From contig JACNLA010000028.1 in assembly GCA_014381745.1 (NCBI GenBank), positions 124,001 through 188,000 on the forward strand: DNA of 64,000 nucleotides, in the 5' to 3' direction. Of this stretch, positions 1 through 64,000 are shown in pieces. The translations under genes were made by a program, and so were the position numbers. The DNA comes from Actinomycetota bacterium. Lineage in GTDB: Bacteria > Actinomycetota > Acidimicrobiia > Acidimicrobiales > MedAcidi-G1. How positions within the stretch are numbered: position 1 is the stretch's first letter; the number at the start of each line of letters is the position of its first letter. The notes below the pieces were generated by a model. The model was not told the origin of the DNA. It saw only the letters and a list, made by a program, of their open reading frames with translations, and did not search any database.

Positions 1-1
1 T

Positions 2-220
2 CTTGATGAGCTCTATCGGATCGCCCGACCCGGCGCATTGTTCGCAATTGGAATCAAACCCAGCCACTTTGATGCACTCGGGTTCTCCGACCGCTTCGAA
101 CGGGACGTGGCTCTCGGCCGCATTACACAACCGGCCATCAAGCTCATCGAGGTCTACGAGTCCGGAGAGCACGTTGACGACACCGGAATCGTGGCCGTCT
201 TCCGAAGATCTGCTGCCTGA
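2..220 (+). CDS. C-terminal end of a class I SAM-dependent methyltransferase (partial)
   Basis: The reading frame is open from the left edge of the window and ends at TGA 218-220, so only about 72 residues are visible. The first visible residues (LDELYRIARPGALFAIGIK) match the 'E..R..rPGG' strand-turn that follows motif III in class I methyltransferases, where a loading-type comment such as 'new leader, post-catalytic strand' is typical. No SAM-binding glycine motif is visible because it would lie upstream. The downstream MFS gene converges on it with a 12-base gap. The substrate cannot be inferred. A generic methyltransferase assignment is moderately supported by this one motif; a short-chain reductase-like tail is less likely. 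Confidence 0.55.
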   Translation, partial: LDELYRIARPGALFAIGIKPSHFDALGFSDRFERDVALGRITQPAIKLIEVYESGEHVDDTGIVAVFRRSAA

Positions 221-232
221 TCAGGACTCGTC

Positions 233-1534
233 CTACTCGACCTCATCAGGTCGAGGCGCCTGTCGATTCCATTCGGAGAGAGGGTGCCTGACCCACTGAC
301 CGACAGAGTGGGCAATGGCTCCAGAGCGGGCAAGAATCGGCTGAAATGCCGACTGCTTCTCGAGAGGCACCGCTTCTCGCACCTGGCTCCGGTAGGACAG
401 GTAGAACACCAGCGCGCCAAGCACGGCTGCCAGCGACAGGTAGTAGCCGGCCGGTCCGAACACCTCGATTGTGATCCCGAGGGTCATGGGGGCTGCCACT
501 GCTCCCGTGCTGGACGCAAGGATCAGGGCTGATGCTGCGGCCACCCTCTTCTGTGGCGCTACCCAATCATTTGCCAGAGCCACGAACTGTCCGTAGAGCG
601 GGAACACGAAGGCTCCAAATGCCAGGTTGAGGGGAATCAGAAGCAGGCTGGATGGCGGAATAAGGGCGCCCACCAGTGCCAGCCCGAGAGCGATCGAAGC
701 AACCACCAAGATCACAGCTCGGCGGGGATAGCGGTCAGAGAGGTGCCCCAGAGGCATCTGCAGAAGAACGGCACCAATGACAGCGGCCGAGGTGAAGAGC
801 GCAATTCGCTGTGTGCTGAGGCCCGCAGTCGTTCCAAAGACGGCTGCCATGCTGGTGGATGCCGACTGGACGAACGAGCAGAACACGATTCCCACGGCCG
901 CTGAAGGAATCGTCTGGTAAAGCTCTCGCACAGACATGGATTCCGTGCTTGGCAGGGGCGCAGCCATTCCGGCCGAGAGGGTGACAGGTATGACCGCCAT
1001 CGAAATGAGAACCGATGAGAGAACGAAGAGTTTGAAGCCATCAACCGGAGCGACGTTCACAAGGAGCTGCCCACCGGCCGTTCCCCCCATCATGATCATC
1101 ATGTAGACACCAAGAATCCGTCCGCGGGTCTCGTTGGTGGCGCGGTCATTGAGCCAACTCTCCAGGACCACGAAGACCCCCGCGTTGCAAATCCCGCCAA
1201 CGAAGTAGATGAGGCTCCAGGCCACTGGCAGGACGAGAACGGCGTTGAGAAGCACGGCAGTTGATGCAAGCGACGCCAGGGCGGCGAATACCCGGATGTG
1301 CCCAACCGAGTTGAGTGCCCGGGTGATCACCTTGGCGCCGGCCAGATACCCAGCAAAGTGAAAGGCCATGACCACACCCATGGCGCCCGCGCTGAAGCCC
1401 TCCGACTCGGCACGAATCGGTAGAAGAATCCGATGAAGACCGTTGCCGACCTGCAGGAAGGCAAAGCCGAGGAACAGCGCCCAGACGCCGATCAGGGTAG
1501 AACCTGACCCCTGACGCGTAGCTGTGCTGTTCAC
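233..1534 (-). CDS. MFS transporter, YcaD-like
   Basis: A 433-residue protein with about twelve hydrophobic segments and the usual MFS length. The central ESWLND...RG..LG.Y motif after the fourth to fifth helices is characteristic of the YcaD-like branch of the major facilitator superfamily, and a second MFS signature (GHLSDRYPRR) lies in the second half. The GTG start overlaps the stop of the upstream thioesterase gene by four bases (GTGA), indicating translational coupling. It is the last gene of the sarcosine oxidase-amidase-thioesterase run, so import of a methylated amine or export of a catabolite is a reasonable inference, but the substrate is not determinable from sequence. Confidence 0.8.
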   Translation of the reverse strand: MNSTATRQGSGSTLIGVWALFLGFAFLQVGNGLHRILLPIRAESEGFSAGAMGVVMAFHFAGYLAGAKVITRALNSVGHIRVFAALASLASTAVLLNAVLVLPVAWSLIYFVGGICNAGVFVVLESWLNDRATNETRGRILGVYMMIMMGGTAGGQLLVNVAPVDGFKLFVLSSVLISMAVIPVTLSAGMAAPLPSTESMSVRELYQTIPSAAVGIVFCSFVQSASTSMAAVFGTTAGLSTQRIALFTSAAVIGAVLLQMPLGHLSDRYPRRAVILVVASIALGLALVGALIPPSSLLLIPLNLAFGAFVFPLYGQFVALANDWVAPQKRVAAASALILASSTGAVAAPMTLGITIEVFGPAGYYLSLAAVLGALVFYLSYRSQVREAVPLEKQSAFQPILARSGAIAHSVGQWVRHPLSEWNRQAPRPDEVE

Positions 1535-2022
1535 CTCAGGGTCCGGATTCCGCGACCCGAATGGGCGGGGGCCGACAGGGCTGAATGGGCACGAGCGGCG
1601 GCGATGGCATTTCCACGGACAGGTTCGACCATCGCAGAAGTGCGGGGCGGCCCACCGCCCGAGGGCTGGGATACGTGCAGGAGCATTGCCTCCTGGGTCG
1701 CAACCGGAACCGAATCACCGTCGACCAGCAGGTCGTGGTGTAGGTGGAGCCTCTTCTCGTCGGCACCAAGCACGTATGTGTCCGTCGAGATGCGGGATCC
1801 CTCATGGACCTCTTTCAGGAACCGAATGTGCGTCTCGACGCTGTAGAAGGTTCCATGTTGGCTGCGATAGGTCTCGCCGAAGCCGAGATGGATCAGCAAC
1901 TCGTCGGAGGCGGCCCCAAAAGCAACCCCGTAGAAGCCCTCGGTCAGGTGGCCGTTGTAGTCGATCCATTCCGACGGCACGACTGTCTCCCAGACCCTCA
2001 GAGGTTCCGGAACAGTTGACAT
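1531..2022 (-). CDS. Hotdog-fold acyl-CoA thioesterase, betainyl-CoA thioesterase-like
   Basis: A 163-residue protein from the ATG at 2022, preceded by a good ribosome site (GGGAGG). The N-terminal EWIDYNGH block, followed later by SVETHIRFLKE and an EKRLHLHHDL strand, is the pattern of 4HBT hotdog thioesterases and closely resembles the betainyl-CoA/carnitinyl-CoA thioesterases that release betaine during L-carnitine breakdown. The Asp in DYNGH is the expected catalytic residue. It lies downstream of the amidase and sarcosine oxidase genes and is coupled to the MFS gene. A role in making glycine betaine, feeding the demethylation route to sarcosine, would fit the context but is inference. 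Confidence 0.72.
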   Translation of the reverse strand: MSTVPEPLRVWETVVPSEWIDYNGHLTEGFYGVAFGAASDELLIHLGFGETYRSQHGTFYSVETHIRFLKEVHEGSRISTDTYVLGADEKRLHLHHDLLVDGDSVPVATQEAMLLHVSQPSGGGPPRTSAMVEPVRGNAIAAARAHSALSAPAHSGRGIRTLR

Positions 2023-2123
2023 GTCGCATACCTCCCGGTTTACCCGATCTGCCCTTGACGGTGCCGCGCGCAATCTAGGTCCGCGGGGTGTGCCCTACAA
2101 CGCATACCCCTGTGCCATCCGGC

Positions 2124-3518
2124 TCAGGCCGGCGGACCCGGAGGTAGATCATCGGGCGATATCGCCGCAATCGCCTCAATGGGCGGTTGTGAGTCCACTC
2201 CCATGCACATCTCCGCTGCCTCTGCAACAGCGAGAAGATAGGCATCGGATCCTCGCCGGCATGAGAGCTGCACACCGACCGGTAGGCCATCTCCGGTGAA
2301 TCCTGCCGGCAGCGACACCGATGGTGCACCTGTCACGGTTAGGCGTGAACACGAGCGCATCCAGTCGGTGTAGTTGGGGAGATGCACACCCTCGATCTCC
2401 GTAACCCATTCCTGCCCCACAGGGAAGGGGGGAACCTGGCTGGTAGGCGTAATTACGACGTCGTGATCATCGAAGATGCGGCGCCACAGCTGCCGAATGC
2501 GGGCTTCGGTGACGAGGGCCGAATCAACATCGTCCGGATGAAGACTCATACCCCGGACGATCTCGCCTCGAACGGTTGCCTTTACGCGCCCGTCATCCAC
2601 GAGGTCCGGGTGCATCAGGGAGTAGGCGAGAGACCGGAGGGTCTCAAAGCAGGCATCGGCCCCGGCAAGCGAAAGGTCGCCGCTCTGGATCTGCCATCCT
2701 TCCTCCTCGAGAGTCCCGGCGGCATCCTCAACCAGGCGACGCACAGCGGGATCAACGGGAAGGTCACCGTGGTCAAGTGAAAGGAGGGCCCGCGGCGGAT
2801 CAACCTGAACCGGAGGCTCCAGGTGGCCGGTCATCGCGCCGAAGAGGAGGCCCACATCGGCCACCGTGCGACCCATCGGTCCGTTGGTCGGCATGGTGAT
2901 CCGGGGATCCGCACCTGTGTTTCCCGGGACACGCCCGGCCGATGGCCGAAAACCCACAATGCCGCAAAAGGATGCAGGATTCCGGAGCGAGCCTCCAAGG
3001 TCTGAGCCATCTGCGATCGACAGGGAGCCACACGCCAGGGCCGCAGCCGCCCCACCACTTGAGCCACCTGCAGTTAGGCCGGGATTCCAGGGATTCCTCG
3101 TGACCCCGTAGACGCTGTTGAAGGTGTGTGAGCCTGCACCGAACTCGGGCGTGTTCGTCTTGCCGACGGGGACCACCCCGGCCCTGTGGAGAAGCGCCAC
3201 GAGCGGGTTGTCGGTTTCGGGAACATGTCTGGCGTACACCGTGCTTCCATAGGTCGTTGGAACGCCGGCAGTGTCGAGAAGGTCCTTGTGGGCAGTGACG
3301 AGACCACGTAGAGGAGCCCCTCTGCAGAGGGACCGGTCCGAATCAAGAGCGGTCGCCAGCTCGGCCGCCTTGTTCCAGTCGACAGCCACCAGAGCGTTCA
3401 CCACCGGTTCGGTGATGCTCGCTCGCTTACTGCAGGCCTCCAGGAGTTCGCCGGCTGAGAGGGCACCGGCCTCCATCAGACGGAACTGCTCGACAGCTGG
3501 AAGGTCAACTGGATCCAT
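2124..3518 (-). CDS. Amidase signature family hydrolase
   Basis: A 464-residue protein spanning the full amidase signature domain. The catalytic Ser-cisSer-Lys triad is visible: Lys in TAHKDLLDTAG near residue 97, and the two serines in GGSSGGAAAALA and DGSDLGGSLRNPA. Family members hydrolyse carboxamides, acylated amines or act as GatA; the length and lack of gatB or gatC beside it argue against GatA. The gene sits 47 bases below soxG on the same strand, so it is probably co-transcribed with sarcosine oxidase. A substrate that yields an N-methylated amino acid would fit, but nothing in the sequence fixes it. Confidence 0.82.
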   Translation of the reverse strand: MDPVDLPAVEQFRLMEAGALSAGELLEACSKRASITEPVVNALVAVDWNKAAELATALDSDRSLCRGAPLRGLVTAHKDLLDTAGVPTTYGSTVYARHVPETDNPLVALLHRAGVVPVGKTNTPEFGAGSHTFNSVYGVTRNPWNPGLTAGGSSGGAAAALACGSLSIADGSDLGGSLRNPASFCGIVGFRPSAGRVPGNTGADPRITMPTNGPMGRTVADVGLLFGAMTGHLEPPVQVDPPRALLSLDHGDLPVDPAVRRLVEDAAGTLEEEGWQIQSGDLSLAGADACFETLRSLAYSLMHPDLVDDGRVKATVRGEIVRGMSLHPDDVDSALVTEARIRQLWRRIFDDHDVVITPTSQVPPFPVGQEWVTEIEGVHLPNYTDWMRSCSRLTVTGAPSVSLPAGFTGDGLPVGVQLSCRRGSDAYLLAVAEAAEMCMGVDSQPPIEAIAAISPDDLPPGPPA

Positions 3519-3565
3519 GGCTGGGACAGTATTGCCGCTGATGAGCCGGCGACAGCCGAGGCGGG

Positions 3566-4141
3566 TCAGTGAATGGACAACCCTGGCGGCATGTCGACTC
3601 CAAACTCCACGCAGGCGTCTGCCACGGCACTGAACAGGTATCTGCCAAAGGAGCGCTCACATGAGATCAGGTAGGAACGTTCACCATCCCGGTCGTCACG
3701 CACCAGATCGCAGGTGACCTTGGCCACCGAGCCGGAAAAGACCGCGCCGTCTGGCGTCATGTCATCGGCCAGATCAACGTTGCAGACCTTGGCGAGTGCT
3801 CCCACGGCGTCACGTCCCGAGATGCGAAGCATGGCCCGACCGTGTGTGATGTCGACAATGCTCACGAAGCCCTCACTGGGAATGGACTCGGCAACGTCGC
3901 CGCTCCGGCCCGGCTCAGCAAGCAGGGTCCACTCGCCGGGACGGCTGCCACAGACGAGGACACCGTCCTTGCGCCGCCGACTCCGGCCGTAGGTGACCTT
4001 CAGGTGGATTCCGGCTGCTGTCTTCCGGGCTCCGCGAACGAGAACCTTGGTGCAGCTCGACTCATCTGCAAGGGTGATAGCTCCGTCGGGTGCTGACAGT
4101 GCCACAGAGTCAACTGGGCCCCGGAAGTCAATCTCAGACAC
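3566..4141 (-). CDS. soxG: Sarcosine oxidase gamma subunit
   Basis: A 191-residue protein in the position and size range of the gamma subunit of heterotetrameric sarcosine oxidase. It has no catalytic motif of its own; gamma subunits belong to the aminomethyltransferase/GcvT-like fold and stabilise the complex. The sequence carries the expected segments around VDITHGRAMLRISG and a C-terminal SCERSFGRYLFSAVADA helix. Its start overlaps the end of soxA by eight bases. Placement directly after soxB-soxD-soxA is the classical operon order, which makes the assignment firm despite weak sequence conservation in this subunit. Confidence 0.85.
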   Translation of the reverse strand: MSEIDFRGPVDSVALSAPDGAITLADESSCTKVLVRGARKTAAGIHLKVTYGRSRRRKDGVLVCGSRPGEWTLLAEPGRSGDVAESIPSEGFVSIVDITHGRAMLRISGRDAVGALAKVCNVDLADDMTPDGAVFSGSVAKVTCDLVRDDRDGERSYLISCERSFGRYLFSAVADACVEFGVDMPPGLSIH

Positions 4142-6992
4142 GTTGTCGCTCTCCTTCCGGATCGAGGTGCGCGTGGTGCTCCTGGACTGTCGCAGTGATG
4201 CGGCTACCGTCCACGAGCTTCACCGTGACCGAGGTTCCGGCAGCTGCCAGCTTGGGATCCACCTGAGCAAGACAGATCGACCTGCCGAGGGTGGGGGACA
4301 TCCGGCTGGACGTGACGCGCCCCAGGATCTCGTTGCTGTCGCCTGCCACGATCTGACAGGCCTCCTCGGGGACGACCGTGGGATCATCTGGCTGTAGCCC
4401 GACCAGCACCGGAAGGTCAGTGCGGTCAAATGCGGCACGCAGTTCCGGAAGACCAACGGTGTCCTCCTTGTCCAACTTGACCAAGCCGGCGAGGCCCGCG
4501 GTCGGCGCCTTGCTGAGGCCGTCGGTGTCCTGACCGACGATGTAGTGACCCTTTTCGAGACGCAGGATGCGTTGCGCTTCGACGCCAAATGGCGCCGCCC
4601 CCAGATCGGAACCGGTTGCCAGCAGCGACTCCCAGACGTGGAGAGCATGGCCCGATGGGACATGCAGCTCATACGAGAGCTCGCCCGTGAACCCGATCCG
4701 CCAGATGATGCAGTCAGCGACCCCAGCCACAGTTCCGGTCCGGACGCTGAAATATGGAAAGGCATCGGCGGAGAGGTCCACGCCACCCACGAGCCGCTCA
4801 AGGAGGTCCCGGGATCGGGGGCCCGCCACGTTGATGCTCGTGAGTCCGCCGGTAACCGGCGTCACATGAACCTCCCAGTCGGACCGGTAGGTCTGGAGCC
4901 AGTCCTCGAGCATCTCCCAGACGGCACCGGCACCCGATGAGGTGGTTGTCATCAGGTAGTGGTCTTTGGCGAGGCGTCCCGTGACGCCATCGTCGGATAC
5001 CACGCCGTCCTCGCCGACCATGGCGCCGTACCGGACCCGACCCACCTTCAGCTTCTGCCAACGGTTGACGTAGACGAGCTCAAGCAGCTTCGGCACGTCG
5101 GGTCCGCGGAGATCCAACTTGCCTAGAGGGGTGACGTCTATGAGGCCGACGTTGTTGCGCACGTTGAGGGCCTCGGCCATGGGGTCGCCGTAGCGGTCCG
5201 GGCGCACCCACTGTCCGGCGAGCAGGTTGACCGCCCCGTTCGCCTCGTGCCAATCCTGTAGGGCCGACCGCCTCACCGGCTCGAAGATTCGACCGGCCAG
5301 TGCTCCAAGAGAAATCGGAGAGAACGGCGGCCTCCAGACCGTGGTGCCGACATCTGCCATGTCGACCTGTCGGGCCTCAGCCAGAACTGAGGCTGCATTG
5401 ACGGTTTCCAGCTTGCCCTGCGAGGGCCCCATGGTGACGGTGGTGTAGCGCTTCATCAACTCGATCGAGTCAAAGCCCTCAGACGCCGCCTGCATCAGGT
5501 CTTTGGATGAGATGTCCTCTGAAAAGTCAACCAGACCGTGGGTTGAACTCCGGTAGCACTCTGGATGAGGCACACGCCGCAGAGGGATCCGATCATCAGG
5601 AACGGTCTCAGGTCTGGGGCCCTTGGGACTGGTGGAGCGTGCCGTCGTAGTGAGAACGTCGTGGCGGATCCGCAGAGCGCGTGCCGCGGCCAGCTCGCCG
5701 GTCTCCCTGCCATGGGCCAACAACTCGGCAATCGAGCCGTCGCCGGTGATGCCGCCTGTTGCCAGGACATTGTCAGGGAGCGCGTGTGGAAAGTAGCGGG
5801 CGGCCACCGGGTCGTAGACCGGGCGGTCGCCGGCCATGTTCAGGAGCGATGTCGGTGCAGTCCAGCCGGTGGCAGTGACGACCAGATCAGCAGCGAGGGT
5901 GCGTCCATCGCCCAGATGCACCTTCCGAACCCGGCCCCTGCCATCCACCTTGACGATGTCGGCGCCCGATCTGGCATCTAGAACCTCGACGATCTCGACC
6001 CCCGCTGATTCCAAGTCTGCAACCGCCGAGTCTCCCTCAGAGCTAGCTGTCAAAACGACGGCACGGTCGCCGGGTCGAACAGCCCAGAGGTTCGTCAGGC
6101 GCCTCACTGCCCCGGCGAGCATCACGCCCGGTGTGTCGTTTCCCGCAAACACATAGGGCCTCTCGATCAGCCCGGGGGCCACGACCAAGCTCCCTGCCCT
6201 GGCCTTGATGAGACGCTCGGGGGCCAGGGGGTGACTGCGCTGGTTGATGGCAATCCAGTTGTGGTCGTACCGACCTGAGACCGTCGAATCGACCAGGACC
6301 TCTATGCCGGGGGATGCCTCAACGGCTGAACGCAGGTCTGCCAGGACTTCAAGGTCGTCATTGGCGCCCCATCGGAGGTGGCCACCGAGTTCCGGTTCCT
6401 GTTCCACCAACATGACCGTCGCACCAGCCTCGGCCGCAGACAGAGCAGCGGCCATTCCTGCAGGGCCACCACCTGCTATCAGGACATCCGGGTGGGCGTA
6501 CCGCTTGTCGTACGCGCCGTGGGTGCTCGTATTCCAGTGGATGCGTCCACCGGGAGCGAACTTTCGGAGAATCCGCTGATACAGGCTGTGCCATAGAAAC
6601 TGTGGCCGCATGAAGGTCTTGTAATAGAAGCCCGCTGAGAGAAAGCGCCCCACCAGCTGGTTGGCGGTGCCGAGGTCGAAGCGGAGGCTCGGCCACACGT
6701 TCTGGGCGCTCACCTGCATTCCCTCGAGCAGGCGACGACTGCCTGCTCGGACGTTGGGCTCGTCGCCAACTTGAACCGAGAGGTTCGGGTCCCAGTGGTT
6801 TGCACTGAAGATTCCGCGGCGCCTGTGGTACTTCATGCTCCGGGAGAAGATCTCGACGCCTGCAGCAGCGAGCGCAGAGGCGATCGTGTCCCCCTGGTGC
6901 CCGGTGAACGCCCTTCCGTTCCACGTGAAGGACACGGTAGTTGAGCGGTCTATGAGCTCGCCCGGTCGGCTCGGGATGCGCCGCGGGCTCAT
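4134..6992 (-). CDS. soxA: Sarcosine oxidase alpha subunit
   Basis: A protein of 952 residues from the ATG at 6992, which overlaps the soxD stop by four bases; a longer in-frame extension to 7280 would run back through soxD and is rejected. Domains in order: an N-terminal ferredoxin-like region (TWNGRAFTGHQGDTIASAL), an NAD-binding pyridine nucleotide-disulfide fold with IAGGGPAGMAAALSAAEAG, and from about residue 560 a C-terminal GcvT/aminomethyltransferase folate-binding region. The enzyme oxidatively demethylates sarcosine to glycine; the methyl group passes to tetrahydrofolate and electrons pass from FAD to FMN to oxygen. Length and order match heterotetrameric sarcosine oxidase. The dimethylglycine-oxidising relatives are an alternative substrate class. 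Confidence 0.93.
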   Translation of the reverse strand: MSPRRIPSRPGELIDRSTTVSFTWNGRAFTGHQGDTIASALAAAGVEIFSRSMKYHRRRGIFSANHWDPNLSVQVGDEPNVRAGSRRLLEGMQVSAQNVWPSLRFDLGTANQLVGRFLSAGFYYKTFMRPQFLWHSLYQRILRKFAPGGRIHWNTSTHGAYDKRYAHPDVLIAGGGPAGMAAALSAAEAGATVMLVEQEPELGGHLRWGANDDLEVLADLRSAVEASPGIEVLVDSTVSGRYDHNWIAINQRSHPLAPERLIKARAGSLVVAPGLIERPYVFAGNDTPGVMLAGAVRRLTNLWAVRPGDRAVVLTASSEGDSAVADLESAGVEIVEVLDARSGADIVKVDGRGRVRKVHLGDGRTLAADLVVTATGWTAPTSLLNMAGDRPVYDPVAARYFPHALPDNVLATGGITGDGSIAELLAHGRETGELAAARALRIRHDVLTTTARSTSPKGPRPETVPDDRIPLRRVPHPECYRSSTHGLVDFSEDISSKDLMQAASEGFDSIELMKRYTTVTMGPSQGKLETVNAASVLAEARQVDMADVGTTVWRPPFSPISLGALAGRIFEPVRRSALQDWHEANGAVNLLAGQWVRPDRYGDPMAEALNVRNNVGLIDVTPLGKLDLRGPDVPKLLELVYVNRWQKLKVGRVRYGAMVGEDGVVSDDGVTGRLAKDHYLMTTTSSGAGAVWEMLEDWLQTYRSDWEVHVTPVTGGLTSINVAGPRSRDLLERLVGGVDLSADAFPYFSVRTGTVAGVADCIIWRIGFTGELSYELHVPSGHALHVWESLLATGSDLGAAPFGVEAQRILRLEKGHYIVGQDTDGLSKAPTAGLAGLVKLDKEDTVGLPELRAAFDRTDLPVLVGLQPDDPTVVPEEACQIVAGDSNEILGRVTSSRMSPTLGRSICLAQVDPKLAAAGTSVTVKLVDGSRITATVQEHHAHLDPEGERQRV

Positions 6993-7237
6993 GTTCTCTC
7001 CAATCCGCGGACCTCGTTGGTGGCGGTGTTTCGTTCGATGGTGAAATAGGTGCGGCAACCACTCCGGCAGTACCAGGTTTCTGTCACCCATCCTGCCGGG
7101 TTGTCTCGCAGATAGAGGTAAGAGCGCCACTCCGAGAGGCTTGCTGTCGCAGCATCTGGACGGGGGACCACCTCGCCCGTATTTCTGAGATCCGATGAGT
7201 TGCGTGGCCCGCAGTTGGGGCAGGGAACGAGAATCAT
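6989..7237 (-). CDS. soxD: Sarcosine oxidase delta subunit
   Basis: An 82-residue protein with the zinc-binding pattern of the sarcosine oxidase delta subunit: CPNCG close to the N-terminus and a CRSGC pair near residue 57. The central WYCRSGCRTYFTIERNT block is the signature that precedes the C-terminal tail in this family. The ATG shares one base with the soxB stop (TGATG) and the stop overlaps soxA by four bases, so translation of all three is coupled. It is a small structural subunit bound to the FAD/NAD part of the alpha chain. Confidence 0.92.
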   Translation of the reverse strand: MILVPCPNCGPRNSSDLRNTGEVVPRPDAATASLSEWRSYLYLRDNPAGWVTETWYCRSGCRTYFTIERNTATNEVRGLERT

Positions 7238-8526
7238 CAGTGACCCACCGCCGCTGCGCCCTTTTCGCCGACCAGATCACCCTCGGTGAACCTCTCGATT
7301 CCGAAGGAGGCGATCAGGTCCGCTGTGCGGCCGGTTGCGATCGTCTCAGCCATTGTCTCGCCGGCAACCGGGCCCGCCTTGAAGCCGTAGGTTCCCCAGC
7401 CGACATCGACCAGGTATCCATCCACCGCTGTGAACCCCATGATCGGGGAGTAGTCGGGGGTCATGTCACACAGACCCGACCACTGTCTCATCAGGCGCAT
7501 CTTGGATATGCCGGGCATCAACTCCAGAACGTGCCCGGCGAGTTCCTCGGTGAACTCGAGGGTGCCGTTCACCCGGTAGGTGCCGATGGGATCCACGGAG
7601 GCACCAAAGACGAGCTCGCCTCGATCTGTCTGGCTCACATAGACGTGTAGTGAACCGGAGACCACGACGGTGGGAAGAAACACCTTGCACGGCTCGGTCA
7701 CAGCGGCCTGCAGCGGGTGGGTGGTGATCGCAAGGGGAACGCCGGCCATGTTTGAGATCAGCGAGGCCCATCCGGCGGTGCAGTTCACGACCACAGGCGC
7801 GCTGATGTCGCCACGGCTGGTTCGAACACCGGTGACCCTTCCCCCAGGGCCCTTCCCGTCGGGCCCGTCGCCACCGGAGCACGAGATGTCGAGCACCTCA
7901 GTGTCCTGGAGAAGGTGCACACCCAAATGGTCGGCCGCCCTGGCATAACCCCAGACGACGGCATCGTGTCTGACGATGCCACCCGGCGGGTGGTACAGGG
8001 CACCCAGGATCGGGTAACGCGTGTCTGATGAGACGTCGAGGCTGGGGGTGAGACGTTTGACCTCCTCAGGGTCGATGACGCTTGAGTCGATGTCGAGGAG
8101 CTTGTTGACCTCGGCGCGCCAGGTCATCGTGCGGAGTGCCGAATCAGTGTGGGCCAGCGTCAGATGGCCGCGTCGGGAGAGCATGACGTTCAGGTTCAGG
8201 TCGGAGGCCATCGTGTTGTAGAGCTGAAGCGAGCGGTCGTAGAAGGCCACGCCCTCAGGTGTCAGGTAGTTGGATCTCACAATCGCCGTATTTCGGCCGG
8301 ACCCACCGCCACCCAGATAGCCCTTGTCGACAACTGCCACGTTCGTAATGCCGTGGTTCTTCGCCAGGTAGTAGGCAGTGGCCAACCCATGCAGGCCGCC
8401 ACCGACGATGACAACGTCGTAGGAGTCTCGACGCTCGGGTTTGCTCCACATTCGCGGCCAGTCGCCGCGCGTCACACCGTGCTTCAGCAGCTTCCCTGCC
8501 GAGTACCTGTAGCCGTGGCGGGACAT
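7237..8526 (-). CDS. soxB: Sarcosine oxidase beta subunit
   Basis: A 429-residue FAD-dependent oxidoreductase of the DAO family. An N-terminal extension of about 35 residues (SRHGYRYSAGKLLKHG) is typical for SoxB and precedes the dinucleotide-binding motif DVVIVGGGLHGLATAYYLA. The GGGGSGRNTAIVRSNY segment corresponds to the region around the flavin attachment and active site, and PDYSPIMGF near the C-terminus is the usual FAD-contacting block. This subunit carries the site where sarcosine is oxidised. It is the first gene of the leftward operon; the 151-base gap to the divergent upp gene must hold its promoter. Confidence 0.93.
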   Translation of the reverse strand: MSRHGYRYSAGKLLKHGVTRGDWPRMWSKPERRDSYDVVIVGGGLHGLATAYYLAKNHGITNVAVVDKGYLGGGGSGRNTAIVRSNYLTPEGVAFYDRSLQLYNTMASDLNLNVMLSRRGHLTLAHTDSALRTMTWRAEVNKLLDIDSSVIDPEEVKRLTPSLDVSSDTRYPILGALYHPPGGIVRHDAVVWGYARAADHLGVHLLQDTEVLDISCSGGDGPDGKGPGGRVTGVRTSRGDISAPVVVNCTAGWASLISNMAGVPLAITTHPLQAAVTEPCKVFLPTVVVSGSLHVYVSQTDRGELVFGASVDPIGTYRVNGTLEFTEELAGHVLELMPGISKMRLMRQWSGLCDMTPDYSPIMGFTAVDGYLVDVGWGTYGFKAGPVAGETMAETIATGRTADLIASFGIERFTEGDLVGEKGAAAVGH

Positions 8527-8677
8527 TCCCGGCTCCTGTCCAGAGGCCCTGCCGGCAACCCGCCCGGTGCGGTCTACCGGCCAACCCCCATTCGGTCGCT
8601 GACCGCGGGCAGGCTAGGGGATGGGACCACGTTTAGCGCGTCACGGAGGCGGACATTCAGGGGCATATGGTGGGGAA

Positions 8678-9328
8678 ATGACCAATGACACCGCCAGCAC
8701 GCCGACGCCCCGACTGCACATCGTCGACCATCCCCTTGTGCAGCACAAGCTGACCCAGATGCGCAGGGTAGAGACACCGAGTGCTCACTTCCGTGAACTG
8801 CTCAGCGAGACAAGCCTTCTGCTCACATATGAGATTTCCAGAGAGCTGGACCTCCACGAGGTTGAGATCCAGACGCCCCTGACAACGACATCGGCACCGG
8901 AACTCATCGACCATCCAGTAGTCGTATCAATACTGCGTGCAGGAAACGGGCTCCTTGACGGGGTACTCAAGGTGATACCCGGAGCCAGGGTCGGCTTTGT
9001 AGGCCTCTATCGGGACCATGACACGCTTGAGGCTGTCGAGTACTACTGCAAGTTCCCGCCGATGGAAGGCCGTACGGTGATCGTTGTCGACCCCATGCTC
9101 GCAACCGGGAACTCGGCCGCTGCGGCACTTGACCGCGTAAAGGCTGACGGCCCGGCTGCGATTCGCTTCCTCTGCCTTCTGGCGGCGCCAGAGGGTGTTG
9201 CTGCCCTCCACAAAGCCCACCCGGACGTGGACATCTGGACCGGCGCTGTCGACGAGTGCCTCAACGACGTCGGCTACATAGTGCCGGGCCTTGGCGACGC
9301 CGGTGACCGCATCTACGGCACTACCTGA
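8678..9328 (+). CDS. upp: Uracil phosphoribosyltransferase
   Basis: A 216-residue protein from the ATG at 8678, eight or nine bases after a GGTGGGGAA ribosome site. It has the PRPP-binding signature [13 protein letters not shown] and the C-terminal uracil-binding block [16 protein letters not shown], both diagnostic of UPRTase. The enzyme salvages uracil to UMP with PRPP in the cytoplasm. Length equals the family norm of about 208-216 residues. The longer TTG start at 8621 is rejected because the added residues resemble no UPRTase N-terminus. The deacetylase gene follows with no real gap. Confidence 0.96.
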
Positions 9329-9329
9329 C

Positions 9330-10355
9330 TTGTCGGCGACCGGTCGCAAACTACGCACCCTTTTGCTGTCGAGTGCGTTGGCAGCGGCTGTTCTGGTGGG
9401 TCTCAGCGGCGAGCCGGCGGGCGGCTCAGACGTCGTGTCTGTTCCCGATGAAACCCCTGCCCCTGTCATGTACCTGACCTTCGATGACGGACCGCACTGG
9501 TTGTTCACACCGATGCTCCTCGACCTTTTGGACCGCTACGGAGCCCGGGTTTCCTTCTTCCCAACGGCAGAAGCAATTGTCGACCGCTGGGACGCTGCGA
9601 CCACGCGCGATCTCTTGAATCGGGGCCATACGATCGGCAACCACACCTGGCACCACAGTGACCTGTCGCGAATGTCTGCCGACGAGGCCTTTTCAGAGGT
9701 TGCGATGGCCTCATCGGGCCTTGAGCGCCTTATGGGCTTTTCGCCGACGTGCTTTCGCGCTCCCTATGGCGAGGTGGGGGAGATAGCAGCAATGCTCGGT
9801 CCCAGGCTGGGGATGAGCCTGGCAGGTTGGACCGCAGACCCACAGGAGTGGCGCGACCCGCCAATACAGGATGCCATGTCCTACCTCCATGGGCGGGAGC
9901 GTGACGGCTTGGTTGTCTTGTTCCATGATCGCAAATGGCTCACACTCCACATCGTTGAGCAGGTTCTCAAGGAGTACTCCGATCGTGGCTGGGTCTTTGA
10001 TGCCCTGCCCGCATGCATGTCCGATGATCTCGCGGCGGCGGCGATGCACAGCCTCGCACCGGGGGATGCTCCGGCGGGACGTGTCAATCCTGCTCAGAGG
10101 GTGAGCGGCGGAACGCTGGTTACCGGCTGGGCCTTTGATGCCGACCTGCCCGCGGGGGGTCTATACGTTCGTTACACCATCCCGGGAAGTGAGCCGCTTC
10201 TGGCTGGCCCAACCGGTGTCGACCATCGATTTGAGTTCCAGGTCGATTCGGTATCCGCCGGCGACGATGAGAGCCCCGTCTGCCTCTGGGCCGTCAACGC
10301 CGGTCCTCGGCGCCACGATGCTTCGCTGGGTTGCCTGCAACTCCCCGAGAGCTGA
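9330..10355 (+). CDS. Secreted polysaccharide deacetylase (NodB domain) with C-terminal accessory domain
   Basis: The TTG at 9330, right after the upp stop, gives a basic then hydrophobic leader (RKLRTLLLSSALAAAVLVG), a plausible signal peptide; a TTG at 9291 inside upp is the alternative. The NodB homology domain shows motif 1 TFDDGP, motif 2 HTWHHS with both metal histidines, and motif 3 RAPYGE, so the metal site looks intact. The last roughly 90 residues form a separate region with GWAFDAD, a central VDHRFEF and a final CLWAVNAGPRRHDASLGC, similar to the Trp/Cys-bearing beta modules seen repeated in secreted actinobacterial proteins. Likely substrate: peptidoglycan or another N-acetylated cell-wall glycan. 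Confidence 0.85.
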   Translation: MSATGRKLRTLLLSSALAAAVLVGLSGEPAGGSDVVSVPDETPAPVMYLTFDDGPHWLFTPMLLDLLDRYGARVSFFPTAEAIVDRWDAATTRDLLNRGHTIGNHTWHHSDLSRMSADEAFSEVAMASSGLERLMGFSPTCFRAPYGEVGEIAAMLGPRLGMSLAGWTADPQEWRDPPIQDAMSYLHGRERDGLVVLFHDRKWLTLHIVEQVLKEYSDRGWVFDALPACMSDDLAAAAMHSLAPGDAPAGRVNPAQRVSGGTLVTGWAFDADLPAGGLYVRYTIPGSEPLLAGPTGVDHRFEFQVDSVSAGDDESPVCLWAVNAGPRRHDASLGCLQLPES

Positions 10356-10359
10356 GAGC

Positions 10360-11043
10360 ATGGTAGAGATGATTTCGACGCCGCCTGCGGAAGAACAGGA
10401 GTCACTCCTGTCGACGATTGGTCGCGTCACTTCTGTGATGTCCTTGTTCACGAGGTGCGACATTGGACCCGCACCTGACATTCCGCCTGGTCCGGCGCTC
10501 TATGCCGCCAACCATCGCAGCCTTGCCGACCTGCTCCTGGCAGCGGTCACGTTCGACTCATGGGGCCGCCCAATACGACCGTTGGTGGCGTCGGCCTATT
10601 TCGCTAAACCCGGCCTTGGCCGTCTACTCAGACGGCTCAGGTGCATTCCCGTGGAGGGCGCCGAGGCCCTCGACATGGCGAGGGCAGAGCTGGAGGCAGG
10701 CTGGTCGATCGCTCTTATGCCCGAGGGAAGGGTGATGCCTCCCGAGGAATGGCGGAAAGAGGGGGTGGGCAGGGCGCGAACGGGCGTAGGTCGCCTTGCG
10801 GCAGAGGCCGGCGTCCCGGTTGTCGCCGTCGGTGCAAGTGGGACGGAGGACTTCTGGCCGCGTAGTTCCGTGGCTCCCCGATTTCGCCCGTGGCGGCGCT
10901 ACCCGCTGGCTATCAGGACCGAGGTCATCGGTGTGATCGACATCGCCAACCCCAGGGATGCGACGGAGGTCGTGATGGAAGTGGTGATTCGTTGCGTGAA
11001 GGCAGCCGACGCCGTTGCGGCCGAAATGCGCAACGTGGGCTGA
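10360..11043 (+). CDS. 1-acyl-sn-glycerol-3-phosphate acyltransferase family protein (PlsC-like)
   Basis: From the ATG at 10360, four bases after the deacetylase stop, this is a 227-residue protein. The acyltransferase signature NHRSLADLL (NHxxxxD catalytic motif) lies near residue 48, and the substrate-binding block ALMPEGRVMP with FPEG-like PEGR lies near residue 125. A VPVVAVGASGTEDFWPR segment corresponds to motif IV. These are the order and spacing of the PlsC/AGPAT family, which acylates lysophosphatidic acid in phospholipid synthesis, though many actinobacterial members act on other acceptors such as glycolipids. No clear transmembrane helix is visible, so membrane association would be peripheral. 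Confidence 0.85.
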   Translation: MVEMISTPPAEEQESLLSTIGRVTSVMSLFTRCDIGPAPDIPPGPALYAANHRSLADLLLAAVTFDSWGRPIRPLVASAYFAKPGLGRLLRRLRCIPVEGAEALDMARAELEAGWSIALMPEGRVMPPEEWRKEGVGRARTGVGRLAAEAGVPVVAVGASGTEDFWPRSSVAPRFRPWRRYPLAIRTEVIGVIDIANPRDATEVVMEVVIRCVKAADAVAAEMRNVG

Positions 11044-11088
11044 CCTCAGCCAGGGGATCGGCAGTCGAACCAACCTCGGTCGCCGCAA

Positions 11089-12018
11089 TCAGAAGTGGTA
11101 GGGATGACCCGAGTAATCCTGTGGCCGCTTTTCAAGAAAGGCATCGCGCCCTTCAGTTGCCTCGTCTGTTCCGTAGGCCAGCCGGGTTGCCTCGCCGGCG
11201 AAGATCTGCTGGCCGACGAGGCCGTCATCGATGAGGTTGAAGGCAAATTTGAGCATTCGCTGCGCAGTGGGGCTCTTCTCATTGATCTCAGATGCCCACT
11301 CAAGCGCCTCGCTCTCAAGGTCCGGATGGTCGACCACTGCGTTGACCATTCCCATGGCGTAGGCCTCATCGGCCGAGTAGTTGCGTCCAAGAAAGAAGAC
11401 CTCTCGTGCTCTTTTCTGACCTACCTGGCGGGCCAGGTAGGCCGAACCGAATCCACCGTCAAAGCTGGCGACATCGGCATCTGTCTGCTTGAACACGGCG
11501 TGCTGGCGGCTGGCGATGGTCATGTCACAGACCACATGAAGGCTGTGCCCCCCGCCCACGGCCCAGCCGGGAACAACGGCGATAACCACCTTTGGCATGA
11601 ACCGGATGAGACGCTGCACCTCGAGAATGTGGAGCCGTCCAGTCCTTGCAGGGTCCACCGCCCCAGAGTCGTCTGAATACCGGTAACCGTCAGCTCCACG
11701 AATCCGCTGGTCTCCGCCGGAACAGAAGGCCCAACCACCATCGGTCGGAGAAGGGCCGTTCCCCGTAAGCAGGATGGTCCCGACATCGGTGCTCATTCGT
11801 GCATGGTCCAGGACCCTGTAGAGCTCGTCGACCGTAGATGGACGAAAGGCGTTGCGGACCTCGGGCCGATTGAACGCGACCCGGACCGTGCCCTGATCGG
11901 TGCACCGGTGATAGGTGACGTCGGACAGATCGAACCCATCGACGGACACCCAGCGCTCCGGGTCAAAGATGTCAGAAACTGTCTCAGATTCCACGATGTC
12001 GCTCCCGGTAGTTCCCAT
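11089..12018 (-). CDS. menB: 1,4-dihydroxy-2-naphthoyl-CoA synthase
   Basis: A 309-residue crotonase-fold protein with the MenB-specific features: the FCSGGDQRIRG oxyanion segment, the VPGWAVGGGHSLHVVCDMTIAS block, and DADVASFDGGFGSAYLARQVG with the Ser/Asp pair conserved in naphthoate synthases. It cyclises O-succinylbenzoyl-CoA in menaquinone synthesis. No other men genes are in the window. The stop converges on the acyltransferase gene with a 45-base gap; the start is divergent from the SRPBCC gene with about 70 bases between them. A GTG about 45 bases inside is an alternative start. Confidence 0.93.
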   Translation of the reverse strand: MGTTGSDIVESETVSDIFDPERWVSVDGFDLSDVTYHRCTDQGTVRVAFNRPEVRNAFRPSTVDELYRVLDHARMSTDVGTILLTGNGPSPTDGGWAFCSGGDQRIRGADGYRYSDDSGAVDPARTGRLHILEVQRLIRFMPKVVIAVVPGWAVGGGHSLHVVCDMTIASRQHAVFKQTDADVASFDGGFGSAYLARQVGQKRAREVFFLGRNYSADEAYAMGMVNAVVDHPDLESEALEWASEINEKSPTAQRMLKFAFNLIDDGLVGQQIFAGEATRLAYGTDEATEGRDAFLEKRPQDYSGHPYHF

Positions 12019-12087
12019 GGATCATACGGCCCGACGCTGTCCGGCAATCTCTCGACACCTAGCATCACGGTTCACGGAAGGAACCCG

Positions 12088-12522
12088 ATGGCCAAGTTCA
12101 CAAACGAGATTGTCATTGATTCTCCCTCCGAGGAGGTCTGGGCCGTCGTCGCAGCAGCCGAGCGGCAGGCCGAGTGGTTTCCCGGCATGGTCTCATCGAC
12201 CGTCGAGAACGACATCAGGACCATAGGAACGGCTGCAGGGGGTTTCCTCCTGGAGCAGATCCTCTCGATCGACCACGACCTGATGCGCCTCGAGTACACG
12301 ATCACCGGTCCGATCCAGTTTGAGCACCACCTTGGAACCCTCCAGGTGGAGGATCTCGGGTGCACAGCCAGGGTCCTGTACGGACAGGAACTGAGACCAG
12401 AGGCTCTTACCTACGCACTGCGCGCTGCCACCCGGGACGCCCTGGTTGGCCTGAAGGCGCTCGTCGAGACAGGTGAGACGTCTCGCGGCTACACGGCACC
12501 ACAAACCGACAAGGAGGCCTGA
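12088..12522 (+). CDS. SRPBCC (START-like) family protein
   Basis: A 144-residue protein from the ATG at 12088, preceded by GGAAGGAAC. The sequence pattern (MAKFTNEIVIDSPSEEVWAVV, then an AEWFPGMVSS segment and two long beta strands around LRLEYTITGP-like residues) fits the polyketide cyclase/SRPBCC fold that forms a hydrophobic ligand pocket. Its stop shares one base with the start of the first sulfatase (TGATG), so the two are translationally coupled. Family members act as lipid or aromatic binders or as cyclases; the ligand here is unknown. Co-translation with two sulfatases suggests a hydrophobic sulfated substrate, but that is only inference. Confidence 0.75.
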   Translation: MAKFTNEIVIDSPSEEVWAVVAAAERQAEWFPGMVSSTVENDIRTIGTAAGGFLLEQILSIDHDLMRLEYTITGPIQFEHHLGTLQVEDLGCTARVLYGQELRPEALTYALRAATRDALVGLKALVETGETSRGYTAPQTDKEA

Positions 12523-14072
12523 TGGGCCGGAGAATTCTGTTCGTCACGACGGACCAGCAGCGCTACGACGCCCTCGGATGCAACGGCGGCAAGGTTGCTC
12601 GTACACCTGTGGTCGACTCGCTCGCCGCATCCGGCATCCGGTACGAGAGGGCACATCCACAGAACGTCGTCTGCATGCCCTCAAGGGCCACGATGCTGAC
12701 AGGCCAGCACATACGGAACCACGGCGTCTGGATGAACGGCGTTCCACTTCCGGCCGATGCACCGACGGTTGCCGGGGTCCTGCACGAAGCCGGCTACCGG
12801 ACCGGCCTGTTTGGAAAGGCCCACTTCGAGCCCTTCCTCGATCCATTCCTCCGGTTCCCCGAAAACCGAATGGGAGTCTCGGGCGCCACCCACGACGAGG
12901 GTCGGCCCCATCGTGGCTTTGAGCAGATGGAGTTCGCCGGACACGGCGCCGCCGGGCTCGTCCACTACGGCGGCTGGTTGCGGGACAACCATCCCGAACA
13001 CATGGCTGGCTACTTTCCTGTCCTGGACATGACGCTCGAGGTGAACCCGGAGGGCGGGGGAGACACGGGCGCACCACAGGTCAAGCACAACCCGATCCCA
13101 CGTGGCATGTACCACACGGACTGGGTGGCCGACCGGGCCATCTCATGGCTGGACGGCCTCGATGGGGACGACGACTGGTTCTGTTGGCTCAGCTTCCCAG
13201 ACCCACACCATCCGTGGAACCCACCGAGTTCTGAACTCCACCGGGTTCCCTGGAGAGACATTGACCTCCCTGCCGGATACCAGGAGGACCCTGAGGAAAG
13301 AGAACGGATCCTCGACTCCAAGGCACCCCACTGGCGCCGCTGGTACGACGGAAACCTCGTCTCGAACTACGAGGCTCCCTCAAAATGGGTTCCGGCAACC
13401 CTCACCGCCGACCAGGTACGCGAGGTGAACGCCATGGCCCACATCCAAAACGAACTGATCGATGAGGCTCTGGGCAAGGTTCTGTCGGCGATCGACGGCC
13501 GGGGCTGGGAAGACGACCTCGACATCATCTACACGACGGATCACGGTGAGTTCCAGGGTGACTACGGACTTCTCTTCAAGGGGCCCTACCACGTCGACTC
13601 GCTGATGCGCCTGCCCCTCATCTGGCGGCCGGCACCATCGGCCACGCTCATCCCGCGTGTGGTAACCGAACCTGTCGGGCTGCTCGACCTTGCCCCCACG
13701 TTCTGTCGCATTGCCGGAATCGAGGTACCGGACTGGATGGACGGTGTTCCGCTCCCCGGAAGCGGCGCTGACGACTCAGGCCACGAGCGGGCCGGGGTGA
13801 TCACCGAGTGGGACAGCCTCCATCCCAACGGAACAGAGGTTCACATGCAGAGCATCTTTGCCAACCAGATGCTGTGTACCCGCTACGAGGCAGGCACCTG
13901 CCATTCAGGTAACGAAGGTGAGCTCTACGACATCGTCGAGGACCCTCATCAGCAGGTGAACCTGTGGGATGACCCTGCGAGGGCCGCCACGAGAACCGAC
14001 CTCCTGGAGGCCCTGGACGAGACCCTTCCCGCAAGGGCCGAACCTCAGCTTGCGGTCGAAGCGGCGGTGTAG
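12522..14072 (+). CDS. Type I sulfatase (formylglycine-dependent)
   Basis: A 516-residue cytoplasmic-looking sulfatase without a signal peptide. The N-terminal metal site FVTTDQQRYDALG is followed by the sulfatase signature CMPSRATMLTG with the Cys at residue 51 that would be converted to formylglycine (CxPSR type). A second metal-binding block, YTTDHGEFQGDYGLLFKGPYH, lies near residue 340. Hydrolyses sulfate esters; substrates of close relatives include choline sulfate, alkyl and aryl sulfates. The formylglycine-generating enzyme is not in the window. It is coupled to the SRPBCC gene and followed after seven bases by a second sulfatase, so the three form one transcription unit. Confidence 0.9.
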   Translation: MGRRILFVTTDQQRYDALGCNGGKVARTPVVDSLAASGIRYERAHPQNVVCMPSRATMLTGQHIRNHGVWMNGVPLPADAPTVAGVLHEAGYRTGLFGKAHFEPFLDPFLRFPENRMGVSGATHDEGRPHRGFEQMEFAGHGAAGLVHYGGWLRDNHPEHMAGYFPVLDMTLEVNPEGGGDTGAPQVKHNPIPRGMYHTDWVADRAISWLDGLDGDDDWFCWLSFPDPHHPWNPPSSELHRVPWRDIDLPAGYQEDPEERERILDSKAPHWRRWYDGNLVSNYEAPSKWVPATLTADQVREVNAMAHIQNELIDEALGKVLSAIDGRGWEDDLDIIYTTDHGEFQGDYGLLFKGPYHVDSLMRLPLIWRPAPSATLIPRVVTEPVGLLDLAPTFCRIAGIEVPDWMDGVPLPGSGADDSGHERAGVITEWDSLHPNGTEVHMQSIFANQMLCTRYEAGTCHSGNEGELYDIVEDPHQQVNLWDDPARAATRTDLLEALDETLPARAEPQLAVEAAV

Positions 14073-14078
14073 GCGCCG

Positions 14079-16349
14079 ATGGGGGTCAGGGGAGAGGACA
14101 ACGATTTCAGGGGGGTCATCGGCAGGACACACACGGACTCCGAGCCATGGTGGCCCGAGATGGCCACGGCGCCGGAGAACAGTCCGAACGTGGTTGTGGT
14201 CCTCCTGGACGACACCGGCTTCGCCCACCTTGGCTGCTACGGATCGAGCATCGACACACCAAACATCGACCGGCTTGCCGAGAACGGACTCCGGTACACG
14301 AACTTCCACACCACAGCGCTCTGCTCACCGACCCGAGCGTGCCTGCTCACCGGGCGCAACCATCACTCCGTCGGAATGAGAGCCGTCTCCAACTTCGACA
14401 GCGGTTACCCGCACATGCGCGGCTATATCGCCGACCACGCAGCAACGATTGCAGAAGTGCTCCAGGACAACGGCTATGCGACCGCATGTATGGGCAAATG
14501 GCACCTGGCCCCCATGGCGCAGGCATCAGCAGCAGGACCGTTCGACCATTGGCCTCTGCAGCGCGGCTTCGACCGCTTTTACGGCTTCCTGCAGGGCGAA
14601 ACCGACCAGTTCCATCCTGAGTTGACTGCAGACAACCACCACATCGATCCGCCTGGTAAGTCGGCAGACGGCTACCACGTGAGCGAGGACCTCGTCGACA
14701 AAGCCATCGGCTTTGTCAGCGACACCAGGTCGGTCAGGCCTGACCGGCCATTCTTCATGTACCTGGCCTTTGGAGCCACGCACGCGCCTCACCAGGCCCC
14801 GGATGAGTACAGGGACAAGTACCGCGGACGCTTTGACGCCGGCTGGGACACCGTGAGACAGGAGTGGTTCCAGAACCAGATCGACCTAGGGGTTGTGCCG
14901 CCTGACACGACCCTCGCCCCGCGCAACCCCGGGGTCGAGGCATGGCACGACCTGAGCCGCAACGAGCAGTTGTTCGCATGCCGCCTGCAAGAGGCCTTCG
15001 CCGCGATGTTGGACCACACAGACGCCCAGATTGGCCGTCTCCTGGAGCACCTTCGGCGTCTCGACATTCTCGATGACACGGTCGTAATGCTGCTATCCGA
15101 CAACGGGGCCAGTCAGGAAGGCGGTCCCACCGGTGTGACCGATGAGATGAAGCACTTCAACGTCGTCCCCGAGGACGTGGACCAGGCGGTAGAGCGCCTC
15201 GACGACATCGGTGGCCCCCATTCCCACAGCAACTATCCGTGGGGCTGGGCCCAGGCGGGCAACACCCCGATGAGGTGGTACAAGCAGACAACCCACGGGG
15301 GTGGCGTTCGTGATCCCCTGATCGTCCACTGGCCGTCGGGAATCGAGGAGCAAGGTGGAACCCGAAACCAGTTCCACCACATAACCGACCTGACGCCCAC
15401 CCTCCTGGAACTGATCGGCCTCGAGATGCCAGCTGTGCGACATGGCCGGACACAGTCACCCATGACCGGCACGAGCCTCGCCTACACCTTCAATGACTCC
15501 GATGAACCGACACGAAAAGGTGCCCAGTACTTCGAGATGTTCGGTCACAGGGCCATATGCGATGACGGCTGGAAGGCCGTGACACGCCACACGCCGGGCA
15601 CCTCCTACGAAGACGAGCGCTGGGAGCTGTTCCACCTTGATGCCGATGTTTCTGAAACCGAGGACCTCGCGGCGGCCGAGCCCGAGCGACTCAGGACCAT
15701 GATCGACCTGTGGTGGCGGGAGGCCGAGGCCAACGGCGTCCTACCGCTGGACGACCGCACTCTTGAACTGTTCCGTATTCCGACCCGCCCCGGAACCCCC
15801 CATCAGGGTCGCACCTACCGATACGTTCCACCGCTGTCACATATTCCGGCTGGCGCAGCAGCCATCCTCGGCAACAGGTCTTTCCTCATTGAGGCCTCCA
15901 TCCAGCGCCCAGCCGGAGGCGACGGGGTCCTGGTGGCTGTGGGAACAGAGAACCTGGGCTTTTCCCTGTTCGTCAAGGAGGACCGTCTGGTCTTTGACTA
16001 CAACGTCTTCACCGACCACCACATTGTGCGGAGCCGACAACTCCTGCCGACCGGCGAGACGACCGTTGGTGTTCATTTCCATCGGGACGGCGACGCTGGC
16101 ACAGCCACCCTGTTCGTGGATGGCGAAGCCTGTGGCACGATGGCGGTCCCCTTCGTCGTCAGGGTCCTCGGGTCCACAGGGATGGATATCGGTCGCGACG
16201 CCCTGTCAACCGTGTCCGAGGAGTACGAGGGACCGTTCCCGTTCAACGGAACACTCCATGACGTGCACATTCACCTGCCGGAGCGTGGGGCAGCTGAGAG
16301 GACCGAAGACGCCGTCCTGGCGATGCGGACCGAGTTGGCACGCGAGTAG
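14079..16349 (+). CDS. Arylsulfatase-like type I sulfatase with C-terminal beta domain
   Basis: A 756-residue sulfatase. After a leader of about 35 residues comes NVVVVLLDDTGFAHLGCYG (metal-binding Asp pair) and the active-site signature CSPTRACLLTGRNHHSVGM, with the modifiable Cys near residue 82. MGKWHLAP and MLLSDNGAS provide further conserved active-site elements. From about residue 585 a beta-rich region resembles the LamG/jelly-roll-like tail found in the roughly 780-residue AtsA type of mycobacterial arylsulfatases. No signal peptide is evident. Substrate unknown; the partner sulfatase is of a different subfamily (CMPSR), so the two probably act on different esters or sequentially. Confidence 0.9.
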   Translation: MGVRGEDNDFRGVIGRTHTDSEPWWPEMATAPENSPNVVVVLLDDTGFAHLGCYGSSIDTPNIDRLAENGLRYTNFHTTALCSPTRACLLTGRNHHSVGMRAVSNFDSGYPHMRGYIADHAATIAEVLQDNGYATACMGKWHLAPMAQASAAGPFDHWPLQRGFDRFYGFLQGETDQFHPELTADNHHIDPPGKSADGYHVSEDLVDKAIGFVSDTRSVRPDRPFFMYLAFGATHAPHQAPDEYRDKYRGRFDAGWDTVRQEWFQNQIDLGVVPPDTTLAPRNPGVEAWHDLSRNEQLFACRLQEAFAAMLDHTDAQIGRLLEHLRRLDILDDTVVMLLSDNGASQEGGPTGVTDEMKHFNVVPEDVDQAVERLDDIGGPHSHSNYPWGWAQAGNTPMRWYKQTTHGGGVRDPLIVHWPSGIEEQGGTRNQFHHITDLTPTLLELIGLEMPAVRHGRTQSPMTGTSLAYTFNDSDEPTRKGAQYFEMFGHRAICDDGWKAVTRHTPGTSYEDERWELFHLDADVSETEDLAAAEPERLRTMIDLWWREAEANGVLPLDDRTLELFRIPTRPGTPHQGRTYRYVPPLSHIPAGAAAILGNRSFLIEASIQRPAGGDGVLVAVGTENLGFSLFVKEDRLVFDYNVFTDHHIVRSRQLLPTGETTVGVHFHRDGDAGTATLFVDGEACGTMAVPFVVRVLGSTGMDIGRDALSTVSEEYEGPFPFNGTLHDVHIHLPERGAAERTEDAVLAMRTELARE

Positions 16350-16436
16350 CCATACCGGGACCGGGCTGAGGCCACCTCCACGAAATGGAGCGGTAGTCTC
16401 CGGACAGTCCAGCCCCCTCCTCAACCTCAACCTCTG

Positions 16437-17600
16437 ATGCCACCGACTCCGAAAACCCGCATCCGAGCGCTTACGGCCATGGTCGTGCTCGTAGCCGTCA
16501 TGGCGCCAACAGGTGCTTCAGGTGAGACCGAGTCGATCCGCGATGCAAGAGACAGGCGCGAGGCGGCAAGAGACCGCGCTGCGGACGCAGCCGAGGTTCT
16601 GGAACTGATCGAGGCCGAGGATGCAGAGATCGCCGGGGCACTCGGGGCTCTTGACGACGCTGTCGCACTGCAGCAGGCCAAGATCGCCTCCGCCCGTCAG
16701 GCCATCGAGGCTGCTGAAGCCGAGGCAACCCTCAGGTGGGTCGAGGTGGAACAGGTCGGGGTGGAGATTCGCGAGGTAAGGGCACGTGTGGAGAAACTGG
16801 CGGTGGACGTCTACATATCCGGCCTGCGGCCAGGCATCCTCCTGGAGTCCAACGACCTCTCCGCCGGAATCCGGAAATCCGCGATCCTCGACGTGGTAAC
16901 CGGCAACCGCTCGGACCTCTTGGAGCGTCTGCGCTCCCTCGAGTCGACCATGGAAAACATCGCCCAGGCTGCAGATGCGGCCATCTTTGACGCTGAGCTG
17001 CAACAGAGGGAGCTGGAGTCCTCCATGCTCGTCCTGGACCGGCGCATCAGTTCTCAAGAAGAGGTCCAGACCGAACTTCAGGGTCGAATCCAGGAGCACG
17101 AGCAGGCTGTAAAGCAGTTCGAACGGGAGCAGTACCAGATGGCTGTCCTGATCGACAATCTGATAGCGGAGGAGCTGCGCAAGTCGGCCCCGGACCTCAC
17201 AAAGGAGTCTGGAGCCGGCTTCATAATGCCAATCGAGGGAAAGATCGGATCAGGGTTCGGGCTGAGGGTCCATCCGATCTTCGGGACCAGCCGGCAGCAC
17301 AACGGCGTGGACATCAGCTGTGTGCGCAACCAACCCATTTGGGCTGCAAAGGCGGGTGAGGTCATCTTTGCAGGCTGGAAGAACGGCTACGGCAACGTGG
17401 TCCTCATGGAACACGAGGGACCGGTCGTAACCGTCTACGCACACCAGGAAGAGCTCCTGGTGTCCAAGGGGCACATCCTCAAGACAGGGGACGTCCTTGG
17501 TCGCTGTGGTTCGACGGGATGGTCGACCGGTCCTCATCTCCACTTCGAGGTCAGGACGGGCGGCGAACCCAAGGATCCCATGATCGTCCTTCCCCGCTGA
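16437..17600 (+). CDS. Secreted M23 peptidase with coiled coil, murein hydrolase activator-like
   Basis: A 387-residue protein: a short signal peptide (TRIRALTAMVVLVAVMAPTGAS), then about 230 residues of charged heptad-rich coiled coil, then a LytM/M23 domain from about residue 265. The M23 domain keeps the zinc ligands and catalytic histidines: HNGVDISC (HxxxD), YAHQEE, and GPHLHFEVRTGG (HxH). This is the architecture of EnvC/RipA-partner-like proteins and of actinobacterial M23 endopeptidases that cleave or activate cleavage of peptidoglycan during division. With an intact metal site it is probably an active endopeptidase and not only an activator. Confidence 0.88.
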   Translation: MPPTPKTRIRALTAMVVLVAVMAPTGASGETESIRDARDRREAARDRAADAAEVLELIEAEDAEIAGALGALDDAVALQQAKIASARQAIEAAEAEATLRWVEVEQVGVEIREVRARVEKLAVDVYISGLRPGILLESNDLSAGIRKSAILDVVTGNRSDLLERLRSLESTMENIAQAADAAIFDAELQQRELESSMLVLDRRISSQEEVQTELQGRIQEHEQAVKQFEREQYQMAVLIDNLIAEELRKSAPDLTKESGAGFIMPIEGKIGSGFGLRVHPIFGTSRQHNGVDISCVRNQPIWAAKAGEVIFAGWKNGYGNVVLMEHEGPVVTVYAHQEELLVSKGHILKTGDVLGRCGSTGWSTGPHLHFEVRTGGEPKDPMIVLPR

Positions 17601-17645
17601 CCTGGCCGCTGTGTTTCCAATAATCGCTGTTTCAAGGAGCAACCC

Positions 17646-18422
17646 ATGAAACTGACCGACAAGGTGGCCCTGGTGACGGGCGCTGCCTCAGGAATCGGAC
17701 GTGAGTCGGCTCTGCTGTTCGCTCAGAACGGTGCGAGGGTCGTATGCGTCGACCTTTCGGCTGACCTCAACGCTGCTACCGCCACACAGATCAGCGAGGC
17801 GGGTGGCACCGCCTTTGCAGTTGCGGCCGACGTGTCGGATGCAGACGACATGGAGCGCGTCGTTGCCGAGACTGTCCAGAAGTTCGGGAGGCTGGACGTG
17901 GCCTTCAACAATGCCGGCATCATGCATTCCGATGACGGCGACGCCGTCAGCACCGAGGAACGAATCTGGGACCTGACCATGGGCGTGAACGCCAAGGGCG
18001 TGTTCCTGGGCTGCAAGTACGAGATTCCCGCGATGCTGGCCTCCGGCGGAGGTTCGATCATCAACACGGCCTCGTTCGTGGCCGTCATGGGAGCCGCAAC
18101 CCCACAGATCGCCTACACGGCATCAAAGGGAGCCGTGCTGGCGCTTACACGGGAGCTGGCCGTCGTACACGCACGCCAGAACATCCGGCTGAACGCTCTC
18201 TGCCCTGGCCCGCTCAGGACCGAGTTGCTTATGCGGTTCCTGGACACAGACGAGAAGAAGGAACGTCGCCTCGTTCACGTGCCCATGGGGCGCTTCGGAG
18301 AAGCAGCCGAGATGGCCCAGGCTGCCCTCTGGCTGGCCTCTGACGAATCCTCGTACGTGACCGGCACCGACTTCATGGTCGATGGCGGGCTAAGTGCCGC
18401 CTACGTCACACCAGAGGGCTGA
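17646..18422 (+). CDS. Short-chain dehydrogenase/reductase
   Basis: A 258-residue classical SDR. The Rossmann motif TGAASGIG lies near residue 12, NNAG near 90, the catalytic Ser/Tyr/Lys region at INTASF and YTASKGA near 158-162, and the PG motif at LCPGPLRTELL. A strong ribosome site (AAGGAGC) precedes the ATG. An Asp after the second strand (VCVDLSA) suggests NAD rather than NADP preference. Substrate cannot be assigned; resemblance is to 3-oxoacyl reductase or 3-alpha-hydroxysteroid-type members. It ends two bases before the convergent phosphonoacetaldehyde hydrolase gene. Confidence 0.88.
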   Translation: MKLTDKVALVTGAASGIGRESALLFAQNGARVVCVDLSADLNAATATQISEAGGTAFAVAADVSDADDMERVVAETVQKFGRLDVAFNNAGIMHSDDGDAVSTEERIWDLTMGVNAKGVFLGCKYEIPAMLASGGGSIINTASFVAVMGAATPQIAYTASKGAVLALTRELAVVHARQNIRLNALCPGPLRTELLMRFLDTDEKKERRLVHVPMGRFGEAAEMAQAALWLASDESSYVTGTDFMVDGGLSAAYVTPEG

Positions 18423-18424
18423 CG

Positions 18425-19270
18425 TCAGGGCGCCTCGCCTGCTGCCATGCGAGCGTTGATGTCCTCGATCACCGCCAGGAGTTCCAGCGGTTCATCGATC
18501 ACGTAGTGCGCTCCGCTGCTCCACAACTGATTGCGGGTGAACATCAGCCTCTCAGCCAACTCTGTGTCAGAAATCGACTCGGCCTCCTCCATTGAGTTGA
18601 TGTTGAGGTAGTTGCTGTAACGGGCAATTCCGACAGCCCAGCAGCCGGCCTCTACACCTTCACCCACACCCGAACCCGTGTCATCGACCTTGACCACCGA
18701 CTGGATCGGATGAACATCCAGGAGTTCCATATTCCGGTAGACCATGAACGGGCGAGGCCTGGCACCGTGGTCAACGTCGTCACCGGCGACAGCACAGTCA
18801 GGGATGAAGCCCTGCTCTGCAGCGTGCTCAAGGAGCACCTCGACCATCGGCCGGGTAAATCCCGTTGAGACACCGATCCTGATGTCATGTTCACTGCGCA
18901 GACGTTCCGCAAGCTCTGCGACACCGGGCAGGAGCGTCGCATACCGGGGTAGGCACTCAACCTGCATTGGGACGAAGTCAGCGAACATGGCGTCTACGTC
19001 GGACTGATCGGGGTAGCGACCGTGGACCTCATGCCAACGCTCTCGAATGTCCGGCATGTGGGCGAGGGCCTCGATGTGGAGGTCCTTGCGCAGCCCCATC
19101 GGACCGCGAGCTTCAGCCATCGAGATCTGCACGCCCTGTTTGTGGAACACCTCGACGAACACGATCGCAGGGGCGATCACGTACGCATCGACCGTTGTTC
19201 CACTCCAGTCCAGCACCACGCCCCTGAGTCGACCCCGGTAGGTGCCGGTAGCCCGACCGCCTGGGCGCAT
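18425..19270 (-). CDS. phnX: Phosphonoacetaldehyde hydrolase
   Basis: From the ATG at 19270 the protein is 281 residues, near the family length of about 270. It is a HAD-superfamily enzyme with the nucleophile motif VVLDWSGTTVDAY, the cap-domain block ARGPMGLRKDLHIE that carries the Schiff-base lysine, motif II STGF, and the motif III/IV region VVKVDDTGSGVGEG. These together are diagnostic for PhnX, which splits phosphonoacetaldehyde into acetaldehyde and phosphate in 2-aminoethylphosphonate use. The gene starts 13 bases after the hppA stop, so it is probably co-transcribed with the pyrophosphatase. No phnW transaminase is visible in the window. Confidence 0.85.
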   Translation of the reverse strand: MRPGGRATGTYRGRLRGVVLDWSGTTVDAYVIAPAIVFVEVFHKQGVQISMAEARGPMGLRKDLHIEALAHMPDIRERWHEVHGRYPDQSDVDAMFADFVPMQVECLPRYATLLPGVAELAERLRSEHDIRIGVSTGFTRPMVEVLLEHAAEQGFIPDCAVAGDDVDHGARPRPFMVYRNMELLDVHPIQSVVKVDDTGSGVGEGVEAGCWAVGIARYSNYLNINSMEEAESISDTELAERLMFTRNQLWSSGAHYVIDEPLELLAVIEDINARMAAGEAP

Positions 19271-19283
19271 CACTGGTTCAGTC

Positions 19284-21380
19284 CTACCCCACGAATGCCG
19301 AAGCAAAGACGAGGGACACAATCGTCATGACCTTGATGAGAATGTTCATTGCAGGACCGGACGTGTCCTTGAACGGATCTCCGACGGTGTCACCGACGAC
19401 AGCAGCCTTGTGGTTGTCAGAACCCTTTCCGCCCAGAGCACCCGCCTCGATGTACTTCTTGGCGTTGTCCCACGCTCCACCCGCGTTGGCCATGAAGATC
19501 GCCAGGCAGAACCCGGAAACCAGGGCGCCGGCAAGGAACCCGCCGAGTGCGTCAATGTTGATGAAACCGATGACCAGCGGTACGACGACGGCGAGTGCGC
19601 CAGGAACGAGCATCTCCTTGAGGGACGCCTCCGTTGAGATTTCCACGCAGCGGGCCGAGTCAGGGTTGACGCCCGGTTCACCCTCGCGGAGGCCTGGAAT
19701 CTCACGGAACTGCCTCCTGACCTCCTCGATCATCTCCTGTGCAGCACGACCAACAGCATCGATGGTCAGGGCAGCGAAGAGGAAGGGGAGCATCGCTCCG
19801 AGGAACAGCCCCACAAACACGTCAACCTCGCCGATGTTCAGGGAGAGGGTTCCCCCGGCCTGGATGATGGCGAACTCGAAGCTCTTGAAGAGAGCCAGTG
19901 CGGTAAGTGCTGCTGACCCGACGGCGAAGCCCTTCGCCACTGCAGCGGTGGTGTTCCCGAGTGAGTCCAGGGCGTCGGTGACCTCACGCACGCTGGGATC
20001 CAACTCCGCCATTTCGGCGATGCCTCCGGCGTTGTCGGCAATCGGCCCGTAGGCATCCACCGAGACAACGACACCGAGCGTCGCCAGCATTCCGATTGCA
20101 GCTACGGCGATTCCATAGATCCCGCCATCGAGGTTGCCAATCGAGTCAAACGCCATCTCACCGCCCCAATACGCGAGGCCGACTCCGACAGCCAGAAGGG
20201 ACACCGAGGCCGCCACGGAGATCATCCCGGCGGAGATGCCGCCGAGGATCGTGGTTGCGGGGCCCGTCTGGGTCTGCCCTGCGATCTTCTTCACGGGAGC
20301 GAAGTGGTCTGAGGTGTAGTACTCGGCGGTCTTCCCGAGAGCCCACCCGACCACCAGCCCACCAACCACGGCGATTGCGAGGCCGAGAGGGTTATTGAAG
20401 GCAGGATCTGACCCGAAGAGCCAAAAGGCAACCGCGACGGTAGCGACAGCGGTCATCGCCATCGCCGAGTTCGTACCCATGTGCAGGGCCTTGCTGAGAG
20501 CCTTCGTGTCGGTTGAGTCGCCGCCCTTCACGAGGAAGGAGCCCAGGATTGAGGCCAGCATTCCGACGAAGGCGATTGCGATCGGGAAGGAGAGAAGCGA
20601 GATATTGGTCGCGGCCGATGCGTGCTCGGCGCCAAGCCCAAGGGCGAAGGCAACCAGAGAGATTGGTGCAATTATCGAACCGGCGTAGCTCTCGAAGAGA
20701 TCAGCACCCATTCCGGCGACATCGCCGACGTTGTCGCCCACGTTGTCGGCGATGGTGGCAGGGTTCCTGGGGTCATCCTCTGGAATTCCCGCCTCGACCT
20801 TTCCGACCAGGTCAGCGCCTACGTCGGCAGCCTTGGTGTAGATGCCGCCACCGACACGCGAGAACAGGGCGATGGAAGAGGCTCCAAGTCCATAGGCCGT
20901 GACTACCTCGAAGGCATCGTCGACGCCAATGACCAGCACAAAGAGGATGTAGACCAGCATCAGGCCACCAAGGGCCAGACCAGCGACGGAGAACCCCATT
21001 ACCGCACCACCCCGGAAGGCGATCGGAAGGGCCTTTCCGGGCCCCTGCTTGGCCGCCTGGGTCGTTCGTGCATTGGCCATGGTTGCCACCGTCATGCCGA
21101 CGTATCCGGCTGTGGCCGACAGGACCGCACCCAACACATACGTAAGAGAGGCCGTCGGAGCAATCAGGACGGCGATCAGAACCGCCATCACGACCACGAA
21201 GCCAGATACCCAGGTGTATTCCTTTTTGAGGAAGGCCCGGGCACCCTTTTGAATCTCCGTCATCAGGAAGACCATTCGGTCGTCACCGGGATCGGCCGCC
21301 CTCACGGACGTGTAGAAGAAGCCGGCTAGGAACAGGCCCATTACGGACGAGGCTGCGGCGAGATAGGGGATGGCTTCCAA
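19284..21380 (-). CDS. hppA: Membrane-bound ion-pumping pyrophosphatase
   Basis: A 698-residue integral membrane protein with about 16 hydrophobic segments. The pyrophosphate-binding sequence runs through VGADLVGKVEAGIPEDD and NPATIADNVGDNVGDVAGMG, and the second acidic cluster is at VGDTVGDPFKDTSGP. The GNTTAA sequence has Ala at the position where K+-independent enzymes have Lys, so this belongs to the K+-dependent class, which includes both H+ and Na+ pumps. It couples PPi hydrolysis to ion export and would recycle PPi from biosynthesis. The apparent start is TTG at 21380 with no strong ribosome site. phnX follows closely. Confidence 0.93.
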   Translation of the reverse strand: MEAIPYLAAASSVMGLFLAGFFYTSVRAADPGDDRMVFLMTEIQKGARAFLKKEYTWVSGFVVVMAVLIAVLIAPTASLTYVLGAVLSATAGYVGMTVATMANARTTQAAKQGPGKALPIAFRGGAVMGFSVAGLALGGLMLVYILFVLVIGVDDAFEVVTAYGLGASSIALFSRVGGGIYTKAADVGADLVGKVEAGIPEDDPRNPATIADNVGDNVGDVAGMGADLFESYAGSIIAPISLVAFALGLGAEHASAATNISLLSFPIAIAFVGMLASILGSFLVKGGDSTDTKALSKALHMGTNSAMAMTAVATVAVAFWLFGSDPAFNNPLGLAIAVVGGLVVGWALGKTAEYYTSDHFAPVKKIAGQTQTGPATTILGGISAGMISVAASVSLLAVGVGLAYWGGEMAFDSIGNLDGGIYGIAVAAIGMLATLGVVVSVDAYGPIADNAGGIAEMAELDPSVREVTDALDSLGNTTAAVAKGFAVGSAALTALALFKSFEFAIIQAGGTLSLNIGEVDVFVGLFLGAMLPFLFAALTIDAVGRAAQEMIEEVRRQFREIPGLREGEPGVNPDSARCVEISTEASLKEMLVPGALAVVVPLVIGFINIDALGGFLAGALVSGFCLAIFMANAGGAWDNAKKYIEAGALGGKGSDNHKAAVVGDTVGDPFKDTSGPAMNILIKVMTIVSLVFASAFVG

Positions 21381-21594
21381 GGATCAGTCTCCCAGTAATC
21401 GGGTGTGGTGGACGTCTGAAACCGACTCGGTTGAGCGGTCAGTGGTTGCTGTCACCCCTTGATGCCTATCAGCGACACCCCGAGGCCAGAACGGTCGTGA
21501 CGCTAGTGACAAGACAGGGCCGCTTCCAACACCTGAACCGTGACATGTGTCAGCGGTACTGGAAACCTGCTGCCTTGTCGGCAAGCATCGGGCT
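21381..21594. other. Divergent intergenic region between hppA and the cyclo-ligase gene
   Basis: These 214 bases separate the leftward hppA and the rightward folate gene, and must contain the promoters for both units. I could not identify convincing -10/-35 boxes, a riboswitch or a strong inverted repeat. Short antisense frames across it look like noise. Confidence 0.4.
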
Positions 21595-22167
21595 ATGAGC
21601 CCGGACGATAAGCGACAGGAGATGCTGGAACGAAGGTCGACGCTCCCCGAATCCCTCGTTAGGGAATCGAGCAGCACAGTATTGAGCCTGCTGGAGGGTT
21701 TGCCAGAGTTCCGTGAGGCGGAGCTCATCGCCGCGTACGTTGGGATCCGAGGCGAGATCGACCCGTCCGCCCTTGTCGGATCGTGTGGCAAGCGCGTGGC
21801 TCTACCGGTGATCCTGCCGGATGGTGAACTCGAGTTCATGTTGGCAGCCGGACCCATGGCGTCTGGACCATTTGGAACCAGCCAGCCCGAGGGTGGTGAT
21901 GTGGTTCAGGCCGCTGACCTTGACCTTGCCCTTGTTCCTCTGGTGTTGGCCGATGTCAGCGGAAACCGGATCGGACACGGTCGCGGGTACTACGACAGGG
22001 CATTTAGTTCCCGTCTGACTGGTCCGGCACCGCCCGTGCTGGTTGGGCTGGCCCATGGTTTCCAGGTGGTCCCAACTATCGAACCCCGCCCGTGGGACGT
22101 GCGCCTCGACATTGTGCTTACCGACGAGGGCATCCTCCGCCCGGAGCCACCGATAGGCGAGGATTAG
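21595..22167 (+). CDS. 5-formyltetrahydrofolate cyclo-ligase
   Basis: A 190-residue protein from the ATG at 21595 (MSPDDKRQEM). It contains the family blocks IAAYVGIRGEIDP, a central LDLALVPLVLADVSGNRIGHGRGYYDR with the GxGxGYYD ATP/substrate motif, and a C-terminal PRPWDVRLDIVLTDEG. The enzyme converts 5-formyl-THF to 5,10-methenyl-THF with ATP in the cytoplasm. The first MALP-type segment is ALPVILPDGELEF. It is followed three bases later by trkA, with which it is likely co-transcribed. The folate link to the sarcosine oxidase operon is only metabolic, since the two are 13 kb apart. Confidence 0.9.
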   Translation: MSPDDKRQEMLERRSTLPESLVRESSSTVLSLLEGLPEFREAELIAAYVGIRGEIDPSALVGSCGKRVALPVILPDGELEFMLAAGPMASGPFGTSQPEGGDVVQAADLDLALVPLVLADVSGNRIGHGRGYYDRAFSSRLTGPAPPVLVGLAHGFQVVPTIEPRPWDVRLDIVLTDEGILRPEPPIGED

Positions 22168-22170
22168 CCG

Positions 22171-23574
22171 GTGTACATCATCGTTGTGGGTGCCGGCGAG
22201 GTAGGCAGTTATGTCGCGGAGCGCCTGAGTGGCCAGGAACACGACATTGCCCTGATCGAGGTGGACCCGGACAGGTTCAGCCAGATCGACAAGGAACTGG
22301 ACGTTCTCGCCATCCGAGGCAGCGGTACCGACCCCGGCTGTCTGGAACTTGCGGGATTGGACAAGGCGGACCTTCTGGTCGCCGTTACTGCTAACGATGA
22401 GGCCAACCTGCTATCGGCCCTCATGGCCCGGCAGGCCGGTGTGAAGAAGACGATCGTAAGGGTCGAATCAAGACGCCTTCGGCGCCCAGAAGTGCGGGCG
22501 TTGTTCAAGGGAGCAAGCGACCACCTGGTGATCGACCCGGACGAAGAGGTCGCTGAACAGGTTTTGCGGCTCATGGAGTATCCCGGAGCACTGGACGTCG
22601 CCCGAATGGCAGGAGGCGAGGTGGTCGTGATCGGGGCAAGGCTGCCGGCACACGCACCGCTCGTGGGTGTCGCCCTCGGTGCCCTGGGCAAGGAGTTGGA
22701 ACCAGATTGGGACTTCATCGTCGGAACCATCACGCGACACAGGGATGGAGACGACCAGACCGGCGAAGAGACCACCTTCATTCCCCGTGGCAATGAGGTT
22801 CTCATGGAAGGCGACCTCTTGCGGATTGTCTGCAAGAGCCGCGCCCTCAAGGATGTGACCCATCGTCTCGGAATCGACCGCGACATGCCGACCCGTGCGC
22901 TCCTGTTAGGTGGAGGCCGTACGGCCCAGATGCTTGCCGAGGCTCTGATTTCCCGAGGGCTGGACGTGGCGATCATCGAGCTGGACGAACGGCGGGCGAG
23001 CGAGTTGGCCGAGGAGCTGCCGGGGATTCTCGTTTTCAGGGGAGACATCGTCGACGCCGACATGCTCGAAGAGGCGGACGTTGGCGGTCAGGACGTCGTG
23101 ATAGCCCTGACCGGTGAGGACGATTCCAACGTCCTGGCCTGCCTCTATGCCAAGGATGCCGGATCTAGGCGCCACGGGTCCGACGATTCCCTGAAGACGA
23201 TTGCCGTGGTGCACCGTCTGAAGCTTCTGGGGCTCCTCGAGACGCATCAGGTCGGAGCGACCCTCAGCCCCAGAACGGCCACGGCAAACAGCGTGCTCCG
23301 CTTTGTTCGCGGCGACGTTGGGACGGTCGCCGCTGTGGCGACCTACCTACAGGGAGATGTGGAAATCCTCGAATTCGCCGTCTCTGAGTCCTGTTCTTGT
23401 GCGGGAAGCACCGTGGCCGAACTGCACATGCCACACGAGTCCCTGATCGGAGCCATAGTCAGAGATGGCAAGGCTCAGATCGCCCGCGGGCGGAGCACCC
23501 TGCGCGCCCGGGACCATGTAGTGGTCCTCGCCAAACCGGAGTCTGTCGACAGGGTTACCGCCCTGTTCGCCTGA
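22171..23574 (+). CDS. trkA: Trk potassium uptake regulatory protein TrkA
   Basis: A 467-residue cytoplasmic protein from a GTG start. It has the duplicated RCK layout of TrkA: an N-terminal nucleotide-binding domain with VVGAGEVGSYVAERL, a first TrkA-C domain, a second Rossmann domain beginning LLLGGGRTAQMLAEAL near residue 245, and a second TrkA-C domain. RCK domains bind NAD(H) or ATP and gate the TrkH channel. It precedes two trkH-type genes in the same direction (gaps of 22 bases and an overlap), so the unit probably makes a complete Trk system. Confidence 0.93.
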   Translation: MYIIVVGAGEVGSYVAERLSGQEHDIALIEVDPDRFSQIDKELDVLAIRGSGTDPGCLELAGLDKADLLVAVTANDEANLLSALMARQAGVKKTIVRVESRRLRRPEVRALFKGASDHLVIDPDEEVAEQVLRLMEYPGALDVARMAGGEVVVIGARLPAHAPLVGVALGALGKELEPDWDFIVGTITRHRDGDDQTGEETTFIPRGNEVLMEGDLLRIVCKSRALKDVTHRLGIDRDMPTRALLLGGGRTAQMLAEALISRGLDVAIIELDERRASELAEELPGILVFRGDIVDADMLEEADVGGQDVVIALTGEDDSNVLACLYAKDAGSRRHGSDDSLKTIAVVHRLKLLGLLETHQVGATLSPRTATANSVLRFVRGDVGTVAAVATYLQGDVEILEFAVSESCSCAGSTVAELHMPHESLIGAIVRDGKAQIARGRSTLRARDHVVVLAKPESVDRVTALFA

Positions 23575-23596
23575 CCCCCCGGGGCTCGCCGACCCT

Positions 23597-25096
23597 GTGG
23601 CCACCGGTACAACCCGTCGCCCGTGGGCATCGTGGACCGCCACGACCGCCTGGAGTGTTTCTGCATCCCTCCTGCTGGTCGGTGGCCTTGCTGTCCTTGC
23701 GGGCCTGGTTGACCTGATCGATACAGGTGCCGATACACCGACGCTTCTGACAGCCGGGAGCGGCATGTGTATTGCCGGGGTGCTCCTCTACGCCAGGGTC
23801 GAGAGGCCTGACAACACAAGGCCAGCAGACATCCTCGCTGCCACGACGCTGGCGATGACGCTGGCGATTCTCCTAGTTGCCGCCATCTACCTGCTCACGG
23901 GCGCCGCACAGCGCCCTGATGATGCCCTCTTTGAGGCAACTACGGGAATCACAACCACGGCCATGAGCGTCCTGGATCCCGCAATTCTCGGAGACGGAAT
24001 GCGTTTCCTTCGGGCCGGCACCCAGTGGGCCGGCGGGTTTGCCGCTCTGCTGGTCGGAATCGTGATTCTTCCGTTCTTCGGCTTCGGCCGGGAGTTCGCA
24101 GACCGCTCCCGTTCCGGCGGCTACCACCCCCTGGCGCCCGACGAGTGGTCGGCAACAAGAAACATCGCCAAGCTCTACGTTCCCGGAACCATCCTCATCT
24201 GGATCGGATACGCACTGGCGGGCAAGGGGCCCTTTGATGCCCTCCTGCTGGCAATGTCAACTATCTCAACCGGTGGGTTTACCAACAGCCCAGACGAGTT
24301 CGCCGATGCATCCGTCCAGTGGGTGGCGATCCTCGGAATGTTCCTCGCCGGATCAAGCATGGTGACGCTCTGGCACCTGATCGTCGGCAGGGGAGGGCTC
24401 CACCGTCAGACAGGTCTCATGCTGTACCTGGGCATGCACATAGCGGGGGCCCTGCTGCTGATGCTGTGGTCCACTGGCGACGGAATGGACTCCGTCCGCC
24501 AAACCCTGTTCGTCGTAGCCGCCTCGGTCTCGACAACGGGATTCCCGATGCGCATCCCGCACGGCTGGGGTGCCGCTGCTCCCGTTCTCCTCCTGCTGCT
24601 TGTGTCCATCGGCGCCATGAGCGGATCGGCCGGCGGCGGCCTTCAGATACGCCAGCACCGGGCGCTCATGAAGTTGGCCGTGCGCGAGATGGCCCGACAG
24701 CTGCACCCACGGGCAGTGCTGAAGGTCAGGTTGGCCGGCCGTGTCGCAGGCGAGAACACACTCCGCCAGATCGTCGTGCTGCAGTTCCTCTTTGTGGCTG
24801 TGGTCTTCGGCACGGCCTTCTTGGTGGCCATCTTCGGTCTGGATCTCTCGAGTTCCCTGTCGGCCGCTGTCCACGCCACCGCCACAGCCGGACCTGTCCG
24901 GGCTCTCGATGGCTCACTAGTTGATCCCGGAACATGGAGCAGGCCGGTCCGGCTTGCCCTGTTACCGGCAATGATATTTGGACGCCTGTCGATCTATCCG
25001 GCAGTAGTGGCCCTGGCATCACTCCTGAACCTCCTCCGCAGCAAGACGCGGCTCAGACGGCGCTATCGGGCGCGCGTCCATGGCAGGAACCTGTGA
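23597..25096 (+). CDS. TrkH family potassium transporter, divergent paralogue
   Basis: A 499-residue membrane protein with the TrkH fourfold M1-P-M2 repeat. The selectivity loops are visible: P1 TTGITTTAMSVLD, P2 STISTGGFTNS, P3 ASVSTTGFPM and P4 ATATAGPV. P1 has Ala where the usual TTTG loop has Gly; the others keep Gly. QWAGGF and GAMSGSAGGGLQIRQ replace the canonical QWIGGMG and CTGSTSGGVKVMR. These changes suggest altered conductance or a role as partner subunit. The start is GTG at 23597. It overlaps the next trkH gene by four bases (GTGA). Confidence 0.87.
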   Translation: MATGTTRRPWASWTATTAWSVSASLLLVGGLAVLAGLVDLIDTGADTPTLLTAGSGMCIAGVLLYARVERPDNTRPADILAATTLAMTLAILLVAAIYLLTGAAQRPDDALFEATTGITTTAMSVLDPAILGDGMRFLRAGTQWAGGFAALLVGIVILPFFGFGREFADRSRSGGYHPLAPDEWSATRNIAKLYVPGTILIWIGYALAGKGPFDALLLAMSTISTGGFTNSPDEFADASVQWVAILGMFLAGSSMVTLWHLIVGRGGLHRQTGLMLYLGMHIAGALLLMLWSTGDGMDSVRQTLFVVAASVSTTGFPMRIPHGWGAAAPVLLLLLVSIGAMSGSAGGGLQIRQHRALMKLAVREMARQLHPRAVLKVRLAGRVAGENTLRQIVVLQFLFVAVVFGTAFLVAIFGLDLSSSLSAAVHATATAGPVRALDGSLVDPGTWSRPVRLALLPAMIFGRLSIYPAVVALASLLNLLRSKTRLRRRYRARVHGRNL

Positions 25097-26628
25097 GCCG
25101 GCCCCGACCCAGGTGGACGACAACCACCGGACATGTGACGGGGATCGCCCTCTTGTTCGTGGCTGCTGGAATGTTCGCCTCGGCCATCATTGAGGCGGCC
25201 TCCGGAACCGACGGACAGGCCATGATTCTGGCATCGGTGCTGACCGCCCTGCCTGGTGTCACCCTGTGGCTCTGGACCAGGCCAGGTTCCCTCGACAGGG
25301 CGACGGTGTTCACTGCTGTAGCCGGGACGTGGCTTGTGGTGTCGGCCTTCGGCGCTCTTCCCTACCTGCTTGCCGGCACCTTCCAGAGAGGTGAAATCGG
25401 CCCGCTGGAGGTCCTGGCTGATGCCATCTTTGAATCCGTTTCCGGATTCTCCTGCACCGGATCAACCGTGTTCGGCTCACACAACCTGATTGCAGATCAG
25501 GGTCCTGGAATCCTGATCTACCGCCAGTTCACCCAGTGGATCGGCGGAATGGGAATTGTCCTCCTGGTTGTGACGGTCCTGCCTGCTCTGCGGGCAAGCG
25601 GCCTCGGCCTAATCGGTGCTGAAGCCCCTGGCGAGGGAGGCGACCGGCTGGCCCCCCGGATGGCACAGACGGCGCGGCGCTTCTGGTACGTCTATGTAGG
25701 GCTTACAGCCCTGATCACTACGGCCCTACTTGCTGCAGGGATGACACCATTTGATGCCGTGGCACACGCCTTCACGACCGCATCCACCGGCGGATTCTCC
25801 ACCCGGGATTCATCGATTGGTTATTGGGACAGCGTCGCCGTGGAGATGGTGATCATGATCGGGCTGCTTATGGGCGGAGCCAACTTCACCCTGCACTCCC
25901 GTTCCATTTCCTCCCGGCGGCCGGTCCACATGAAAGACGCTGAGTTCCGCAGTTACATCTGGCTCCTCACCGGGGCAACGCTGGTGGTAACCGTCTTGTT
26001 GATGGACGACGGCATGGGCATGACGCGTGCGCTCAGATCAGCAGCGTTCAACGTCGTCACGCTCGGAACCAGCGGCGGCTTTGGCAACGCAACAGGCCCC
26101 GGCAGCAACGGTGACTTCGTGAGATGGGCTGCCGGTCCTCAACTGGTTCTTCTGCTGCTCCTCGTGTCAGGCGGTTGTACGGGCTCAACCTCTGGAGGGG
26201 TGAAGGTCATGCGCCTGACGGTCGGCATCTCCCACGCTCGGAGAACGCTCCGCTCTATCCGACACCCGAGGGCGGTCCTGCCGGTGCGCCACGGAAGCGG
26301 AACGTTGGCCGAGCCGCTCGTAGAGCGCATTGCAGGCTTCATGGTCGTCTACGGGATGCTCGTCGTGTCCGGGACGCTCGTGGTGGCTGCCCTCGGGACC
26401 GATCTCGTCACCGCTCTCGGCGGCGTTATCGGATCGCTCGGCAACATGGGACCTGCCCTCAACAAGGCCGGGCCGACGGCTTCGTTCGTTGATGGATTCA
26501 CCGCTCCAGCCAGAACGGTTCTGGCACTGCTGATGCTCATCGGCAGGCTTGAGTTGTTCCCCATGCTCTTGATGCTGGTAACTCCCTACAGGGCGCTGCA
26601 GGACGGTGTTCGAAGCCCTCACTCCTGA
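25093..26628 (+). CDS. trkH: TrkH family potassium transporter, canonical
   Basis: From the GTG at 25093, which overlaps the stop of the preceding trkH-type gene, the protein has 511 residues. It has all canonical signatures: P1 SGFSCTGSTVF, QWIGGMGIVLLVV, P2 TASTGGFSTRD, P3 GTSGGFGNATG, GGCTGSTSGGVKVMR, and P4 GSLGNMGPALN. All four loops carry the filter glycine. It forms the K+-conducting membrane subunit gated by TrkA. The reading frame extends upstream to 24934 inside the neighbour, but that part is antisense to no known TrkH N-terminus and is not used. Confidence 0.92.
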   Translation: MSRPRPRWTTTTGHVTGIALLFVAAGMFASAIIEAASGTDGQAMILASVLTALPGVTLWLWTRPGSLDRATVFTAVAGTWLVVSAFGALPYLLAGTFQRGEIGPLEVLADAIFESVSGFSCTGSTVFGSHNLIADQGPGILIYRQFTQWIGGMGIVLLVVTVLPALRASGLGLIGAEAPGEGGDRLAPRMAQTARRFWYVYVGLTALITTALLAAGMTPFDAVAHAFTTASTGGFSTRDSSIGYWDSVAVEMVIMIGLLMGGANFTLHSRSISSRRPVHMKDAEFRSYIWLLTGATLVVTVLLMDDGMGMTRALRSAAFNVVTLGTSGGFGNATGPGSNGDFVRWAAGPQLVLLLLLVSGGCTGSTSGGVKVMRLTVGISHARRTLRSIRHPRAVLPVRHGSGTLAEPLVERIAGFMVVYGMLVVSGTLVVAALGTDLVTALGGVIGSLGNMGPALNKAGPTASFVDGFTAPARTVLALLMLIGRLELFPMLLMLVTPYRALQDGVRSPHS

Positions 26629-26863
26629 GCCCACAAGGCCCGCCGGACATGGGCAGGAGGGCCACCTGGGCCTATATTGGGGTCTCAGATCAGGGAGTCA
26701 GGTGCCTTTTGGCCCCGCTCCGCTCCGACTGCCGGGCAATCCGGAGGGGCGCCCCACCGCTGTGGCCGGTTTGATGCTTGACCGGGCAACCGGTACTCCG
26801 GGACTTGTTCACCGGAGGTCCAAAGAGCTCGCTATCCAAGTTTGATCCACGCAGGCAGGAGCC
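26629..26863. other. Leader region upstream of gltB
   Basis: These 235 bases lie between trkH and gltB on the same strand, long for this window, and probably hold the gltBD promoter and 5' leader. A small ACCGG-gcaa-CCGGT inverted repeat at 26781-26794 is too short to call. No recognised riboswitch was seen. A ribosome site (GCAGGAG) stands just before the gltB start. Confidence 0.4.
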
Positions 26864-29800
26864 ATGTCCACACAGCGGTCGCAGACCAGGGGCCTCTACG
26901 ATCCCCGTTTCGAACACGACGCCTGCGGCGTCAACTTCGTCTGCCACCTCCGCGGCGAGGCCAGCCACGAAATCGTTTCGATGGGCATTGGTGCCCTCTG
27001 CAACATGGCCCACAGGGGAGCGCTCGGTGCTGAACCTGACACCGGTGATGGAGCTGGCATCCTCATCCAGGTCCCTGACGCGTTCTACCGGGAGGTGCTC
27101 CCATTCGACCTGCCTGGACCCGGGGAGTACGCAACGGGAATCGCCTTTCTCCCAGACGACCCAGGTGATTCCGCGGCGGCTGTCACCTCAATTGAGGCCA
27201 TAGCGGCCGAAGAGGGACTCGATGTACTGGGTTGGCGCGATCTGCCAGTCGACGACTCGATGATCGGCTCGGCGGCACGAGCCGCTGAACCCGTGTTCCG
27301 CCAACTGTTCATCGCTTCACCCGATGCAGGCTCAGGACGGCTGGCGGGGATTGACCTGGATCGACTCGCCTACATGTTTCGAAAGCGCACCGAACACGAG
27401 ATCCGGACAGAGGTGCCCAGTCCAGCCAGAACCGGAGTGGGAACAGCGGGTACAACACCTGGTGGCGTTTACTTTGCTTCCCTGTCCTCCCGCACCATCG
27501 TGTACAAGGGGATGTTGACGACGTCGCAGTTGGCGACCTTCTTCCCTGATCTAACGGATTCACGCCTCACCAGTGCACTGGCGCTCGTGCACTCACGCTT
27601 CTCCACGAACACCTTTCCCTCATGGCCGCTGGCACATCCCTACCGACTGGTCGCCCACAACGGCGAGATCAATACGGTTCAGGGAAACAGGAACTGGATG
27701 AGGGCCAGGGAGGCCCTTCTCTCAAGCGATCACCTGCCTGGGGAAATCGACCGGATCTTTCCGATCTGTACTCCGCGAGCGAGTGACACGGCCGGCTTTG
27801 ACGAGGCGCTGGAGCTCCTGGTCCTGGGTGGATACTCCCTTCCTGAGGCGATCCTCATGATGATCCCGGAGCCGTGGGAGAACCACCGCGAGATGGATGA
27901 TGACCGCAGTGCCTTCTACGAATACCACGCCACCCTGATGGAGCCCTGGGATGGACCGGCATCCATCGCCTTCACGGACGGAAACGTCATCGGGGCAGTG
28001 CTTGACCGTAACGGGCTGCGACCCAGCCGCTACTGGGTTACCAGCGACGACCTCGTGGTGATGGCCAGCGAGGTCGGCGTGGTCGACATTCCGTCCGCCA
28101 AGGTGATCGAGAAGGGTCGGCTTGAACCTGGTCGTATGTTCCTCATCGACACAGCCCGGGGCAGGATCGTCCGTGACGAGGAGATCAAGGCCGAGATGGC
28201 CAAAGCCCACCCCTACAGGCAATGGCTGGATGACCACAAGGTCGATCTCGTCGATCTGTCACCCGGACCAGAACGCGGCGCAGACGACGGCAGGGTCCTG
28301 AAACGACAGCAGATCTTCGGGTACACGCACGAGGAGCTGAAGTTGCTTCTGGCTCCGATGGCCCGAGATTCAAAAGAGGCCATCGGCTCAATGGGATCAG
28401 ACACCCCGGTGGCCGTCCTCTCACACCGCGGACGCCTCATCTACGACTACTTCCAACAACTCTTCGCACAAGTCACCAACCCGCCCCTCGACGCAATGCG
28501 AGAGGAGCTCATCACAGCGGTCTGCGGTGGCATCGGGTCAGAAGGCAACCTGCTGGCACCGGGACCCGAGAGCTGTCGACAAATCCGGATTCCGCACCCG
28601 GTCCTGACCGAGGAGGAGCTTTCCTCAATCACAGCGCTTGACGGCGACCTCGAGCCGTCCGGATTCAAGACAGCGCTGCTTGAGGCCCTGTACCCGGTCG
28701 CTGACGGAGGCCAGGGGCTGTGCGCTGCCCTCGACCGCCTCAGGGCTGATGCCTCGACTGCCATAGCCGACGGAGCCAACATCCTCATCCTTAGCGACCA
28801 GGGTGCTGATGCCGGGATGGCACCGATTCCTTCCCTGCTGGCGACCGGAGCTGTCCACCACCACCTCATATCGAACAAGACAAGGACCCTCGCCGGCCTC
28901 ATCGTGGAAAGCGGTGACGCCCGCGAGGTTCATCACATTGCGCTCCTTCTCGGTTTCGGAGCCAGCGCTGTCTGCCCCTATGTGGCGTTCGATTCCATTG
29001 ACGACATGTTGGCGACCGGCGCCCATGGGCTCACTAGAGCCATGTCGCCTGCCGAGGCAAGAAGCAACTACATCCGGGCATGTGACAAGGGAATCCTGAA
29101 GGTGATGTCCAAGATGGGGATCTCAACGGTCGCCTCTTACACAGGGGCCCAGATATTTGAGTCCATTGGCCTCGGCTCGGAGGTAATCGACACCTGCTTC
29201 TCTGGAACCGTGAGCCGCCTGGGTGGAGTGGGGTTTGACGTTCTTGCTGCTGAGGTCGCCGAGCGTCACGCAACGGCCTTCCCGGACCGTCCCGAGGAGC
29301 AGGCGCACCGCACCCTTGATGCGGGCGGTGAGTACCAGTGGAGACGCGAAGGCGAATATCACCTCTTCAATCCAGAGACCGTCTTTCGGCTGCAACACGC
29401 CACGCGGGAGGGGCGCTACGACATCTTCAAGGACTACACCCGTCTCGTAGATGACCAGGCACGCGATCTGGCAACTCTGAGGGGTCTGTTTCGGTTCCGC
29501 GACGACCTCCGTGAGGCCATCCCAATCGATGATGTAGAACCGGTGAGCGAGATCGTCAGACGGTTCGCCACCGGCGCCATGTCATACGGCTCCATCTCAG
29601 CGGAGGCCCATGAGACGCTCGCCATTGCAATGAACAGGCTGGGCGGAAAGTCCAATACCGGCGAGGGAGGCGAGGACCCGGCCCGCTACGTACCAGAACG
29701 CAACGGAGACCTTCGCCGCTCGTCAATCAAGCAGGTTGCATCAGGACGGTTCGGCGTCACAAGCGAGTACCTGGTCAACAGCGATGACCTCCAGATCAAG

Positions 29801-31480
29801 ATGGCCCAGGGGGCCAAGCCGGGGGAGGGAGGCCAGCTGCCGGGCCACAAGGTCTACCCGTGGATCGCCCGCACCCGCCACTCAACCCCCGGCGTTGCCC
29901 TCATCTCACCGCCGCCGCACCACGACATCTATTCGATCGAGGATCTCGCCCAGCTCATCCACGACCTGAAGAACTCCAACCCTGCCAGTCGGGTGCACGT
30001 CAAGCTGGTTGCAGAGGTCGGCGTCGGCACGGTCGCTGCCGGTGTGTCGAAGGCCCACGCCGACGTGGTGCTGATATCGGGACATGACGGTGGAACCGGC
30101 GCATCTCCGTTGACGTCCATCAAGCATGCCGGCGCACCTTGGGAGCTGGGCCTGGCTGAGACCCAGCAGACGCTCCTTCTCAACAACCTCCGCGACCGCA
30201 TCGTCGTCCAGGTCGACGGCCAACTCAAGACCGGACGCGATGTGGTGATCGCAGCTCTCCTCGGTGCTGACGAGTTTGGTTTCGCTACGGCGCCACTGGT
30301 TGTTTCCGGATGCGTGATGATGCGGGTCTGCCACCTCGATACCTGCCCGGTAGGGGTGGCAACCCAGAATCCCGAGCTCCGCAAGAAGTTCTCGGGCCGC
30401 CCCGAGTTTGTCGTCACGTTCTTCGAGTATCTGGCCGAGGAGGTGAGGGAGATCCTGGCATCGCTTGGATTCCGGACCATGGAGGAGGCGATAGGGCAGG
30501 TTGAGGTCCTCGACACGATCGACGCCGTCGAACACTGGAAGGCCGCACACCTCGACCTCTCACCGATCCTCCATCTGCCCGACCTCCCCGCCAATGTGGC
30601 CAGACGCAACACCGGAGGTCAGGACCATGGCCTAGAGGACGCCCTTGATGTCGATCTCATCCGGCTGGCTCGAACCTCGCTCGAGGACGGGTCACCAACG
30701 ACAATTGCCATGCCGATCCGCAACGTGAACAGGACGGTCGGGACGATGCTCGGCCACCAGGTGACCACGCGTTTTGGTGGCGGTGGTCTTCCGGCCGACA
30801 CGATCACGATCAACCTCGACGGTTCGGCAGGCAACAGCCTGGGGGCATTTGTCCCTTCTGGCATCACCCTCAGGTTGACCGGAGACGCAAACGACTATGT
30901 GGGCAAGGGACTGTCCGGCGGCCGCATGATTCTCCGCCCGCCCGAAGATTCACCCTTTGAGGCTGAGGATCAGGTGATTGCGGGAAACGTCATCCTCTAC
31001 GGGGCGACATCGGGAGAGGTCTTCATCAGAGGCAGGGTCGGCGAGCGGTTCTGTGTCCGGAACTCTGGTGCGCTGGCAGTGGTCGAGGGAATTGGTGATC
31101 ACGGCTGTGAGTACATGACAGGAGGATGGGCGGTCATCCTGGGGGGAATCGGCCGCAACTTTGCAGCCGGCATGTCGGGTGGAGTCGCCTTCGTCCACGA
31201 CCCGGATGGAATCTCCCGTCAACGGGTGAACACCGAGATGGTCCTGGTTGAGGAGCCGAACCGGGACGACCGAGCCTGGCTTGACGAACAGATCAACCGG
31301 CACATGGCTGAGACGGGTTCCACGGTGGCCGAACGGATCCTCGCCGACTGGAGCCTCCAGAGCGGAAACTTCTTCAAGGTGATGCCAATCGACTACAAGA
31401 GGGTTCTGGAGGCCGCCGCCGCAGCGCGTGCCGCCGGAAGCGACGAGGTTGAGGCGATCATGGCCTCGACGAGGGTCTGA
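26864..31480 (+). CDS. gltB: Glutamate synthase large (alpha) subunit
   Basis: A 1538-residue protein of the NADPH-GOGAT alpha type. The class II glutaminase domain begins at [11 protein letters not shown], where the Cys after a short propeptide becomes the N-terminal nucleophile. The central and FMN-binding domains follow, with the FMN/3Fe-4S region containing [51 protein letters not shown] and the cluster cysteines in [19 protein letters not shown]. The C-terminal GXGXG beta-helix domain ends the protein. With GltD it converts 2-oxoglutarate and glutamine to two glutamates and assimilates ammonia. The gltD gene follows after 14 bases. Confidence 0.97.
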
Positions 31481-31494
31481 GGCGGGACAGCGGC

Positions 31495-32955
31495 ATGGGC
31501 GACTTTCGAGGCTTCATAAAGCACGACAGGCAGTTGCCTGAACGGCGTTCGGTCCCCGTCAGGTTGAGAGACTGGCGGGAGGTCTACGAACCTTTCCCCG
31601 AAGAGGACCTGATGCGTCAGGCAAGCAGGTGCATGGACTGCGGAATCCCATTTTGCAACCACGGTTGCCCCCTCGGAAACCTTATTCCCGACTGGAATGA
31701 TCTCACCTACAGGGGTCAGTGGGGCGATGCCATTGAGCGACTCCACGCCACCAACAACTTTCCCGAGTTCACAGGGCGGCTCTGTCCTGCCCCCTGCGAG
31801 ACCGCCTGTGTCCTCGGCATCAACGAGCCCGCCGTAACGATCAAACAGGTCGAGGTCTCGATCGTCGACCGCGCGTGGGATGAGGGATGGATCAGGCCGG
31901 TGCGGGCTTCCGTGCGGAGCGGCAGACGCGTCGCCGTGGTCGGCTCGGGTCCGGCGGGGCTCGCCACGGCACAGCAGCTGACCCGGGCGGGACATGAGGT
32001 GGTCGTCTTTGAGCGGGCGGACCGCATCGGTGGACTCCTACGCCTCGGAATCCCCGAGTTCAAGCTTGAAAAGAGACATCTTGACCGCCGCCTGGCACAG
32101 ATGGAGGCAGAGGGAACCGAGTTCCGGACCCATACCAACGTCGGCACCGACATCCCGGTCGCTGACCTGCGAAGCAGCTACGACGCCGTTGTGCTCGCAT
32201 GCGGGGCCACCCGTTGGAGGGACCTTCCCATTCCCGGCCGAGACCTCGATGGGATCATGCAGGCAATGGAGTACCTCCCATGGGCCAACCGTGTTCAGGA
32301 AGGGGATCTTGACCGGTCGCCGGTCTCGGCAGAAGGAAAGCGTGTCGTCGTCATCGGAGGCGGTGACACCGGTGCCGACTGTCTGGGAACCGCTCTGAGA
32401 CAGGGCGCAGCCAGCGTCCACCAGTTTGAGATCATGCCCAAACCCTCCGACGACCGTCCGGCGGAGAATCCCTGGCCGACGTGGCCGATCCTCTACAGGG
32501 TCTCATCTGCCCACGAAGAAGGCGGTCAACGTCGATTCGCCATCAATACCGAGGAGTTCGTCGGAAAAGGCGGCAGCGTCACGGCACTACGCACACATCG
32601 TGTGTCCCAGGCCGTTGTGGACGGCAGGCCGACATTTGACAAGATCGACGGATCGGACGAGGAGTACCCCGCTGATCTTGTGCTCCTCGCAATGGGCTTC
32701 ACGGGACCGGAGGAGTCAGCCTTGACCGCCGGCCTCGACCTTCAGTTCGATCCACGCGGCAACGTCGCCAGGGACTCGTCTTTCACCACCTCAGCCGACG
32801 GCGTGTTCGCCTGCGGCGATATGGGCCGTGGTCAGTCGCTGATTGTCTGGGCCATCGCTGAAGGGCGTTCATGCGCAGCGGCGGTCGATACGTACCTGAC
32901 CGGTGAAACGAGCCTTCCGGCCCCGATCAGACCAGACTCAGGCCCCCTTCGCTGA
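31495..32955 (+). CDS. gltD: Glutamate synthase small (beta) subunit
   Basis: A 486-residue protein. The N-terminal cysteine cluster region (CMDCGIPFCNHGCPLGN, then CPAPCETACVLG) supplies the two 4Fe-4S centres; the FAD-binding motif VVGSGPAGLATAQQL and NADPH-binding motif VVIGGGDTGADCLG follow; the C-terminal GVFACGDMGRGQSLIVWAI is the second FAD signature. It transfers electrons from NADPH to the alpha subunit. Length and motifs match bacterial GltD. It ends 34 bases before the convergent hydrolase gene. Confidence 0.97.
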   Translation: MGDFRGFIKHDRQLPERRSVPVRLRDWREVYEPFPEEDLMRQASRCMDCGIPFCNHGCPLGNLIPDWNDLTYRGQWGDAIERLHATNNFPEFTGRLCPAPCETACVLGINEPAVTIKQVEVSIVDRAWDEGWIRPVRASVRSGRRVAVVGSGPAGLATAQQLTRAGHEVVVFERADRIGGLLRLGIPEFKLEKRHLDRRLAQMEAEGTEFRTHTNVGTDIPVADLRSSYDAVVLACGATRWRDLPIPGRDLDGIMQAMEYLPWANRVQEGDLDRSPVSAEGKRVVVIGGGDTGADCLGTALRQGAASVHQFEIMPKPSDDRPAENPWPTWPILYRVSSAHEEGGQRRFAINTEEFVGKGGSVTALRTHRVSQAVVDGRPTFDKIDGSDEEYPADLVLLAMGFTGPEESALTAGLDLQFDPRGNVARDSSFTTSADGVFACGDMGRGQSLIVWAIAEGRSCAAAVDTYLTGETSLPAPIRPDSGPLR

Positions 32956-32989
32956 CCCACAGGATTCCTGGGATTGCACTGTGTGGCCG

Positions 32990-33685
32990 TCAGAAGGGTT
33001 GGGCACCGATGAACTCGAGAGCCGCGTCGATGAAGCCGAAGTTGCCCGGTGTGGCGAAGTGATCGACCCCAGCCAGAGTCGTGAGCGTGGCATCGGGTAG
33101 TGCCGCCAGAAGGCGGTCGGGAGGACCTGCGAAGTCCTTGTCCCCAATGACAATGTGTACGGGTAGGTCTACGCCTGCCAGGCTCTCTTCGGTAATCCGT
33201 GGAGGATCGGGCCGTGCCAGAAATGCTGCCAGGGCGGCCCGGTCGGCACCTGGCGACTCCGGCAGCCGGGCGAAGTAGGCGAGCTCAGGGTTTTCGGCCA
33301 CCCCGGTGCGCACGGCCTCGATGATTGCAGAGCGCCGAACAGGATCATCCTCGAACAGGTTTCTGCCGACCCCCGCCAGGACGATGCGGTGGAACCTCGA
33401 CGGATCCGACGCCGCCAGGACCAGCAGAACCCGTGCTCCCATTGAGAACCCGATGGCATCGACAGGATCCGGCGGGAGCTGGTCGAGCACCAGGGCCTCG
33501 AGATCGGCATAGTCCTCCGGATCGGTCGGTCTGGGCGCCTCGCCGTGACCGAGCAGATCGATACGCAGCACCTCTCGACCGGCATCCTCGAGCAAGGCGG
33601 CCCAGCCGCTGTCCTCCCATGTTGTGGCGAACGAGGTACCGAAGCCGTGAAGAAGTACGACCGGGTGCCCACTGTCGCCTGCCAT
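32990..33685 (-). CDS. Alpha/beta hydrolase
   Basis: A 231-residue alpha/beta-hydrolase fold protein. The oxyanion HGFG motif is near residue 13, the nucleophile elbow GFSMGA near residue 80, the acid at VIGDKDF and the catalytic His in GVDHFATPG near the C-terminus. The DLLGHGEAPRP segment is common in esterases and haloperoxidase-like hydrolases. Substrate unknown. It is nine bases downstream of the MFS gene on the same strand and likely co-transcribed with it. Confidence 0.82.
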   Translation of the reverse strand: MAGDSGHPVVLLHGFGTSFATTWEDSGWAALLEDAGREVLRIDLLGHGEAPRPTDPEDYADLEALVLDQLPPDPVDAIGFSMGARVLLVLAASDPSRFHRIVLAGVGRNLFEDDPVRRSAIIEAVRTGVAENPELAYFARLPESPGADRAALAAFLARPDPPRITEESLAGVDLPVHIVIGDKDFAGPPDRLLAALPDATLTTLAGVDHFATPGNFGFIDAALEFIGAQPF

Positions 33686-33694
33686 GGCCGGACG

Positions 33695-34957
33695 CTACCT
33701 GGGCCGGCGTGCCCGGGCTGCCATCAAGAGCACGGCGGCCGTTGGGAAGAGGCCGATCAGGGCGCTCCCGTGGGCGAGTGTCGGGTAGTCACTGATGGTC
33801 ACCAAGAGTCCCGAGCCGATTCCGGCAAGAGCCCCGGAGGCAGTCATGCCCAGGTCAGCCAGGCCCTGTACCCGGACGCGCTCCGGCCCGTCAAACTCAG
33901 ACACCAACAGGGCCGACGATGCTATGAGGCCAAAGCTCCAGCCGAGACCTATCAGAAACAGCCCGATGAATATTCCAAGGGAATCCTCGGGCCTTGTAAC
34001 CGCCGCCATCTCTGCTCCCACAAACAAGATGACACCACCAGCTGCCAGAACCGGCAACGGGCCAATGCGGTCGCTCAGCCACCCCACGACCGGGGCGCAG
34101 GCGTACATCCCGATTATGTGAAGGGAGATTACGAAGCCGATGATCTCGAGCCGATGGGCTCCCTCGCGCAGGTGAAGTGGGGTCATGGTCATCACCCCGA
34201 CCATCACAACGTGACCCACAACCATCGCCAGGACAGCGAGGCGCCCAGTTGCAGAACCGGCGAGACTGCGGGCCGCATCGGCCAGATGGCGTCGCTCCGG
34301 TGTCGTGCTTCGACCGACGCCGCCGGCCACCACCAGGGGGTCCGGCCTGAGCAGCCGCCACACGAGGAGCGCTGAAATCAGGAAGAGCACCGTTGACAGC
34401 AGGTAAGGGCCCGAAAGTACGGGCATACCGAATGCGCCGGCAATGGACTTGGCAGGCCCAAAGCCGATGGATGGACCGAGAACTGCCCCGATGGTGGAGG
34501 CCCAGACGAGGGTGCCGATGGCTCGGGCGCGCCCCTCCACAGGCGCAAGGTCGGCGGCCGCATATCGTGCCGCCAGGTTCGCTGCGTTACCCGCCCCCAC
34601 TCCGAGCATTCCCGGGATGAGGAGGATGTACCAGCCGGTGAGAGCGGCCAACATGGCAGTGGCCGCACCGGCAGCTGACACGAGGTATCCGGCGAGCAGA
34701 CCCGGGCGTCGACCCCGTGCCGACATGAGCCTGGCCAGGGGGAGGATTGCCAGGGCCGACCCCGTCGTCATGCCGGACGCGGCAAGGCCACCCAGCAACT
34801 CGCTGCCGGTCAACTCCTCTCCCAACACGGCGGCAGCCGAGTAGGCGCCGGTCATGGCCGCCCCGGCTGGTATCAGACCCGCCATCAGGGTCCGGAGGGT
34901 CCTGCGTTGAAGATCCTGATGTTCGGTGATCGATGTGCCGCCGTGTCCGTCTTTCAC
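33695..34957 (-). CDS. MFS transporter
   Basis: From the GTG at 34957 the protein is about 420 residues with twelve predicted membrane segments. MFS signatures include LARLMSARGRRPGLLAGYL after the second helix and VVGWLSDRIGPLPVLAAGG in the second half. A leading PVKDGHGG-type stretch is polar, so the start is not certain. The longer frame to 35041 adds an unconvincing leader. Drug/metabolite efflux is the common role in this subfamily but no substrate is fixed. Divergent from the exonuclease gene, with a 110-base gap that must hold both promoters. Confidence 0.8.
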   Translation of the reverse strand: MKDGHGGTSITEHQDLQRRTLRTLMAGLIPAGAAMTGAYSAAAVLGEELTGSELLGGLAASGMTTGSALAILPLARLMSARGRRPGLLAGYLVSAAGAATAMLAALTGWYILLIPGMLGVGAGNAANLAARYAAADLAPVEGRARAIGTLVWASTIGAVLGPSIGFGPAKSIAGAFGMPVLSGPYLLSTVLFLISALLVWRLLRPDPLVVAGGVGRSTTPERRHLADAARSLAGSATGRLAVLAMVVGHVVMVGVMTMTPLHLREGAHRLEIIGFVISLHIIGMYACAPVVGWLSDRIGPLPVLAAGGVILFVGAEMAAVTRPEDSLGIFIGLFLIGLGWSFGLIASSALLVSEFDGPERVRVQGLADLGMTASGALAGIGSGLLVTISDYPTLAHGSALIGLFPTAAVLLMAARARRPR

Positions 34958-35067
34958 CGGCCGAACCGTACCGTCACGAGGAGCCCCGCTGTCGCACCGG
35001 GAGGCTACGGTCCCGGGATGCCTGACGGCCCAGCAGTCCATTCATCTTCACAGGGATCTGAAGCCCG

Positions 35068-35658
35068 ATGACCGGAACCGTCTTTGCGTGCTTTGACGTT
35101 GAGACAACGGGCCTTGATCCCAGGAACTCACGGGTCATCGAGATAGCGGTAGTAAGGGTGAGCAGCACGGGGGAGTCGGTGGGGGAGTGGAGCACGCTCG
35201 TCAATGCCGGAACCGACGACGTGGGTCGAACCGACATCCACGGGATCCTTCCGGAGCAACTTGTTGATGCACCGGCTTTCATAGATGTTGCCGGCGACCT
35301 CATCGCCGAGTTGTCCGGCTGCGTGCCAGTTGCACACAATGCTGCATTTGACGTTGGCTTTGTCCGCTCCGAGTGGGCGCTCGCCGGCCTTGGGGCTCTC
35401 GACCTGGATGCTGTCGACACCGTGCCCATGGCCAGAGGAATGGGTTTGCCCGGACGTCTAGGTGACCTCACCCGGGCACTGGGCGTGGGCCTCGAGGGCG
35501 CCCACAGGGCTCTCGATGACAGCCGTGCCCTGGCTGAGGTCCTGACCCTCATGCTTGAGCGGGGAGCAAGTCCACCCGGTCTGCCGTTCTTCTATCCACC
35601 CATCCTGGGCCCCACGCGTACTGGGCTGTCACTTCAGCGTCCCGGGGCCTCAACCTGA
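35068..35658 (+). CDS. DEDDh 3'-5' exonuclease, DnaQ/epsilon-like
   Basis: A 196-residue exonuclease of the DnaQ family: Exo I FDVETTGLDP (Asp and Glu), Exo II VAHNAAFDVGF, and Exo III HRALDDSRALAE with the DEDDh histidine. It is a stand-alone domain, without the polymerase-epsilon C-terminal binding region or a helicase. Stand-alone members are DNA polymerase proofreading-like or RNase T-like nucleases. A ribosome-site-like GGGATCTGAAG precedes the ATG weakly. The lipoprotein gene follows on the same strand after 31 bases. Confidence 0.87.
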   Translation: MTGTVFACFDVETTGLDPRNSRVIEIAVVRVSSTGESVGEWSTLVNAGTDDVGRTDIHGILPEQLVDAPAFIDVAGDLIAELSGCVPVAHNAAFDVGFVRSEWALAGLGALDLDAVDTVPMARGMGLPGRLGDLTRALGVGLEGAHRALDDSRALAEVLTLMLERGASPPGLPFFYPPILGPTRTGLSLQRPGAST

Positions 35659-35689
35659 TCTTTCCCTGCGAGGCGGATAGAAAGGGGAG

Positions 35690-36586
35690 GTGACCGACCG
35701 GCTTCGGATGCTTGCAGTGGCGCTTCTGGTGCCGGTTGCCGTTCTGGGTGCGTGTGGATCTGAGGAACCGTGGGCCGAGAGGGTCGGCATGGTCAGCCTG
35801 GGGCCCGTTCCAACCGTGACCATTCCCGTGGTGACCATTCCGGCGAGCACGACTACGACTACGACCACGGCAGCCCGAGCAACGACCGCACCCCCCACTA
35901 TCACCACCCTGGCTCCTGCGGTCCCCACAACCTCAACGACCACCGAGCCACCACCGCCAACGTCGATGCCAGCCGACCCGACACCTGATGTCCCGTTCAC
36001 GGTGGCTACTGCAACGGTCGAGCTCCTGGAGACCTTCCATACGTCGGTCTCGACGGAACCCTGGTGGATGCTGCCTAATCCCGGCCCATTTAGTGGAGCC
36101 CGTGTCCTTTACGTGATCGGAGAGGTCGGAGAGATGCTGGAGGTGGCGCTGCCTGTCCGACCCAACGGCACCACCGGTTTTGTACGCAGTTCCGATGTGT
36201 CCACCTCGGTACACAGGGCGCGGATCGTGGTCGATTTGGGCGACCATCGGATCACGGCGTGGGAGAATGGCATCCTGGTGGCCGAGGGCTCCGTGGCACT
36301 GGGAGCAGACGGAACCCCCACACCACTGGGGGAGTTCTACATCAACGAGATCCAGGAGCAGGAGGATCCAGACACGATCTTCGGTTCATGGATCATCGGC
36401 CTGTCCGGGTTCTCTGAGACCCTTCCCCTGATAGACGGCATGGATCCGAGCATCGCGCTGCACGGAACCAATGACACGTCTGTCCTGGGCACCGATGTGT
36501 CAGAGGGGTGCATCCGCATGCATGATGATGTGGCAGCACGTCTGGCGCTGTTGCCGCCGGGCACGCCGGTGGAGATCCGGTCCTGA
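35690..36586 (+). CDS. L,D-transpeptidase lipoprotein (YkuD domain)
   Basis: A 298-residue protein from a GTG start. The N-terminus has a signal with lipobox VAVLGAC, so it is predicted to be a lipoprotein. A low-complexity Thr/Pro linker (about residues 45-105; the DNA contains an ACG/ACT triplet run at 35848-35870) precedes a short SH3-like region and the YkuD domain. The active-site pattern LHGTND...SEGCIRMHDD gives the catalytic His and Cys (Cys near residue 276). It would cross-link peptidoglycan by 3-3 bonds. The converging yqgE gene ends 13 bases later. Confidence 0.87.
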   Translation: MTDRLRMLAVALLVPVAVLGACGSEEPWAERVGMVSLGPVPTVTIPVVTIPASTTTTTTTAARATTAPPTITTLAPAVPTTSTTTEPPPPTSMPADPTPDVPFTVATATVELLETFHTSVSTEPWWMLPNPGPFSGARVLYVIGEVGEMLEVALPVRPNGTTGFVRSSDVSTSVHRARIVVDLGDHRITAWENGILVAEGSVALGADGTPTPLGEFYINEIQEQEDPDTIFGSWIIGLSGFSETLPLIDGMDPSIALHGTNDTSVLGTDVSEGCIRMHDDVAARLALLPPGTPVEIRS

Positions 36587-36599
36587 GAATGTCGACGTT

Positions 36600-37151
36600 T
36601 CAGTTCACGGATGGATCGTCGGGGTAACCGCCCATCTGTCCCAACAACCCGGGTTGGCGGCCGAGCACGGTGCTCCAGAGCCCTTCGGGATCACCCATGA
36701 CAGCATCGGTGGGCTCGGCCTCCAGGATGATCCAGGACCCCACGGCCATCTCGACCTCGAGTTGCCCGGCCGACCAGCCCGAGTAGCCCGAGAACATTCG
36801 TACCGCTGAGACGCCGGGAAGGTCTGATGGGTCTGCATGGAGATCCAGCACGCCCAGGTTGCCAAGCAGGGGACTGACGGACCGGTGTCCGCCCTCTGGA
36901 GCCATTCCGAGCCCCACGATGGATCCCGGCGACACCGGCCCTCCTGAATGGAGAACGCCCGGCGGCGCGAGCAGGTCTGCCCAGTCAGGTACGGCATCGG
37001 CCGCTGAGACGTGCAGCGGACGGTTCAGGACGAGACCCAGCGCACCATCATCGTTGTGTTCGATCATGAGCAGGACCGTGCGGGAGAAGTTGGGGTCGCT
37101 CAACTCTGGAGAGGAGACAAGCAGTCGCCCCTTCGTGGAGTCGCTCATCAA
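36600..37151 (-). CDS. YqgE/AlgH family protein
   Basis: A 183-residue protein matching the YqgE/AlgH family (DUF179): KGRLLVSSPELSDPNFSRTVLLMIEHN near the N-terminus, LGLVLNRP, the GGPV segment and the SGYSGWSAGQLEVE block. The biochemical role is not known in the family; it has been tied to alginate regulation and Holliday-junction resolvase neighbours in other bacteria. Its ATG overlaps the stop of the recombinase gene by four bases, so the pair is translated together. Confidence 0.9.
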   Translation of the reverse strand: MMSDSTKGRLLVSSPELSDPNFSRTVLLMIEHNDDGALGLVLNRPLHVSAADAVPDWADLLAPPGVLHSGGPVSPGSIVGLGMAPEGGHRSVSPLLGNLGVLDLHADPSDLPGVSAVRMFSGYSGWSAGQLEVEMAVGSWIILEAEPTDAVMGDPEGLWSTVLGRQPGLLGQMGGYPDDPSVN

Positions 37152-38218
37152 GAGCCACCGATGGACTCGTCCTTGAGGGCATTTCCCAACAGGGTGTTGT
37201 TGTCTGAGTTCTCAACAGCCTCGACAAGCGCACCACCAGCGAGGTCCGTGTAAATGCCCGTTGTTGCGATGCTGGCATGCCCAAGGAAGTTTTGGATCAT
37301 GTTTGTCGACACGGACTGGTAGGCCAACTGGACTCCTGCCGTGTGTCGGAGGGAGTGCAATGAACGACCTCTCTTGACTGCGTTGGAGGTGGCGAGCCTG
37401 GTTGAGTCGGAACTCCCGGCTAAGCCTGCCTGCATGTAGATCTTTTCCAACCAATAGCGCAGGCGGGGATAGTTGAAGCGCTCACCGTCGTTTGTCAGGA
37501 ATAGCGGTTCATCGAGCCGGGCCGGGCCGAAACGCTCTTCACGCTCCTCCTGCCATCGTCTATTCACGGCGTCCAGTTCCGCCGACAGTGGGAGCAGGCG
37601 GATCTTCTGGCCCTTTCCTAAGACCCGCATCATCCACGTGGCACGTCCAGAAACGGGATCTAGGACCTCGCGTGTAATCCAGCCGACATCGGCCGAGATC
37701 GCTTCAGAAGCACGGAGGCCAAGAATTACAAGGAATGCACACATTGCGAGGTCCCGAGTTCCCCACCTGACGCTACTGACTGGTTCTCGGGGGTCCAGCG
37801 CCTCCTTATACAGGCGGTCTATCTCATCAGGGCGGAGGTAATCAGGATCAACTTGCTGGACAGCCAACTTTGCGACCTTTCGAATTCGGGCAATGTCGGG
37901 TACGGATTCAGCATGGCCGTTTCCAATGCAGAAGTCGAAAAATGACTTTAGAGAAGCAAGTGTCTGAGTGAGCGTGGACTTAGAGACCTCGCCACTGGCC
38001 CGCATTTCCCGAACCACGTTCGTCAGAGCGGCCTGATCAAGGGATGTCGCACCAAACTCACCTGGCGGAAGGTCAGAAAACGAGACCACCCTGCGGACAC
38101 CCTGACTATATGCACGGATTGTCGTTGCCGGTTTGTCCTCGTAGAGGGGAAGCGATTCAAGCCACTCCTTGACCACTGGGGACATCTCCTGAAGATCAGG
38201 CAATTTGCGATATGCCAC
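37148..38218 (-). CDS. Tyrosine recombinase (Xer/phage integrase family)
   Basis: A 356-residue tyrosine recombinase with both domains: an N-terminal SAM-like core-binding region and a C-terminal catalytic domain. The catalytic residues are present: Arg169 in GLRASEA, a Lys in GKGQK near 202-205, H288-x-x-R291 in HSLRH, His314 in LGHAS and Tyr323 in GIYTD. It starts at GTG 38218 behind a strong AAGGAGG. Base composition is visibly lower in G+C than neighbours (about 43% in the line 37921-37980 against roughly 60% elsewhere), suggesting acquisition, yet it is translationally coupled to yqgE. Could act as a chromosome-dimer resolvase or as an integrase; see the adjacent palindrome. Confidence 0.88.
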   Translation of the reverse strand: MAYRKLPDLQEMSPVVKEWLESLPLYEDKPATTIRAYSQGVRRVVSFSDLPPGEFGATSLDQAALTNVVREMRASGEVSKSTLTQTLASLKSFFDFCIGNGHAESVPDIARIRKVAKLAVQQVDPDYLRPDEIDRLYKEALDPREPVSSVRWGTRDLAMCAFLVILGLRASEAISADVGWITREVLDPVSGRATWMMRVLGKGQKIRLLPLSAELDAVNRRWQEEREERFGPARLDEPLFLTNDGERFNYPRLRYWLEKIYMQAGLAGSSDSTRLATSNAVKRGRSLHSLRHTAGVQLAYQSVSTNMIQNFLGHASIATTGIYTDLAGGALVEAVENSDNNTLLGNALKDESIGGS

Positions 38219-38225
38219 GATTACC

Positions 38226-38232
38226 CCTCCTT
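38226..38232 (-). promoter_or_regulatory. Strong ribosome binding site of the recombinase gene
   Basis: The minus strand reads AAGGAGG here, seven bases before the GTG start at 38218. It is one of the strongest Shine-Dalgarno matches in the window and fixes the GTG as the start. Confidence 0.75.
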
Positions 38233-38250
38233 CAACATCCTGGAATCAAT

Positions 38251-38266
38251 GATAACATTCGTTATC
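38251..38266. promoter_or_regulatory. dif-like palindrome upstream of the recombinase
   Basis: The sequence GATAACATTCGTTATC has perfect 6-base arms around a 4-base centre. Read as a Xer core site it is GATAA, a 6-base spacer CATTCG, then TTATC, which is the arm-spacer-arm geometry of bacterial dif sites (GATAA...6...TTATG in actinobacterial dif). The outer arm bases do not match actinobacterial dif well. It lies 33 bases upstream of the recombinase GTG and overlaps a possible -10 (TATCAT on the minus strand), so an autoregulatory operator is an equally simple reading. Confidence 0.45.
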
Positions 38267-38347
38267 TACACGCATGGTGGATGAGGACAGACAAACACAT
38301 CTTCGGTCAGGTAGCCATCCCCTCCCGGACGGCTAGCGTTGTCAGCC

Positions 38348-39625
38348 ATGCCTCGCATAGAGATAGAACTCACAAGCACCCTCAACGACGGTTCCTGGAC
38401 ATGGCGTGCCGCAGGGGCTCGTCAACCCAAGGGCAAGATCGACGGTGGCCTCCTTCCAAGTGGCGCCACGGTGGGCGACGTACTGCGAGCCGAGACCGAA
38501 CAGTTCGTTGACGGCATCGAGATTACTGGAGTGCTCCCACCTAAGGGAGGCGGCGGCCAACCGGACCTCCTCGAGATACTCGGTAGTGGCCGCAACGAAC
38601 CAGACGTCATCACCACCCTCGCCAAGAAGGGCAGATCCGGGCGCAAGGACGACCGGCCACGCCGTGATGGCGAAGGACGCGGCCGACGCCGCGACGACAA
38701 GAAGGGAGCGGGTCGACGCCGCGACCGCTCCGAAGGTGACGATGCGAAAGGCTCCAGCCAGCGAAAGGGCAAAGGCAGTCTGAAGGAGGGAGCACGCCGC
38801 CGCTCATCGTCAGCAGGGAAACCCGACAACCGCCACTCCCCCGCTGCCGCTCCAAAGGCAAAGCGCCTACGTCCGCGTCGCAGACACCGCAAGGCGGCGC
38901 TCGCTGCCCTCCCTGAGGAGCAGCAGCTAATTGGCCACCATCTCGCCCGTGCAGGGGTTCCCGGACTGCGCGATGCCATATCAGCCCAGAACAAGGCAGC
39001 CCGCGATGCTGGCGAGCCGGAAATTCCAATGGAGCTCCTCGTCCAGTTGGCAGAGAGAATCCATCCGCCCCTGCGCGTAGCCGACTGGCATGACAGGGCC
39101 GATGCGGCACTGGCCGGCATCTCCGACATAGACCTCCGCGACATCAGGTCGGTTGTCGTCGCCGCCGATTCGGCAGCCCGAACCGACGAGACCCGGGAAC
39201 TCGCCGAGAAGATCCGAGAGGGTCTCGCAGCGCGTGTCGACCACGAGCACAGCGAATGGATGGGCGAGGTCCGCTCAACCCTCGACGACGGCCGCATTGT
39301 GCGGGCCCTGCGGCTCAGCTCGCGACCCCCCAAGGCCGGCGCTCCCCTACCGGCCACCGAGCTGGATCGACTCGCCGAGGCTGCCAACTCAAGCCTCACC
39401 TCCCAGATCAGCCAGGACCGTTGGGCGACGATCATCGACGCTGTCGCCCTCTCACCTGTCCACCAAAGGGTCGTGCCAGCCGGCCTTCCTTCAGAACCGG
39501 GCGAGGAGCTCCTCGAGGTCATACGTCGTGTCTCAATGAACGTTCCCGCCATCGCCGCCCAGTTCGGCGTCGAGCCCGCACCCCCACGCCGGAAGCGACG
39601 CCCAAGGCGGCCAGCTGCATCCTGA
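38348..39625 (+). CDS. Hypothetical protein with basic linker
   Basis: A 425-residue protein from the ATG at 38348 (MPRIEIELTS); a TTG nine bases earlier is possible. I do not recognise a family. The first roughly 80 residues look like a small beta-rich domain. Residues about 85-180 are a highly basic, low-complexity linker rich in Arg, Lys, Gly and Ser, of the kind found in RNA-binding and ribosome-associated proteins. The C-terminal 240 residues are helical with repeated acidic and basic faces and end in a basic PRRKRRPRRP tail. The antisense frame over the same stretch is Arg/Ser-rich shadow coding. The RNA-binding idea is inference from composition only. Confidence 0.7.
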   Translation: MPRIEIELTSTLNDGSWTWRAAGARQPKGKIDGGLLPSGATVGDVLRAETEQFVDGIEITGVLPPKGGGGQPDLLEILGSGRNEPDVITTLAKKGRSGRKDDRPRRDGEGRGRRRDDKKGAGRRRDRSEGDDAKGSSQRKGKGSLKEGARRRSSSAGKPDNRHSPAAAPKAKRLRPRRRHRKAALAALPEEQQLIGHHLARAGVPGLRDAISAQNKAARDAGEPEIPMELLVQLAERIHPPLRVADWHDRADAALAGISDIDLRDIRSVVVAADSAARTDETRELAEKIREGLAARVDHEHSEWMGEVRSTLDDGRIVRALRLSSRPPKAGAPLPATELDRLAEAANSSLTSQISQDRWATIIDAVALSPVHQRVVPAGLPSEPGEELLEVIRRVSMNVPAIAAQFGVEPAPPRRKRRPRRPAAS

Positions 39626-39661
39626 CCCGTCGCTGGCCGGCATCGGTCAGTGGGCCAACCC

Positions 39662-40441
39662 ATGGCTAGTGTCGCCAGCGTGACAGTTCACTACGAGTCG
39701 CTCGACCGCGTCGGCGTGATCCGGCTCGACAGGCCCGAAGCCCGCAACGCGATCAACGGTGAGATGGCTACCGCCATCGAGAGTGCGATCGACAGCCTCG
39801 AGGCCGATGACTCGGTCTGGACCGGGATCCTCTGCGCCAACGGGCCTGCATTTTGTGCCGGCGCGGACCTAAAGGCCATCGCAGCAGGAGGAGCCAACCT
39901 GGCTACCGAACGCGGGGGCTTTGCTGGCCTCGTTGATCGAAACCGCGAGAAGCCGCTGATCGCTGCCGTCGAGGGCCCTGCAGTCGCAGGTGGAACCGAG
40001 ATTGTTCTGGCATGTGACCTGATCGTCGCCTCGGCAACGGCGCACTTTGGCATCCCCGAGGTGAAGCGATCGCTCATCGCTGCTGCGGGTGGCCTTTTCC
40101 GTTTACCTCAGGTCCTACCTCCGAAGGTGGCGATGGAGCTGGCACTGACAGGCGGCGACCTGAGCGCCGGCGAAGCCCACCGCCACGGAATGGTGAACCG
40201 GCTTACAGAACCTGGTGAGGCATTTGAGGTTGCGCTTCAGATGGCAGCCGAGATCAACGCCAACGCACCGCTTGCTGTCCGTGCCTCACGTCGGTCGATC
40301 CTGGCCACGCGTCACCTTTCAGACCCTGAAGCCAACGCCGTTGTCATGGAAGAGAGTCAAGGCGTGTGGCGAACCGAGGACTTTGCGGAGGGCCCGATCG
40401 CATTCGTCGAGAAGCGGACACCGGTTTGGAAGGGACGCTGA
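39662..40441 (+). CDS. Enoyl-CoA hydratase/isomerase family protein
   Basis: A 259-residue crotonase from ATG 39662 (a GTG at 39650 is the alternative). The oxyanion-hole segments are GPAFCAGADLKAIA and VEGPAVAGGTEIVLACDLIVAS, and GIPEVKRSL carries the usual Glu position. A His-containing HRHGMVNRL follows. The family covers hydratases, isomerases and dehalogenases of acyl-CoAs; this one is closest in pattern to fatty-acid beta-oxidation enoyl-CoA hydratases. It converges on the NUDIX gene with a 7-base gap. No other beta-oxidation genes are near. Confidence 0.87.
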   Translation: MASVASVTVHYESLDRVGVIRLDRPEARNAINGEMATAIESAIDSLEADDSVWTGILCANGPAFCAGADLKAIAAGGANLATERGGFAGLVDRNREKPLIAAVEGPAVAGGTEIVLACDLIVASATAHFGIPEVKRSLIAAAGGLFRLPQVLPPKVAMELALTGGDLSAGEAHRHGMVNRLTEPGEAFEVALQMAAEINANAPLAVRASRRSILATRHLSDPEANAVVMEESQGVWRTEDFAEGPIAFVEKRTPVWKGR

Positions 40442-40448
40442 TCGCGCC

Positions 40449-40889
40449 TCAGGTGCCACCAAAGACATCGCTGGCCGGTATCACGGCATTGTCGATGAGA
40501 AATGCCTCCATTCCCTCAACCAGGTCCATTTCCGAAACCTCCGCCAGGGGAACCCATCGTGCGTCCCTGACGTCGTCACCTCCGACCGGCTGACCTGATC
40601 CGAGAACCGTCACCTCAAAGTTCAAGATCACGTGATGGTGAGACGTTCCCGCCCGTTCAACCCACCCCAAGAGAGGCCCACAGAGGCCCTCAAGGCCGGT
40701 TTCCTCTCTCAGCTCGCGCACCACGGCAGAAATGAGCGACTCTCCAGCCTCTACGTGCCCTCCGGGGATCGCCCACTGCCCCAGCCCGGGCTCGGCGGCA
40801 CGTTGCACCATCAGGAGCGCACCGTCCTCGATCGCCACGGCTCCGACACAGAGTTCAGGTCGGCCGACGCTCACCTTCCGTCCAGCCAC
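40449..40889 (-). CDS. NUDIX hydrolase
   Basis: A 146-residue protein with a complete Nudix box, GGHVEAGESLISAVVRELREETGLEG, near residues 43-68, including the REUxEE metal-binding glutamates. The protein is just the Nudix fold with an ADP-ribose pyrophosphatase-like general pattern (VRELREETG, then a beta hairpin). Likely hydrolyses a nucleoside diphosphate linked to another moiety; substrate unknown. Its start overlaps the end of the upstream GNAT gene by 19 bases, so the pair is expressed together. Confidence 0.88.
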   Translation of the reverse strand: MAGRKVSVGRPELCVGAVAIEDGALLMVQRAAEPGLGQWAIPGGHVEAGESLISAVVRELREETGLEGLCGPLLGWVERAGTSHHHVILNFEVTVLGSGQPVGGDDVRDARWVPLAEVSEMDLVEGMEAFLIDNAVIPASDVFGGT

Positions 40890-41344
40890 CTGTGGACGAC
40901 TATTGCTCGAGCGACCATCCCCTGCACCTCGAAGAAGTTCTTGGTGGCCCTGTCGCCGGGAAGCGCCAGCGACTCGATCCCGAGGGCGCCGCGGCCAAGC
41001 GCCTCGTCACACAGGAAAGCCATCATGGTCTCTCCGACGGAAACGGACCTTGCGTCCACATCAACAAACAGTTCCTCAACCACTGCATGCATGTTGCCGT
41101 CCGGGGCCGGTGACACCCGCATGATTCCGTAGCCGACAGGGGTGTCGTCTATGCACCCTGTGACCACAACGATCTGGTCCGCCGCGAGACACCAGTCCAG
41201 ATGCCCTCTGATCCCAGCAGCCCAGGGATCCAGGCGCGAGAGAACTTCACCACCACGCTTGGGGGCCATCTCCTCCCGGGCCATCTCGCACAAGGTGACG
41301 AGGTCGGAAACGTCGGCTGGGGTCGCCACCCTCGCCGACTCCAC
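40871..41344 (-). CDS. GNAT family N-acetyltransferase
   Basis: From the GTG at 41344 the protein is 157 residues. The longer frame to 41533 runs back through the neighbouring acidic gene and gives a basic leader with no merit. The GNAT pattern is seen in VVEELFVDVDARSVSVGETMMAFLCDEALGRGA, the beta4-alpha3 acetyl-CoA-binding part, although the usual RxxGxG/A loop is degenerate (ARSVSVGE). The acceptor is unknown. It is followed by the overlapping NUDIX gene and preceded by the acidic zinc-ribbon gene after 19 bases, so all three probably form one unit. Confidence 0.7.
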   Translation of the reverse strand: MESARVATPADVSDLVTLCEMAREEMAPKRGGEVLSRLDPWAAGIRGHLDWCLAADQIVVVTGCIDDTPVGYGIMRVSPAPDGNMHAVVEELFVDVDARSVSVGETMMAFLCDEALGRGALGIESLALPGDRATKNFFEVQGMVARAIVVHRWLDGR

Positions 41345-41363
41345 GATCAGCGGGGTGAGCCGG

Positions 41364-41825
41364 TCACTTGATCGGGCCGCCGCAGTGTCCGCACTCGCCT
41401 GTTTCGGCAACAGCTGACGCCTGTACAAGGAGGAAACAGTGCGGACAGTGCAACTCTGTCTCCTGGCGTTCTTCGACGCTCTCCGGAGACACGGGCCTTT
41501 TGGGGTCCGAGCCGTCCTCGTCTTCTTCTTCATCGTCGTCGCCGGCGGCCAGTCGTTCCTTCAGGATGGCGTCCAACTCCGCCTCAACGTCGTCAGGGTC
41601 AGGGTCGTCGTCATCCTCGACGGTGCCGGCGCGCGCTGGTTTGGGACCGTCCTCGTCGTCTTCTTCATCATCATCGGCGTCAGGCCCATTTTCCTCGGGC
41701 GCGTCCTCTTCGCCGTCGGGCTCATCCTCAAAGTCCTCGTCTGGACCGTCACCGTCAAACTCGCCGTCGGGTTCGGCGCCGAGCTCCTCGTCTGGTTCTT
41801 CCTCGGTTGTCTTGTCTTTGCTCAT
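41364..41825 (-). CDS. Acidic DUF4193-like protein with C-terminal zinc ribbon
   Basis: A 153-residue protein that is overwhelmingly Asp/Glu for its first 100 residues. The end carries DDVEAELDAILKERLAA and then ETELHCPHCFLLVQASA...GECGHCGGPIK, two CxxC knuckles of a zinc ribbon. The C..CFL and the acidic DDVEAELD segment resemble the actinobacterial DUF4193 proteins, whose role is unknown. No enzyme motif is present. The acidic region makes the reverse frame look open; that frame is not real. A 108-base gap separates it from the ThyX-like gene. Confidence 0.7.
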   Translation of the reverse strand: MSKDKTTEEEPDEELGAEPDGEFDGDGPDEDFEDEPDGEEDAPEENGPDADDDEEDDEDGPKPARAGTVEDDDDPDPDDVEAELDAILKERLAAGDDDEEEDEDGSDPKRPVSPESVEERQETELHCPHCFLLVQASAVAETGECGHCGGPIK

Positions 41826-41933
41826 TGTGTCCTCGACGAATCTGGGGATCGCGGCCGGAGCATAGACACGATCCGGTGGTATCCGGTGCCAACGGGGTCA
41901 GAAGATGATCAGGCCCAAGCAAACCATGGAGGT

Positions 41934-43568
41934 TCAGGCTGGGGAGGAGCCGCTTCCGTCGGCCGCCCGGAATCGCTTCTGCTCGCTCTTGCGTTCCGAC
42001 TCGAGGCGCTCCAGATCAGTTCCAGCGGAGTGGTCAACGAATGTCATCATCTCGGCGATGGCGTGGTGCCCGGCAACGTCGCCGATTAGGCGGTGCATCT
42101 CCTGACAGACGGAACGGTATGCGGGGTGCCCCTGGGGTGAGGTCCTCAGCTCGAGAACGTGCATTGCCTCCCTGGCGTTCATGTGCATCATGTAGCGGAC
42201 CCGGTATGCAAGCGCTGCCGCGTACGGAGCCTGATCGGGAAATGCCGGCCGCATGGCATCGTGAAGAGCTGCCGAACGCTCCATAGACGAGTCGAAGCGG
42301 TCGCTGAGCCCTGCGTCGTCCACCTCGGGAGGCCTGACGAAGCCGTGATCCGTGCAGAGGCGCTGCCAGTCGATGGTCATCATTCGGTGACGCTGAAGAT
42401 CCCTGAACGCCCCGTAGTCCGACATCACGTCAAACCGGTATGCGGGTCGCTCCAACGCCCTCCCCGGCCGGTGTCTCCGGTTGGCCCGGTCGCCGACGAA
42501 TGCCTTGAGAACCGCGAGCCTCTCGTCAACGGTCATTGCTCTGGCGCGTGCCTCGATCGCACGATCGGACCTGTTGGAGAACGAGTACATGGCGGCACTT
42601 ACCAACTTGACCTCTGCATCAGGATCGAAGTCGGTCAGGTCGACCAACGGCGACTGGTCAGTGGGCTCCTCGCTTGGAAAGAGGTCCTCGACCATGTCGG
42701 TCATGCGGTCCCTGACATCGAGCATGTAGGAACCTGTCGCCTCTCCCCTGTCGGGAAGATCCACTCGTTTCAGAAACGATGGCACGACCTTGCGCAACTC
42801 CGCCATCATCAGCTCGGCATATGACCTGGCCTCGGGGAGGGGGTGGGAACGCATCCGAATGAGGAGGGCCTCGTAGGCCTGTCCGGAGGCGTAGATACCG
42901 ACGTTGGACAGGGAAGCGGCCGGCAACATTCCCCGGACTGCGTCGAACGCCTTGGCTGCCGTCGCCTGCCGGTATACGAAATCGGAGTCTGAGTCGGACT
43001 TGGGGGTCTGTAACCGGAAGTGGTTCGTCATGAGGGTCACCATCTCGGCGTAGTTCTCAAAGAGACGATCCATGTCGGCTATGTATCTGGTGCCCAGCGG
43101 TGATGAGAGGATCTCGGGGTCCCGGAAGTAGCGGTAGCGACCACCGAGGCGGGAGTCGTAGGCGATGTAGCGTGTGGACTGCTCGAGGTAGGACATGAGA
43201 CGGCCCCACTCCAGCACCTTGGTAAGCAGGTTGGATGCCTGTTCACAAGCCAGGTGAACGCCGCCCAACTGGGCCACGCTGTCGTCTCCGTATTCGAAGA
43301 ACACGCGGTCGTATAGCTCTTCGGCTCTCCGGAGGCCGACGGTGGCGTCGATCGTCTCGTCGCCGGACACGTCGAGTTCACCGACAAACTCCTCGAGGAA
43401 GAGCCGCCTGAGGCTCTTCTCGGAGCGCGAGTAGCGTGCAAAGAGTGCTCCCTTGACCACCTCAGGAAGGTTGACCAGGGCGAACACCGGTTGGTCGAGG
43501 TTGGTGAAGTAGCGGCGAAGAACGTCGGCTTCTTCGCTGCTGAATTCCTCTGCTGTGTAGGTGGACAC
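41934..43568 (-). CDS. Double-length ThyX-like flavin-dependent thymidylate synthase homologue
   Basis: A 544-residue protein made of two ThyX-like halves. The N-terminal half has EWGRLMSYLEQSTRYI, which keeps the R-x7-S and RY parts of the ThyX motif but has WG in place of RH. The C-terminal half has DLQRHRMMTIDWQRL (RHR at about 42375-42392 on the minus strand) but Arg where the ThyX Ser should be. Canonical ThyX is about 220-250 residues with one RHRx7S. Such long members exist in actinobacteria and are usually annotated as thymidylate synthase; true activity is not established. It may be needed because no thyA is visible here, but only 64 kb are seen. Confidence 0.78.
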   Translation of the reverse strand: MSTYTAEEFSSEEADVLRRYFTNLDQPVFALVNLPEVVKGALFARYSRSEKSLRRLFLEEFVGELDVSGDETIDATVGLRRAEELYDRVFFEYGDDSVAQLGGVHLACEQASNLLTKVLEWGRLMSYLEQSTRYIAYDSRLGGRYRYFRDPEILSSPLGTRYIADMDRLFENYAEMVTLMTNHFRLQTPKSDSDSDFVYRQATAAKAFDAVRGMLPAASLSNVGIYASGQAYEALLIRMRSHPLPEARSYAELMMAELRKVVPSFLKRVDLPDRGEATGSYMLDVRDRMTDMVEDLFPSEEPTDQSPLVDLTDFDPDAEVKLVSAAMYSFSNRSDRAIEARARAMTVDERLAVLKAFVGDRANRRHRPGRALERPAYRFDVMSDYGAFRDLQRHRMMTIDWQRLCTDHGFVRPPEVDDAGLSDRFDSSMERSAALHDAMRPAFPDQAPYAAALAYRVRYMMHMNAREAMHVLELRTSPQGHPAYRSVCQEMHRLIGDVAGHHAIAEMMTFVDHSAGTDLERLESERKSEQKRFRAADGSGSSPA

Positions 43569-43579
43569 GGGCGCTGAGG

Positions 43580-44794
43580 CTACGTCGTCGAGGGATCGCC
43601 CTCGCGGACTCCGGCAGATGAGGCGAACTCGTCTCGCGCTGCGTCCAGAAGGCCGCCCCCAGACCAGCAGTCCAGCACGGTCATAGCCATGGCGCGGGCT
43701 CCGTCCAGGAGTGCCTCGTCTGCTTCTGGGCTGACGGCGGCGGCAGCGAACTCGGTTGTATGGATGGCCGTGCCGGTGGGTGCCGTCTTGATCATCGGAT
43801 GGATGGAGGGAACCAGGTAGCTGACGTTTCCGAGATCCGTGCTACCCACAACCTGGTGATCGTCGGCCGGCATCACGTGACGCCCGAGGGTCGCCGAGTT
43901 GGCCACGTATGCATCCAGGAGCGCCTGGTTGTCTCGGACCTCGTTGTAGGAGGGTTGGATCAACTTGTGGGTCATGGTGCAGCCGCTGGCAAGTGCGCCG
44001 GCCTCAAGGCATGCGACGACTCGCTGTGCCAACTCGTCGGCACCCGCACGGTCGGGCGACCGCACGTACCAACTGGCCGCTGCCCGCTCGGGGACGATGT
44101 TGGCGCGCTGCCCGGCCTCGGTGAATATCCCGTGGATCCGCTCCTCTGGGGAGATGTGCTGACGCAGGGCAGCCACGTTCACGTAGCCCAGAACTGCTGC
44201 ATCGAGAGCATTCCTGCCGAACTCTGGAGCCGCAGCTGCATGCGCCGCACGCCCGGTGTAGACGACCCGGATCTGTTGTACTGCGAGGCTGGTGATATTT
44301 CGGAGGTCTGCATCGGCGGGGTGAACCATCATTGCGGCGTCAACGCCGTCAAAGGCTCCCCGCTCCAGCATCAGGACCTTGCCGCCGCCTCCCTCCTCTG
44401 CGGGTGTACCGAGAATTCGTATCTGACCACCCATCTCCTCGCAGACGGCCGCTGCGGCCAGGCCGGCTCCGAGTCCGGCGGTGGCAATAATGTTGTGACC
44501 GCACGCATGGCCTATTCCGGGTAGGGCGTCGTACTCGCAGAGCACCGCAACGAGGGGTCCTTGACTGCCGGCCGAGGCCTGAAACGCCGTGTCGAGGCCG
44601 TAGGCGGACCTGACCAGATCCAGCCCGGCATCGTCGAGTATCCCGGTGAGGAGGTCGTGGGCAGCGTGTTCCTCAAAACCCAGTTCAGGCTCTGCGTGAA
44701 TCCGATGGGAGGCTGTTGTGAGGGTGTCGGCCAACTCGTCGACCCGGTCGAGGACCCGTTGTCTTGCATGATCAGTGGTCATCGCATCTGCCAT
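43580..44794 (-). CDS. M20 family metallo-amidohydrolase
   Basis: From ATG 44794 the protein has 404 residues. The M20D/AbgB-type motifs are clear: EYDALPGIGHACGHN with the metal ligands, EEGGGGK with the catalytic Glu, and a dimerisation domain around TGRAAHAAAAPEFGRNALDAA. The final HTTEF block carries the last metal ligand. Such enzymes hydrolyse aminoacyl or aminobenzoyl-glutamate amides, often in detoxification or amino-acid salvage. No partner transporter is beside it. It starts 58 bases from the diacylglycerol-kinase-like gene. Confidence 0.88.
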   Translation of the reverse strand: MADAMTTDHARQRVLDRVDELADTLTTASHRIHAEPELGFEEHAAHDLLTGILDDAGLDLVRSAYGLDTAFQASAGSQGPLVAVLCEYDALPGIGHACGHNIIATAGLGAGLAAAAVCEEMGGQIRILGTPAEEGGGGKVLMLERGAFDGVDAAMMVHPADADLRNITSLAVQQIRVVYTGRAAHAAAAPEFGRNALDAAVLGYVNVAALRQHISPEERIHGIFTEAGQRANIVPERAAASWYVRSPDRAGADELAQRVVACLEAGALASGCTMTHKLIQPSYNEVRDNQALLDAYVANSATLGRHVMPADDHQVVGSTDLGNVSYLVPSIHPMIKTAPTGTAIHTTEFAAAAVSPEADEALLDGARAMAMTVLDCWSGGGLLDAARDEFASSAGVREGDPSTT

Positions 44795-44851
44795 GGCCGA
44801 ATCGTACAACCCCCACCCGGGCCGGTTCGTCCCCAACGGGGTGGCCCCTTC

Positions 44852-45460
44852 CTACAGGGCCAGCCTCAGTGCGCTGGGTTCGAGACGTACCGAGATCTGT
44901 CGGCATGATGTGATCCGCTCCCCGTCCAGGTACACGGGGGTCAGATGTCGAAACGTGGTCTGGGCAGCACTGCTTCTGGAATAGGTGATCCCCGGATGCG
45001 GTACGTGGTTGCCTGCATGAAGGCGACGATGTGCTTGAAGACGTTGGCGTGTGGAGAGGTCTGACTCAAGAAGATCCAGGAGCCCGTCGCCCGGGTGCGC
45101 TCTTGGCGCCAGGTTCCATGAGCCGTGGTGGGCAGCGTTGGCAGCGACCCAGCAGCGTCCGACCATCCATGAGCGACGGGCGACAAGGTGTGCCAGGAAC
45201 CAGTGAATCTCGCCATCCAACAGGGCCGAGCCGATGTCAACGGCAACGAGGGTGGCATCATCGGACAGGGCACGGCTCCGGCCGGGCCCGCCGAGCGTTC
45301 GCCACAGATCGCCGCCGGTCAGGCCCACAACGGGAAGCTCTCCACCCGACCTTCTGACATCGCTGACGATTCTCCTCAGTTCAGAATCAGACGATGCCAG
45401 AGGAGAGCCTTCGGGAAGACCTCCAGATCCTCCCCAGTCGACTCCCCTGACGACTCCCAT
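44852..45460 (-). CDS. Shortened diacylglycerol kinase-like (YegS/DagK family) protein
   Basis: A 202-residue protein that resembles the second half of YegS/BmrU lipid kinases: VGRCWVAANAAHHGSWNLAPRAHPGDGLLDLLESDLS and the HVPHPGITYSR strand are the beta-sandwich signature. The upstream VVGLTGGDLWRTLGG looks like a broken GGDGT nucleotide loop. Full family members have about 300 residues, so the N-terminal ATP-binding part is short or absent. It may be inactive or a partial gene. It is the last gene of the proteasome-helY run, six bases after helY. Confidence 0.55.
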   Translation of the reverse strand: MGVVRGVDWGGSGGLPEGSPLASSDSELRRIVSDVRRSGGELPVVGLTGGDLWRTLGGPGRSRALSDDATLVAVDIGSALLDGEIHWFLAHLVARRSWMVGRCWVAANAAHHGSWNLAPRAHPGDGLLDLLESDLSTRQRLQAHRRLHAGNHVPHPGITYSRSSAAQTTFRHLTPVYLDGERITSCRQISVRLEPSALRLAL

Positions 45461-45466
45461 GCCGCC

Positions 45467-47500
45467 CTAGGCCGCTTCCGGGCTGTCTGCGGACTCTTCG
45501 GACAGGTCCACCCCCGGATCCTCGGCAATGGCCCCGGCAAGCGCCACCACTCCCCTCTCCAGACCGGCCACGGCCAAGCCGGCCACCTCAGCCAGCGGAC
45601 CTTCAGAAGCCTTCTGCACCTGTCCAAGCAGGTCCGCAACCAGGCGAACGTTTCGTACGAACTCCCCGGCGTTCATTCCCCCGTCGAGGATGCTTGCGAG
45701 GTCTGCTCCCTCGACCCAGTCCATGATTGCCACAGCCAGACCGTGATCGGTGGAAAACGCCACATCCACCCCCGTCGACCGGCCAACATCATGGAGCTCA
45801 TCGGCCAACCCGGCGATCCGACGGATCCTCCTTCCGACAAGGCCAGGTGGCTCAGGCACGACCACATCACGTGGCCCGCGTCGGCGGTAGGTGAGAGATG
45901 AGATCACTGCAGCAACCTCAGGGGCCGTAAGGCTCTCCAGCAGGCCGGCCCCAAGTGTCTCGACAACGAGGAGATCGGCCTCGTTGTGTATGGCTGTGAG
46001 GACACGTCCACGCTCCGTAAGACTCCAGTTGTCGGCCAGACACCGTCGCTCCAGGACCATTTCCATGCCGGCGATCTCCGCCATCAGGTCAGGTCCGCGT
46101 GAGTTCCGTCGCCTCGTCTGGAACTCTGCGAATGATCGTCTCAGGAGGTCATGGGCAGCCGGTCGCGATCTGCTTGCCATGAGGTTTGCCAACATGTTGT
46201 AGGTGGGACGAAAAGCCGAGGTGAGCAGGAAATCTCGGCTGCGTGCAAGGCGGGCCACCTCCTTGAACGGCACAAACGGTGTCCAGCAGACAAGGGCATG
46301 TCCCTTCTCGTCGATACCCCGCCTTCCTGCGCGGCCGGTCAGCTGGGCGAACTGACCGGGTGTCAGCATCTCGTGCGTCTCGCCTGTGAACTTGGTGAGT
46401 TTCTCAATGACCACTGAACGGGCCGGCAGGTTTACCCCCAAGGCAAGGGTTTCGGTTGCGTAGACGATCTTCAAGAGACCCGACGCGAACAACTCCTCGG
46501 TGATCTCCTTGAAGAGGGGTAGCAGGCCCGCGTGGTGGGCTGCTATCCCCATCTTCAGACCGGACCGCCACTCATCCGCGCCCAGGACGACAAGGTCGGT
46601 CTCGGTTAGGCCTCTGAGCCGGTTCGACAGGTGCGCGTCGACCCTCGCTGCCTCCTCAGCGTCGTTGAGGCGCACCCCGTCCCTAATGAGCGAGTCACGG
46701 GCATCGTCGCAGCCAGCCCGGCTGAATATGAACTGGATTGCCGGCAACAGATCGCTGCGCCGGAGTTCCCTGAGGACCTCTCGCCGTTTCGGTCCCGACC
46801 ATCTCGTTCCATGGTGTCCCCGGCGGCCCCTGGCATCAATGTCGTAGCGCACACCATTTCGGTTGGGTTTACCGCCGGTCAGCACCGGAATGCGTTGGAG
46901 ATGCCGCTTACGGCTGCGTTCAACAACCAGGTAGTGGCTTTGAAGGGGCACTGGTCGCCTCTTTTCGACAACGACATCGGTGGGGCCGCGAACCTCAGAC
47001 ATCCAGGCACCCAGTTCCTCGGCATTGGACACGGTTGCAGACAGAGCCACAATCCCGATTTCGGGCGGCAGGTTCAAGAGAACCTCCTCCCAGACCGCCC
47101 CGCGATAGGGGTCTTCGAGAAAATGGACCTCATCCAGGATGACCCATGCGAGGTCATCAACCTGAGAGGACTCCGCATAGAGCATGTTGCGAAGCACCTC
47201 TGTGGTCATCACCACCACGGGGGCAGTCGGCCAGAGGGTGTTGTCTCCCGTCAGGAGGCCAACCTGACCCACTCCCTGACGTTGGCTCAGGTCGCGGTAC
47301 TTCTGGTTGGAGAGGGCCTTGATCGGTGCCGTGTAGAAGGCCCGCGATCCCCCTCTGAGGGCGCAGTCGATCGCATGTTCAGCGACCACCGTCTTGCCGC
47401 TGGAGGTGGGTGCAGATACGAGCACGGAGCGGCCCGCATCTATTGATTCGATTGCCTCCAGCTGGAATCTGTCCAGTTGGAACGGCCAGGAGGATGTCAC
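45467..47500 (-). CDS. helY: Ski2-like superfamily II RNA helicase, HelY
   Basis: A 677-residue helicase. Motifs: Q-like GRSVLVSAPTSSGKT (Walker A), ILDEVHFLEDPYRG (DEVH), SATVSNAEEL, AAHHAGLL, and FAQLTGRAGRRGIDEKGH (motif VI). The long C-terminal region matches the actinobacterial HelY type. Its start overlaps the tatC stop by four bases. The predicted role is RNA metabolism in the cytoplasm. In other actinobacteria helY also closes the proteasome-pafBC-tat gene string, which supports the name. Confidence 0.9.
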   Translation of the reverse strand: MTSSWPFQLDRFQLEAIESIDAGRSVLVSAPTSSGKTVVAEHAIDCALRGGSRAFYTAPIKALSNQKYRDLSQRQGVGQVGLLTGDNTLWPTAPVVVMTTEVLRNMLYAESSQVDDLAWVILDEVHFLEDPYRGAVWEEVLLNLPPEIGIVALSATVSNAEELGAWMSEVRGPTDVVVEKRRPVPLQSHYLVVERSRKRHLQRIPVLTGGKPNRNGVRYDIDARGRRGHHGTRWSGPKRREVLRELRRSDLLPAIQFIFSRAGCDDARDSLIRDGVRLNDAEEAARVDAHLSNRLRGLTETDLVVLGADEWRSGLKMGIAAHHAGLLPLFKEITEELFASGLLKIVYATETLALGVNLPARSVVIEKLTKFTGETHEMLTPGQFAQLTGRAGRRGIDEKGHALVCWTPFVPFKEVARLARSRDFLLTSAFRPTYNMLANLMASRSRPAAHDLLRRSFAEFQTRRRNSRGPDLMAEIAGMEMVLERRCLADNWSLTERGRVLTAIHNEADLLVVETLGAGLLESLTAPEVAAVISSLTYRRRGPRDVVVPEPPGLVGRRIRRIAGLADELHDVGRSTGVDVAFSTDHGLAVAIMDWVEGADLASILDGGMNAGEFVRNVRLVADLLGQVQKASEGPLAEVAGLAVAGLERGVVALAGAIAEDPGVDLSEESADSPEAA

Positions 47501-48267
47501 CCTTCAGAACGCCTGCGCCGGCGCTCGCGAAGTGCTCCTATGAGAATGGAGATCTCGTAGAACATCCACATCGGCACCGACAGGATCATGAGGGTGAACG
47601 GGTCGCCGCTCGGGGTGAGAACCGCCACCAGAGCGACGATGCCGACTATGGCGTAGCGCCGGGCGCGTCTCAGGGCGGCCGGCGTGAGAATGCCGATCAA
47701 CTGCAGGAAGACCAGCACCAGGGGAAACTCGAACCCGATTCCGAATGCCATCGTCATCTTGATCACAAAGCCGATGTACTTGGCTGGGGAAAACACGCTG
47801 ATGAGGTCGGGGCCACCTATTTCGACAAGGAACTCGAGTGCCCTCGGGATGCTCCAGTACGCAAGGCCGCACCCTGCTGCGAACAACAGAATCCCGGAGG
47901 CGACGAACGGCACTGCCAAGCGGCGCTCCCGGCCGTAGAGCCCTGGCACGATGAAGCGCCAGACCTGCCAGAGCACCACCGGCATAGCCATTGCGAGGCC
48001 CCCGTAGGCGGCGACGGTCAGACGAACCGTGAAGGGCTCCAGCGGGTCTGTGACCAGCAGCTCACAGCCGCTGCCGAACACGGCACCCTCTCCGGCCTCG
48101 CCACGGATGCTGCAGTAGGGCTGCAGCAGGACGTCCAGAATCTGTGGATACAGGATCCAGCAGGCAATGGCGCCGGCGCCTACCGCCAGGACGGAGATCA
48201 AGAGGCGCTTCCGGAGTTCCTCCAGATGGGAGACGATTGACATCGTCCCAGTGTTCTTGTCAGCCAT
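47497..48267 (-). CDS. tatC: Sec-independent protein translocase TatC
   Basis: From ATG 48267 the protein is 256 residues with six predicted transmembrane segments. The TatC signature MSIVSHLEELRKRLLIS begins the protein, and FSPAKYIGFVIKMTMAFGIGFEFPL holds the Glu of the third helix. The TatB stop overlaps its start by eight bases. It is the receptor for twin-arginine substrates together with TatB. Length is close to the family norm of about 250. Confidence 0.95.
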   Translation of the reverse strand: MADKNTGTMSIVSHLEELRKRLLISVLAVGAGAIACWILYPQILDVLLQPYCSIRGEAGEGAVFGSGCELLVTDPLEPFTVRLTVAAYGGLAMAMPVVLWQVWRFIVPGLYGRERRLAVPFVASGILLFAAGCGLAYWSIPRALEFLVEIGGPDLISVFSPAKYIGFVIKMTMAFGIGFEFPLVLVFLQLIGILTPAALRRARRYAIVGIVALVAVLTPSGDPFTLMILSVPMWMFYEISILIGALRERRRRRSEG

Positions 48268-48568
48268 CGCCCGACAGATCGCCTTCCGTCGACTCGGTGT
48301 CACCGGGCGCTTCGGTCTGCTCAGCGCCGGCAACGTCGTTGGAAGCCGCGTTGGCGGTAAGGGCAGCGCCACGCTCCCGCGCCTCTGCTTCGGCGAGGGG
48401 ATCCTCTACGGCCGCCCGCAACTCTTCTTGGAAACCTGTCGAGACCCTGCGTACCTCGCGTAGCACGCGACCGACCTGACGGGTCACCTCAGGCAATCTG
48501 GTTGGGCCGAGTACGAGCAGGCCCACAAGCAGAATGACCAGGATTTCGCTTCCCCCCAGATTGCCCAT
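48260..48568 (-). CDS. tatB: Sec-independent protein translocase TatA/TatB
   Basis: A 102-residue protein with one N-terminal transmembrane helix and an amphipathic helix after it: GSEILVILLVGLLVLGPTRLPEVTRQVG. The Glu in the helix entry and the GPTRLPE turn are more TatB-like than TatA-like; the remaining tail is acidic and disordered. It precedes tatC with an eight-base overlap, the usual pair. A separate TatA may be elsewhere. Confidence 0.88.
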   Translation of the reverse strand: MGNLGGSEILVILLVGLLVLGPTRLPEVTRQVGRVLREVRRVSTGFQEELRAAVEDPLAEAEARERGAALTANAASNDVAGAEQTEAPGDTESTEGDLSGDG

Positions 48569-48627
48569 TCGGCGAGCCTATCGGCGCACGATCAATGGGT
48601 TCCTGTGCGCCGGCCTCTTCGGGGCTG

Positions 48628-49569
48628 TCAGAGTCGGCCGATGTCTCCCAGCGGCCAGACCCGCAGGAAGGCACGCCCGAGAATCGACTCTTCAGGTATC
48701 GGGCCGAAGAAACGGGCGTCCTTGGAGTTGCTCCTGTTGTCGCCCATCACGAACACATGGCCCGGCGGCACGAGGCACGTATCCGGGGTTCCAGCCGGGT
48801 TCAGGCATCCTGGCGGAAGGGAAAATCCGCTGGTCATGTCCTGTGACACCAGGTAGGGCTCCAGAAGCAACCCGCCGTCGATCCGTACCCTTCCGGCCTC
48901 GGTGCTTATGGTTTCGCCGGGAAGGGCTATCACCCTCTTGATGAGGTCTTCGATCCCGTTGACGGCACCCTGCGGGGCCTTGAAGACCACCACGTCTCCC
49001 CTGTTCACCTGGTGAAGGTCGTAGCTCAACTTGTTGACGATTATCCGATCGCCGTTGACGAGGGTGGGTTCCATCGAGGGCGAAGGGATGTAGAAGGCCT
49101 GGAACAGGTAGGCCTTGACGAGAAGAGCCATAACCAGGGCACCGACTATGACGCTCCCCCATTCCAGGATGAGCTTTCCGGCACCCAATCCGGTGCCCGG
49201 CATGCCAAGGTCAACCTGTTGCATGGAATCCGGGGTTGCCTCCGGGAAATCAGGTGGCGGCGGGCTGGGTACCTGCGGAACTACCTCAACGGAACGGTCA
49301 GCCGTCGGCGCAGGAAAGGAGCCCGAGGATCCGTGGAGGTCCTCGAAGGTCACGAGCGAGGGACGGCTCCCGGCATCTTGCCGGGCGGCGGTTGAAGCAC
49401 CCGGAGCGTCCTGTGGCGTCTCTGGTGGCGGGTGTTGCGTGTACGAGTCGGCCGGGTCTGGATCAGGGGGCTGCGGCTCGCCACTACTCCGGGCCAGTGC
49501 TCTCTCCATGAGCTCGTCGGCCCAATCGTCGTCGGCATCGGGTGCATCCTCTGTGCGGTCTGAATCCAC
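48628..49569 (-). CDS. lepB: Signal peptidase I
   Basis: From the GTG at 49569 the protein has 313 residues. After an acidic, Pro-rich cytoplasmic N-terminal region of about 130 residues there is a transmembrane segment (GSVIVGALVMALLVKAYLFQAFYI) and the S26 catalytic motifs: SPSMEPTL (Ser), DLIKRVIALPGE (Lys) and GDNRSNSKDAR. The long N-terminal extension is unusual compared with E. coli LepB. It sits between pafC and tatB, so protein export and the pafBC regulators share a gene string. The start is not certain. Confidence 0.92.
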   Translation of the reverse strand: MDSDRTEDAPDADDDWADELMERALARSSGEPQPPDPDPADSYTQHPPPETPQDAPGASTAARQDAGSRPSLVTFEDLHGSSGSFPAPTADRSVEVVPQVPSPPPPDFPEATPDSMQQVDLGMPGTGLGAGKLILEWGSVIVGALVMALLVKAYLFQAFYIPSPSMEPTLVNGDRIIVNKLSYDLHQVNRGDVVVFKAPQGAVNGIEDLIKRVIALPGETISTEAGRVRIDGGLLLEPYLVSQDMTSGFSLPPGCLNPAGTPDTCLVPPGHVFVMGDNRSNSKDARFFGPIPEESILGRAFLRVWPLGDIGRL

Positions 49570-49610
49570 GGTGTCGAACCTAGCCCCCGTGCGACAATCC
49601 GCGGTGGCGC

Positions 49611-50564
49611 TCAGCCCCTGTACCGAGCAAGCACGCGGGCAGCAGCCCCCGCACAAAGGTCGCTTCCAAGCCCATCCGGAGCCTCGATGATTCTGCTGGT
49701 CGGCCCAAGCCTCAGGAGGAGCCGCTCAAGCCACCGGGGGGATGAGACGGGAAGGGACACCCTCAGCCGATTCTCGTCAAGCTCCTCCACGCCCATATGG
49801 GGGTATTCCTCGACAACCCAACGGGATTCGGCGTCCAACTCCAGTACAACCTCTGGGAGGCGTCCGTCCGTAGGGATGTGTTCGAGGGTCTGGTCTGCTG
49901 TTGCGGGCCGGCTAAAGCCAACGTTCGTAGCGGCACAACTGCTGATCCTGTCCAACCGGAAGACCCGTTGAGCGTCAGCGAGGTGACAGTGCCCTGACAC
50001 GTACCAGTGTCCTTTGTCGGCGTAGTAACGGTAGGGATCGATCCGGCGGACAGCCGCAGCATCTCGTCCGTATGAGTAGTAGTCGATGTCAACGGAGGTG
50101 CTATCGGCTACCGCTGTCCGGATTACGTCGATCAGATCAGCTGATCCGGCGCCAAGACGAACCTCCACTGCCAGATCCACGCCCGATCCCATTCCGCTTG
50201 CCAACTTGGTCAGAGCACGTTCAAGCGGACCCAGCTCGTCGCCGGCCGTCATCGCAGCCACCGAGCGGCCGGCTGCGTACAGGGCCATGGTCTCAGCAGC
50301 ACCCAGGCGCATCGGGCGACGAAACCAGTCCGCATACCGGATCCAGACCCTTTCATCTGCGACGGTGACATCGATCAGGCAATCTGGGGTAAAGGGATGC
50401 ACCCCAACGAAGAACAGAACGTGTTCCAGATCCTCAAGCAGTTCTGATCGTGGGTAGTCGAAGCGAGCGACGATCTCATCTATGTGGGGCCCGTCGCGCT
50501 CTGCCACCCAGGGGATGGCCGCCAGGAGGCGCCGGAGCCGGTCCAGTGCGGTGAGGGCTGTCAC
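49611..50564 (-). CDS. pafC: WYL-domain transcriptional regulator PafC
   Basis: A 317-residue protein with an N-terminal winged-helix part (ALDRLRRLLAAIPWVAERDG, then HIDEIVARFDYPRSELLEDL) and a WYL domain with DIDYYSYGRDAAAVRRIDPYRYYADKGHWYVSGHC. It starts at GTG overlapping the end of pafB by four bases. In mycobacteria PafB and PafC form a heterodimer that activates a LexA-independent DNA damage response. The gene position after pafA-pafB is the conserved order. Confidence 0.9.
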   Translation of the reverse strand: MTALTALDRLRRLLAAIPWVAERDGPHIDEIVARFDYPRSELLEDLEHVLFFVGVHPFTPDCLIDVTVADERVWIRYADWFRRPMRLGAAETMALYAAGRSVAAMTAGDELGPLERALTKLASGMGSGVDLAVEVRLGAGSADLIDVIRTAVADSTSVDIDYYSYGRDAAAVRRIDPYRYYADKGHWYVSGHCHLADAQRVFRLDRISSCAATNVGFSRPATADQTLEHIPTDGRLPEVVLELDAESRWVVEEYPHMGVEELDENRLRVSLPVSSPRWLERLLLRLGPTSRIIEAPDGLGSDLCAGAAARVLARYRG

Positions 50565-51484
50565 CGGAGAGCCTCCAGCCAGTTGATCATGTCTTCTCGC
50601 AGGTCAGGCGGCCTCAGCAACTCTGCACCGTCGAGGAAGGTCAGGACAAAGGAGCGGAACGCTGCCCGGTTTCGGACCGGCTCTGCGACAACGACCGAGC
50701 CGTCCGGTCGCCATTCTGTCACCGCTTCCTCACCAAGGAAGTCGACTACCCACGGGACGTGGCGTTCCTCAACAAGGAGCTCAGCTACCACAGCGGGATC
50801 GTCGCCGTAGCGCCATGCCGGATCCACGTTGACATCGACTGGAACGTCGGGCCTGGCAAAGCCGGCCTCATCGCCGGTGGTGACGGGCCCAGAGATGCGG
50901 TCCACCCTGAACTGCCTCGACTCGGCCGGTCCACGGTCGTGACCCGCCAGGTACCACCGGCCCCGTGTAAACACGAGACGATGCGGTTCCACTGTCCGAG
51001 TCTTCCCGTTGTATGAGAACGTGGCAGTTCTGCGATCGGCGGTGGCTCCCATCAGGAGCCTCACGGCCTCGCCGGCAGGCACCTCGGCCACTGCCCCGAC
51101 CTCGGCCTGGCTGTGTTCGGACACACCTCCGAGTCGCCAGAAGGGATCCGCTGTGGGTGCCTCGCTGAGCCGAACGAGGTTGGAGGCAAGATGCAGGGCC
51201 GCCAGCTCGTCCGGGCTGAGAGGCGGAAGATCGGCTTCGTAGTCGGTGGGCCGTATTCGATATCCGTCCAACGGTGGGTCGGTACCCGGGATGCCCTCAA
51301 CGGAAAGAGGGACCCCCATTGCCCGAAGCTCATCCTTGTCGCGCTCGAATGTCCGTCTGAAGCTTTCGTCGTTCGACGAGTAGGCGTCATTGGGGAGTCG
51401 CTCTCTCAAATCATGACGGCTGAGCGGTTGCTCGGTGGCCAGCATCGCCGCCACCAGGTTCAGAAGTCGCTCCAGCTTCTTCAT
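50561..51484 (-). CDS. pafB: WYL-domain transcriptional regulator PafB
   Basis: A 307-residue protein: an N-terminal helix-turn-helix segment (KKLERLLNLVAAMLATEQPLSRHDLRER) and a WYL domain with the ATFSYNGKTRTVEPHRLVFTRGRWYLAGHD core. It begins with an ATG 32 bases after pafA. With PafC it is the mycobacterial DNA-damage regulator pair; ligand sensing by the WYL pocket is the family expectation. Confidence 0.9.
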   Translation of the reverse strand: MKKLERLLNLVAAMLATEQPLSRHDLRERLPNDAYSSNDESFRRTFERDKDELRAMGVPLSVEGIPGTDPPLDGYRIRPTDYEADLPPLSPDELAALHLASNLVRLSEAPTADPFWRLGGVSEHSQAEVGAVAEVPAGEAVRLLMGATADRRTATFSYNGKTRTVEPHRLVFTRGRWYLAGHDRGPAESRQFRVDRISGPVTTGDEAGFARPDVPVDVNVDPAWRYGDDPAVVAELLVEERHVPWVVDFLGEEAVTEWRPDGSVVVAEPVRNRAAFRSFVLTFLDGAELLRPPDLREDMINWLEALR

Positions 51485-51516
51485 GGAGTCAGCCTAGGCC
51501 CGCCCCTGTTGGCTTC

Positions 51517-52875
51517 TCAGAGGGAGTCGATGAGCTTCTGTACACGCTCATCAGCAGAGCGGAACGGGTCCTTGCAGAGAACGGTGCGCTGAGCCTGATC
51601 GTTCAACTTGAGGTGGACCCAGTCAACCGTGTAGTCCCGCTTGCGTTCCTTGGCGCGGCGAATGAACTCTCCACGGAGACGAGCTCGTGTGGTGCTTGGA
51701 GCATTCGCCTTCGCATCCTCAACCGCCGCGTCGGTCGTCGTCCTCTCCATGAGGCCGCGTTCCTGCATCCTGTAGAAGAGCCCCCGTCGACGGTCGACAT
51801 CGTGGTACTGGAGGTCGACAAGAGCCACCGCCGGATCGGACAACGGCAGGTTGTGGCGCTCCATGTAACCGTGGATGAGGTGATGCTTCGCCACCCAGTC
51901 GCACTCCGCGGCCAGCTCCAGCGGATCCCGGGCAATCGCCTCAAGGCAGTGCTGCCACATCGAGAGGACCTTCGTCTCCTCAGCGCTCATGTCACGGTGA
52001 TCCGCATATCGGAGCGCTCGCTCCAGAAACTCTGTCTGCATGTCGAGTGCCGTCAACTCGCGACCGTTTGAGAGGCGAACCGTTCTTCGACAGGTGGGAT
52101 CGTGGCTGATCTCACGAATGGCGCGGATCGGGTTCTCAAGGGTCATGTCGCGCATTACCACGCTCGGATCCTCGAGCATCCGCAGAAGAATCCCGCAGGC
52201 CCCCACCTTCAGGAAGGAGGCGTACTCGCTCATGTTCGAATCGCCCACGATCACATGCAACCGGCGGAACCTCTCAGCGTCGGCGTGGGGTTCATCCCTG
52301 GAGTTGATGATTGGCCTCGACCGGGTGGTGGCGCTCGAGACGCCCTCCCAGATGTGCTCAGACCGCTGGCTGATGCAGTACATGGCCCCCCGGGCCGTCT
52401 GTAGCACCTTCCCCGCTCCTGCGTAGATCTGGCGACTCACAAGGAAGGGAATAAGGGTCTCCGCGTACTCGGCGGTCTCATCCCGACGCGTGGTCATGTA
52501 GTTCTCGTGACATCCGTAGGAGTTGCCGGCCGAGTCGGTGTTGTTTTTGAAGAGGAATATCTCACCGTTGATCCCTTCCTCCCGGAGTCGTTCCTCCGCG
52601 GATCCAAGCAGTTGCTCGAGGATCCTCTCCCCTGCCTTGTCGTGGGTGACCACATCGTGCACCGAGTCACATTCGGGCGTGGCGTACTCGGGGTGGGAAC
52701 CGACGTCCAGGTAGAGGCGTGCACCGTTGACGAGAAATACGTTCGAGCTTCGCCCCCAGTCGACGACCTTTCTGAAAAGGTATCTGGCTACCTCATCTGG
52801 GCTGAGACGACGTTGGCCATCGAGGGTGCAGGTGACGCCAAACTCGTTCTCTATTCCATAGATGCGACGCTCCAC
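51517..52875 (-). CDS. pafA: Pup-protein ligase PafA
   Basis: From the GTG at 52875 the protein is 452 residues, the same length as M. tuberculosis PafA. The glutamine-synthetase-like catalytic start [13 protein letters not shown] holds the metal Glu. [19 protein letters not shown] and [13 protein letters not shown] are the ATP/metal-binding signatures, and [13 protein letters not shown] follows. It joins the C-terminal Glu of Pup to substrate lysines. The gene order prcB-prcA-pafA-pafB-pafC is the classical one. Confidence 0.96.
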
Positions 52876-52888
52876 AGGCCGCCTACCG

Positions 52889-53566
52889 TCAGCCGAGGAG
52901 AGCGGCCAACGCCTCACCCTCTATGCGCCTGAACGCCCGCCTGCCGTTCTGGCGGGCGAGCACTGCCACCTCCAGGTCGTCGGGGCTGAGCGTCCGATCG
53001 GGCCCTGCCATGGCCGCAACAGCGACCCCGAGGGCGGCACTCAGATCCGCCTCCGGCGCCCATGACTCGGCAAGCCGCTCTCGGATCGCCTCGGCCTCAC
53101 CGCCGATCACGACGTGGCTTGTCGTGTCCATGACGGTGCCGTCGTAGAGAAGGTGAAAGAGACGGTCGCCGCCCGACTCGGTTCCCATCTCGGCTATGAG
53201 CATCTCCACCTCAAGCGGCTTCATCTCGTGGGTGAAGTACTGACCAAGGATCTGTGCGTACTGGTTGGCAAGCCAGCGGGCATCAACGTCGGCACGGCTG
53301 TAGGAGTAGCCCTTCAGGTCGGCGTGGCGCACGCCGGCGATCCGGAGCTGGTCGAACTCGTTGTACTTGCCGACGCCCATGAAGCCGATTCGGTCGTAGA
53401 TCTCGCTGACCTTCCTGAGGGTGCTGGATGGGTTCTCAGCACAAAGCAGGACCCCCTCTCCGTAGGTGCTGGAGACTGCAGCACGGCCACGTGCAATGCC
53501 CTTGCGTGCGTAGTCCGCACGGTCCTTCATCACCTGTTCCGGCGATACATACATCGGAACGGTCAT
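52889..53566 (-). CDS. prcA: 20S proteasome alpha subunit
   Basis: From ATG 53566 the protein has 225 residues. The RBS AGGGAG stands about ten bases before, and the start gives the family N-terminus [27 protein letters not shown]. The [16 protein letters not shown] and [10 protein letters not shown] blocks are the alpha fold; there is no catalytic Thr. The N-terminal segment forms the gate in the ring. A longer GTG start at 53617 would overlap prcB and is less likely. Confidence 0.95.
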
Positions 53567-53603
53567 GGTCTCGTGCTCCCTAGGTTGGCGCTGGAGGTAG
53601 TCA

Positions 53604-54404
53604 TCAGGCACCGTCACTGGACCGGTTGAGGAGGCTTCTGGTCAACTCGGCCACCTCGTCGTCTGGGATCCGAGTGAAGCCTGATGATGTGATTGTCGCC
53701 AGAACGGGGTAGATCCCCCGGACAAGATCGGGTCCGCCGGTTGCACTGTCCTCGTCGGCCGCCTGGTAGAGAGCCTCTATGGCCAGGGTCTGTGCCTCGT
53801 CTGCACCCATGCCCTCCCTGAAGCGGAGTTTCATGACGGTGGTGGCATGGAGGCTGCCTGACCCTGTGGCGGCGTGGTCCTGCTCCTCGTAGCGTCCACC
53901 GGTGATGTCGAACTGGAATAGCCGGCCGCGGTCCTCCCTTTCGTCAAAGCCGGCAAACAGAGGAACCACGGCAAGTCCCATCATCGCCGCCGGCAGATGG
54001 GAACGCAGCATCAGCGTCAGCTGGTTTGCCTTGCCATCGAGGCTGAGCTGGTTCCCCTCGACCTTTTCGTAGTGTTCCAGTTGAAGTTGGAAGAGCCTCA
54101 CCATCTCCATTGCCGGTCCCGCAGCTCCGGCAATGGCCACGCCGGACGCACTGTCGGCCGGGAACACCTTTTCCATGGTTCTGTGGCTGATCAGATGGCC
54201 GCTTGTTGCACGTCTGTCGCCGGCCATGACAACACCCTCGGCGCAACGAATCGCAAGGACGGTTGTTGCGTGGGTCAGCCCTTCGAGCGTGGGCCCTGCC
54301 GGCGCTGACGGACCGGCATCGGATCCGCCCATGCCAAGCCGGCCCAGCAATCCGACGAAGCTGGGGCCCGGGTCTTCTGCGGGGGTGAATATCGGAAGGG
54401 TCAC
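53604..54404 (-). CDS. prcB: 20S proteasome beta subunit
   Basis: A propeptide of about 46 residues from GTG 54404 (or 60 from GTG 54446, overlapping pup) is followed by the mature N-terminus. The cleavage point is GLTHA/TTVLAI: Thr1, with Ala and not Gly at -1. Asp17 (MAGDRRA) and Lys33 (TMEKVF) of the catalytic set are in place. It is the proteolytic subunit of the actinobacterial 20S particle. Start assignment is uncertain. Confidence 0.93.
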   Translation of the reverse strand: MTLPIFTPAEDPGPSFVGLLGRLGMGGSDAGPSAPAGPTLEGLTHATTVLAIRCAEGVVMAGDRRATSGHLISHRTMEKVFPADSASGVAIAGAAGPAMEMVRLFQLQLEHYEKVEGNQLSLDGKANQLTLMLRSHLPAAMMGLAVVPLFAGFDEREDRGRLFQFDITGGRYEEQDHAATGSGSLHATTVMKLRFREGMGADEAQTLAIEALYQAADEDSATGGPDLVRGIYPVLATITSSGFTRIPDDEVAELTRSLLNRSSDGA

Positions 54405-54435
54405 GGTTGGGAGGCTAACCCGGTCGAGAGGTCGG

Positions 54436-54639
54436 CTACTCCCCACCCTTTTGGATGTAGTTCTTCACGAACTCCTCGGCGTTGGACTCCAAGACCTCGT
54501 CGATCTCGTCAAGAAGATCATCCAACTCCGCCTTGAGGCGGTCCTTGCCCTGACCTGTCGCCTGAGGTGCTCCGGCATCCACGGGCTCGGCCGGGTCGCT
54601 CTCTCTGCGGGCAGGTCGCTGCTGTTCCTGTTCGGCCAT
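54436..54639 (-). CDS. pup: Prokaryotic ubiquitin-like protein Pup
   Basis: A 67-residue protein, disordered in the first half and helical in the second (LKAELDDLLDEIDEVLESNAEEF), ending VKNYIQKGGE. The C-terminus is Glu, so it can be ligated by PafA without the deamidation that the GGQ forms in mycobacteria need. The coiled helix is the segment that binds the Arc/Mpa coiled coil. It lies between dop and prcB. Confidence 0.97.
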   Translation of the reverse strand: MAEQEQQRPARRESDPAEPVDAGAPQATGQGKDRLKAELDDLLDEIDEVLESNAEEFVKNYIQKGGE

Positions 54640-54673
54640 CTCGTCTCCTCAAATGGTGGGCAGGAAGGGTTGC

Positions 54674-56185
54674 TCAGGCTGACAGACGGCTGAGCAGTTC
54701 CGGCACTGTCCGGCACTCGTCAAGGAGCGTACCCACGTGGTCTCTGGTGCCACGTATCGGCTCCATCATCGGTATCCGTCGGAGCGTGTTGTCACCCAGG
54801 TCGAACACCATCGAGTCCCAGTTGGCTGCAACGATCTCGTCCGGCCACCTCTGAAGGCAGCGACCCCGGAAATAGGCCCTGGTGTCCTCGGGGGGCTGCT
54901 CCATCGCAACGGTCACGGCACCTAAGTCGACCAGAGTCTCTGCACCCACGCGTGCGAACAGCGATCGCTCAGGCCTGAGATCGTGGTATTGCAGGTCAAG
55001 GGCTGCGAGGCGGGCATCGCCGGGCTCCAACTCGTGACGCTCCCGCAGCCCATCGAGGAGGTGCCGCTTTGTGATCCAGTCCACAACCCCTACGAGGTCG
55101 GACGGGTCGGTCTCGAGAGATGCCAGAACGCCTTCCCAGCGGGTGAGCACGTCATCAGCCACCGATCCGCCGATCAGGTCGGTTCCATGTTCGAGAACAT
55201 ACTTCTGTGCCTGATCCAGGAACTCCCACTGCAAATCGACGGCTGTCGCAGTTCGTCCGTCACCCAACATCAACGGCTGTTTCAGCCCGGTGTCCCATGA
55301 AACGGCCTGCAGGGACCGCACCGGGTCTGCAATCAGGAGAGAGGGGTCCAGGAAGTCAGCTTCGACCATTGCCAGCACGATTGCCGTGGTGCCCAGCTTC
55401 AAGAAGGTGGCCACCTCACAGAGGTTGGCATCGCCGACGATCACGTGAAGGCGTCTGTAGAGCGCGGGATCCGCATGGGGTTCATCGCGCGTATTGATGA
55501 TGGGCCTCTTGAGGGTGGTCTCGAGGCCCACCTCCTCTTCGAAGAAGTCTGCTCGCTGGGTGAGCTGAAATGGCACGGCTCCGGTCGGTATCCATGGCGC
55601 CTCGCAGCCCACCTTTCCGGCCCCCGTGAACACCTGCCGGGTGACGAAGTGGGTCGTAGCGTGTTGCACGATCCGAGCGAATGGGGTCGTCCGATCCATC
55701 AGGTAATTCTCGTGGCAGCCGTAGCTGTTTCCCTTTCCGTCCGAGTTGTTCTTGTAGATGACGAGTTCCTCACCGTCTGGGAGCACCTGGTTCGCCGCCC
55801 TCATCGACTCGACCACGATCTGCTCTGCCGCACGATCGTGACGTAGAACAGACATGGCATCCGCACACTCAGGGGTACTCAACTCAGGATGTGCATGATC
55901 AACGTAGTAACGGGCACCGTTTGTCAGGACGGCATTGACCAGATGTGTCTCGACCTCGGGGGCCATGCCTCCGATGTGGCTGAAACCCCGGACGTCGTTC
56001 TGGGGTGTTTCGTCTATGAAGTCCCAGCCGACCCGGGGCGAACCCGGGCCGGCGCCGGGCTCGGATTGCGTTCCCAGGTAGGCGTTGATCAGCAGAGAAG
56101 ATGCGCTGATGGGATTGGAGTCATCCACGCCACGGTGGACGATGCCGTACTCGGTTTCGATTCCGAGAATCTTTGGAACAGGCAT
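54674..56185 (-). CDS. dop: Depupylase/deamidase Dop
   Basis: A 503-residue homologue of PafA with the start VPKILGIETEYGIVHRG. The Dop loop (about residues 40-75, NDVRGFSHIGG) distinguishes it from Paf[20 protein letters not shown] and RPIINTRDEPHAD are the nucleotide-binding blocks. Because Pup here already ends in Glu, its main activity is presumably removal of Pup from substrates. It follows arc with a 52-base gap. Confidence 0.95.
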   Translation of the reverse strand: MPVPKILGIETEYGIVHRGVDDSNPISASSLLINAYLGTQSEPGAGPGSPRVGWDFIDETPQNDVRGFSHIGGMAPEVETHLVNAVLTNGARYYVDHAHPELSTPECADAMSVLRHDRAAEQIVVESMRAANQVLPDGEELVIYKNNSDGKGNSYGCHENYLMDRTTPFARIVQHATTHFVTRQVFTGAGKVGCEAPWIPTGAVPFQLTQRADFFEEEVGLETTLKRPIINTRDEPHADPALYRRLHVIVGDANLCEVATFLKLGTTAIVLAMVEADFLDPSLLIADPVRSLQAVSWDTGLKQPLMLGDGRTATAVDLQWEFLDQAQKYVLEHGTDLIGGSVADDVLTRWEGVLASLETDPSDLVGVVDWITKRHLLDGLRERHELEPGDARLAALDLQYHDLRPERSLFARVGAETLVDLGAVTVAMEQPPEDTRAYFRGRCLQRWPDEIVAANWDSMVFDLGDNTLRRIPMMEPIRGTRDHVGTLLDECRTVPELLSRLSA

Positions 56186-56237
56186 GCGCGGACCCTAGCG
56201 GTAAGGCCTTCCGGGTTGCGGGTGGGCCTCCGGCGGC

Positions 56238-57980
56238 TCAGAGGTACTGGCCCGTACCGACACCGTCGATCGTTCGGCCGCCGCCATCCTCTTCGGTACC
56301 GGAAATGAGGGTTCGGACAAAGACGATTCTCTCGCCTTTCTTTCCGGAGATCCTTGCCCAGTCGTCGGGATTGGTCGTGTTCGGCAGGTCTTCGTGCTCC
56401 TTGAACTCCTGTCGGACCGCCCGGACAAGATCATCGGTACGGATACCTCTGTGACCGCCGGCAAGCTCACGCTTGATTGCCAACTTCTTGGCCCTACGGA
56501 CAATGTTCTCGATCATCGCCCCTGAGGCAAAGTCCCGGAAATAGAGGACCTCCTGATCGCCATTCTGGTAGGTGACCTCAAGAAAGCGGTTTCTCTCATC
56601 GTCGGAATACATCGCCGAAACTGCCTCGTCGATCATGGCCCGGACCGCCTTCTCGCGATCACCACCGCCCACGCTCTCAACAAGCTCGGCGTCGAGCGGA
56701 AGCTCAGCGAGCAGGTAGCGGCTGAAGATCTGGCTGGCTGCCATCTCGTCGGGCCGTTCGATCTTGATCTTGACGTCCAGGCGGCCGGGTCGCAGGATCG
56801 CCGGATCAATGAGGTCCTCGCGATTGGATGCCCCGATGACGATCACGTTCCGGAGAGCCTCAACACCGTCGATCTCGGCAAGCAACTGGGGGACGATCGT
56901 GGACTCGATGTCAGAGCTGATGCCTGTACCGCGGGTGCGAAACAGTGACTCCATCTCGTCGAAGAACACGATCACCGGCCAGCCCTGTTCGGACTTCTCT
57001 CTGGCGCGCTGAAACACAAGGCGAATCTGCCGTTCGGTCTCCCCGACGTACTTGTTGAGCAGTTCAGGACCCTTGATGTTCAGAAAGAAGCTTCTGGCAT
57101 CACGGTCACCCGATACGTCGGCAACTTTGTTGGCGAGCGAGTTGGCGACCGCCTTGGCTATCAAGGTCTTTCCGCAGCCGGGTGGGCCGTAGAGAAGAAT
57201 GCCCTTGGGCGCCGGCAGGTCGTAGTCGGCAAACATCGCCCTGTGGAGAAACGGCAGCTCTACGGCATCGACGATCATCTCGATCTGCTGGGCCAGACCC
57301 CCAACATGTTCGTAGGTCACATTTGGAACCTCTTCGAGAACAAGGTCCTGAACCTCGGGCCGAGGGAGGCGTTCCAAGATGAGACCCGCCCTGGGATCCA
57401 GCAGAGCGGAGTCACCGCTTCTGAGAGGCCCTTCCTGAACCGTTGATGACAGCTCGACAACACGTTCCTCGTCGGCACGACCAACCACGAGGGCACGCAC
57501 CCCGTCGCCCAGCAGTTCCTTCACCGTCACGACCTCGCCGGTCGATTCGCCAGACCTGGAGAGGACAACGCTCATGGACTCGTTCAGGACGACCTCCTGA
57601 CCGGGGTTCAGGGCCTGGGCCAGGTCCGGGTGGACCCCTACCCGCATCTTGCGTCCCCCTGAATGAACATCAACCGAGCCGTCCTCGTTTAGCCCAACCA
57701 CAGTCCCATAGGCCGCTGGGGGCTGGGTCAGCTTCTCGACCTCTTCGCGGAGAATCGCTATTCGTTCGCGTGCTGTCTCGAGCGTGGCGTTCAGCTTCTG
57801 GTTGCGAGCCGTTGCGCTGGCGAGATCCTTCTGCACGGAGCGGATCTCGTTCTCGAACTTTTCAATCCGAGCCGGTGCACCCTCGAGCCTCCTGCGCAGC
57901 TCGCTGATCTCAGCCTCGAGAGCGGACGGGTCGCCCCAGCCATCACCTGAATCCTGCAAGCCTTCATCTGTCGGTGCCAC
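56238..57980 (-). CDS. arc: Proteasome-associated AAA ATPase Arc/Mpa
   Basis: A 580-residue protein with an N-terminal coiled coil (about residues 20-75), an OB domain pair, and an AAA module with GPPGCGKT (Walker A) and [12 protein letters not shown] (Walker B). The C-terminus is TGQYL, the penultimate-Tyr tail that opens the 20S gate. It unfolds pupylated substrates. It is the first gene of the leftward string; the 247-base region upstream, which holds a strong hairpin, is shared with the divergent ferredoxin gene. Confidence 0.96.
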
Positions 57981-58056
57981 GAGACCTCCCTGCTGGCGAC
58001 CCTACCCGCCGCTTCGGACGTGACCGATGGCATTGGATCCATTCCCGCAGGAGTGG

Positions 58057-58094
58057 CAGGTGGAGCACCTTGCACGGGTAGGGTGCTCCACCTG
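58057..58094. promoter_or_regulatory. Long inverted repeat in the arc/ferredoxin divergent region
   Basis: CAGGTGGAGCACC at 58057-58069 and GGTGCTCCACCTG at 58082-58094 are a perfect 13-base inverted repeat. Inside it TTGC and GTAG extend the stem with two pairs and two wobbles to 17 pairs over a 4-base ACGG loop. It is 77 bases upstream of arc and 134 upstream of the ferredoxin gene. It may be an operator, a leader hairpin of the arc mRNA, or a terminator without a T tract. Because it stands between divergent starts, the terminator reading is the least likely. Confidence 0.7.
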
Positions 58095-58227
58095 AATCCG
58101 GTGTGTGGGGACTAGCGTCCGGGCGGCCCGATGGCCGGTCGGAGGCTCGGCCCCCGACCGGGCACGACACAACCCATGTCACGGTGACGCAGCGTCGCCC
58201 GACCACAGCGAGAGGAACCCGACCAGC

Positions 58228-58464
58228 ATGAAGGTCTGGATCGATCAGGATCTATGCACAGGCGACGGCCTCTGCGAAGAAATAGCGCCGGACGTGTTCG
58301 CCCTTCTCGACGACGGGCTCGCCTACGTGAAGGAAGGCGACAAGATCTTCAGCGAGCCGGGTGGCCCCGAGGGGCTGGCCACGATTACTGAAGCACAGCT
58401 GGAAGCCACCATCGAGTCGGCCGAAGAGTGTCCCGGCGAGTGCATCTACATAGAGGTCGACTGA
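58228..58464 (+). CDS. Ferredoxin with a single Fe-S cluster
   Basis: A 78-residue protein starting MKVWIDQDLCTGDGLCEEIAPDVF with the pattern C-x5-C and later CPGECIYIEVD. The Asp in the second ligand position of CTGDGLC is typical of 3Fe-4S (or convertible 4Fe-4S) ferredoxins of actinobacteria, which often serve cytochromes P450. No P450 or reductase is in the window, so the partner is unknown. The gene is divergent from arc and convergent with the protease gene. Confidence 0.88.
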   Translation: MKVWIDQDLCTGDGLCEEIAPDVFALLDDGLAYVKEGDKIFSEPGGPEGLATITEAQLEATIESAEECPGECIYIEVD

Positions 58465-58485
58465 GCCGCTACCGGCCGCTTTGCC

Positions 58486-58505
58486 TCTCTGGGCACCTCC
58501 AGAGA
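58486..58505. terminator. Possible bidirectional hairpin between convergent genes
   Basis: TCTCTGG and CCAGAGA form a perfect 7-base stem over a 6-base loop between the ends of the ferredoxin gene and the protease gene. No T tract follows on either strand, so it could end transcription only weakly. Confidence 0.35.
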
Positions 58506-58526
58506 TGACCAGATCAACCTGATGAA

Positions 58527-59303
58527 CTACCTGGCCCGGCAGTCCCCCGGATCCACCGCCACCAGCCCCGCATTGCGTGCCGAGGCCAACAGCGGTTTGA
58601 TCTCTGAGGCCTGGACCGCGTAGGCGACCTTTACTCCACCTCTTGTCCGCGAGAACAAGACACCAACCACCGCACCGTTTACGTCAACCACAGGGCCACC
58701 TGAGTTTCCCGAGTTGACAACAGCCTCGATCTCGAGGGCGTTCCGTCCGCCGCCTGGCTCACCGTAGATGTCGTCGCCAACCGCCCTGACGGGTCGAATG
58801 ATCCGGGCGATGTCAGTTTCGCGCTCGCCCTTGTCGCTGTACGCGAGGACGGCAACCATCTGTCCCTCGGCGCCAGCATCTAAGGCGAGGGGTCTGGGCA
58901 GGTCGATGTCCACTTCCAGAAGCGCAAGGTCGGAGACAGGATCGAAGGCGACAACAGATGCGACGCTGGTCACCTCACCCACCGTCACCTCTGGAGCATC
59001 CAGGCCTGCAATCACGTGAGCCGATGTCACGACCAGATTCGTCGAGACCACGAATCCACTGCCTACCTGGGATGCGATGCATCCCAGCCCGTTGACCCGG
59101 ACAACCGACTGCCAGGTCCGTTCGATCAGTGCCTCGTCTGGAGCAACTGGGACCGAAGCGTGGGTTGGCGGCGCGCTGGTCGTCGCCACGACCGGAACAG
59201 GAGGATCGACGAGTGGTGGTGTGACGACCGGCTGTCCGCAGGCGCTCAACAAGGCGGCCGATGCCAGGAGCGCCGGGAACAAACCGGCCGATGGCCGCGT
59301 CAC
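58527..59303 (-). CDS. Trypsin-like serine protease lipoprotein
   Basis: From GTG 59303, which overlaps the trmI stop by four bases, the protein has 258 residues. The N-terminus has a signal with lipobox LLSACG. The chymotrypsin-fold triad is visible: TSAHV (His), SDLALLEVD (Asp) and NSGNSGGPV (Ser). No PDZ domain is present. It is like the trypsin-like (HtrA/MarP-type) periplasmic proteases. The lipid anchor puts it outside the membrane, which makes its coupling to a tRNA methylase gene surprising. Confidence 0.85.
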   Translation of the reverse strand: MTRPSAGLFPALLASAALLSACGQPVVTPPLVDPPVPVVATTSAPPTHASVPVAPDEALIERTWQSVVRVNGLGCIASQVGSGFVVSTNLVVTSAHVIAGLDAPEVTVGEVTSVASVVAFDPVSDLALLEVDIDLPRPLALDAGAEGQMVAVLAYSDKGERETDIARIIRPVRAVGDDIYGEPGGGRNALEIEAVVNSGNSGGPVVDVNGAVVGVLFSRTRGGVKVAYAVQASEIKPLLASARNAGLVAVDPGDCRAR

Positions 59304-60073
59304 GACCCGAGGAGACGTGCGTGGCTCAAGAAGCCCGTGTGGGCGACCATCCTGTGGTCCGGCCTCACAGCCTGACCCTCTATGTGCCAACTTCTGTTCA
59401 GAACCTCGATGGTCTCGGCGAACTCAAAGCCGTTGGAGTCAAGGGCCTCGCGAAACTTCACAGCCTGGAGAATGCTCGGCGTGTAGGCAACGATGATTCC
59501 TCCGGCCCGCAATGCCCCTGCGGCATGGGGAACCACCTGCCACGGCTCCGGAAGGTCCAACACCACTCGATCCAGATCAGAACCGGAGATGCCGTCGTAT
59601 GCATCGCGGATCTCCACCTTGTAGCGGTCAAGGGCATCTGCCCCCAGCATGGTCGCCACGTTGTGACGGGCACGCTCTACGAAGTCCTCGCGGATGTCGT
59701 ATCCCGTGATGGAAGCACCAGAGCGCAGCATGGTCATCGAGAGTGCCCCTGAGCCAACCCCCGATTCGAACACCCTGGATCCGGGAAATATGTCGGCCAG
59801 CATGAGGAGTGGCCCCAGGTCCTTGGGATAGATGACCTGGGCTCCGCGTGGCATCTTCAGGACGTAGTCGGAGAGCGTTGGCCGGAAAGCAACGAAGGAA
59901 CTCCCGCGGCTTGATTTCACGACAGAGCCGTCCTGTGACCCGATGAGGTCACCGTGGTTCAACACCCCTGTATGGGAGTGAAACTCACCGCCCTCCTCAA
60001 GGGTCACGAGATAGCGCCGCTTCTTAGCGTCTACCAGGAGGACCTGATCCCCCGCTGTCAGGGAGCGGCTCAT
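59300..60073 (-). CDS. trmI: tRNA (adenine-58-N1)-methyltransferase TrmI
   Basis: From ATG 60073 the protein has 257 residues. The TrmI fold is seen in GSRVFESGVGSGALSMTM (SAM motif I), the N-terminal YPKDLGPLLMLADIFPG block, and VVLDLPEPWQVV (motif IV with the DLPxPW catalytic sequence). It makes m1A58 in the tRNA T loop. The start overlaps the ttuA-like stop by four bases (ATGA). In mycobacteria trmI also lies next to the proteasome genes. Confidence 0.93.
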   Translation of the reverse strand: MSRSLTAGDQVLLVDAKKRRYLVTLEEGGEFHSHTGVLNHGDLIGSQDGSVVKSSRGSSFVAFRPTLSDYVLKMPRGAQVIYPKDLGPLLMLADIFPGSRVFESGVGSGALSMTMLRSGASITGYDIREDFVERARHNVATMLGADALDRYKVEIRDAYDGISGSDLDRVVLDLPEPWQVVPHAAGALRAGGIIVAYTPSILQAVKFREALDSNGFEFAETIEVLNRSWHIEGQAVRPDHRMVAHTGFLSHARLLGS

Positions 60074-61047
60074 GTGGTGGCACTCCCCTGCCCGTTTGAG
60101 CGGGTCGCCCCGAGCTCCACGGGCACGGGTTCTGGTGCAGCCGGGAGTCTCCCGCCGGCGCGTTCCATGAGGCGACAGAACGCACACACCGCACTGTTTC
60201 CGGGGGCACCACACCGATCACATCTGGTCGGACGTCCGGCGGAGTCTCCGGCACCGGCAAAGAGCACAGATGTCCGTTCCTGGAAGCCGAAGTAGAAGCT
60301 GTGTTTCGTGCCAGGCGAGCGGTCCTCGATGCCGTTCAGGGCCTCCTTGTAGGCAAGGTGTCTGTTTCCCTCGGCCATGGGGCACTCCTCAACCATGTAG
60401 TCGATGCCCCTGAGGACGCAGTAGGCGGCCATCTCGCGTTCCCCCAACCGGACCAGCGGTTTGATCTTCTTTGGGAATCCGTCGCCGGCAGGCAGAACCG
60501 GGCGTTGTCTGCCCAGATACTCATGTTCCCAACGCAGGACGTTGCCGAGGAGTACGGCCGCCTCGTCATCCAGATTGTGGCCTGTCGCCAACGCGTCATA
60601 TGAGCCGCGCGTGGCCGCTTCGTCGAATAGATGTCGTTTGGTGAGACCGCACGCGCTGCACGGTGCGCGACGAGCAGCGCGTGAGCCTCCCGGTATGTCG
60701 AAGCCGTACTCGGAGCTGATGTCAACCTCCTCGAGGTTGAGGCCACGTTCTTTGGCGAAGCCGGTGGCGAACCGGCCGGACTCGCTGCTGTAGTCCCCGA
60801 TTCCAAGACCGAGGTAGAGCCCATCTGTCTCGTAGCCGAGTTGAAGCAGGATGTCCCAAAGGGCAAGCGAGTCCTTGCCGCCAGATACTGCCACCAGGAC
60901 GCGATCCCCCGGTTCAAGCATCCGGTGATCGTGGATTGCCTTCTCAACCTGGTCCCTGCACAGCTTCAGGAAGTGCTCTTCACAGAAGTTAGCGTTGTGT
61001 CGGCGGACATCGACGACAGCGGGTCCCCGACAGACACGACACTTCAT
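60070..61047 (-). CDS. ttuA: TtuA/TtcA-like tRNA 2-thiolation enzyme
   Basis: From ATG 61047 the protein has 325 residues. An N-terminal zinc-finger region (CRVCRGP...CEEHF), the PP-loop SGGKDSLALW, the CSACG pair and the EECPMAEG Cys (the three Fe-S ligands of TtuA, C-x2-C plus C), GHNLDDEAA, and a C-terminal zinc finger CDRCGAP...CAFC are all present. TtuA thiolates the position 54 uridine of the T loop and takes sulfur from a ubiquitin-like carrier. A carrier gene lies just upstream, which favours TtuA over TtcA. Confidence 0.82.
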   Translation of the reverse strand: MKCRVCRGPAVVDVRRHNANFCEEHFLKLCRDQVEKAIHDHRMLEPGDRVLVAVSGGKDSLALWDILLQLGYETDGLYLGLGIGDYSSESGRFATGFAKERGLNLEEVDISSEYGFDIPGGSRAARRAPCSACGLTKRHLFDEAATRGSYDALATGHNLDDEAAVLLGNVLRWEHEYLGRQRPVLPAGDGFPKKIKPLVRLGEREMAAYCVLRGIDYMVEECPMAEGNRHLAYKEALNGIEDRSPGTKHSFYFGFQERTSVLFAGAGDSAGRPTRCDRCGAPGNSAVCAFCRLMERAGGRLPAAPEPVPVELGATRSNGQGSATT

Positions 61048-61060
61048 GACGCTTTGTCCG

Positions 61061-61261
61061 TCATGACCGGCCGCCCGAGATGACCGGACGGATCTCAATG
61101 TGATCGTCCGGACCGAGCATTGCGTCTCCTGGAACGAGGGTTCCATCGCGGATAACGAGAACCGTGTCCCGCGGTATTTCGAGTTTGGAGAGCAGGGCGC
61201 TCACCGCCATTGGCCCGTCCATCGACACGACCCTCGTCGGATTTCTCAACTCCACCTTCAC
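61061..61261 (-). CDS. MoaD/ThiS/TtuB-like ubiquitin-fold sulfur carrier
   Basis: A 66-residue beta-grasp protein: MKVELRNPTRVV, SALLSKLEIPRDTVLVIRDG, and an IEIRPVISGGRS end. The double Gly that carriers use as thiocarboxylate is present but two residues (Arg-Ser) follow. In TtuB, MoaD and ThiS the Gly-Gly is normally terminal. Some carriers (QbsE type) have a tail removed by a JAMM protease. It lies five bases after a small hydrophobic gene and 13 bases before ttuA. Confidence 0.8.
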   Translation of the reverse strand: MKVELRNPTRVVSMDGPMAVSALLSKLEIPRDTVLVIRDGTLVPGDAMLGPDDHIEIRPVISGGRS

Positions 61262-61265
61262 CCGA

Positions 61266-61523
61266 TCAGCCCTGCCTGCTGTCTCGGCCCGTTGCAGGCG
61301 CAGAAGTGTCGCTGTCCGGAGCGCCCATGTGGAACACCCCGAGGCCCTCGCCCTCCCTAAGTTTCTGTCGAAAGACCACGGGTCCGGTTCCCAACTTGGA
61401 CGCCCTCGCCATTACCCGCCCGAGCAGTAGAAGAAAAAGTGCTGCCTGCCATCTGCGTCCACCTCCGAGGAGTGCGCGACGCAGAGCCCGCCGCGTCAGG
61501 CCGGAGAGGGACATGAAGTCCAT
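61266..61523 (-). CDS. Small hypothetical protein with one hydrophobic segment
   Basis: From the ATG at 61523, which shares a base with the previous stop (TGATG), the protein has 85 residues. A basic start (TRRALRRALLGGGRRW) leads to a hydrophobic run AALFLLLLGRVM and a polar tail. I recognise no family. Its close packing in the operon supports that it is real. Confidence 0.55.
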   Translation of the reverse strand: MDFMSLSGLTRRALRRALLGGGRRWQAALFLLLLGRVMARASKLGTGPVVFRQKLREGEGLGVFHMGAPDSDTSAPATGRDSRQG

Positions 61524-61738
61524 CAAATTCTCCGGATCTCCACCACCGTCGACCTCGTCTTTCCGATACGTCGACCGGCCAAGTATGCGGCAAGAACCAC
61601 AAGCCCTCCGACAACCAGGCCAACGACGACAGCAGTTCGACGATTTGCGGATGCCTTGTCTCCGACGTCACCTACCGTGCGCCTCAGCTCCGCCTCAAGG
61701 TCCTCTCTTGTGACCGTCTGATCAGGAACTGAGCCCAC
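61523..61738 (-). CDS. Small membrane protein, DUF3618-like
   Basis: From GTG 61738 the protein has 71 residues. A charged helix VTREDLEAELRRTVGDVGDK precedes a single transmembrane segment (RTAVVVGLVVGGLVVLAAYLAG) and a short tail. The helix-then-membrane plan resembles the DUF3618/YqjD kind of small actinobacterial proteins, which often follow a holin-like gene, as here. It overlaps that gene by 17 bases. Function unknown. Confidence 0.55.
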   Translation of the reverse strand: MGSVPDQTVTREDLEAELRRTVGDVGDKASANRRTAVVVGLVVGGLVVLAAYLAGRRIGKTRSTVVEIRRI

Positions 61739-62021
61739 GACCGCCTCCGATCCGGCTAAGGGACAGGGCGGACACGCATCCAAGTGCAACGGCCACAATC
61801 AGATACGGAGCCCAGGACCATGAGCCTTCCAGCGCCTCCCAGCTCTGGACAAGGCGCAGGGCTCCAACCGACAACATGACCAGCCCAGTTCCGATGAGAA
61901 TCGAACCGCTGATGCCGAACAGCAGGTATCGCCCGACCGAGCGGAGCGGATCCACGGTCTCCTGCCGCAGGTAGCGACGGAACATATCCAGCAGGTCGCC
62001 GGTTGGTTTCAGGGAAGCCAT
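61722..62021 (-). CDS. Small membrane protein, holin-like
   Basis: A 99-residue protein with an N-terminal polar segment (MFRRYLRQETVDPLRSVGRYLLFG) and two hydrophobic helices. It resembles the 'phage holin family' small membrane proteins that are common on actinobacterial chromosomes without any phage. It is the first gene of the run leading to the sulfur carrier and ttuA. No experimental function is known to me for this kind. Confidence 0.6.
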   Translation of the reverse strand: MASLKPTGDLLDMFRRYLRQETVDPLRSVGRYLLFGISGSILIGTGLVMLSVGALRLVQSWEALEGSWSWAPYLIVAVALGCVSALSLSRIGGGRGLSS

Positions 62022-62077
62022 GGGGGGATAACGCTACAGCCGAGACCAACCGGGTCAATCCTGCGCCCCTCGGCAAA

Positions 62078-63511
62078 TCAACCGGTTGCTATGAGCGGTT
62101 CCAACAGATCCAGGTCGGGTCCAGAGGGGTAGCTGATCAGGTTGAGGACAACCTGGTCGTGAAGTCGCTTCACCTTGTCGGGAAGAGGCTCGGCGTTGGT
62201 CAGAATCGCGAAGGAGAGGGTTCGTCCCTCAAGGGTCTCCACCTGCCCTGCCAGGCTGGTCACATCCCTCAGCGTTCCGGTCTTGGCTCTGGCGCGTCCC
62301 TCAGCCGAGGATCCGACGAGACGGCGCCGCATCGTTCCACTCTGACCAGCTACGGCCAGACCTGCCACAAGCTCCTCTCCATGTTCCGCGTCTTCCAGAA
62401 CCGCTGTCAGGACTTGACAGGTAACCCGGTTTGATGGATCCAGACCGGAGCCGTCGGCGGTCACCAACCCGACCGAATCGAGGCCAGCCGACACCAGGGC
62501 CCCAAGAACCACCTCGGCACCACCTGCTGAGGATCCCGGCGGGGCTGCTATCGCACCCATGCTCTTCAAGAGCAGTTCAGCCGTCGTGTTGTCGGAGGTG
62601 ACGAGCATCTGGGTGACGATGTCGGCGAGGGTTGGAGAGTCGAGGCGTGCCAACTCCACGACGGCATCAAGGGGCGCCACCCCGGACTGTGCTGACCTCT
62701 TGATCACAAGGTCACGGTCCTCAAGGAGATCGTCAAAGAAGGCAGCCGCGAACTCTGCAGGATCCGCAGCCGGGGTGTTTAGGCCGTTTGCAGTGTTTTC
62801 TGCATGCCACCAGACAAAACCGTCGTTGACCGAGAGGGCGCTCAGGGGCCCGGCCTGATTCTGTTGGCCGGGACGGAACCGTTCAGGCCACGTTGCCACG
62901 TAGCGGAGAGAGTCGAAATGGCTCTCGTCGCCTATGACCGCCCCTGTGATGGTCGTGATTCCGGCGGCAGACACCTTTTCAGCGAGACGCTCCAGATCGC
63001 TAAAGGCCATTGCATCGTCGAATCGCTCCACATAGTCGCCGGTCATCAGGACTGGGTCTCCCCCACCCACCAGCCAGATATCACCGTCGACTACGCCATC
63101 TACCGGTTGGGTGCGCGCCATCAACCTCGTTGAAAAGACATGCTCCGGCCCCATTGCCTCAAGGGCAGCAAGGGCCAGAATCAACTTCTGAGTGCTGGCC
63201 GGAATCATTGGCCTGATCTCGTTGTGACCGTAAAGAAGCCGGCCATATTCGGTTACCGCTATGCAAGTGTTGTCGGGAAGGTCCCGTACCACCTGATTCA
63301 GATCGGCCACCAACCGCCTGTCGGCCTCAGGTGCCTGCAGGAAAAGGGGTATCCGGCGAACAGACAAGAGAGGTGTGACAACCGGTACGCCCGGAGGCGT
63401 AGTCGGCACTGCAAGAGGGATATCAGCAGCTGCGTCTGTTGCCCGGACCTGCCAGGCCGTACCGATCAGAGCCAACACCAGGACTGCTGGCAACAGGAAG
63501 CGCCTCACCAC
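62078..63511 (-). CDS. dacB: D-alanyl-D-alanine carboxypeptidase/endopeptidase (PBP4 type)
   Basis: A 477-residue protein with an N-terminal signal (FLLPAVLVLALIGTAWQV). Serine penicillin-binding motifs: SxxK in IPASTQKL, SxN in VTSDNTTA and KTG in RAKTGTLRDV. The long insert between SxxK and SxN is the PBP4 type (S13 family). The enzyme trims D-Ala or cuts cross-links in the cell wall. The gene starts 76 bases from the divergent FIST gene and ends 56 bases before the small-membrane operon. Confidence 0.92.
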   Translation of the reverse strand: MVRRFLLPAVLVLALIGTAWQVRATDAAADIPLAVPTTPPGVPVVTPLLSVRRIPLFLQAPEADRRLVADLNQVVRDLPDNTCIAVTEYGRLLYGHNEIRPMIPASTQKLILALAALEAMGPEHVFSTRLMARTQPVDGVVDGDIWLVGGGDPVLMTGDYVERFDDAMAFSDLERLAEKVSAAGITTITGAVIGDESHFDSLRYVATWPERFRPGQQNQAGPLSALSVNDGFVWWHAENTANGLNTPAADPAEFAAAFFDDLLEDRDLVIKRSAQSGVAPLDAVVELARLDSPTLADIVTQMLVTSDNTTAELLLKSMGAIAAPPGSSAGGAEVVLGALVSAGLDSVGLVTADGSGLDPSNRVTCQVLTAVLEDAEHGEELVAGLAVAGQSGTMRRRLVGSSAEGRARAKTGTLRDVTSLAGQVETLEGRTLSFAILTNAEPLPDKVKRLHDQVVLNLISYPSGPDLDLLEPLIATG

Positions 63512-63587
63512 GGAGAGCCATGCTAGGAGCGACTTGCCTCACAAGTCGGCCACCCCGAACCCGGGACGGGTCCTCTAGGTTCACTCC

Positions 63588-64000
63588 ATGCGCTACGCCG
63601 TCGCCCTGTCAGAACACACCGACCCCCGCGTCGCTGTGGCCGAAGTGATCGGACAGATTCTGGACCGCATCGGGAAAGCTCCCGACCTGGCAGCTCTCTT
63701 CGTCTCCGGATCCCATGTCTCCTCGGTCAGGGCCATTGCCAAAACCGTGAGACAGGGCCTTGAGCCGGGATCCCTGATCGGGAGCACCGCTACCTCAGTC
63801 CTTGCACACCGCAGCGAGGTAGAGGCCCGGCCAGCGGTCGTAATCTGGGCGGGGCACACCGGTCCGGTTGAACTGCGGGCCGCTGGCAAAGGCGCCGCCG
63901 TAACAGATGCAGCAGCTGGATCAACGCTGATGGTGCTCGCCAACCCGCTCACCTTCGACGCGCCGGCAACCCTGGAGTCGATTCCAGCCGGCGTCACCCT
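63588..64000 (+). CDS. FIST N-terminal domain protein (partial)
   Basis: An ATG at 63588 opens a frame that runs to the window edge without a stop, giving 137 residues. MRYAVALSEHTDPRVAVAEV, DLAALFVSGSHVSS and a LIGSTATSVLAH strand are the FIST (F-box and intracellular signal transduction) sensory domain pattern. FIST proteins are thought to bind small ligands such as amino acids. The C-terminal FIST_C domain, if present, is beyond the edge. The antisense frame over the same stretch is a shadow. Confidence 0.75.
   Translation, partial: MRYAVALSEHTDPRVAVAEVIGQILDRIGKAPDLAALFVSGSHVSSVRAIAKTVRQGLEPGSLIGSTATSVLAHRSEVEARPAVVIWAGHTGPVELRAAGKGAAVTDAAAGSTLMVLANPLTFDAPATLESIPAGVT

Follow-up and report, generated by a model that had tools for sequence, protein, structure and literature searches.

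A thiocarboxylate can be formed on a sulfur carrier protein only if the carrier has a free glycine carboxylate. HcyS/HcyD of Wolinella provide one precedent for carriers made with a cap, that is with residues beyond the C-terminal Gly-Gly; we found no account of HcyS/HcyD processing in the open-licence literature. QbsE is uncapped by QbsD. Streptomyces platensis has two capped carriers, PtmS2 (GG-MV) and PtmS3 (GG-C), both of which are inferred to need a single JAMM protease, PtmS1, deletion of which leads to loss of thio-product formation (PMC6006322). Carriers may also be joined at Gly-Gly to an enzyme that uses their sulfur. The activity of Mycobacterium tuberculosis MoaX requires a cut after Gly-Gly (PMC4326299), and the MoaD-MoaE fusion of Deinococcus is cut by a JAMM protease (PMC8832034). 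The JAMM protease Mec hydrolyzes CysO-Cys, cutting after Gly-Gly (PMC3227635).

In Thermus the carrier TtuB serves the tRNA thiolase TtuA. Efficient thiolation of U54 in this genus depends on m1A58 (PMC7912444), and when T. thermophilus loses a JAMM homologue, its TtuB conjugates are aberrant and its tRNA thiouridine falls to about half (PMC3980101). In vitro, TtuA can draw on free sulfide, and it may do so in organisms without TtuB (PMC6225789).

Here we describe a ttuB-ttuA-trmI operon from a 64,000-nucleotide stretch of actinomycetotal DNA, which we call the window. The locus resembles Thermus TtuB/TtuA/TtuC (PDB 5gha, 5b4e, and 5ztb) in having a homologous carrier and a TtuA with the same zinc fingers, PP-loop, and catalytic cysteines, and it resembles the Thermus 2-thiouridine-54 system in having a TrmI-type gene after that for TtuA. 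However, Thermus TtuB ends in a free Gly-Gly, whereas the carriers described here are capped or fused to TtuA, and several of their hosts are non-thermophiles by name (marine and sludge lineages). As with QbsE/QbsD and PtmS2/PtmS3/PtmS1, one or two residues follow Gly-Gly, the genome has a single JAMM gene, and capped carriers coexist with uncapped ones; those carriers serve thiocarboxylic acid natural products, whereas the present one sits with TtuA, and ptmS2 lies in a cluster with its JAMM gene, whereas here the JAMM gene is elsewhere. The fused forms are like MoaX and the Deinococcus MoaD-MoaE protein, except that the partner is TtuA rather than MoaE. On the basis of sequence comparison, we consider it likely that TtuB is made as a capped pro-carrier that would be trimmed after Gly-Gly, probably by the JAMM protease of the genome, then activated by the rhodanese-MoeB E1 and used by TtuA.

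The Carrier Gene and Its C-terminal Cap

The carrier has the β-grasp fold signature of the ThiS family, with a Pfam ThiS match above the cut-off (1.3e-6), and the best match of the carrier-family profile was the solved T. thermophilus TtuB (PDB 5ztb, 2.5e-8). Coordinates are given in Table 1. Translation of window:61061-61261:- gives VKVELRNPTRVVSMDGPMAVSALLSKLEIPRDTVLVIRDGTLVPGDAMLGPDDHIEIRPVISGGRS*, with the C terminus EIRPVISGGRS followed by TGA. The frame could be aligned end to end with 29 homologues, with Leu-5, Arg-6, Pro-8, Arg-10, Gly-16, Val-60, Ser-62, Gly-63, and Gly-64 invariant in the alignment, showing that it is a real gene. The initial annotation, which read this frame as ending ISGGRS and TGA, was thus correct. 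As translated, the carrier lacks a free C-terminal Gly-Gly and has two residues beyond it. Nor do its close relatives all end in Gly-Gly: 29 of the first 30 homologues extend past ISGG, and with the window carrier itself set aside the count in the alignment is 28 of 29. A sequencing error or an isolated variant, to which that annotation would have attributed the tail had the relatives lacked one, is ruled out by the presence of residues after Gly-Gly at 140 of 155 loci (below). The window cap itself is slightly odd, being the only one of 140 extended carriers with Arg straight after Gly-Gly.

Table 1. Features of the carrier locus in the window
Feature	Position	Strand	Remarks
TtuB-type sulfur carrier, 66 amino acids	61061..61261	-	GTG start, TGA stop; ends ISGG-RS
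Cap codons CGG TCA (Arg-Ser)	61064..61069	-	After Gly-Gly codons GGC GGC
Six-codon frame ATG ACG GAC AAA GCG TCA TGA (MTDKAS)	61044..61064	-	Between carrier and ttuA
TtuA, tRNA 2-thiouridine synthetase (U54 type)	60070..61047	-	PDB 5b4e/5gha, 3e-89
TrmI-type tRNA (m1A58) methyltransferase	59300..60073	-	Pfam GCD14, 9.5e-24; TrmI-like_N, 1.5e-20
Complete Pup-proteasome locus	51517-57980	-	Adjoins the TtuB-TtuA-TrmI operon

Gene Neighborhood

The gene immediately downstream of the carrier encodes TtuA, both in the window and in nearly all homologous loci, and the two proteins co-occur in nearly every genome. The match to solved TtuA spans the length of the window protein. It has a Pfam TtuA_LIM_N match and scores 1e-72 with the NCBIfam TtuA model, which is under the cut-off of that model. 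Alignment to PDB 5b4e showed that the N- and C-terminal zinc fingers, the PP-loop SGGKDS, and all three catalytic cysteines (in CSACGLTK and EECP) are present.

The TrmI start overlaps the TtuA stop (ATGA), and a TrmI gene lies on the same strand at 164 of 174 homologous TtuA loci. Together with the m1A58 requirement of the Thermus system, this partnership means that the gene set of the window fits U54 thiolation. The protein is also nearer to TtuA models than to NcsA models. A role for TtuA as a U34 thiolase is unlikely, since MnmA, which acts at U34, is encoded elsewhere in the genome. The position thiolated would most likely be U54.

The six-codon frame between the two genes has ATGA overlaps with both the carrier stop and the TtuA start. 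Deletion of 17 nucleotides (61044-61060) would give back the 4-nucleotide carrier/ttuA overlap that is usual in relatives and is found at 74 of 123 split loci, which suggests that the frame arose from a small insertion. Probably, therefore, a 17-nucleotide insertion broke the carrier/ttuA overlap and left the six-codon frame behind. Among the split loci, the 4-nucleotide overlap occurs with 52 of 60 two-residue caps versus none of 15 uncapped carriers. This association makes gene overlap a plausible reason for retention of the cap, which is probably a tolerated by-product of the overlapping ends and starts of the two genes rather than a switch. The idea that the Gly-Gly codons act as the ttuA ribosome-binding site, with the tail as a spacer, was weak: the first Gly codon is GGA in 16% of cases versus 9% elsewhere in the carrier and TtuA.

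The neighboring Pup-proteasome locus comprises genes for the proteasome ATPase Mpa/ARC, Dop, Pup, the β and α subunits, and PafA. The C terminus of Pup is Gly-Gly-Glu, so deamidation should be unnecessary. Two ubiquitin-like Gly-Gly systems are thus adjacent.

Sequences That Follow Gly-Gly

The first homologues were supplemented with loci from scanned public genomes and from 396 phylum genomes, giving 155 distinct loci (order and phylum) with an intact Gly-Gly. The carrier ends in a free Gly-Gly at 15 of these, has 1-20 extra residues at 109, and is fused to TtuA at 31. Two extra residues are most common (60 loci), followed by three to twenty (26) and one (23). Seven of the one-residue caps are Cys, like the end of CysO-Cys. 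In the 31 fusions the frame continues into TtuA without a stop, leaving Gly-Gly internal. Fusions are present in single-contig genomes (G110, G177, and G284) and so are not assembly artifacts. The fused proteins retain ISGG (MSGG or VSGG in a few) and all TtuA motifs; ISGG hardly varies across the carriers as a whole, internal occurrences included.

The residue that follows Gly-Gly is constrained. Ala accounts for 90 of the 140 extended carriers, and 125 have one of Ala, Ser, Cys, Gly, or Thr; these five residues make up 33% of TtuA residues overall. The position beyond it is much freer: of 37 carriers less than 70% identical, 27 have Ala at the first position after Gly-Gly and 6 have it at the second. 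Such a pattern suggests that a cut is made after Gly-Gly. When one fusion was modeled with AlphaFold2 (mean pLDDT 85.6), two confident domains were obtained, and between them lies the single internal segment predicted with pLDDT below 50, residues 61-65, ISGGA.

As a control we considered 71 other ThiS-family carriers (CysO-, MoaD-, and ThiS-like) in 40 of these genomes. Of these, 40 stop at Gly-Gly, versus 15 of 155 for the TtuA-linked carrier. The remaining 31 have residues after Gly-Gly, in 22 cases as tails of 1 to 29 residues and in 9 as long or fused extensions, so a tail is not exclusive to the TtuA-linked carrier. Residues after Gly-Gly are widely tolerated in the phylum and are far more frequent in the TtuA-linked carrier. 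The long or fused extensions include apparent MoaD-MoaE fusions with internal Gly-Gly, seen at L228, L232, L234, L239, and L247, in genomes that also have TtuB-TtuA fusions.

Evolutionary Lability of the Cap and the Fusion

Five end states (free, one, two, three or more residues, and fused) were mapped on a TtuA tree of 150 rows and required 35 changes. Free versus extended ends required 8 changes, and fused versus split genes required 7, of which 5 are forced by well supported branches. These counts carry no direction and the related sequences are not independent, so we use them solely to show lability after Gly-Gly, with Gly-Gly itself kept. On this comparison, the sequence after Gly-Gly is evolutionarily labile and Gly-Gly is stable.

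This lability bears on whether the tail is a latch, such that regulated trimming would control tRNA thiolation. The chemistry allows it, because a capped carrier cannot be adenylated, and the halved tRNA thiouridine of T. thermophilus lacking the JAMM homologue (PMC3980101) is in keeping with it. We regard a latch as very improbable, however, since the tail drifts freely in length and sequence, uncapped relatives are nested among capped ones, and caps are also found on other carriers of the same genomes. The suggestion in the initial annotation that the tail holds the carrier inactive is not borne out for the same reasons: the tail is unconserved, and tailed and tailless relatives interleave on the tree.

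Four genomes of the genus to which the window belongs (G001, G003, G005, and G006) lack both carrier and TtuA and retain the JAMM gene. The carrier-TtuA pair is thus lost or gained as a unit within one genus.

Candidate Protease and E1

One Prok-JAB (JAMM) protein was detected in the genome (C8:2373-2735), with the upstream Glu and an intact HSH-x7-SxxD motif; a genome-wide look for JAMM metalloproteases, as proposed in the initial annotation, thus yielded a single candidate with its catalytic motif intact. The gene is Mec-like and lies directly upstream of that for cysteine synthase, as in Mec-CysO-CysM of M. tuberculosis. In contrast to the M. tuberculosis arrangement, mec and cysM have no cysO between them, and a CysO-like carrier ending PAVAGG is encoded upstream of groEL. 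In many relatives a few hundred bases separate the JAMM gene from one that is CysO-like. The JAMM gene is also away from the TtuA-linked carrier (contig C8 versus C22).

Of the phylum genomes, 66 of the 68 that encode the carrier also encode a JAMM protein, versus 198 of the 328 that lack the carrier (Fisher p = 4e-11, uncorrected for kinship); for close relatives the corresponding figures are 30 of 32 and 14 of 29. This co-occurrence is suggestive only, as JAMM proteins are common in genomes without the carrier and the comparison is confounded by kinship. The best counterexample is G052, a genome 94% complete in which the carrier is capped (GG-DR) and no JAMM protein was detected; G289 and G046, which are less complete, likewise have a capped carrier and no detected JAMM. 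A search of the JAMM-less genomes for a PF01398-type JAB protease found none.

Genome G052 would be explained if a protease other than JAMM, such as a housekeeping peptidase or one linked to the proteasome, cut the cap after Gly-Gly, and the paper on M. tuberculosis MoaX names no protease for its cut (PMC4326299). The bacterial examples that we found with a named protease are nevertheless all JAMM enzymes (PMC8832034, PMC6006322), and this, with the near-universal presence of JAMM in the carrier genomes of the phylum sample, makes a different protease unlikely. We are more confident that a cut is made than that JAMM makes it.

The genome has a single E1, a rhodanese-MoeB fusion. Its presence is relevant to the proposal that the carrier is not a thiocarboxylate donor, in which case TtuA would take sulfide directly (as it does in vitro; PMC6225789) and the carrier domain would help TtuA to fold, to dock, or to be regulated. 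The persistence of carrier and TtuA together in fused forms could be read in this way. Docking has no need, however, of a near-invariant ISGG that is kept even internally, and the occurrence of carrier and TtuA together in nearly every genome and of an E1 with a rhodanese domain also argue against direct sulfide use, which we judge to be quite improbable.

Discussion

The reading that we prefer is of a pro-carrier processed after Gly-Gly. The Arg-Ser cap would block the C-terminal carboxylate of the TtuB precursor. A protease would recognize the β-grasp domain and the ISGG end and cut after the second Gly regardless of whether one or two residues, a longer extension, or an entire TtuA comes next. 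This protease is likely to be the sole JAMM metalloprotease of the genome, the Mec-like protein encoded beside cysteine synthase, which would act on other carriers with caps and on carrier adducts as well. The carboxylate thus exposed would be adenylated and thiocarboxylated by the rhodanese-MoeB fusion, the only E1 of the genome. TtuA would use the carrier sulfur for tRNA thiolation, with U54 as the most likely site, near A58, the target of the co-encoded TrmI. Provided that the carrier acts in the usual manner, the need for a free Gly carboxylate means that extended and fused carriers must be cut.

Removal of the tail before adenylation by a QbsE-type JAMM cut had been put forward in the initial annotation, and this proposal is now well supported on comparative grounds: a near-invariant ISGG is followed by tails of every length or by a whole enzyme, the next residue is constrained, the genome has one JAMM protein, and capped carriers are known from the literature to need a JAMM protease. 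Against it we count the capped carrier of G052, the unique Arg of the window cap, the distance of the JAMM gene from the carrier, and the possible use of free sulfide by TtuA in organisms without TtuB (PMC6225789).

More broadly, there is a reasonably good case that TtuB is made as a precursor across the phylum, and in several lineages as a TtuB-TtuA polyprotein needing a JAMM cut after Gly-Gly, with repeated switching among the capped, overlapping, and fused arrangements. Capped carriers as a kind are already known, whereas a TtuB with a cap and a TtuB-TtuA polyprotein both look new; no description of either was found in the open-licence literature.

The TtuA/TtuB/TrmI set (window 59300-61261; also L080, L081, L120, and L129, from Aquihabitans and Microthrix) is common in lineages that are apparently mesophilic, as judged by name or source (ocean water and activated sludge), and has been reviewed as a thermophile trait. 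A gene set usually discussed for thermophiles is thereby placed in marine and sludge Actinomycetota. A prediction of the proposed processing is that tRNA thiolation and cysteine synthesis are linked through one JAMM enzyme.

Sulfur carriers of this kind are seen as the ancestors of ubiquitin. If the processing is as we propose, the TtuB-TtuA polyprotein would be a counterpart of the eukaryotic fusions of ubiquitin to ribosomal proteins. The series that runs from one extra residue to a full TtuA fusion, with a constant cut site, would then be natural material for tracing how ubiquitin-like proteins acquired their dependence on a processing protease.
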